Shown here: piece after piece, positions 1 through 33,563 of the stretch
Layout of the letters: the number at the start of each line of letters is the position of its first letter
Numbering within the stretch: the first letter of the stretch is position 1
DNA from: Paracoccaceae bacterium
Lineage (GTDB): Bacteria > Pseudomonadota > Alphaproteobacteria > Rhodobacterales > Rhodobacteraceae
Direction of reading: 5' to 3'
Assembly: GCA_023260835.1 (NCBI GenBank)
Contig: JALQTR010000020.1
Span: 1-33,563 of the forward strand
DNA length: 33,563 bases
Program-made: the position numbers and the translations under genes
Notes under the pieces: generated by a model
Databases searched by the model: none
Told to the model about the DNA's origin: nothing
What the model saw: the letters and a program-made list of their open reading frames with translations, nothing else

Positions 1-2018
1 AGGGTCGAGGCATCCAGCAGGCCAAGGCTGTTCCGGGTGGCCAGAACCTCGCGGTTGACAGCGTCGCGCACGCTCTCGCCCTTGCGCGGGAACGCATAGG
101 GGCGACGCCAGTGGCCGACCGGTTCCCAATGCGCGCCATTGGCTTCATGCCAGTCGTGCATCGGGGTCTTGCGGATCGGCTGGAAAATCTCGCCTCGGGC
201 CTGGCCTGCAATCGCACCCATCGAGATGGGCGTATAGGGCGGGCGGAACGTGGTGGTGCCGGTTTGCGGGATCGGCTGATCCAGCGCATCGGACAGAATG
301 GCCAAACCGTTGATGTTGGACAATTTGCCCTGATCGGTCGCCATGCCCAGCGTGGTGTAACGTTTGGTGTGTTCGACGCTTTCATACCCTTCGCGGGCGG
401 CCAGTTGCACATCCGACACTTTCACATCATTCTGATAATCCAGCCAGGCTTTGCTGCGCAATTTATGCGGGGCGCCTTGGGGCATCAGCCACACGGGTGC
501 CAATGGCGCCTCGGCCACGGCATCGATTTGGGGGGCAGCGGCATTGCTGCTGGCGCCCAGACGGGCCAATGCTGCATTGGTGCCTTCGGTGACATCGGCC
601 ATGATATCGCCCGCTTGCAGTGCGCCATTGGCGGTGCCGACGGCGGTGACAAAAGCATCGCCATTGTCGCCCGTTGGGGCCTGTGCGGAATCGGGGCGGA
701 ACATGGCATTGGCGTCATCCCAGATCAATTTGCCGCCGCAATGCGACCACAGATGCACAATCGGGGACCAGCCACCGGACATGGCCACCGCATCACATGG
801 CAATTCAAACAGCGGCGCGCCTTCGCCCTGCTGGGCGCAGATCACAACGCCGGTTACGCGCTTGCCGCCTTTGACCTTGGCTATGCCTTTGCCGCATTCA
901 ACGCGGATGCCCTTGGCGCGGGCCTCTTCCATCAGCGCGCCGCCACCCTCTGGGCGGGCGTCGATAATCGCGGGTACGTTCAGCCCTGCATCCACCAGAC
1001 AAAGGGCCGTGCGATAGGCGTCATCATTATTGGTGACAACAACGGTGCGATCGCCAATCGACACACCCCAGTTCACCACATAATCACGAACGGCCGAAGC
1101 CAGCATCACGCCGGGGATATCATTGCCCGCAAAGGACAATGGCCGTTCAATCGCACCTGTCGCGGTGATGACCTGCGTGGCGCGGATTTTCCACAACCGG
1201 TGGCGCGGGGCGTCCATCAATGGTGCATGATCAGTGATCCGTTCATACCCCAGCACATAGCCATGGTCATAAACCCCCACGCCCATGAACCGCGTGTGCA
1301 GGGTAACATTTTCCATCGCCGACAGCTGGGCAATCGCATCGTCCAGCCAATCCTGCGCAGGTTTGCCATCCACCATGACACCATCCACGGGTGCGCGGCC
1401 GCCCCAATGGGCAGTCTGTTCGATCAGCATCACCTTTTTACCGCTTTTTGCGGCCTGCAGCGCCGATTGCACACCAGCAATCCCGCCGCCCACAATCAAC
1501 AAATCGGTGTAGGCATAAAAATGTTCATACCGATCCGCATCGCGTGTTTCCGCGTCCGGAGCCTTGCCCAGACCCGCAGATTGACGGATGAACGGTTCAT
1601 ACACATGTTTCCAAAAGGCACGCGGATACATGAACATCTTATAATAGAACCCCGCCGGCAAAAACCGCGACAGGTAGTTATTCACAACACCGATATCAAA
1701 TTCCAAGCTGGGAAAATGGTTCTGCGATCCGGCGGTCAGACCGTCGAACAATTCGGTTGTGGTGGCGCGCTGGTTGGGTTCAAACCGCTTGCCAGTGCCC
1801 ATATTGAACAGCGCATTAGGCTCTTCCGAGCCAGAGGCAACAACCCCACGTGCGCGGTGATATTTGAACGAACGGCCCATCAGCATCTGATCATTCGCCA
1901 ACAGCGCAGATGCCAGCGTATCCCCCGCATAGCCTTTGAAATGTTTGCCGTTAAAGGTGAACGACATCGGTTTATTTTTGTCGACGAACCGACCGGTTGA
2001 TGACAGACGTGTGCTCAT
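1..2018 (-). CDS. soxA: Sarcosine oxidase alpha subunit (partial, C-terminus beyond left edge)
   Basis: Minus-strand frame reads MSTRLSSTGRFVDKNKPMSFTFNGKHFKGYAGDTLASALLANDQMLMGRSFKYHRARG..., then LLIVGGGIAGVQSALQAAKSGKKVMLIEQ and on to ...LGLLDAST at the window edge; sits directly after soxB and soxD. The supplied ORF track lists only the antisense + frame. Confidence 0.93.
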   Translation of the reverse strand, partial: MSTRLSSTGRFVDKNKPMSFTFNGKHFKGYAGDTLASALLANDQMLMGRSFKYHRARGVVASGSEEPNALFNMGTGKRFEPNQRATTTELFDGLTAGSQNHFPSLEFDIGVVNNYLSRFLPAGFYYKMFMYPRAFWKHVYEPFIRQSAGLGKAPDAETRDADRYEHFYAYTDLLIVGGGIAGVQSALQAAKSGKKVMLIEQTAHWGGRAPVDGVMVDGKPAQDWLDDAIAQLSAMENVTLHTRFMGVGVYDHGYVLGYERITDHAPLMDAPRHRLWKIRATQVITATGAIERPLSFAGNDIPGVMLASAVRDYVVNWGVSIGDRTVVVTNNDDAYRTALCLVDAGLNVPAIIDARPEGGGALMEEARAKGIRVECGKGIAKVKGGKRVTGVVICAQQGEGAPLFELPCDAVAMSGGWSPIVHLWSHCGGKLIWDDANAMFRPDSAQAPTGDNGDAFVTAVGTANGALQAGDIMADVTEGTNAALARLGASSNAAAPQIDAVAEAPLAPVWLMPQGAPHKLRSKAWLDYQNDVKVSDVQLAAREGYESVEHTKRYTTLGMATDQGKLSNINGLAILSDALDQPIPQTGTTTFRPPYTPISMGAIAGQARGEIFQPIRKTPMHDWHEANGAHWEPVGHWRRPYAFPRKGESVRDAVNREVLATRNSLGLLDAST

Positions 2019-2109
2019 ACCATGACCCTTCCTGGGTTAGATCTGACTGGCCCCAATGGGCCAAAATAACGGGACCAAGGCGCGCGCCAGACTGGCGGCG
2101 CCTTGATGA

Positions 2110-2439
2110 TCAAGAAAAATCGCGCCAGCGCCAGCCGGGGCGTTTTGCGCTGATGGCGTCTTTGATCGCCTTGGGCGGTTCGGTCGTTTGCGCACTGTAG
2201 GTGCCAAACACCTCGAGGCTGGCTGTGCAGCGGGCCGCGTGGAACCATTTTCCGCAGCCATTCACATGGCGCCAGCGTTCAAAATGCACCCCTTTTGGGT
2301 TTTCGCGCGCAAACAGATAGGATTCAAATTCCTGATCCGAGCTGCCCGGCCCAAAGCGTTTCAGATGCGCCTCGCCGCCGGCGTGAAATTCCGTTTCTTC
2401 GCCTTTGACGCCGCAATAAGGACATTCAAGATACAGCAT
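2110..2439 (-). CDS. soxD: Sarcosine oxidase delta subunit
   Basis: 109 aa, MLYLECPYCGVKGEETEFHAGGEAHLKRFGP...RGCGKWF-type zinc-binding small subunit (here NGCGKWFHAAR); located between soxB and soxA. Confidence 0.93.
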   Translation of the reverse strand: MLYLECPYCGVKGEETEFHAGGEAHLKRFGPGSSDQEFESYLFARENPKGVHFERWRHVNGCGKWFHAARCTASLEVFGTYSAQTTEPPKAIKDAISAKRPGWRWRDFS

Positions 2440-2453
2440 GGTTGGCCCTTTCG

Positions 2454-3698
2454 TTAATGCGCAACGCCCGCGGCAACAGATTCATCAATGAATTTGCCTT
2501 CGCGGAAGCGGAACATGGAAAATTCTTCGGTCAGTGGCGAATGGCCTTTGGCCATCAATTCGGCCATGGCCCAACCGGACCCGGGGATTGCCTTAAACCC
2601 GCCGGTGCCCCAACCACAGTTCATAAAGATGCCCTCGACCGGGGTTTTGGACAAGATGGGCGAGCGGTCGCCAGTCATATCCACAATCCCGCCCCATTGG
2701 CGCAGCATCTTCAGACGCGAAATCATCGGGAATGTTTCGACCAGCGCCCGCACGGTTTCTTCGATATGGTGGAAGGATCCACGTTGGGTGTAGTTGTTGA
2801 ACCCATCGGTGCCACCGCCGATCACCATTTCGCCTTTGTCAGACTGGCTCATATAGCCATGCACGGTGTTGGCCATCACCACCACATCCATACAGGGTTT
2901 GATGGGTTCAGACACCAGCGCCTGCAGCGCCAGCGATTCCACCGGCAGACGGAAGCCCGCCATATCCGCCAAAACACCCGTATGGCCCGCCACAACAACA
3001 CCCAGCTTATCGCAGGCAATGTCACCGCGGGTGGTGTTAACACCGGTCACGCGGCCATTTTCTTTGGTGATGCCGGTGACTTCGCATTTTTGGATCACAT
3101 CCATACCCATGGCAGCACAGGCGCGGGCATAGCCCCAGGCCACCGCATCGTGGCGCGCGGTGCCACCGCGTTCTTGCCACAGCGCGCCCAATACGGGGTA
3201 ACGTGGCCCATGCAAATTGATGATCGGCACCAGTTTTTTGACCTCCTCTGGGCCAATAAACCGCGTTGCAACGCCTTGCAATTTATTCGCATGCGCGGTG
3301 CGCAAATAGCCGCGTTTTTCATGTTCGGTCTGCGCCAGCATCATCACACCGCGGGGGCTGAACATCACGTTATAGTTCAGGTCCTGCGACATAGTTTCAT
3401 ACAGCGAGCGCGACTTTTCATAAATCGCCGCCGATGGGTCTTGCAGATAATTGGATCGGATAATCGTGGTGTTCCGGCCCGTGTTACCACCGCCCAGCCA
3501 GCCTTTTTCGATGATCGCCACATTGGTGATCCCGAAATTTTTGCCCAGATAATAGGCGGTTGCCAAACCATGCCCACCGGCACCAATAATTATCACGTCA
3601 TAACGCTTTTTCGGCGCGGCATTTGGCCAGGCGCGATCCCATCCTGTGTGATCACGCAGCGCCTCGCGTGCGACGGCAAATACGGAATATTTTCTCAT
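2454..3698 (-). CDS. soxB: Sarcosine oxidase beta subunit
   Basis: MRKYSVFAVAREALRDHTGWDRAW...YDVIIIGAGGHGLATAYYLGKNFGITNVAIIEKGWLGGGNTGRNTTIIRSNYL; FAD dinucleotide-binding motif and SoxB hallmark. The ORF track start at 3713 is an alternative five codons upstream. Confidence 0.94.
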   Translation of the reverse strand: MRKYSVFAVAREALRDHTGWDRAWPNAAPKKRYDVIIIGAGGHGLATAYYLGKNFGITNVAIIEKGWLGGGNTGRNTTIIRSNYLQDPSAAIYEKSRSLYETMSQDLNYNVMFSPRGVMMLAQTEHEKRGYLRTAHANKLQGVATRFIGPEEVKKLVPIINLHGPRYPVLGALWQERGGTARHDAVAWGYARACAAMGMDVIQKCEVTGITKENGRVTGVNTTRGDIACDKLGVVVAGHTGVLADMAGFRLPVESLALQALVSEPIKPCMDVVVMANTVHGYMSQSDKGEMVIGGGTDGFNNYTQRGSFHHIEETVRALVETFPMISRLKMLRQWGGIVDMTGDRSPILSKTPVEGIFMNCGWGTGGFKAIPGSGWAMAELMAKGHSPLTEEFSMFRFREGKFIDESVAAGVAH

Positions 3699-3817
3699 CA
3701 CGGTTGATTCCATTTATCCATGGGTGTTCCAGATTTACATAGATCAACGCCAATTTCGCCATTGGCGTCATGCGTCATAAATGCCGCTGCTTGCGACATG
3801 GGGCGCCATGGGCTGGA

Positions 3818-4573
3818 TTAGGATGCGTAATCGCTGCCCTCATCATCCAAAATGGCCTTCAATTCAGCCAAATGGCGGCCGGCTTGATCGGGGTAATCAT
3901 CCAATTCGGCCGCGGTTTTGCTGGCCACCGCATCGCTGAGGATGCGCAAGGGTCGCCCCGTTTGCAGCGCAAGAATATAGGTTTCAACCGCCCGTTCAAA
4001 ATAATACAGCCGATTAAACGTGTCCGCCACACTGTCGCCCAGAACCAAAACGCCGTGATTGCCCATAATCATGGTTTTCACCTTCGGATCCGTCAAAAGG
4101 GCGGCGCAGCGGGCGCCCTCATCCTCGAACGCCAAACCGCCAAACCCATCATCAATCACATAGCGATCATAAAACATGGCGGTGTTTTGATCGATCGGAG
4201 GCAGGCGGCTGTCAGCCAAGGACGCCAGCACCGTGGCATAACGCGAATGCACATGCATGACACAGCGCGCATGCGGACAGGCGCGATGGATGGACCCATG
4301 CAGCCCCCATGCGGTTGGGTCGGGCGCATCGGGCATATCCATCGTGCTGGTATCATGCGCATCCAACAGCAGCAGGTCCGATGCTTTGATCCGTGAAAAA
4401 TGACGCTGATTGGGGTTCATTAAAAACTGCGTGCCATCCTCGTTCACCGCCAGGCTGAAATGATTGGCCACGGCTTCGTGCATATTCAGCCGCGCGGTCC
4501 AGCGAAAGCTGGCGGCCAAATCCACCCGTTCTTGCCAATGCGTCAGGTTGCTGTGATGTGATCCATCCGCCAT
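3818..4573 (-). CDS. Class II aldolase/adducin family protein
   Basis: MADGSHHSNLTHWQERVDLAASFRW...HGSIHRACPHARCVMHVHSRYATVLASL...MIMGNHGVLVLGDSVADTFNRLYYFERA; metal-binding HVHS and GNHGVLV motifs. Start 4573 preferred over 4624. Confidence 0.9.
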   Translation of the reverse strand: MADGSHHSNLTHWQERVDLAASFRWTARLNMHEAVANHFSLAVNEDGTQFLMNPNQRHFSRIKASDLLLLDAHDTSTMDMPDAPDPTAWGLHGSIHRACPHARCVMHVHSRYATVLASLADSRLPPIDQNTAMFYDRYVIDDGFGGLAFEDEGARCAALLTDPKVKTMIMGNHGVLVLGDSVADTFNRLYYFERAVETYILALQTGRPLRILSDAVASKTAAELDDYPDQAGRHLAELKAILDDEGSDYAS

Positions 4574-4646
4574 AATTCTTTCCCCTTTTTTGCACAGATT
4601 GGCAGGTCGCATCATCCCAGGCAATAAAATTAATTAGGGCCAGCCC

Positions 4647-5522
4647 CTATGGCGCCGCATCCCGGCCCAATTGATCCATGAACCGCTGCGCAACGGGGCT
4701 GAGCTTGCGATCTGGGGATTGAATTTTAATCAGATGCCGCTGAAATGATTGGCCGTGTGGCACGATAAAGCGAATATCAGGATCCGAAATCAGCGCGGTT
4801 TTGGGCAAGATCGTTGCACCAATCCCCGCACGCACAAAGGCCAAAAGGGCCGTTGTATTTTGTGCAGCCAATGTGCCTTTGACCAGCTGATCCTGCACAA
4901 AGGGGTGATCGACCAGCGCACACAGGGAATTGGCGATGAACGGCTCCAGCTGCAAAACATCCCAATCTGGGCAGGTGTCATCAGCACAATGCCGCGCAAT
5001 GGGGCCATCTTTATGGCAGATAATGCCCATATGATCGCTCAGGATCACTTGGCCTTCGGGTTGATCCCCCACGGGGGCGGATATGATGCCGATATCGGCC
5101 TCGTCAAATTGAATACGACGGCGGACCGATGCGCTGTCCACATCGCTGATATCCAGCCGCACATCTGGATGATCTTGGCGAAACCGGGCCACCACACGCG
5201 GCAGTAATGTCACGGTGGCCGATGGAACCGCCGCAATGCGGATTGTTCCGGCGACAGATGTGGCATGGCGTTCGATCGCATCCAGACTGCGGATAAAGGC
5301 ATCATTGGCGCGGCGGCTTTCTTCCAGTATCAGGCGGCCCAAAGGGGTAAGCCGGTTCTTACGGTCAGTTTCGAACAGGCGATCCCCGATATGATCCTCG
5401 AGCTGCGACAGCATCATTGACACAGCCGATGGGGTGCGTCCCAATTTTGCCGCCGCCAAGGACAGCGCCCCCTGCTCTGCCACGGTTTGAAACACCCGCA
5501 ACATTTCCAACTTGATCGCCAT
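4647..5522 (-). CDS. LysR-family transcriptional regulator
   Basis: MAIKLEMLRVFQTVAEQGALSLAAAKLGRTPSAVSMMLSQLEDHIGDRLFETDRKNRLTPLG: N-terminal wHTH of LysR family; divergent from the aldehyde dehydrogenase gene. Confidence 0.94.
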   Translation of the reverse strand: MAIKLEMLRVFQTVAEQGALSLAAAKLGRTPSAVSMMLSQLEDHIGDRLFETDRKNRLTPLGRLILEESRRANDAFIRSLDAIERHATSVAGTIRIAAVPSATVTLLPRVVARFRQDHPDVRLDISDVDSASVRRRIQFDEADIGIISAPVGDQPEGQVILSDHMGIICHKDGPIARHCADDTCPDWDVLQLEPFIANSLCALVDHPFVQDQLVKGTLAAQNTTALLAFVRAGIGATILPKTALISDPDIRFIVPHGQSFQRHLIKIQSPDRKLSPVAQRFMDQLGRDAAP

Positions 5523-5567
5523 TTCAGATTTCCTGAATAAAACTTAAGAATTTCCAGATTGCCTGAA
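5523..5567. promoter_or_regulatory. Candidate tandem LysR operators in the divergent intergenic region
   Basis: TTCAG-ATTTC-CTGAA (5523-5537) and TCCAG-ATTGC-CTGAA (5553-5567), offset by 30 bp, adjacent to the LysR start codon. Confidence 0.6.
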
Positions 5568-5619
5568 ATTTTATCCTCTGCCAAGACCGCAATGAAAACA
5601 TTCAGACAGGGGGCACACG

Positions 5620-7065
5620 ATGCAAACGAAACTATATATTAATGGCCGTTGGCAAGATGGCATCAGCACCGTGGAAAACCGCAACCCGTCTGATTTAACT
5701 GATGTGATTGGCCATTTTGCCCAAGCCAGCACCGAACAGCTGAACGACGCATTGGATGCGGCGCGCGCGGCGCAGCCGCTGTGGTGGGGGGCTGGCATTC
5801 AAAAACGCCATGATGTGCTGATGGCCATTGGCACCGAATTGATGGCGCGCAGCACCGAAATCGGCGAAATGATTGCCCGCGAAGAGGGCAAGCCCCGCGC
5901 CGAGGGCGTGGGCGAGGTATACCGCGCAGGCCAATTCTTCACCTATTCGGCAGCCGAGGCCCTGCGCGGCCATGGCGATTTGGCCCAAAGCGTGCGGCCG
6001 GGGATCGAAATAGATGTACGCCGTGAACCCGTGGGCGTGGTGGCGATTATCAGCCCGTGGAATTTCCCCGTGGCAACGCCTGCGTGGAAAATCGCGCCCG
6101 CGCTGGCCTATGGCAATGCTGTGGTGTGGAAACCCGCAAATGCCACCCCTGCCAGCGCCATTATGATGGCCGAAATCATCGCCAAACAGGATATTCCTGC
6201 GGGGCTGTTCAATCTGGTCAGCGGCGCAGGGCGCGCCGTGGGGCAGGCCCTAGTCGAAAGCCATAAGGTGGATGCGATCAGCTTCACCGGGTCCGTGCCA
6301 GTGGGCCGCGGCATTGCCGCCGCCGCAGTGGCCAATATGACCAAAGTGCAGATGGAAATGGGATCGAAAAATCCAATGATCATCATGGATGATTGCGATC
6401 TGGATTTGGCCGTCGCCCACGCCGCGGGCGCAGCCTTTGGTGGCACTGGGCAAAAATGCACCGCTGCCAGCCGCCTGATTGTGCATGATAAAATCCATGA
6501 CGCTTTTGTGGACAAATTGGTGGCCGCGGCGCAGGCGCTGAAGGTCGGCCATGCGCTGGCGGATGGCACACAGATTGGCCCCGTGGTCAGCGCGCCGCAG
6601 CTGGCGCAAAATCTGGAGTATATCCAAATTGGTCAATCCGAAGGCGCCGAATTGCTGTGCGGCGGCACGCGTCTGGACATGGCCACCGATGGCTATTTCA
6701 TGGCCCCCGCCGTATTTGCCGGCACGCGTAATGATATGCGCATCAACCGCGAAGAAATGTTCGCCCCGATCACCTGCGTGATGCGCGCCGGCAGCTATGC
6801 CGAGGCCCTGTCCATCGCCAATGACAGCGAATTTGGCCTGACCGCCGGAATTATGACCCGCAACCTGGCCCGCGCCAGCCATTTTCGCGCCAATATGCGC
6901 GCCGGCTGCGTGATGGTGAACCTGCCCACCGCTGGTACCGATTACCATGTGCCATTTGGCGGGCGCGGCGCGTCCAGCTTTGGCCCGCGTGAACAGGGCA
7001 GCTATGCTGCGGAATTCTACACCACGGTCAAAACCGCCTATGTCCATGCAGGGGAGCCAGAATAA
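5620..7065 (+). CDS. Aldehyde dehydrogenase family protein (2-oxoglutarate-semialdehyde dehydrogenase-like)
   Basis: 481 aa; ISPWNFPVATPAWKIAPALAYGNAVVWKPA, SFTGSVPVGRGI, EMGSKNPMIIMDDCDLDLAV, GGTGQKCTAASR (catalytic Cys). Confidence 0.93.
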   Translation: MQTKLYINGRWQDGISTVENRNPSDLTDVIGHFAQASTEQLNDALDAARAAQPLWWGAGIQKRHDVLMAIGTELMARSTEIGEMIAREEGKPRAEGVGEVYRAGQFFTYSAAEALRGHGDLAQSVRPGIEIDVRREPVGVVAIISPWNFPVATPAWKIAPALAYGNAVVWKPANATPASAIMMAEIIAKQDIPAGLFNLVSGAGRAVGQALVESHKVDAISFTGSVPVGRGIAAAAVANMTKVQMEMGSKNPMIIMDDCDLDLAVAHAAGAAFGGTGQKCTAASRLIVHDKIHDAFVDKLVAAAQALKVGHALADGTQIGPVVSAPQLAQNLEYIQIGQSEGAELLCGGTRLDMATDGYFMAPAVFAGTRNDMRINREEMFAPITCVMRAGSYAEALSIANDSEFGLTAGIMTRNLARASHFRANMRAGCVMVNLPTAGTDYHVPFGGRGASSFGPREQGSYAAEFYTTVKTAYVHAGEPE

Positions 7066-8057
7066 TGGCTGCGCTGCTGGTTGACGGGCTGCAATACGCC
7101 AATTGGTCAGAAAAAATCTTTCGCCAAATGCGCGAAGGCGGGGTTGATGCGGTGCATGTGACCATCACCTATCACGAAACATTCCGCGAAACGGTGCTGA
7201 ACATTGAAAAATGGAACCGTTGGTTTGAACAATACCCCGATCTGATCTTTCAGGGCCGCACCGCCGCCGATATCACACGCGCCCGCACCGAAGGGCGCAC
7301 CGCGATCTTCTTTGGATCACAAAATCCATCCTGCATGGAAGATGACATCGGTCTGATTGAAATCCTGCACACCTTGGGCCTGCGGTTTATGCAGCTGACC
7401 TATAACAACCAATCCCTGCTGGCCAGCGGCTGTTACGAGGCCGAGGACAGCGGATTAACCCGCATGGGCCGCCAAGTGGTCAGCGAAATGAACCGCGTGG
7501 GGCTTGTGGTGGACATGAGCCATTCTGCCCCCCGCTCTACGCTGGATGCGATCGAACATTCCACTCGCCCCATCGCGATCACCCATGCCAATCCCGCCAG
7601 CTGGCATCCCGCGCTGCGCAATAAATCGGATGATATCCTGCGCGCCCTGGGTCAAAGCGGCGGGATGCTGGGCTTTTCAATCTATCCGCATCACCTGCAG
7701 GGCGGGCCGGATTGCACATTGGACAGCTTTTGCCAGATGATCATGCGCACAGCTGATCTGATGGGACCAGAGCATATCGGGATCGGCACCGACCTGTGCC
7801 AAGATCAACCCGACAGCATCGTGGAATGGATGCGCGTTGGCCGCTGGAGTAAAACCATCGATTACGGCGAAGGCAGCGCATCAAACCCCGGCTTCCCGCC
7901 AATGCCCGATTGGTTCCAAGACAACCGCCATTTCGGCCGCATCCGCGACGGCCTGCGCGCCGCCGGCATGAATGCCGCTGACATCGACGGCGTTATGGGC
8001 GGCAATTGGCACCGCTTTTATGAAACCAGTTTCGGGCCGGCAGATCGCCAGCTCTAA
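7065..8057 (+). CDS. M19 (membrane dipeptidase)-family protein with atypical metal site
   Basis: GLRFMQLTYNNQSLLASGCYEAEDSGLTRMGRQVVSEMNRVGLVVDMSHS...ITHANP...GIGTDL: M19-like C-terminal motifs; start overlaps the aldehyde dehydrogenase stop by 1 nt. Confidence 0.85.
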   Translation: MAALLVDGLQYANWSEKIFRQMREGGVDAVHVTITYHETFRETVLNIEKWNRWFEQYPDLIFQGRTAADITRARTEGRTAIFFGSQNPSCMEDDIGLIEILHTLGLRFMQLTYNNQSLLASGCYEAEDSGLTRMGRQVVSEMNRVGLVVDMSHSAPRSTLDAIEHSTRPIAITHANPASWHPALRNKSDDILRALGQSGGMLGFSIYPHHLQGGPDCTLDSFCQMIMRTADLMGPEHIGIGTDLCQDQPDSIVEWMRVGRWSKTIDYGEGSASNPGFPPMPDWFQDNRHFGRIRDGLRAAGMNAADIDGVMGGNWHRFYETSFGPADRQL

Positions 8058-8120
8058 CCCCAAGCGCAGGGCCAAAAGCCTCGCTTTATTTGCAATCATC
8101 GTTCATGGGAGGAACATAAA

Positions 8121-9668
8121 ATGAGCGATACGTCACAAACCAAACCAGCAGCCGGCCTGCTGGGTCGGGTCGACAGACCCCTATTTGCAATCACAGCGGG
8201 GTTTATTGCGCTGTTTTGTCTTCTGGCTATGATTGATTTGGACATGTTGTCAGGCTTGGTCGATGCAGGGTTTGCTTGGTCTGCGAAATATTTTGGCCTT
8301 TACTGGCAGGTCCTGTTGCTGGCCACATTCTTGATCGGTCTGGTGCTGTGTGTCCTGCCAGGTGGCCGCGCTGTTTTAGGCGGATTAACGGCACCTGAAT
8401 TTTCCAATTTCCAGTGGGGGTCCATGATCATGTGTACCCTGCTGGCAGGCGGCGGTGTGTTTTGGGCCGCGGGCGAACCGATAGCCCATTATCTGTGGAC
8501 CCCGCCTTTGTTTGGCGATTTATCCGGCGATGAAACCTCCCGCGCCCATGCCGCACTGGCGCAGGCCTATTTGCACTGGGGCTTTCTGGCCTGGGCCATT
8601 TTGGGTGCGCTGACCACCGTCATGCTGATGCATTACCATTATGAAAAGGGCCTGCCACTGGCCCCGCGCACACTGCTGTATCCCGTGTTCAAGGATCGGG
8701 CAATCAATGGCCCAATCGGTCTGATTGCCGATGCGTCCTGCATTATTGCCGTTGTTGCCGGCACTGTTGGTCCGATTGGATTTTTGGGCCTGCAAATGTC
8801 TTATGGTCTGAACGCTTTGTTTGGCATCCCTGACACATTTGCAACCCAAGCCGTCATGATCCTTGGCTTGGCCGGTATTTACATTGTTTCGGCCATTTCA
8901 GGCCTGAACAAAGGCATTCAGCTGCTGTCCAAATTCAACGTGGTTTTGGCCTTTGCCCTGATGGCGTTTATGCTGGTCTTTGGCCCAACCGCATCGATCT
9001 TGTCGGGCTTTTTCGGCGGTATGGGAACCTATTTGTCCAATTTCTTTGGCATGGCTATGTTCCGCGGTGATGCGGGCCTGTTTGGCGAACCCGGCTGGCT
9101 GGGTTGGTGGACCGTGTTCTTTTGGGGCTGGTTCTTGGGCTACGGTCCGTTGATGGCGATCTTTATTGCAAAAATCAGCCGTGGGCGGTCGATCCGATCG
9201 ATCATCATCCTGTTGGCGGTGATCGCGCCGATCATCACCAATTTCTGGTTCACCATTATCGGTGGCAGCGGGATTGCATTGGAACAGGCCACCGCTGGCG
9301 TGATTTCCGGCCCATTCGAAGGGTTCAACCTGCCCGCAGGGCTGCTGGCGATCACCCAAGCCATGCCAATGGGATTCATCCTGTCCCTGCTGTTTTTAGT
9401 TCTGACCATGATCTTTGTCGCAACCACATCCGACTCCATGAGCTTCGTCATCGCCACAGCCATGTCAGATGACAACCCATCCACCGCATTGCGCGCCTTT
9501 TGGGGGGCCGCCATGGCCGTGATGGCACTGATCCTGATCGCCACAGGCAGCGGCGGTGTTGGCAAATTGCAAAGCTTCATTGTGGTAACGGCTGTGCCTG
9601 TATCGCTGGTGCTGTTGCCGTCACTTTGGGATGCGCTGCGTATTACATTGGCTTTGGGTCGTCGCTGA
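8121..9668 (+). CDS. BCCT-family (betaine/carnitine/choline) transporter
   Basis: 515 aa polytopic; GGGVFWAAGEPIAHYLWTPP, WTVFFWGWFLGYGPLMAIFIAKISRGRSIR typical of BCCT; SD ggagg upstream. Confidence 0.93.
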   Translation: MSDTSQTKPAAGLLGRVDRPLFAITAGFIALFCLLAMIDLDMLSGLVDAGFAWSAKYFGLYWQVLLLATFLIGLVLCVLPGGRAVLGGLTAPEFSNFQWGSMIMCTLLAGGGVFWAAGEPIAHYLWTPPLFGDLSGDETSRAHAALAQAYLHWGFLAWAILGALTTVMLMHYHYEKGLPLAPRTLLYPVFKDRAINGPIGLIADASCIIAVVAGTVGPIGFLGLQMSYGLNALFGIPDTFATQAVMILGLAGIYIVSAISGLNKGIQLLSKFNVVLAFALMAFMLVFGPTASILSGFFGGMGTYLSNFFGMAMFRGDAGLFGEPGWLGWWTVFFWGWFLGYGPLMAIFIAKISRGRSIRSIIILLAVIAPIITNFWFTIIGGSGIALEQATAGVISGPFEGFNLPAGLLAITQAMPMGFILSLLFLVLTMIFVATTSDSMSFVIATAMSDDNPSTALRAFWGAAMAVMALILIATGSGGVGKLQSFIVVTAVPVSLVLLPSLWDALRITLALGRR

Positions 9669-9680
9669 CCCTATGTATAA

Positions 9681-9704
9681 TGGGGCGGCGGTTGCGCCGC
9701 CCCA
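9681..9704 (+). terminator. Intercistronic GC-rich hairpin (no T tract)
   Basis: T GGGGCGGCG-GTTG-CGCCGCCCC A: perfect 9-10 bp stem 13 nt after the BCCT stop codon. Confidence 0.5.
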
Positions 9705-9739
9705 ACTTTGCTAATCTGAACTTTGCAAAAGGTATTGAT

Positions 9740-11413
9740 ATGACCGATGCCGTCCATCGCTCCGACACTCCACTTGGACCGTTGCACAGATCACCTGACC
9801 AGGTGATGCGTTTGGCCCGCATGGGCAGCGCCCATCCGATGCGTCTGTCATTTCTTCGCGTTTTGCTGCGCCGTGTCGCGCAAGAAGGGTGGGAATTCAC
9901 TCGCACGCATTGGCAAATGGATGCCCGCGGCGTGGGCCGCGCCGTATACCGCGCCAAGGGGCCGCAGCGCAGCTATTCTTTGGTGGCCTTTGCCCATGAT
10001 CTACCAGATGAGGCCCGATCCGATCGGGTCATTGCCACCGCTTGGGATGCCACCTTCACCCTGTTTGATGGTGAACCAACACCCACCGATCTGGACCGTT
10101 TGGCCGCCAATGTCCCCTTGCAAGAGGCCGGACGCATCAGCGCAAAGGAATTATCACTGAGCCGCGCCAACCGGTCTGTGCGCCTGTTCAATCACGTGGT
10201 TGACCGTTTATCCAAAGGGCAGCAACCCGATATGGATCAGATCGACGCGGTTGGATACCTGATGCGCACCACAGCCGTCTATGGATCGGGAAAATTTGGC
10301 GCCGCCGACCGCGCATTGATCGCAGATCGCGCAGAATTATCCGCGCCGTTTCAGGCTGAAATGCTGTCGGTCTGGCTGACACGATGGTTCATCATGGATC
10401 TGGTCAACCATCTGGCCGCACATAAGGGCGGCGCGCAGGCGGCGCAGCTGGATCCGGGCATCGCCCGCCGCCTGGGTGTTGGCAATTCCACCGGTTTGGG
10501 CATGGCCCCCTTTTTGGTCCGCCACCCCACATTGATCAACAATTGGATTTTCGCCCGCGAAGAGGCATTGGCCCGCGTCCGCGCCCTGCCCGGGGTAACT
10601 GCGGATCAGGGTGTCACGCTGAAAAATACATTGGCAGCAGCACAGGAAAATGCCGCCCATTGGCAATCGGATCATCCCATCCAAATCGCCAAACTGGCCG
10701 ATTTACGCCAGGATCTGGCTGCCATCGAAACCCATCTGACCCAATGGCCGGCGGGTCAAATGCCATGGAACGCATTATGGCTGTGGGGGCAGGATCATCT
10801 GTCGATCGAAGGGCAAGAGGCATTGCTGTCCATCATGCTGGAACCCCATGGGGACCTGATCGACGGGTTGGCCGAATGCATGAACGCAGACGAGGCCAAA
10901 GCCTTTCGCATCAATGGCGCGATGCCCATCGCCGATCTGCGACACATATTGCAAACCCATTACGATTGGGCGTTGAAGATCGATTTCAACGACCCCGGGC
11001 AAATGGCGCGGTTTTGGTACGTTTCTGAAGAAAAGCTGGAGCCACGGCTCGGCGAACGGTTTTTGGAGGACGGCGCCGAATTGGAACAACCGCTTGCCAT
11101 CGCGCATTTGGCCCGCAAACTGTATGATGCATTGGCGGCCTGGGATGACACAGCCCCCGTTGCGGCCCTTTTGTTGGCCCATCCGCAGCACCGCCTGATG
11201 GTGCGCCGCGCCCAAGCCGCGCCCAAATACCCCTTCGCCGAGGTCAGGGACAATCTGATCGCCCATGATATGCTGCCGATTGATCTGATGCGCTGTAAAT
11301 TGGCTTTCTTTGGGGCGACGCGGTTTGACCCGCGGTCTGACAAATGGGTGCGCATCAGCCTGTTCAGCGGCATGTCCTATCCGTTTGAAATCACCGCTGG
11401 GGGCGCGATATGA
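9740..11413 (+). CDS. Uncharacterised conserved-looking protein (557 aa)
   Basis: MTDAVHRSDTPLGPLHRSPDQVMRLARMGSAHPMRLSFLRVLLRRVAQEGWEF...FEITAGGAI; ATG preceded by aaaaggt; no domain I recognise; stop overlaps the next start (ATGA). Confidence 0.8.
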   Translation: MTDAVHRSDTPLGPLHRSPDQVMRLARMGSAHPMRLSFLRVLLRRVAQEGWEFTRTHWQMDARGVGRAVYRAKGPQRSYSLVAFAHDLPDEARSDRVIATAWDATFTLFDGEPTPTDLDRLAANVPLQEAGRISAKELSLSRANRSVRLFNHVVDRLSKGQQPDMDQIDAVGYLMRTTAVYGSGKFGAADRALIADRAELSAPFQAEMLSVWLTRWFIMDLVNHLAAHKGGAQAAQLDPGIARRLGVGNSTGLGMAPFLVRHPTLINNWIFAREEALARVRALPGVTADQGVTLKNTLAAAQENAAHWQSDHPIQIAKLADLRQDLAAIETHLTQWPAGQMPWNALWLWGQDHLSIEGQEALLSIMLEPHGDLIDGLAECMNADEAKAFRINGAMPIADLRHILQTHYDWALKIDFNDPGQMARFWYVSEEKLEPRLGERFLEDGAELEQPLAIAHLARKLYDALAAWDDTAPVAALLLAHPQHRLMVRRAQAAPKYPFAEVRDNLIAHDMLPIDLMRCKLAFFGATRFDPRSDKWVRISLFSGMSYPFEITAGGAI

Positions 11414-12048
11414 ACCATAATTCCGCATTCAGCCAAACAGAATTTGAAACCCTTTGCGGCAAGGCGGCACGTGGGGCCGGTTTGGATTGGGGCCTTGCGG
11501 AAGAGGCCGGCAAAGCCGCCGGCTGGATGTACATCCGCGGCATTAATGCCGCCTCGGCATTGGTGAAGGCAATCAGCAGCGCACCAAGCCCCGCACCCAT
11601 TTGCGGCGATGATAACTGGGGTGGGCAAACCCCAATTTGCCCGATCCACACAGGCGCTGCTTTGGTCGATTATGCGGGGCTGAATGCCCTGCCCAGCCGC
11701 ATCACAAATCTGCGCCAACCGGTGATGATCATCCCATTTTTGGCAATGGCCGCCGATCTGATGGGGTGCCAATTCGACCTTTTGTGCAACGACATCCGGC
11801 TGTCTGTGACTGCGCAGGCCATCATAGGGGCTGCAGATGATCTGTGCGCTTTAACAGGTTTAGACTGTGCCACAGTGCAGATCACCGCCGCGGCCATAAC
11901 GGCGCAACCAGATCACAAACCCCAATTCGCTGTGGTGGACCCATCCGCAATCGCAGCGCTTGACGCGCTTGGCGCGCGAACCTATGTCCCGGCCACCGAA
12001 AGCTCACGCCAAAGTGGCGCAGGGGCAGGCACTTCTGACAATGATTAA
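11410..12048 (+). CDS. DUF3726-like protein (tentative)
   Basis: MNHNSAFSQTEFETLCGKAARGAGLDWGLAEEAGKAAGWMYIRGINAASALVKAI; resembles DUF3726 proteins from memory; ATGA overlap with upstream gene. Confidence 0.75.
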   Translation: MNHNSAFSQTEFETLCGKAARGAGLDWGLAEEAGKAAGWMYIRGINAASALVKAISSAPSPAPICGDDNWGGQTPICPIHTGAALVDYAGLNALPSRITNLRQPVMIIPFLAMAADLMGCQFDLLCNDIRLSVTAQAIIGAADDLCALTGLDCATVQITAAAITAQPDHKPQFAVVDPSAIAALDALGARTYVPATESSRQSGAGAGTSDND

Positions 12049-12059
12049 AGGAATATAAC

Positions 12060-12419
12060 ATGACCGTAACGCGTCTTGACGCTGGCCCCCGCATGAGCGA
12101 GGCCGTCATCAATGGTGACACCGTGTATCTGGCTGGCCAAGTCCCAGAAAATCTGGATGGGGACATCACCCAGCAAACCCAGGAAGTCCTGGCCGAAATC
12201 GATGCGCTGATGGCGCGTCTGGGCGGGTCGAAATCTGATTTGTTGTCCTGCCAAATTTGGCTGACCGATATGGCCGATTTCCCCGGTATGAACGCCGTTT
12301 GGGACGCTTGGGTGGATCAATCCAACCCACCGGCGCGCGCCACCTGCGGCATTGCTGCGCTTGCTCGTCCTGGAATGCGCATTGAAATCATCGCAATTGC
12401 GCGTAACCCAAAAACCTGA
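12060..12419 (+). CDS. RidA (YjgF/YER057c/UK114) family protein
   Basis: 119 aa MTVTRLDAGPRMSEAVINGDTVYLAGQVPENLDGDITQQTQEVLAEIDALMARLGGSKSDLLSCQIWLTDMADFPGMNAVWDAWVDQSNPPARATC...RIEIIAIA. Confidence 0.9.
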   Translation: MTVTRLDAGPRMSEAVINGDTVYLAGQVPENLDGDITQQTQEVLAEIDALMARLGGSKSDLLSCQIWLTDMADFPGMNAVWDAWVDQSNPPARATCGIAALARPGMRIEIIAIARNPKT

Positions 12420-12428
12420 TGCACATAT

Positions 12429-12454
12429 TCAGCACCCCTGACAGGGGGTGCTGA
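12429..12454. terminator. Bidirectional hairpin terminator between convergent RidA genes
   Basis: tcAGCACCCC-tgacag-GGGGTGCTga; extended stem TCAGCACCCC/GGGGTGCTGA between stop codons of opposing genes. Confidence 0.75.
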
Positions 12455-12468
12455 TTTACGCCTGGACC

Positions 12469-12864
12469 CTAGTCCACAGGTTGCGCGGCCCAAAGTTCAA
12501 TCTCGACCTTGAAGTCAGGGCGCGTGAACCCCGACACAATCAACAGCGTTGAACTGGGCAGCCGCGCCTGATCGCCGATGAATTCATCCCGAGCACGCAT
12601 ATAATCAGCCATAAAAGCACGATCCGTCACATAGGCCGAAATATGCGCCGTATCCGCCGGACCCATGCCACCTTCGGCCAAAATATGGCGGATGTTATCA
12701 AAACACAGGCGCGCCTGATCATAGGCACCGGACGGCACCTGCCCATCCGGCGTGATCGCCAGCTGGCCGGATGTGCGGATCATGCGCATCCCTTCAGGAA
12801 TTTCTGTTCCGTGGGAATAGGCGCCAAAAGGGGGATGCAGCGCATTTGGATTTAAGGCCTTCAT
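12469..12864 (-). CDS. RidA-family protein (second, divergent paralogue)
   Basis: MKALNPNALHPPFGAYSHGTEIPEGMRMIRTSGQLAITPDGQVPSGAYDQARLCFDNIRHILAEGGMGPADTAHISAYVTDRAFMADYMRARDEFIG; start 12864 preferred over 13065. Confidence 0.9.
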   Translation of the reverse strand: MKALNPNALHPPFGAYSHGTEIPEGMRMIRTSGQLAITPDGQVPSGAYDQARLCFDNIRHILAEGGMGPADTAHISAYVTDRAFMADYMRARDEFIGDQARLPSSTLLIVSGFTRPDFKVEIELWAAQPVD

Positions 12865-13026
12865 GGGGTCTCCTTTCCTGTTGCTTGGGCTTGCCAGCTG
12901 GTTTTGATTCTGGCAAGAATTGATCACTCTCTGGCACAGATGACTGTAAGGGCCACAAACAATCCTGATGAACGCGGGGGGATGATTTGTGTTCTGTGAT
13001 ATCTTCAAAAAAACCGGACAGCGGAT

Positions 13027-13821
13027 ATGATGGCGCAGGGATATTGGGCGCAGATGTCGCGCCAAACGATGCAGGCCTTATCTACGGATACAATTGCTGT
13101 GCTGCCATTGGGGGCAACCGAACAACATGGCCCGCATTTGCCATTCAGCGTTGACAGCGATTTAATCGACGCGGTTACGACACGTATGTTGGGCGCCCTA
13201 GCACCTGATCAATCGGTGTTGGTCCTGCCGACATTGCACATCACCAAAAGCGATGAGCACACAGATTTCCCCGGCAGTTTGGCATTAGGCGCCGAAACAT
13301 TACTGGCCGTGATCCGTGATATCGGGGCCTCAATCGTGCGTGCAGGTGTGCAGCGGTTGGTGTTTTTCAACGGCCATGGGGGCAATTCGGCCCTGTTGCA
13401 GATTGCTGCGCGCAATTTGCGCCGACAGCACGGCCTGATTGTTGTCAGCTGTTCATGGGGCGGGTTTGCCGATTGGCAGGGGCTGTTTGATCCGCAGGAT
13501 TACGCGGTGGATATTCATGCGGGCGACAGTGAAACCTCGGCCATGTTGGCCCTGCACCCCGAATTGGTGAACATGGATCACGCCGAAAATTTTCGCCCTG
13601 CAATGGACAGTTGGGCGCATGATTTTCCCCAAATCGGCCTGACCGGCCAAGCCGCGTCCCCCGGATGGTTGGCGCAGGATCTGAACCCATCGGGCGCCTG
13701 CGGCAATGCCGCAGCGGCCACCGCCCAAAAGGGCCACCAATTGCTGGACAGCGCAGGTCGCAATTTTGCCAAATTTCTGGCTGAATTTTCCCGATTTGAT
13801 CACCGCAAACCACACCCTTGA
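13027..13821 (+). CDS. Creatininase-family amidohydrolase
   Basis: LPLGATEQHGPHLPFSVDSDLIDAV, RLVFFNGHGGNSALLQIAARN, IHAGDSETSAMLAL: complete creatininase metal-ligand motifs. Confidence 0.93.
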   Translation: MMAQGYWAQMSRQTMQALSTDTIAVLPLGATEQHGPHLPFSVDSDLIDAVTTRMLGALAPDQSVLVLPTLHITKSDEHTDFPGSLALGAETLLAVIRDIGASIVRAGVQRLVFFNGHGGNSALLQIAARNLRRQHGLIVVSCSWGGFADWQGLFDPQDYAVDIHAGDSETSAMLALHPELVNMDHAENFRPAMDSWAHDFPQIGLTGQAASPGWLAQDLNPSGACGNAAAATAQKGHQLLDSAGRNFAKFLAEFSRFDHRKPHP

Positions 13822-13831
13822 AAGCATACTC

Positions 13832-15232
13832 ATGTCACAGACGACCCCTGAATCCGCCATAGATTGGGCCGCCATCGCCGCAAAGCTGGCGCCCGTTGCG
13901 GTGATTGATGAACCCGTTTTGGTGAAAAAGCGATCCCGCGATTTTTTCTGGTATTCGCCCATTTTAAACGAACAGCTGAAGCGCTGTTTTGGGGATCTGG
14001 TCGCACAGCCAAAATCGCGCGCGGAGTTGGCGCATTGTTTGGCCATCGCCTATGCGCATGATCTGCCAGTTGTTTTGCGCGGTGGCGGCACGGGCAATTA
14101 CGGCCAAGCGGTCCCGCTGCAGGGTGGTCTGATCATCGAAACCACCGGCATGAATCGCATTTTGGAAATTGGGGACGGGTTTGTCCGTGTCGAAGCCGGC
14201 GCGCTGATGGCGGATATTAACAAGGCGCTTTTGCCCCATGGCTGGGAAATGGCCATGTTTCCATCCACCCAAGACATCGCCACAATCGGCGGATTTATCG
14301 CCGGCGGCAGCGCCGGAATTGGGTCCATTTCAAATGGCGCTTTGCGCGAAAAGGGAAACATCATCCAGCTGAAGGCCCTATCCGTGGACAGCACCCCGAA
14401 AGAGCATACCTTTGATGCCGAAGACGCCCTGCAACTGCACCACGCCTGGGGCCTGAACGGCGCCATAACGGAAATAACACTGCGCACTGTGCCCACGCGT
14501 GATTGGGTGGGTTGCATGGCCAGCTTTGACACCTATCATGCCTGTTATGCCGCGGGATACGCGCTGGCATCATCAGACAGCATCGGGCGCAAATTATGTT
14601 CAACGCTGGATGCGCGCATTGCCGATTATTTTCCGCGCCTAAAGGGACATATTCGGCCGGACAAAGATCTGTTGGTGGCCCTTGTCCCACAAGAGGATGT
14701 CGCCGCATTTCGCACCCTGATGCACGACCATGGCGGGCATGTGGATTTATGCATGACCGATGCGCAGCGCAGGTCCAATAACCTGCCTCATGTATTTGAA
14801 TTTGCCTATAATCACACAACCCTTCAGGTGCTGAAGGCAGATCGGACCGCAACCTATCAACAGGTGGGGGTTCCCGATGCATCCGATGCGGCCCGCGTGG
14901 CGGCAATGGGTGCATTACAGGGCGATGATCTGTGGCAACATCACGAATTTGCCCGTCTAAACGGACAGGTGGTCGCCTTTGAGCTGCCCATTATATGGTT
15001 CACCAATTCGGCCCGCCTGCGCGAAATTGATGCCACCTATGAAGCCGGCGGTTTCCCCGTTTATGACGCACATTGTTATTTTGTCGAAGGCGGCGGTTTA
15101 AAAAGCGCGGATTATCGCCATTTGGCGTGGAAAAAACGGATGGATCCAAAGGGGTTGCTGAACCCCGGAAAATCCCGCGTCTGGCCCAAGGTTCAAAACC
15201 TAAGCCCCGAAGACATCGAGGCCAAAGCCTGA
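13832..15232 (+). CDS. FAD-binding oxidoreductase (GlcD / PCMH-type FAD domain)
   Basis: LPVVLRGGGTGNYGQAVPLQGGLIIETTGMNRILEIGDGFVRVEAGALMADINKALLPHGWEMAMFPSTQDIATIGGFIAGGSAGIGS; terminal ...RMDPKGLLNPGK. Confidence 0.92.
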   Translation: MSQTTPESAIDWAAIAAKLAPVAVIDEPVLVKKRSRDFFWYSPILNEQLKRCFGDLVAQPKSRAELAHCLAIAYAHDLPVVLRGGGTGNYGQAVPLQGGLIIETTGMNRILEIGDGFVRVEAGALMADINKALLPHGWEMAMFPSTQDIATIGGFIAGGSAGIGSISNGALREKGNIIQLKALSVDSTPKEHTFDAEDALQLHHAWGLNGAITEITLRTVPTRDWVGCMASFDTYHACYAAGYALASSDSIGRKLCSTLDARIADYFPRLKGHIRPDKDLLVALVPQEDVAAFRTLMHDHGGHVDLCMTDAQRRSNNLPHVFEFAYNHTTLQVLKADRTATYQQVGVPDASDAARVAAMGALQGDDLWQHHEFARLNGQVVAFELPIIWFTNSARLREIDATYEAGGFPVYDAHCYFVEGGGLKSADYRHLAWKKRMDPKGLLNPGKSRVWPKVQNLSPEDIEAKA

Positions 15233-16162
15233 TCACATGGATATCCGCGGCAGGCGCGCTGCCTCATCCGCGAACCAATTCAGAACGCGTTTCACATCGG
15301 GGTGATCGGCCAGATCGGGCTTATATTCGATTGAATAAACAGATGATTGCGGGGCAAAGGCGGGCCCAACCTGCATCAAACGGCCGGCGCGGATATCATC
15401 CGCCACCAAATGATGCCAGCCCAGCGCCACACCATCCCCATCAATCGCCGCCTGCAGCATGAATTGATAATTTGAATGCAAATAACCATCCGTGGGCGGG
15501 GTGTAACGCAGGCCAAAATGGGCAAACCATTCAGGCCAAAAAACATGCGCCCCAACGGGCATATCATATTGTAATAATGGCGCCCGCAGTAGCTGATCTG
15601 GGGTAAGGTGACCCCCTGTCAGCCCTGCCGCGAATTCCGGCGATGCAACGGGATAGACCTGCGCGGCAAAAAGCGGCTGCTTTGGCCAATCCGTTTCCCC
15701 ATCGGCGCGCCACCCGATCACCATATCAACATCGTTCAGATTGATGTCTTTCAACCAATAGGACACATTCAAATTGATCGGCACATCCCCCAAAACGCGC
15801 CGCAACCCGCTGAACCGTGGCAGCAACCAACCATGAGCAAATGTTTGCGTGCAGGCCAGAACGACCCCCCGCCGCGGCGCGGAGGTGCTGATCAGTTCAA
15901 TGGTTTGTAATATGTCTGAAAACCCACGATCAACCGCGCCGGCCAAACGCTGGCCATCCGGCGTTAGGGACAGTTTGTTGTGGTTGCGCGTGAACAAGGC
16001 CGCGCCCAATGCTTGTTCCAGCGTGGCGATATGGCGGCTGACGCTGGGCTGGCTCAGGCGCAACTCTTCCCCCGCGCGGGTGAAACTGCCATGCCGCGCG
16101 GCCGCTTCGAACACACGCAGGGGGATCATAATGGACTGCAATTTTGCAAAACGCTGCTTCAT
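15233..16162 (-). CDS. LysR-family transcriptional regulator (GcvA-like)
   Basis: MIPLRVFEAAARHGSFTRAGEELRLSQPSVSRHIATLEQALGAALFTRNHNKLSLTPDGQRL. Confidence 0.94.
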   Translation of the reverse strand: MKQRFAKLQSIMIPLRVFEAAARHGSFTRAGEELRLSQPSVSRHIATLEQALGAALFTRNHNKLSLTPDGQRLAGAVDRGFSDILQTIELISTSAPRRGVVLACTQTFAHGWLLPRFSGLRRVLGDVPINLNVSYWLKDINLNDVDMVIGWRADGETDWPKQPLFAAQVYPVASPEFAAGLTGGHLTPDQLLRAPLLQYDMPVGAHVFWPEWFAHFGLRYTPPTDGYLHSNYQFMLQAAIDGDGVALGWHHLVADDIRAGRLMQVGPAFAPQSSVYSIEYKPDLADHPDVKRVLNWFADEAARLPRISM

Positions 16163-16188
16163 ACAGCCAGTGTATGCAAATCATACAC
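16161..16188. promoter_or_regulatory. Candidate LysR operator with three alternating half-sites
   Basis: ATACA-GCCAG-TGTATG-CAAAT-CATACAC; contains perfect GTGTATG-N5-CATACAC (16170-16188), at the LysR start and upstream of the dioxygenase. Confidence 0.6.
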
Positions 16189-16255
16189 ATTAATGAAGTT
16201 TATTTTGATCATATTCCCATGCACCATCCATAAATCTGATGCAAAGGATGAAGAT

Positions 16256-17146
16256 ATGCCAATTACCCCCCAAACCATAAAGACCGGTCCAATCAATGAT
16301 CATTTTGGTGTGACGGTCACAGGTATCGATTTAAACGACGTGAAAACCGCAGATGATTTTGCGATTATCCGCGCGTTGTTTGAAGCCCATTCCGCCCTTG
16401 TGTTTCCCGAACAAAATATCACGGATGAAACGCATATCCGCCTGAACGGCTTTTTCGGCCCGATCGAGGATCGCATGGCTGATGAGCGCAAACCAGGCGA
16501 GGCCTTTAAAGTGCCACAAGTGTCAAACCTGCGCGAAGATGGCACCACATCGGCTGAAATGGATCTGCATACACTGAATCTGAAATCCAATTTCCTGTGG
16601 CATTCAGACAGCACTTTTCTGCCCACGCCTGCATTGGTCAATATCATCACCGCGCGGATTATCCCCACATCAGGCGGGGCAACTGAATTGGCATCAACCC
16701 GGGCGGCCTGGGCCAATATGCCCAATGAACTGCGCGCCAAAATCAAAGGGCGCGGGATTTGGCATCGCTACAGCCATTCGCGCAAAAAAATATCACAAGA
16801 GCTGTCGAAACTGCCCATGTTTCACAAATGGCCCGATCAGCATTGGAATGCGATCTGGACTAACCCAGTGAACGGCCATGAAGCCCTGTATCTAGCCAGT
16901 CACGCCTTCAAGGTCGATGGCTATAACGAGGGTGAAAGCGAGGCGCTGTTGACGGAATTAATCGATTTTTGCACCCAGCCAGAGTTTGTTTATTCGCATA
17001 AATGGGCCGTAGGGGATGTGATCATGTGGGATCAACGCGCCGTGATGCATCGCGGCACGCCATGGCCCTATGAACAGCCGCGCAAGCTGTCCAGCATATG
17101 CAGCAGCGCACAAGACAGCGACGGTTTGGCATCAATCCGTATGTGA
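16256..17146 (+). CDS. TauD/TfdA-family 2-oxoglutarate-dependent dioxygenase
   Basis: MPITPQTIKTGPINDHFGVTVTGIDL...FLWHSDSTFLPTPA (HxD)...GDVIMWDQRAVMHRGTPWPYEQPRKL (distal His). Confidence 0.93.
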   Translation: MPITPQTIKTGPINDHFGVTVTGIDLNDVKTADDFAIIRALFEAHSALVFPEQNITDETHIRLNGFFGPIEDRMADERKPGEAFKVPQVSNLREDGTTSAEMDLHTLNLKSNFLWHSDSTFLPTPALVNIITARIIPTSGGATELASTRAAWANMPNELRAKIKGRGIWHRYSHSRKKISQELSKLPMFHKWPDQHWNAIWTNPVNGHEALYLASHAFKVDGYNEGESEALLTELIDFCTQPEFVYSHKWAVGDVIMWDQRAVMHRGTPWPYEQPRKLSSICSSAQDSDGLASIRM

Positions 17147-17159
17147 TGCGATCCCTAAA

Positions 17160-17188
17160 GCCGGTGGGGACGCCATGGCCCCGCCGGC
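17160..17188. terminator. Hairpin terminator between convergent dioxygenase and TRAP permease genes
   Basis: GCCGG-T-GGGG acgccatgg CCCC-G-CCGGC; long GC stem with one T/G mismatch between convergent stop codons. Confidence 0.65.
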
Positions 17189-17193
17189 GGCAA

Positions 17194-18504
17194 TTACAGT
17201 GATGGCAACCACAACGCCAAACTGGGGAAAGCAATCAACAGCGCCACCAACAACAACGAGCAGAAAATATACGGAAATGCCGACACATAGATATCACGCA
17301 TCGTTGTCCCCTGCGGGGCCACGCCCTTCATCACGAAGAGAAGCAACCCGAAGGGCGGTGTGGTAAAGCTGATCTCTAGCGACAGCAGCATAATCAGGGC
17401 AAACCAAATCGGATCAAACCCCAGACTGTTTGCCAGCGGGAAAAAGATCGGCACGGTCAGCAGCATGATGGATATTTGTTCCATGAACATCCCCAGCAGC
17501 AGCAAGACAGCAAACATCACAATCAGCATCGCCAATGGCGCCAAATCAAAGCTGATCGCCCAATTCACCAATCCCCGTGATGCGCCCGAAAACGCCAGCA
17601 ATTGACTGAACGTCGCAGATCCAAAAACAATCAAATAGGCCATCAATGTAACACGCAACGCGCCTATCACAGATTTTTTCATCGCCTGCCACGTCAGGCA
17701 CCGAAATACCGCCGCCAACAGCAAAACGCCCAGCGCGCCAAAGGCCGCCGCTTCGGATGGGGTGACAAACCCTTGGATCATCAAAATGATGATCACCACC
17801 ATCACACCCACCATCGGGACCACTTCGCGCATCAATAATGACAAACGCTGCGCCCAGCTGAGGCGTTCAACCTCGTATGCGGGGGCGGATGTTGGATCAA
17901 TTCGTGTTTGAATGTAAATCGTCGCAATATAAAATCCGGCCAAGATCAGACCCGGGATAACGCCCGAAATCAGCAAGGCCGCCACATCAATTTGCGCCAA
18001 AGTGGCCAACAAAACCGCCAGCGCCGATGGCGGGATGATGATGGCCAAACCACCAGTGCCCAAAATGGGGCCGATGCTCATATGCGGTTTATAACCTCGT
18101 TTAATCATCTCTGGCACCATCAGTGACCCCAGCAGGGCAGTAGATCCCATGGAAGACCCCGATAATGTGGAAAAGGCCGTGCCGCCCATCACCGTCACAT
18201 ATGACAGCCGCCCCGGCAATCGCCCCAGCAGTTTATCAATCGCCGTAAACATCCGCCCGCCCAAACCGGTGTGAAAGAAAATTTCACCCATCAGCAGAAA
18301 CAGCGGGATTGGCATCAACGCATATTTCGTCAGCGCGCCAAGGCCGTTGTTCAGCAGCTGCATCACACCACGTTCGCCGCCCATGAACACCCAAGCCCCC
18401 ACAATATTGGCGGCCAAAAACGCCACAGCAATGGGCATACCCACGGCCATCAAAACAACGATCGTGCCCAACAGCAGGGCCAGCGCCTCGAACCATTCCA
18501 TCAT
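17194..18504 (-). CDS. dctM: TRAP transporter large permease (DctM family)
   Basis: 436 aa; MPIPLFLLMGEIFFHTGLGGRMFTAIDKLLGRLPG...GGTAFSTLSGSSMGSTALLGSLMVPEMIKRGY...SLEISFTTPPFGLLLFVMKGVAP. Confidence 0.94.
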   Translation of the reverse strand: MMEWFEALALLLGTIVVLMAVGMPIAVAFLAANIVGAWVFMGGERGVMQLLNNGLGALTKYALMPIPLFLLMGEIFFHTGLGGRMFTAIDKLLGRLPGRLSYVTVMGGTAFSTLSGSSMGSTALLGSLMVPEMIKRGYKPHMSIGPILGTGGLAIIIPPSALAVLLATLAQIDVAALLISGVIPGLILAGFYIATIYIQTRIDPTSAPAYEVERLSWAQRLSLLMREVVPMVGVMVVIIILMIQGFVTPSEAAAFGALGVLLLAAVFRCLTWQAMKKSVIGALRVTLMAYLIVFGSATFSQLLAFSGASRGLVNWAISFDLAPLAMLIVMFAVLLLLGMFMEQISIMLLTVPIFFPLANSLGFDPIWFALIMLLSLEISFTTPPFGLLLFVMKGVAPQGTTMRDIYVSAFPYIFCSLLLVALLIAFPSLALWLPSL

Positions 18505-19001
18505 TCATGTATCCCTGCATCGCCGCTGTGCATCAGATCGTCGCCAAAAACAAAGCGCGCAAATTCAATCGCCATCATCCCAAAGGACAGGGGAAAGGCG
18601 ATCGTCAAAAGCCAGCGGGGGAAATAATAGGCGCGGGTGTCAAAATCCCCACGCGCGATATTCGTCTGCACCAATTCGGCGCCTTTAATCGCCAGCCCCG
18701 CACAGACCACAACACATAATACCGCAACAAGGCGGGACAATATGCGGCGCGGCCCTTCGGGCAAAGCGGCAGTTAACAATTCGATATGTACGTGGCCCTT
18801 TTCGCGTACCAACCAGGGCGCGCCCAGCATAGTCATGTAAAGCAAACCATATTCGGCCGATGTAAACAGCCACGCAAAAGGTTGCACCCCAAGATTGCGC
18901 ATCACCACGGATAAGGTGACGGAAATCATCAACCAAACCAAGGTCAGGCCGGCAATGACAGCCATTCCATACAGCAAAACCCCATACCCGCGTGACAGCA
19001 T
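18501..19001 (-). CDS. dctQ: TRAP transporter small permease (DctQ family)
   Basis: 166 aa, four hydrophobic segments, LYMTMLGAPWLVREKGHVHIELL; stop overlaps dctM start as ATGA. Confidence 0.92.
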   Translation of the reverse strand: MLSRGYGVLLYGMAVIAGLTLVWLMISVTLSVVMRNLGVQPFAWLFTSAEYGLLYMTMLGAPWLVREKGHVHIELLTAALPEGPRRILSRLVAVLCVVVCAGLAIKGAELVQTNIARGDFDTRAYYFPRWLLTIAFPLSFGMMAIEFARFVFGDDLMHSGDAGIHE

Positions 19002-19023
19002 GATCTGCCCCCTTTGAAAATTA

Positions 19024-19051
19024 GGCCCGCCCCAATGGGTCGGGACGGGCC
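19024..19051 (-). terminator. Intercistronic hairpin between dctP and dctQ
   Basis: Minus strand: GGCCCGTCCC-gacccatt-GGGGCGGGCC-TAATTTTC; 10 bp stem with one U.G pair and a short T-rich tail, 6 nt after the dctP stop. Confidence 0.7.
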
Positions 19052-19057
19052 AAATGG

Positions 19058-20071
19058 TTATTTTGCTGCGTCAAAATCATAGAACAGCTCGATCAAGCGA
19101 TCGTAATTTGCGGTGCCACCGGGTTGGCCGGACATCACATCGCGCATACGCTCCCATGTTTTTTCACGCGCTGCGGCCAGGTAATTCGCTTTGGCCTGCC
19201 CCTCTAGCGACACAACCTTCATACCTGCCGCTTCCAACGCTGCGAAATCCTGATCGCGTTTGGTGCGCAGGGCCGCAACACTGTCTTTTTCGTGCTGAAT
19301 GGCCACATCCTGCAGGATTTTCTTTGCTGCATCTGACAAGGAATTCCAGCGATCATTGTTCACAATCACGCCCAAATCGGTCGAGAAGAAGCATGGTTCA
19401 ATGCGATAGTTCAGGAATTCATTCCATTTCAGATCGATCAGACCAATCTGTGTCCAACCGGTTGCATCCACAACACCGCGCTGCAGGGCGGAATATACCT
19501 CACCCGTTGGCAAATCGATGACCTGCGCCCCCAGATAATTGGTGAAGAACGCGTTATAAACGTTGTTCCCGCGCAGCTTTAGGCCATCCACCTCGAGGTT
19601 GCCATTGGCATCGAATTTCGGTTCATCCCGGGTCCACAAGTTGTAGCACACGCCACTGTCAAACCAGCCCAGATACTTCAGGCCCATTTTTTCCTGATGG
19701 ATCTGATCGATCAGCGCGATGCCGCCATTGGCGCGGGTTTCCACGGCTGTCAGGTTCGATGCCACCATTGCATCCTTTTCAGGCAGCGCACCGCCATAGA
19801 AGGAACCAGGGGTATAGACCATATCGACAATCCCATCGCGCACTGCGTCGGGCTGTTGGAACATGCCGATGGCCTCTGGCCCGCCGCGCACGTCGATTTG
19901 GATCACGCCTTTGCCAGCCTCGTTTACCTTATCCACAAAGCTGAGGAAGCTTTTGGTATAGATCAGCGTGGCAGGGAAGGCATGCACGGCAGAAATGCGT
20001 TCTTCTGCGTTGATGGCCGTTGCCAGCATGGTTGCCCCGGCCAGCAAACTTCCCAGTAATTTCATCTTCAT
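19058..20071 (-). CDS. dctP: TRAP transporter substrate-binding protein (DctP family)
   Basis: MKMKLLGSLLAGATMLATAINAEERISAVHAFPATLIYTKSFLSFVDKVNEAGKGVIQIDVRGGPEAIGMF...GLKLRGNNVYNAFFTNYLGAQVIDLPTGEVYSALQRGVVDATGW; signal peptide supports start at 20071 rather than 20215. Confidence 0.93.
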   Translation of the reverse strand: MKMKLLGSLLAGATMLATAINAEERISAVHAFPATLIYTKSFLSFVDKVNEAGKGVIQIDVRGGPEAIGMFQQPDAVRDGIVDMVYTPGSFYGGALPEKDAMVASNLTAVETRANGGIALIDQIHQEKMGLKYLGWFDSGVCYNLWTRDEPKFDANGNLEVDGLKLRGNNVYNAFFTNYLGAQVIDLPTGEVYSALQRGVVDATGWTQIGLIDLKWNEFLNYRIEPCFFSTDLGVIVNNDRWNSLSDAAKKILQDVAIQHEKDSVAALRTKRDQDFAALEAAGMKVVSLEGQAKANYLAAAREKTWERMRDVMSGQPGGTANYDRLIELFYDFDAAK

Positions 20072-20113
20072 CACTTCATCCTCCAATAATTGGGGTCGTT
20101 GCCCCGGGTTTGG

Positions 20114-20135
20114 TGCTGCCCTGATCAGGGCAACA
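20114..20135 (-). terminator. Intercistronic hairpin between leuD-like and dctP genes
   Basis: TGCTGCCCTGATCAGGGCAACA: near-perfect 22 nt inverted repeat with one mismatch. Confidence 0.45.
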
Positions 20136-20159
20136 GGTTTGCGCCAATTCAGGCGCGCG

Positions 20160-20771
20160 TCAATCCATCGCCGCGGGCCAAGCCCAAGGCGCGGTTTGAT
20201 GTCGTTGACGGGCAAAGCCGTCTATGTCGGTTTTATGGTGCTGCGTCAGATCAATATCATCCCAGCCGTTTTGCAATTTCAGCGCCCAAGCATCATCCAG
20301 CTGGAATGGCAGAACCAAATCACCCATGCGCAATGATTTATCCTGCAATGATACGGATATATCTGCGGCACCGGCCTGTAATGCACCCTCAATCGTGGCA
20401 TGGGTTTGTGCGTCCACACGCGCTGGCAGCAGGCCGTTATTGACCGCGTTAGATGCGAAAATATCACCAAAGCTGGGCGCGATGACGGCACGTATACCGG
20501 CGTCGATCAACGCATAAACCGCCGCTTCGCGTGATGATCCGCTGCCAAAGCCACGCCGCGTCACCAATACAGACGCTTGCGGTGTGCCGTTCAGCGGGAA
20601 ATCAGGCCGCAATGCACCACCCGCATCGCGGCGCAGATCATACAGCAGATAATCGCCATACCCAGCGCTGCGCGGGGTCGACATAAACCGCGCCGGGATC
20701 AGCTGATCGGTGTCGATATTGGCCAGGGGCAAAAGCACCGCTTGGCCCTGATGCGTGGTCCAACCCGCCAT
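20160..20771 (-). CDS. Aconitase-superfamily hydro-lyase small subunit (LeuD-like)
   Basis: LPLANIDTDQLIPARFM...YGDYLLYDLRRDAGGALRPDFPLN...GFGSGSSREAAVYALIDAGIRAVIAPSFGDIFASNAVNNGLLPARV. Confidence 0.9.
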   Translation of the reverse strand: MAGWTTHQGQAVLLPLANIDTDQLIPARFMSTPRSAGYGDYLLYDLRRDAGGALRPDFPLNGTPQASVLVTRRGFGSGSSREAAVYALIDAGIRAVIAPSFGDIFASNAVNNGLLPARVDAQTHATIEGALQAGAADISVSLQDKSLRMGDLVLPFQLDDAWALKLQNGWDDIDLTQHHKTDIDGFARQRHQTAPWAWPAAMD

Positions 20772-22171
20772 CAGCCCATCCCCCCCGATAATTTACGCAA
20801 ATCAGTCAAACAGCCAGTGACGGCAGCCGCCGCGACCATTGCGGGGCTCATTAAATGGGTGCGAGCCCCGCGGCCCTGCCGCCCACGAAAATTACGGTTG
20901 GTGGACGATGCGCAGCGTTTGCCCTCGGCCACCAAATCGCCATTCATGCCGACGCACATCGAACAGCCCGCTGCGGCCCAATCAAGACCCGCATCGGTGA
21001 AAACGCGGTCCAGACCTTCCGCCTCGGCTTGGGCCTTGATTTGCGCCGAACCAGGGGAAATCAGCCCCGGCACTTTGGCGCGCCGCCCGCGCAAAACGGC
21101 GGCGGCGGCGCGCAGATCCTCGATCCGGCCATTGGTGCAGGACCCGATGAACACTTGATCAACGGCTGTGCCTTCGATCGGGGTGCCGGGGCGCAGGCCC
21201 ATGTAATCCAATGCCTCGGCCGCGGCTTTGGCTTTGGCCGGGTCCAAATCATCTGGGTTGGGTATCGTTGCGGTGATTGGCAGGGCCTGTTCAGGGCTGG
21301 TGCCCCACGTCACGGTGGGCGCAATATCCGCCGCATCCAATGTCAATTCACGATCAAACCGTGCGTCCCGATCGCTGTGCAGCGTGGCCCAGTCGGCACG
21401 GGCGGCATCCCAATCGGTGCCTTTGGGCGCCAGAGGGCGGCCCTGCACATAGTCTGCCGTCACATCATCGGGGGCAATCATGCCAAACCGTGCGCCCCCC
21501 TCGATGGACAGATTGCACAGGGTCATGCGCCCCTCCATCGACAGGGCGCGGATGGCGCTGCCGGTGTATTCAACAGCGTGGCCCTGGGCGCCATCGGTCC
21601 CCAATTTTGAAATCCACGCCAAGGCAATATCTTTGGCCGTGACCCCCAAAGGCAGGCTGCCATCCACAGTAATCCGCATCGCCTTGGGCTTGCGCTGCCA
21701 AATGGTTTGCGTGGCCAGAACATGCGCAACCTCGGTCGCGCCAATACCAAAGGCCAGCGCGCCAAAGGCCCCATGCGTGGATGTGTGGCTGTCGCCACAA
21801 TTGATCAACAGACCCGGCAGGGTGATCCCCTGTTCCGGCCCAACCACATGCACAATCCCCTGATGTGGATCGAACAGATCATAAAGCCGCACGCCGTGTT
21901 GCGCCGCATTTTGACGCAGCGTATCAATCATCCGCGCAATGGCCGGATCAGCAATCGCATCGCGGTTTTTCGTCGGGGCATAATGGTCAACCACCGCAAA
22001 GGTCAATTCTGGCGCCGCCAAGGGCAAGCCCCGGGCCGCCAGCTTTGCGAACCCGTGGTGCGACCCTTCATGCACCAAATGCCGATCCACCCACAGCAGG
22101 GACATCCCATCTGCACGCCGCAGAATTTCATGCGCATCCCACAGTTTGTCCAAAAGCGTGCGGGCGGTCAT
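20771..22171 (-). CDS. Aconitase-superfamily hydro-lyase large subunit (LeuC-like)
   Basis: MTARTLLDKLWDAHEI...INCGDSHTSTHGAFGALAFGIGATEVAHVLATQT...FIGSCTNGRIEDLRAAAAVL...GCSMCVGMNGD (4Fe-4S cysteines); ATGA overlap with the GntR stop. Confidence 0.92.
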   Translation of the reverse strand: MTARTLLDKLWDAHEILRRADGMSLLWVDRHLVHEGSHHGFAKLAARGLPLAAPELTFAVVDHYAPTKNRDAIADPAIARMIDTLRQNAAQHGVRLYDLFDPHQGIVHVVGPEQGITLPGLLINCGDSHTSTHGAFGALAFGIGATEVAHVLATQTIWQRKPKAMRITVDGSLPLGVTAKDIALAWISKLGTDGAQGHAVEYTGSAIRALSMEGRMTLCNLSIEGGARFGMIAPDDVTADYVQGRPLAPKGTDWDAARADWATLHSDRDARFDRELTLDAADIAPTVTWGTSPEQALPITATIPNPDDLDPAKAKAAAEALDYMGLRPGTPIEGTAVDQVFIGSCTNGRIEDLRAAAAVLRGRRAKVPGLISPGSAQIKAQAEAEGLDRVFTDAGLDWAAAGCSMCVGMNGDLVAEGKRCASSTNRNFRGRQGRGARTHLMSPAMVAAAAVTGCLTDLRKLSGGMG

Positions 22172-22971
22172 AATCCACCCCCAGCACCGCGGCCAATGGC
22201 TGGTTCCCAATGGCGCGCCCCAGCATCGCCAACCCGTTCCAGCGGCATTTCAAGATGGAATATATCAGGGCGGTATAGGCCATACAAATATTCCACCCCC
22301 TGACCGTCCACATCCCGCACAACGCGGCGCAACGACAACAGCGCCGCCCCGACATCCACGCCCAATGCATCCGCCACATCCGGCCCCGCCAGGGTTGCGC
22401 TGACCGATTGATGGGCGTTCTTGATCTGCACTCCGCTGCGTTCCAACAATTTAAACAACGGCGTTGTTGCCAAATCATTTTCCGAATAATTCTGCGCAAT
22501 TGCCGCGGGCACATAGGTTGTAAGATGTGAAAACGGCACGCCATCATTCAGGCGCACCCGCGTGGCAATTTGTACCTGCGCCTCTTTTTCCAGCCGCATA
22601 GCCTGCGCCACAAAATCCGGCGCCGCACGATAGGCAAAGGACAACAGCCGCGCCGTTGTTTGCTGGCCCATCTGCACCAGCTGTGGCATCAGCGTTGTGA
22701 AATCCATAGCCGCCGGCGCAGGCGCCCCGGCCCCTGCCGCCACTCGCGTTCCCGACCCCGCACGCCGTTCGACCAGCCCAGCCGCGGACAGCGCCGCCAA
22801 AGCACGCCGGATGGTCACACGGGACACACCAAATTGCATGGCCAGCTTTTCTTCACCCGGCAGCAAATCTCCACCGGTCAGATCCCCACCAGAAATCTGA
22901 TCACGCAGGGCCAAATAAACTTGGCGCGCTTTCACCCCGTGGGGCACGATATGGGCGTGATCTTTGGTCAA
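22168..22971 (-). CDS. GntR-family transcriptional regulator with UTRA domain (HutC subfamily)
   Basis: ARQVYLALRDQISGGDLTGGDLLPGEEKLAMQFGVSRVTIRRALAALSAAGLVERRAGSGTRVA; C-terminal UTRA-like GVEYLYGLYRPDIFHLEMPLER. Confidence 0.92.
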   Translation of the reverse strand: MTKDHAHIVPHGVKARQVYLALRDQISGGDLTGGDLLPGEEKLAMQFGVSRVTIRRALAALSAAGLVERRAGSGTRVAAGAGAPAPAAMDFTTLMPQLVQMGQQTTARLLSFAYRAAPDFVAQAMRLEKEAQVQIATRVRLNDGVPFSHLTTYVPAAIAQNYSENDLATTPLFKLLERSGVQIKNAHQSVSATLAGPDVADALGVDVGAALLSLRRVVRDVDGQGVEYLYGLYRPDIFHLEMPLERVGDAGARHWEPAIGRGAGGGL

Positions 22972-23004
22972 GCTGGCTCCTATTTTTACAGCATTCAGGT
23001 AATC

Positions 23005-23089
23005 TGCGTTTCTAGAAAAGCAAATTTACAACAAAAATAAACAAAAAAATTTATCTGGAAAGATACAAAATATGTATTATTTATAATAC
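23005..23089. promoter_or_regulatory. AT-rich divergent control region with two palindromes
   Basis: TGCGTTTCTAGAAAAGCA (23005-23022, one mismatched pair) and GTATTAT-TT-ATAATAC (23074-23089, perfect 7 bp arms) between gntR and the hyu operon. Confidence 0.5.
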
Positions 23090-23124
23090 TGATTAATTTG
23101 ACAGGGAAAAAGGCACAAAACACC

Positions 23125-23703
23125 ATGCCAATGATCGACGTGCATCTTATCGAAGGCTATGACGCCAACGCGAAATCCCGATTGGCGCAGGCGATAACAG
23201 GGGCCGTTCGGCAGGTGGTGCCGGCCACGCCCGACCTTGTCACGGTTGTGATTCGTGACATGCCGCCGCAAAATTATTTCCGTGGCGGCGAAAATCGCAC
23301 GCCTGCGCCCGCCCGAAAGGATGCGATTGGGATCGTTCAATCCTATCTATCCGCGATGGAGGCACGGGATCTGACCACCGCCACGGCCCTGCTGGGCGAG
23401 GGATTCACCATGTATTTCCCTGCCTCTGGCCCGATGCACAGCCTTGCGGAACTGATTGAATGGGCCAAGCCACGTTATAAATTCGTAACCAAAACATACG
23501 ACGGGTATGACCAGATGCAATCGGCAATGGGCGATGCAACAGTTGTGTATTGCCGCGGCACATTGCAGGGCGAATACCACGATGGGCGCAGCTTCAGCGG
23601 CATCCGTTTTATTGACCGGTTCGAAGTCACAGCCGACAAAATCACCAAACAAGAGGTCTGGAACGACATGGCCGAAACGCAAGCCAAAGAAGGTGCCGCA
23701 TGA
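23125..23703 (+). CDS. Two-domain protein: N-terminal tautomerase fused to SnoaL/NTF2-like domain
   Basis: Start at ATG giving M-P(MIDVHLIEGYDANAKSRLAQAITGAVRQVV...) keeps the catalytic N-terminal Pro; residues after ~65 read RKDAIGIVQSYLSAMEARDLTTATALLGEGFTMYFPASGPMHSLAELIEWA... (SnoaL-like). Confidence 0.82.
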   Translation: MPMIDVHLIEGYDANAKSRLAQAITGAVRQVVPATPDLVTVVIRDMPPQNYFRGGENRTPAPARKDAIGIVQSYLSAMEARDLTTATALLGEGFTMYFPASGPMHSLAELIEWAKPRYKFVTKTYDGYDQMQSAMGDATVVYCRGTLQGEYHDGRSFSGIRFIDRFEVTADKITKQEVWNDMAETQAKEGAA

Positions 23704-25394
23704 CCGCAATAGACCCCGTTACCCTGTCCATCCTGTCTGGTCGGATGGAACAGATTGCCGATGAAATGGACGCCACCTTATTTCGTGCAGCCTTTAATCC
23801 CATTATCGCCGAAGCCCATGATGCCAGCCATGGCCTGTATCATGCGCAAACCGGCGATACGCTGGTGCAGGGCAAATCAGGGCTGCCGATTTTTGTGGGG
23901 GTTATGTCCTTTGCCGTGAAGGCCGTGATTGAAAAGGCCGCGCGCGATGGCGATCTGCAAGACGGCGATATCTACATCTTCAACGATGCGCATATTGGTG
24001 GCACACATTTGTCGGATATGCGTTTGGTGCGGCCCTATTTTCGGGATGGCCAGCTGTTTTGTTATCTGGCGTCTGTGGGTCATTGGCATGATCTGGGCGG
24101 TGCCGTCCCAGGAAATTACAACCCCGCCGCCACCGATGTGTTCCAAGAGGCCTTTAACCTACCCCCTGTTAAACTGGCCCGAGCTGGGCAAATCAACCAA
24201 GACATCATCGACATTTTGCTGCGCAATACGCGGCTGCCCCAATCGGCCATGGGGGATTTGAACGGGCAGCTGGGCGCGCTAGATTTGGGTGTAAAGCGCA
24301 TGGATGCGCTGCTGGATGAATATGGCGCCAACACCGTGGCCGAAGCACTGGACGCCCTTGGTACCCGCGCTGAAAGCCTGATGCGTGCGCAAATTCAGGA
24401 CCTGCCCAATGGTCGCTGGCACGCACATGATTATCTGGACAATGATGGCATCAACGACACCCCGCTGAAGATAAACCTGACGCTTGAGATTGCGGACGAT
24501 CAAATGCGGTTGGATTTCAGCGGCACCGCAGATCAATGCGCAGGCCCCGTGAACATTGCCCTGCCAACGGCTGTGGCAACGGCCTATGTTGCGATCAAAC
24601 ATATGTTCCCCGACCTGCCCGCCAATGCCGGCGTTATGAAACCGATTGATGTAGTGGTTCCCGAAGGCAGCCTGCTGGCCGCGAAATTCCCCGCCCCAAC
24701 CGGCGGCTACACCGAAACGATTTTGCGCATGATCGATGTGGTTTTTGCCGCCTTCGCGCAGGCCGCGCCCGAAATGGGGCTGGCCAATGCCTATGGCACG
24801 ATCAACGCGCTGTCGATTGCCGGTAAGCGCAAAAATGGGCAACCTTGGGTGATGTTCAGCTTCTATGGCGGGGGCCATGGGGCTTCGCTGACGGGGGATG
24901 GGCTGAACCATGGCAATGCGCCAATTTCAACCGCCACAATCCCACCGATGGAAATTTTAGAAGCCGCCTATCCCGTTATGTTCCGCAAATGGGCGCTGCG
25001 CCCAGACAGCGCTGGCGCGGGAACGCATCGTGGCGGATTGGGTGCAGAATATGAAATTGAAGTGCTCGAGGAAAACGGCGCCGAGGTGTTCTTATTCGGC
25101 GAACGCGGGCGGTTTGCCCCCAAGGGCGCCTGCGGTGGGGGCGAGGCCGCGCTGAATGGCTTTGCCTATGAACAAGATGATGGGTGGCACCAGCCGCCGC
25201 TGGCATCAAAAATGCGCGGCATTCGCCTGCGCGCGGGTCAGGCGGTGCGGCTGCAAACCCCCGGCGGGGGCGGTTACGGCACACCCGCGGATCGCGCGCC
25301 GGATGCCGTGGCGCGCGATGTTGCCCGCGGGCTGATCAGCGCAGAGGCCGCGGACAACACATATGGGCCCAAATGGCGAAAGGCACGAGGATGA
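23700..25394 (+). CDS. hyuB: Hydantoinase B / oxoprolinase family protein (HyuB)
   Basis: DPVTLSILSGRMEQIADEMDATLFRAAFNPIIAEAHDASHGLY...GDIYIFNDAHIGGTHLSDMRLVRPYF; ATGA overlap with upstream gene. Confidence 0.94.
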   Translation: MTAIDPVTLSILSGRMEQIADEMDATLFRAAFNPIIAEAHDASHGLYHAQTGDTLVQGKSGLPIFVGVMSFAVKAVIEKAARDGDLQDGDIYIFNDAHIGGTHLSDMRLVRPYFRDGQLFCYLASVGHWHDLGGAVPGNYNPAATDVFQEAFNLPPVKLARAGQINQDIIDILLRNTRLPQSAMGDLNGQLGALDLGVKRMDALLDEYGANTVAEALDALGTRAESLMRAQIQDLPNGRWHAHDYLDNDGINDTPLKINLTLEIADDQMRLDFSGTADQCAGPVNIALPTAVATAYVAIKHMFPDLPANAGVMKPIDVVVPEGSLLAAKFPAPTGGYTETILRMIDVVFAAFAQAAPEMGLANAYGTINALSIAGKRKNGQPWVMFSFYGGGHGASLTGDGLNHGNAPISTATIPPMEILEAAYPVMFRKWALRPDSAGAGTHRGGLGAEYEIEVLEENGAEVFLFGERGRFAPKGACGGGEAALNGFAYEQDDGWHQPPLASKMRGIRLRAGQAVRLQTPGGGGYGTPADRAPDAVARDVARGLISAEAADNTYGPKWRKARG

Positions 25395-27469
25395 CCGATA
25401 CAAACATCGCAAAAACCATGGTCGGCGTGGATGTCGGCGGCACCTTCACCGATGTCTTTGTGTTAGACGAGGCCACAGGCGTGGCGCGTGTGGCCAAAGT
25501 GCCAACCACCCGCCCCGATCAATCGGGCGGGTTCTTGGACGGGATCGGCCAGCAAGTGGCCGATTTATCCCGCATTGCGGTTGTGGTACATGGCACCACA
25601 GCAGGCACCAACGCGCTTTTGGAACGCAAGGGCGCCAAAACTGGTGTGATCTGCACCATGGGTCTGCGCGATGTGCTGGAAATGCGCCGCCGCGACCGGC
25701 CGCGCACATGGGGTCTGCGCGGGTCATTCGAACCCGTGGTGGATCGCCGCGACCGCCTAGAGGTGCCAGAGCGCACCTTGGCTGATGGATCCATCCATAC
25801 CCCCGTCGATCTGGACGCCGTGCGCAGCGCGGCACAGGCGCTGCTGGATCAGGGGTGCGACGCCGTCGCCATTTTGTTCGCGAACGCCTATGCCAATAAT
25901 GAAAACGAAGCCAAGGCCGCGCAGGCCGTGCGCGCGATCTGGCCCAACCCACATGTATCTACATCATCCGAAATTCTGCCCGAAATTCGGGAATTCGAAC
26001 GCTTTTCGACCACGGCGTTGAACGCCTATTTGCAGCCCGAGGTCTCGGGGTATTTGGGGCGGCTGGAAACCGCGCTGCGCGAGGGTGGGTTTGATGGCGA
26101 ATTCATGATCGTGCAATCCAATGGTGGCGTTATGGCCGTGGACACCGCCTGCCGCCTGCCCGTTCGCACGGCCCTGTCTGGGCCAGCCGCAGGTGTGATC
26201 GCCGCAGGGTATATCGCGCAGACGGCGGGATTTGATAACATTATCACCGGCGATATGGGCGGCACCAGCTTTGATGTATCGCTGATCGATGGTGGCCAAT
26301 CCATGCTGGCCGCGCAGACATCCATTGATTTTGGCATGGTGGTGCGCAGCCCAATGATCGAAATCACCACCATCGGCGCAGGCGGAGGATCCATCGCCTG
26401 GGTCGATAAGGGGGGCCTTTTGAACATTGGCCCAGAAAGCGCGGGCAGCAACCCCGGCCCTGTGGCATATGGTTTGGGCAATGATCGCCCCACAGTGACT
26501 GACGCCAATATCGTTCTGGGCCGCATTGATCCTGACAACCCAATCGGTGGCAAATTGAAACGTTTGGACGTGGACGCTGCCAAAGCCGCAATTGACACCC
26601 ATGTTGGCGCCCCGTTGGGTCTGGATACGATATCCGCGGCCGAAGCAATTTTAAAGGTCGCCAATTCGCGCATGGCCGGGGCAATCCGACTGGTCAGCAT
26701 TGAACGCGGGCTGGATCCCAAACGCTTTGCCTTTATGCCCTTTGGCGGTGGCGGTGCGCTGCACACCGGCGCCATGATGGCCGAGGTGGGGATGCGTCAG
26801 GCCATTGTGCCGCGTTATCCTGGGGTCACATCGGCCATGGGCTGTGTCATCGCCGATATGCGACAGGATTTTGTGCAAACGGTAAACGCGTTGCTGAATC
26901 AACTGGACCCCAGCGCGCTGCAATCCTTTATGCAAGATCACACCGATCAGGGCATGGCCCTGCTGGATGCGGCGCGCAGCACGTTTGAAGATCGCATCGC
27001 CACATTCTTGCTTGATATGGCCTATGTTGGGCAAACTCATACAGTTCCAGTGCCAATTGATGTACCGCTGAAAAATGGCCGCATTGCCCCGATCACAGCC
27101 GCGCAAATTGATGCCACATTTGACGCGGCCTATACGCAGACGTTTGGTCGCCTACTGCCAGGCGGGGTAAAGCGCGTGCTGAACCTGCGCAGCGCCATCA
27201 CCGGTATCCGCCCCAAGTTCGATTTGATGAGCTTGGCCCCCACAGGCACAGGCAGCACCGCCCCCATCGCGCATCGCAAAGTGCATTTCACCGATGGCTG
27301 GTATGATACCGCGATTTATGATCGTCTGGCCCTGCCCGCAGGCACCACAATCGCAGGCCCTGCGATCCTAACCCAAGCGGACACCACCGTTTTGGTTGAA
27401 CCGCATCTGCAAGCCCGCGTCGATGGCTTTGGCAATACAATCGTTGAATATAAAGGAGGCCACGCATGA
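25391..27469 (+). CDS. hyuA: Hydantoinase / oxoprolinase family protein (HyuA)
   Basis: MVGVDVGGTFTDVFVLDEATGVARVAKVPTTRPDQSGGFLDGI...VVHGTTAGTNALLERKGAKTGVICTMGLRDVLEMRRRDRP; start at 25391 by ATGA overlap with hyuB stop. Confidence 0.95.
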   Translation: MTDTNIAKTMVGVDVGGTFTDVFVLDEATGVARVAKVPTTRPDQSGGFLDGIGQQVADLSRIAVVVHGTTAGTNALLERKGAKTGVICTMGLRDVLEMRRRDRPRTWGLRGSFEPVVDRRDRLEVPERTLADGSIHTPVDLDAVRSAAQALLDQGCDAVAILFANAYANNENEAKAAQAVRAIWPNPHVSTSSEILPEIREFERFSTTALNAYLQPEVSGYLGRLETALREGGFDGEFMIVQSNGGVMAVDTACRLPVRTALSGPAAGVIAAGYIAQTAGFDNIITGDMGGTSFDVSLIDGGQSMLAAQTSIDFGMVVRSPMIEITTIGAGGGSIAWVDKGGLLNIGPESAGSNPGPVAYGLGNDRPTVTDANIVLGRIDPDNPIGGKLKRLDVDAAKAAIDTHVGAPLGLDTISAAEAILKVANSRMAGAIRLVSIERGLDPKRFAFMPFGGGGALHTGAMMAEVGMRQAIVPRYPGVTSAMGCVIADMRQDFVQTVNALLNQLDPSALQSFMQDHTDQGMALLDAARSTFEDRIATFLLDMAYVGQTHTVPVPIDVPLKNGRIAPITAAQIDATFDAAYTQTFGRLLPGGVKRVLNLRSAITGIRPKFDLMSLAPTGTGSTAPIAHRKVHFTDGWYDTAIYDRLALPAGTTIAGPAILTQADTTVLVEPHLQARVDGFGNTIVEYKGGHA

Positions 27470-28083
27470 CCAATCTGGCCCAATGGGACCCGGCCCGCAC
27501 CGCGCTTTTGACCATTGATTTGCAAAATGATTTTTTGCACCCCAAAGGGGCCTATGGCCGCGCTGGACAAACCGCGGACAGTATTCTGGCCCTGCCGAAC
27601 CGGATTGCGCCCATTGCCCGCGCGTTGCAGGCCAAGGGCGGGCGCTATTTTTCGGCACAGTTTACGTTGGTGCCCGATAAAGATGGCACCCCGCTGATTG
27701 CCCCGCACCTGAAGGCATTGCGTCCCTTTTTAGGCAAGGGCGATTTTGCCCCCGGCGGGTTTGGCCATTCGCTGGTGGATGAATTGCAGCCAGCGGATTT
27801 CACGGTGGAAAAAGTCGCCTATTCTGCATTTTATCAGACACGGTTGGAATATCTGATGCGGGCCTTGGGGATTGAACAGCTGATTGTCGGCGGTATTGTC
27901 ACCAATGGCGGGGTGGCATCAACCCTGCGCGATGCGCATCTGCGCAATGTCGAAACGGTGATGCTGACCGATGGCTGCGCCGCCTTTGCAGATGATGTGC
28001 ATGATGCCACGCTGCTATCTCTGAAAACCGTCACAGCGCAGCACAGCTGTGCGGATGTGCTGAATTGGTTGGGGGGCGCCTGA
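27466..28083 (+). CDS. Isochorismatase-superfamily protein lacking the canonical catalytic Cys
   Basis: LLTIDLQNDFLHPKGAYG...FTVEKVAYSAFYQTRLEYLMRALGIEQLIVGGIVTNGGVASTLRDA; fold hallmarks with TNGGV in place of TNxCV. Confidence 0.88.
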   Translation: MTNLAQWDPARTALLTIDLQNDFLHPKGAYGRAGQTADSILALPNRIAPIARALQAKGGRYFSAQFTLVPDKDGTPLIAPHLKALRPFLGKGDFAPGGFGHSLVDELQPADFTVEKVAYSAFYQTRLEYLMRALGIEQLIVGGIVTNGGVASTLRDAHLRNVETVMLTDGCAAFADDVHDATLLSLKTVTAQHSCADVLNWLGGA

Positions 28084-28084
28084 T

Positions 28085-28942
28085 ATGAGCCTGAAAAAAC
28101 GCCTGCAACAGCAACAAATTCTTGTCGCCCCCGGCGTCTATGACGGGCTGACCGCCGCGCTGGCAGATGCGGCGGGGTTCGAGGCGCTGTATCTCTCGGG
28201 CGCGGCCGTGGCCTACACCCGTCTGGGCCGGCCCGATATTGGCCTGACCACCGCATCAGAAATGGCAGATACCATGGCGCTGATTGCTGATCGCACCACG
28301 CGGCCTGTGATCATTGATGCCGACACCGGATTTGGCAACGCCCTGAACGCCCAGCGCACCATGCGCAGCTATGAACGCGCCGGCGCGGCCGCCCTGCAAA
28401 TCGAGGATCAAACTTCCCCCAAACGTTGCGGCCATCTGGCCGATAAATCCCTGATCAGCGCCGATGAAATGACTGGTAAAATCAAGGCCATGGCCGATGC
28501 GCGCGCATCCGATGACACGCTGATCATCGCCCGTACCGATGCGATTGCCGTCGAAGGGATTGACCGCGCGATAGACCGCGCCAACAGATATATTGACGCC
28601 GGCGCCGATGTGCTGTTCATCGAAGCGCCGCAAACGCGCGCGCAGATGCAGGATATCACCCGCACCTTTGGGGACCGCGTGCCATTACTGGCCAATATGG
28701 TTGAAGGCGGCGCCACCCCAATAACAGATGCGCAGGACCTACAGGACCTTGGCTTTTCCATCGCCATTTTCCCGGGCGGGATCGTCCGCGCATTGGCGCG
28801 CTGCGCGCAGGATTATTACGCCAGCCTGCACACCAATGGATCCAACACCCCGTTCAAGGATCGGATGTTTGATTTTAATGCGCTCAATGATGTGATTGGA
28901 ACGCAGGATATGCTGGATCTGGGGAAGGCCTATGACGGGTAG
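28085..28942 (+). CDS. Isocitrate lyase/PEP mutase family C-C lyase (methylisocitrate / 2,3-dimethylmalate lyase-like)
   Basis: ILVAPGVYDGLTAALADAAGFEALYLSGAAVAYTRLGRPDIGLTTASEM...VIIDADTGFGNALNAQRTMRSYERAGAAALQIEDQTSPKRCGHL; KRCGH lyase motif. Confidence 0.92.
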   Translation: MSLKKRLQQQQILVAPGVYDGLTAALADAAGFEALYLSGAAVAYTRLGRPDIGLTTASEMADTMALIADRTTRPVIIDADTGFGNALNAQRTMRSYERAGAAALQIEDQTSPKRCGHLADKSLISADEMTGKIKAMADARASDDTLIIARTDAIAVEGIDRAIDRANRYIDAGADVLFIEAPQTRAQMQDITRTFGDRVPLLANMVEGGATPITDAQDLQDLGFSIAIFPGGIVRALARCAQDYYASLHTNGSNTPFKDRMFDFNALNDVIGTQDMLDLGKAYDG

Positions 28943-30308
28943 CGCCCCACAGGCTGCCCCACCGCCTGCGCAGTTTGATCTGCAGGTGCAAACCCTGATC
29001 ATAGGCGCCGGGGCCTGTGGATTGACCGCCGCGCTGCGCGCGCATGAAACCGGCCAAGAGGTTCTGGTGATCGAAGCGGATGCAATCCCCGCGGGATCCA
29101 CCGCCCTGTCCGCCGGGCTGATCCCTGCTGCCGGAACCGCGTTGCAACACGCCGCAGGGATTGACGACAGCGCAGACCGTTTCGCCGCTGATATTCAAGC
29201 CAAAGCCAAAGGGGAAAATGACCCTGCCTTGGTCGCGCTTTTGGCGCAAACCGCACCCAGGGTCATTGATTGGTTGCATCAGGATAAGGGCCTGCCGTTT
29301 TCCGTGGTTGATGATTTTGATTATCCCGGCCACAGCCGGCGACGGATGCACGGGCTGCCCAGCCGGTCTGGTGCAGAACTGATCGATCGGTTGCGCACCG
29401 CCTGTGATACGGCAGGAATTGACATCATCTCCCAGCGCCGAGCGCAGACCTTATATTGGCAAGGTGATCGGGCATATGGCATCCGCGCCATCTTGCCCGA
29501 TGGCAGCACCGAAACCATCGGAGCAGATCGCATTATACTGGCAACCAGCGGTTTTGGCGGCAACCGGGATCTGGTCGCCAGCAATATGCCGGACATCACA
29601 GACGCCCTGTGGTTCGGTCACAGCGGCAATCAGGGCGAAGCGATCCTATGGGGCAAAGCCATCGGCGCGCAAACCGCTGCCATGGGTGCCTATCAGGGGC
29701 ATGGCAATGTGGCACATCCGCATGGCATTTTAATCACTTGGGCCGTCATCACCGAAGGCGGCGTTCAGGTGAACAGACACGGCCATCGATTTTGGGATGA
29801 ATCGCAGGGCTATTCCGAAGCTGCGCGTCAGGTTCTGGCCCAACCCGGGGGCATCGCCTTCACCATATTTGACAGCCGCATCGCCGCCATTGCCCGCCAG
29901 TTCGAGGATTTCAAACGCGCCGAAGCCCAAGGCGCCATCAAAACCGCCCAATCCCTGACAGATCTGGCAGAGATTTTGGGCCTACCAGCCAGCAGCCTGC
30001 AAAACGCTGTGATGGACAGATCGCCAAGTCACCCAGACAGCTTTGGCAGGGTCTTTGGGGATGGGCCATTATCCGCACCCTTTTGTGCCGTGAAAGTCAC
30101 CGGCGCCTTGTTCCACACCCAAGGCGGGCTGTGCGTTGATGATCTGGCCCGCGTTCGTCTGGCAAACGGGTCGGTGGCGCATAACCTCTATGCTGGCGGC
30201 GGGGCTGCCTGCGGTGTTTCGGGGCTGGGGGATGCGGGATATTTATCCGGCAATGGGCTGTTGGCCGCCGTCACCTTGGGCTTTATCGCCGGTGGGGGCG
30301 CCACATAA
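28932..30308 (+). CDS. FAD-dependent oxidoreductase, fumarate reductase/succinate dehydrogenase flavoprotein family
   Basis: TLIIGAGACGLTAALRAHETGQEVLVIEADAIPAGSTALSAGLIPAAGT...IILATSGFGGNRDLV...NLYAGGGAACGVSGLGDAGYLSGNGLLAAVTLGFIAG; overlaps the lyase gene end. Confidence 0.9.
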   Translation: MTGSAPQAAPPPAQFDLQVQTLIIGAGACGLTAALRAHETGQEVLVIEADAIPAGSTALSAGLIPAAGTALQHAAGIDDSADRFAADIQAKAKGENDPALVALLAQTAPRVIDWLHQDKGLPFSVVDDFDYPGHSRRRMHGLPSRSGAELIDRLRTACDTAGIDIISQRRAQTLYWQGDRAYGIRAILPDGSTETIGADRIILATSGFGGNRDLVASNMPDITDALWFGHSGNQGEAILWGKAIGAQTAAMGAYQGHGNVAHPHGILITWAVITEGGVQVNRHGHRFWDESQGYSEAARQVLAQPGGIAFTIFDSRIAAIARQFEDFKRAEAQGAIKTAQSLTDLAEILGLPASSLQNAVMDRSPSHPDSFGRVFGDGPLSAPFCAVKVTGALFHTQGGLCVDDLARVRLANGSVAHNLYAGGGAACGVSGLGDAGYLSGNGLLAAVTLGFIAGGGAT

Positions 30309-30318
30309 TGCAGCCCGA

Positions 30319-31851
30319 TTACCGCATGAACACATCAAAGTTATAGACAAGGCCAAAATTGATCACATTGGCTTTAAAATTGCCCTTTGGGGCCTCCATC
30401 CGGCCGATACCCACACTCAGGCTGGTTTTATCGTTCAGATAATATCCCAGATTGGCATTGCTTTGCCACACAAAGCCGCCATTTACGTCTGCGCCGCCGC
30501 CACCTGCGGCCCCCAGCAGAAATTCAACATCGGCGTAAAATTTATCATTGGCGAATGGCTGATGATACCCCGCACCAATAAGACCGGTCATATAGGCGCC
30601 GGCCTCGCCCGCATAGGCCCCAATGCCCTGCCCTGTTAGATACAGATTATTCGTCTGAAAATAATCAAACTGCACGCCCAAATTGTCGATGTTCAGATCA
30701 TTGTGATGGCTACGCCAATTCGGGTCTGCCTTCAGATAGGTTTGATGCGCCATCCGAAACCGAAAATGTTTGTTTTCATACCCAGACAGGGATGACAAGA
30801 AGATGTGATCCGTATCCATCTTGGGGGTGTTAAAACTGTATCCCAAACGGGCGGACAGGGACGTGGCCTCAAAACTGGCTTGCGGTGCGGCCACATGACC
30901 AACACCCAATTCAACAAACAAATGATCGGTCAGTTTTTGCTGAACCGATGCTTGCGCATCCAATAAGATACCACCGCCTGTATCAACCGCCCCGCCACCG
31001 GCGAAACCTGTGGCCGCTGACAGCTTGGCCGCCGTGGTTTTCCCAATGGCAAACCGATACCCGCCGCCCATCAACACTTGCATATACCCTTGGCTATCGC
31101 CGCCAAATGCGCCTTCGGATTCAAGCTTTAAAAACCCGTTTTGCCCAACATAATGGACCAGTTCGGCCCCAATCAGTTGCAGCGTTGGATGCTGCACCCC
31201 ACCATTATCTTTGGTCACATGCGCCGGGATGTCATAACGGCGCATAACGATCGAAATTTCCTTTTCCGCGGGCGCGGCTGATCGGGTTGATGATGCATAG
31301 CGATTGGGCTGCTGCCATCCACGGGCAAACAAGGTCGTGAACGGATATGTATAACTGATATAGGGCTGTGTGCTGTTGATATGCCCATTGGGGAAATCCA
31401 AATTGCTAACCCCAACACCCAAAAGCCCAAATTTGCCCATATTGTAATCAAGCCCAGCATGCGCGCGCAGCATCAGCCCCCCGCCAGACAGCGTATACCC
31501 CCCGCGCCCACCACCGGCGCCAACAAAATACCCCGCGTTGGCATTGATCCGATCGCTGATCCTGTAACTGCTATCCGCCGCAACGCCCAAAGTGATAAAC
31601 CCACCCCGCTGCCCCGTGGCCGCGCCGTAAACCGCTGGCCCAACCGAAATAGAGGGCGTGATATCATACAGCATACCACCGCCCCAGAACCCCATCGGTT
31701 CATCCCCGGGCAATGTGACCGTTTCAAACGATTGCTTAAACAGCCCCTTGGACGATGGGATGACGTCCGCGGACAGCAAAGGCTGTGCCGCCATGTTAGA
31801 CACGTTTCCAATTAAAAATGCCAACCATAGGGCCGTTATTTTCTTATACAT
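30319..31851 (-). CDS. Exported beta-barrel-like protein made of three divergent repeats
   Basis: Signal peptide MYKKITALWLAFLIGNVSNMAAQ; three units with Gly-rich core (GAGGGRGGYTLSGGGLMLRAHAGLDYN / GFAGGGAVDTGGGILLDAQASVQQK / GAAGGGGADVNGGFVWQSNANLGYY) and alternating hydrophobic strands. Confidence 0.75.
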   Translation of the reverse strand: MYKKITALWLAFLIGNVSNMAAQPLLSADVIPSSKGLFKQSFETVTLPGDEPMGFWGGGMLYDITPSISVGPAVYGAATGQRGGFITLGVAADSSYRISDRINANAGYFVGAGGGRGGYTLSGGGLMLRAHAGLDYNMGKFGLLGVGVSNLDFPNGHINSTQPYISYTYPFTTLFARGWQQPNRYASSTRSAAPAEKEISIVMRRYDIPAHVTKDNGGVQHPTLQLIGAELVHYVGQNGFLKLESEGAFGGDSQGYMQVLMGGGYRFAIGKTTAAKLSAATGFAGGGAVDTGGGILLDAQASVQQKLTDHLFVELGVGHVAAPQASFEATSLSARLGYSFNTPKMDTDHIFLSSLSGYENKHFRFRMAHQTYLKADPNWRSHHNDLNIDNLGVQFDYFQTNNLYLTGQGIGAYAGEAGAYMTGLIGAGYHQPFANDKFYADVEFLLGAAGGGGADVNGGFVWQSNANLGYYLNDKTSLSVGIGRMEAPKGNFKANVINFGLVYNFDVFMR

Positions 31852-32100
31852 CCGTCACCATTGGGGTTATCACCACATTTCGCGCAAGTGGTCGTGGGCC
31901 GTCGTTGCTTCATGGCACAAAAAAATGACGTATTCAAATTGAATGAAAATCAAAAAATATAATTAGCCAATCCATCCTGACATGTTTATGTCATTTTCTG
32001 CAATTCTTTGAGCCAGATATCCAAATTAACCTGACAAAACGCAGCTTCTTTTGGACACGCTGTTTGGTGGCCGGTTTAGGCCGCGCAATAAAGCAAGCCC

Positions 32101-33563
32101 CTAGAACCTATGCTGCACACCGATCTGAAGATTAAATCGTTTGCCACCATCAATCGCGTCCATGATGAATTTAATATCAGCGGTGCTCAGCCCATCACTG
32201 CTTGCGCTCGATAGACCAAATTCAGCGCCGCCACCGCAATATTGTGCTTGCTTAATCGTTTTGGTGTATTCGCAGATAATCCTTGGCGTAAACGTAAATC
32301 GCGCTTGGCTTTGTGTCACAGTACGCCTATCCAGCGGCACAATAATTTCAGTGCGCAATGTCGTGTTTCCAACGGTCACCGCATCTGCATCAAGGCGCAA
32401 AGCATCATCCGTCAATCCATATGCTTGACCAGTAAACCCAACACGCCCGATCCAAGTGCGCCCATAATGTACCGCGAATTCAGGACGCAGTTCATATCCA
32501 GATTTTTCAATTCGCCCACCCATTGACGCACCGATCGAGAGGGCTTTGTCATTGTAGTCACTGCGCAGCTGCAGCACATCATTTGACATATTTAAATCAT
32601 TGCGCCCCGCGCTGACTGATGCAAACCCGTCGAGATAAAGGAATGGACCAAGCCTGTGAACGGCATATGCACCCGCATCTAGGCCAAGTTTGATATTATC
32701 CCCTTCGAAAGCCCCAGAGACAGCTGCATCCTCTATCCTGCTACCAACAAAATAACCAAGTACAGTTTCATCTAACTTATTGGTTTCCCAAACCACACGG
32801 GCATTCAAAACAGCAGCGGTTGATGCGGTTGTACTGTTAAACTGAACATCAAAATCCCTAAAGAAAAATCGATCTTTGACCCCCTTTGACTTTTGAAAAA
32901 ACGAACCCAGCGTTGAAATGGAATTGGACGTAAGCGTGAGGCTGCCATCAACCCCAAACGGAACCGCACCCAATTGTCCCAGGGCAGAACCACAGGGGGT
33001 CGTTCCGCCAGAACTTGCACCTGCATTTTCAGAACAATTGCTTTTATTCGTATGGCGCGAAATCAGACGGCTGCGGGCAGCCCTGACCATGCGCTGATTT
33101 GTATCCAGTAAGCTGCGTAATGATCGCGCAGCATCATCTGTCAAAACCTGTCGAATGTCATCGCGGTGTTTGTTAAATTCTGTCGCGACCGAACCCGCTT
33201 GGATTTCAAAAACATTTGATGCTTTGTTCAGATTGCCAGCGGCGCTTGTCACAACGCCCTGCGCCACGGATACCTGCACAACCTTACCCAGCATGGGTTC
33301 AATTTGAACGCTGAATTTTGCGCCTGATCCGGTTAAGTTTAAGGCAGTTCCATTTACAACCGCCACATCCGAAATTTCAAACCCATAAATATTTTTTGAA
33401 AATTCAATTATTACATCGAAAGAAGACGTCACCGTTCGAGTTGGGCCTGTGATGGTCACAACTGGGTTTTCTGTATCTTTAATAATCTCATGACTGGCCT
33501 GCTGCGCGATATTTCCTGCAAGGTCGGAAACATCCGCGGTAATGGTCAAGGCGCCTTCGGATA
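32101..33563 (-). CDS. Ig-like domain autotransporter-type surface protein, C-terminal part (partial at right edge)
   Basis: Frame stays open to the window edge (SEGALTITADVSDLAGN...); Ig-like DTENPVVTITGPTRTVTSSFDVIIEFSKNIYGFEISDVAVVNG; C-terminal barrel ending ...NLQIGVQHRF with terminal Phe. Confidence 0.82.
   Translation of the reverse strand, partial: SEGALTITADVSDLAGNIAQQASHEIIKDTENPVVTITGPTRTVTSSFDVIIEFSKNIYGFEISDVAVVNGTALNLTGSGAKFSVQIEPMLGKVVQVSVAQGVVTSAAGNLNKASNVFEIQAGSVATEFNKHRDDIRQVLTDDAARSLRSLLDTNQRMVRAARSRLISRHTNKSNCSENAGASSGGTTPCGSALGQLGAVPFGVDGSLTLTSNSISTLGSFFQKSKGVKDRFFFRDFDVQFNSTTASTAAVLNARVVWETNKLDETVLGYFVGSRIEDAAVSGAFEGDNIKLGLDAGAYAVHRLGPFLYLDGFASVSAGRNDLNMSNDVLQLRSDYNDKALSIGASMGGRIEKSGYELRPEFAVHYGRTWIGRVGFTGQAYGLTDDALRLDADAVTVGNTTLRTEIIVPLDRRTVTQSQARFTFTPRIICEYTKTIKQAQYCGGGAEFGLSSASSDGLSTADIKFIMDAIDGGKRFNLQIGVQHRF

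Follow-up and report, generated by a model that had tools for sequence, protein, structure and literature searches.

Closest described systems

The dimethylglycine dgc operon of Pseudomonas and Vibrio is headed by a "dipeptidase" gene and a gene for a hypothetical protein (PMC12093977, PMC8079746). The locus analysed here shares with it this association of a dipeptidase-like protein and hypothetical proteins with N-methyl amine breakdown, but its hypothetical proteins are X557, of 557 aa, and a DUF3726 protein of 212 aa, and DgcAB is missing. Neither dgcA nor dgcB was found as a conserved neighbour next to the M19 dipeptidase-like gene in 50 loci.

The other comparable system is the catabolism of homarine (N-methylpicolinate). 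A conserved homarine pathway was reportedly described by Ferrer-Gonzalez et al. 2026 (Nat Microbiol 11:1531, doi 10.1038/s41564-026-02313-7), and its operon is said to be named homABCDER. Another paper (PMC13390433) gives N-methylglutamate dehydrogenase a part in the breakdown of homarine and cites a conserved pathway. The ecology and the auxiliary enzymes of our locus fit this pathway, and it may be the same operon. Our literature search, whose scope did not include the 2026 homarine-pathway paper, returned nothing on these genes under DUF3726, homABCDER or PA5396, and a link to the trigonelline genes of S. meliloti was sought in the literature and not found. The DUF3726 family (PF12525) has no assigned function; here it is tied to X557 and resembles the N-terminus of Ldh_2 enzymes.

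Gene organization of the locus

The window (the whole stretch of DNA analysed, 33,563 nt) belongs to a MAG which is 85% complete. The operon and its surroundings contain the following features:

4647-5522, minus strand: LysR-type regulator, an ORF divergent from the operon
5620-7065, plus strand: aldehyde dehydrogenase (ALDH); Pfam Aldedh, 1e-156
7065-8057, plus strand: M19 dipeptidase-like protein, non-canonical, the constant third partner; Pfam Peptidase_M19, 7e-73, nearest PDB entry 2i5g
8121-9668, plus strand: BCCT transporter of quaternary amines, an optional partner; Pfam BCCT, 9e-144
9681-9704, plus strand: 10-bp G+C-rich hairpin at the BCCT/X557 junction, seen in the sequence
9740-11413, plus strand: X557, 557 aa, presumed main or catalytic subunit; no family match
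11410-12048, plus strand: DUF3726 protein, 212 aa; PF12525, E 4e-12, residues 7-55
12060-12419, plus strand: RidA-family imine/enamine hydrolase; Pfam, 5e-27

The original prediction described an ATGA overlap between the two uncharacterised genes, with a RidA gene 11 nt on and ALDH, M19-like and BCCT genes upstream. This layout is matched by the ORFs at 9740-11413, 11410-12048 and 12060-12419, and the three upstream genes were confirmed on the same strand by ORFs and Pfam. The TGA of X557 overlaps the ATG of the DUF3726 gene at 11410 (sequence ATATGAACC), and 11 nt separate the DUF3726 gene from that of RidA. The X557 frame is open upstream as far as a TTG at 9500; the ATG at 9740 is supported as the start because alignments with homologues begin at about residue 15-17. 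The best NCBIfam model for the ALDH was alpha-ketoglutaric semialdehyde dehydrogenase (NF042993), with 488.8 bits, below the cut-off of 770. RidA occupies in the window the slot that Ldh_2 holds in many relatives.

The hairpin at 9681-9704 is a perfect 10 bp and has no T-run. Similar hairpins with different sequences lie at the same junction in four other loci (L006, L063, L090 and L091), which suggests mRNA processing or attenuation between the transporter and the enzyme genes.

Pairing of X557 and DUF3726

Of 289 alphaproteobacterial genomes sampled, 39 had X557, as did 22 of 299 sampled across the phylum. Within the alphaproteobacterial set 32 genomes had DUF3726; all 32 also carried X557, and in every one (32/32) the DUF3726 gene immediately followed X557 in the same orientation. 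When 50 loci were fully read, DUF3726 stood directly 3' of X557 in 49, with an in-frame start at a -4 overlap in 26 of the 50. In the fiftieth (locus L105 of genome G057, 8950-11556) both are fused in a single ORF of 868 aa, where X557 makes up residues 26-563 and the DUF3726 domain residues 603-846. Of all the evidence that X557 and DUF3726 act as a unit, this natural fusion is the strongest. Pairwise distances of the two proteins were also correlated (Spearman 0.81). The pairing is obligate, as had been predicted; homologues occurring apart from each other were the other possibility considered, and the pair was never separate in the 50 loci. Small low-GC genomes of 1.2-1.6 Mb, perhaps SAR11-like, carry the trio (M19, X557 and DUF3726) or the pair.

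Sequence and structure of X557

X557 had no match at E<=1 in Pfam and NCBIfam and none at E<=0.1 in PHROGs and PADLOC, and PDB sequences gave a single chance match (E 0.29). The earlier view of a protein with no recognised domain stands. When 12 homologues were scanned singly against Pfam, scattered single weak matches were all that appeared; searches of known defence and phage families gave no match, and a scan of viral contigs found no relative. The AlphaFold model, built from a four-sequence input, had a pLDDT of 58, and Foldseek with this model returned no meaningful fold match. Across 58 sequences 34 positions are near-invariant, ten of them Arg and none Cys, His or Lys.

DUF3726 and its resemblance to Ldh_2

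The 212-aa protein scored 46.3 bits (E 4e-12) against PF12525, above the gathering cut-off of 22.1, and its earlier assignment as DUF3726-like is well founded. Its AlphaFold model had a pLDDT of 63. Many Ldh_2 enzymes were among the best Foldseek matches of this model, all non-significant (best E 0.21), and we used them solely as a pointer to a profile test. In this test, hhalign of DUF3726 against Ldh_2 from the same loci gave scores of 42-43.5 (P 2-3e-5), while 14 other families scored 8-22 and 30 column shuffles did not exceed 18.9. The alignment covers mainly the N-terminal 48 residues or so and is unconvincing beyond. With Ldh_2 (PF02615, including 1wtj) the DUF3726 protein has an N-terminal helical segment in common; however, Ldh_2 is an NAD(P) reductase of about 335 aa with an SHG motif, whereas the DUF3726 protein has 212 aa and this motif is absent from it. 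Among 12 DUF3726 members at best one matched the Pfam Ldh_2 model (E 0.11). We consider DUF3726 as a shrunken relative of Ldh_2, a partner subunit rather than a member of that family, and probably non-catalytic. The pair had been called the most opaque part of the window; this still applies to X557, but not wholly to DUF3726, whose N-terminus is related to Ldh_2 by hhalign.

The most conserved part of DUF3726 is the extreme C-terminus, SRxxGAGAGxxDND, with A204 and G205 kept in 52 of 52 sequences. This tail could reach into the active site of the partner.

Two loci of same-family genomes (L130 and L132) contain truncated Ldh_2 ORFs of 248 and 271 aa, which match only about the N-terminal 140 positions. 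X557 was not seen within these short loci.

The M19 protein as third partner

An M19 gene was found in 42 of the 50 X557 loci and was absent nearby in the other eight; by tblastn it was detected in 43 of 47 X557 loci and in none of 40 control stretches. In part of a distant clade the M19 gene is found on the 3' rather than the 5' side of the pair, which argues that the link between M19 and X557 is more than shared ancestry of gene order. Distance correlation with X557 was 0.76 for M19, 0.56 for ALDH, 0.38 for BCCT and 0.37 for Ldh_2. Among the neighbours of the pair M19 is the constant partner, and BCCT and RidA are optional.

In canonical M19 enzymes HxD, a Glu and two His are ligands of a binuclear metal site. 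By profile our protein belongs to the same renal dipeptidase family and shares two His and an Asp with it, but HxD is replaced by LQY and the metal-ligand Glu by Gln. The same changes (HxD to LQx, Glu to Gln, two His and Asp kept) run through the subfamily, in close and distant neighbours among the variants listed. A canonical binuclear zinc site is not expected to form where HxD and the bridging Glu are missing, and the protein is probably not a dipeptidase. The nearest solved relative is PDB 2i5g, annotated as amidohydrolase. The earlier label of a transporter/amidohydrolase operon needs correction on both words: the M19 protein is not a canonical amidohydrolase, and BCCT is present in 12 of 47 loci.

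Neighbourhood of the pair

Gene content was compared between 47 X557 loci and 40 control stretches drawn from those genomes; since the loci are interrelated, the p values are indicative. BCCT genes occurred in those 12 loci and in no control stretch (p 3e-4), which supports the predicted quaternary-amine setting. More broadly, genes for quaternary-amine transport were near 23 loci against 6 control stretches (p 7e-4) and N-demethylation genes near 14 against 3 (p 0.008). ALDH (22/47 against 4/40), the LysR homologue (15/47 against 0/40) and DMGDH-like FAD proteins (9/47 against 1/40) were also more frequent, and MTTB, Rieske and DMGDH-like genes lie near the pair in some loci. About 30% of the loci lack both betaine-transport and N-methyl genes in their vicinity. 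In the distant clade polyamine-type ABC or oligopeptide-type transporters are found instead, so substrates probably differ between clades. The pair does occur apart from BCCT, partly in line with one of the doubts attached to the original prediction, and this weakens the idea that this transporter defines the system.

Ldh_2 was found in 18 of 47 loci and RidA in 8 of 47, each against 0 of 40, and one or the other in 26 of 47 against 0 of 40 (p 1e-9). Within the operons of the 50 loci Ldh_2 appears 15 times and RidA five times, never together. In a tree built from 58 X557 proteins, well-supported branches force no fewer than four changes of the RidA label. The X557 of the window is sister to that of L002 (support 100/100) in a large alphaproteobacterial clade, where the usual handler is Ldh_2. 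Two unrelated imine-handling proteins repeatedly fill one slot, and this argues for an imine or enamine product. The operon Ldh_2 is closest to 1wtj, a delta1-piperideine-2-carboxylate reductase (199 bits against 139 for the next), which indicates an imine with a 2-carboxylate. The suggestion that RidA handles an enamine or imine is strengthened by these results, but RidA itself is optional.

In loci L096 and L097, M19, X557 and DUF3726 stand in one operon with an MTTB-family methyltransferase located upstream of M19 and X557; just upstream in L096 are a PEP-mutase-like gene, a homocysteine S-methyltransferase and a DMGDH-like protein. The MTTB setting of these loci could reveal the substrate class.

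Proposed function and alternatives

We propose that X557 and DUF3726 form one heteromeric catabolic enzyme, with M19 as usual third component, that catalyses the committed step on an imported N-methylated or quaternary amine (probability about 0.55). The computation shows the obligate pairing and the fusion, the link to M19 and the loss of metal ligands in it, the likeness of DUF3726 to Ldh_2, and that RidA and Ldh_2 are enriched and replace each other; that the module is an enzyme, which reaction it catalyses on which substrate, and what the DUF3726 tail does, we infer. A zwitterionic N-methylated or quaternary amine would enter through BCCT, or through ProXWV in some relatives. X557 would bind the carboxylated substrate by its conserved arginines, and DUF3726, probably without a nucleotide-binding domain, would complete the active site with its C-terminal SRxxGAG tail. 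C-N or ring opening would give an imine or enamine and an aldehyde. The aldehyde may be oxidised by the ALDH, and the imine may be hydrolysed by RidA, as in the window, or reduced by the relative of piperideine-2-carboxylate reductase, as in many relatives. As substrate we favour homarine or another 2-carboxylated N-methyl heterocycle. Homarine agrees with the class of transporter, with an imine reductase of picolinate-like type and with the occurrence of the genes in small genomes of low GC (1.2-1.6 Mb). Against the proposal stand the low confidence of the X557 model and its lack of a fold match, the loci with no betaine-transport or N-methyl gene close by, the other transporters of the distant clade and the shortness of the alignment between DUF3726 and Ldh_2. 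In addition, the operon content of the 50 loci showed no conserved oxygenase or flavin reductase beside the core, although redox chemistry is normally required to open an aromatic pyridinium.

It may be that the whole unit, comprising LysR, ALDH, M19, X557, DUF3726 and Ldh_2 or RidA, is simply the homarine catabolic operon of Ferrer-Gonzalez et al. 2026. This possibility, which we put a little short of even, overlaps with our proposal and would name its substrate, and the finding would then be largely known. The six genes here would agree with the six letters of the operon name, the transporters are of a class suited to a betaine, the Ldh_2 belongs to the picolinate-skeleton (piperideine-2-carboxylate) type, and streamlined low-GC genomes of 1.2-1.6 Mb carry the trio or the pair. 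The role of N-methylglutamate dehydrogenase and the conserved pathway cited in PMC13390433 point in the same direction. However, the sox-like genes adjoining the operon are a family-wide paralogue and not the copies found near gmaS-type genes, and other transporters are used in the distant clade. A more doubtful alternative is that the module works as a demethylase or lyase in parallel to the dgc operon, with stachydrine, carnitine, glycine betaine or a similar betaine as its substrate. The nearest M19 structure, 2i5g, is presumably the dgc-operon protein of P. aeruginosa, and the M19 protein of that operon may belong to the same branch. This alternative would also suit the dipeptidase and hypothetical protein genes preceding dgcAB (PMC12093977, PMC8079746), and the MTTB, Rieske and DMGDH-like genes nearby in some loci; but dgcAB was not seen in our operons, SoxA was not enriched near X557 (5/47 loci against 2/40 control stretches), and known betaine demethylases already account for such substrates without X557.

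A non-catalytic role of X557 and DUF3726, as partners of the M19 protein or the ALDH in regulation or assembly, seems improbable to us. It would suit the lack of a recognisable catalytic domain, of near-invariant Cys, His and Lys in X557, and the resemblance of DUF3726 to a degenerate Ldh_2, but the pair occurs in eight of 50 loci without M19 nearby, and the near-invariant positions of X557 with their many Arg are what one would expect of an active site more than of a scaffold.

The heteromeric enzyme could also be read in a bolder and rather unlikely form, in which the trio is an enzyme class with no relative described so far. It would open N-methylated heterocycles such as homarine by a route that involves no classical oxygenase, and would be spread in marine and soil Pseudomonadota including streamlined marine-type genomes.

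If the proposed enzyme role is true, it would give a first role to the X557 family, which has no Pfam entry, and to DUF3726, and would explain the recurrent "dipeptidase" without metal ligands in N-methyl amine operons. X557 with DUF3726 would then mark marine and soil bacteria, among them some with genomes of 1.2-1.6 Mb, that break down a nitrogen-containing compatible solute. The reaction type would be directly testable through the repeated alternation of RidA with an imine reductase.

Genes flanking the operon

At the left edge of the window (1-4624, minus strand) are sarcosine-oxidase-like genes (a soxB-soxD-soxA set) beside a class II aldolase-like gene; soxA is cut by the contig end. All 12 same-family genomes sampled have this soxB, at 72-86% identity. 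In two genomes (G564 and G572) the sox copies near gmaS-type genes are other paralogues, about 50% identical. We considered the sox-like genes of the window as the N-methylglutamate dehydrogenase of the pathway; this seems unlikely, since they are a family-wide core paralogue and Sox genes are not enriched near X557.

Just downstream of the operon there is a second, divergent RidA-family gene (12469-12867, minus strand). Its neighbours are a creatininase-like gene (13027-13821) and an FAD-linked oxidase gene (about 13829 to 15232).
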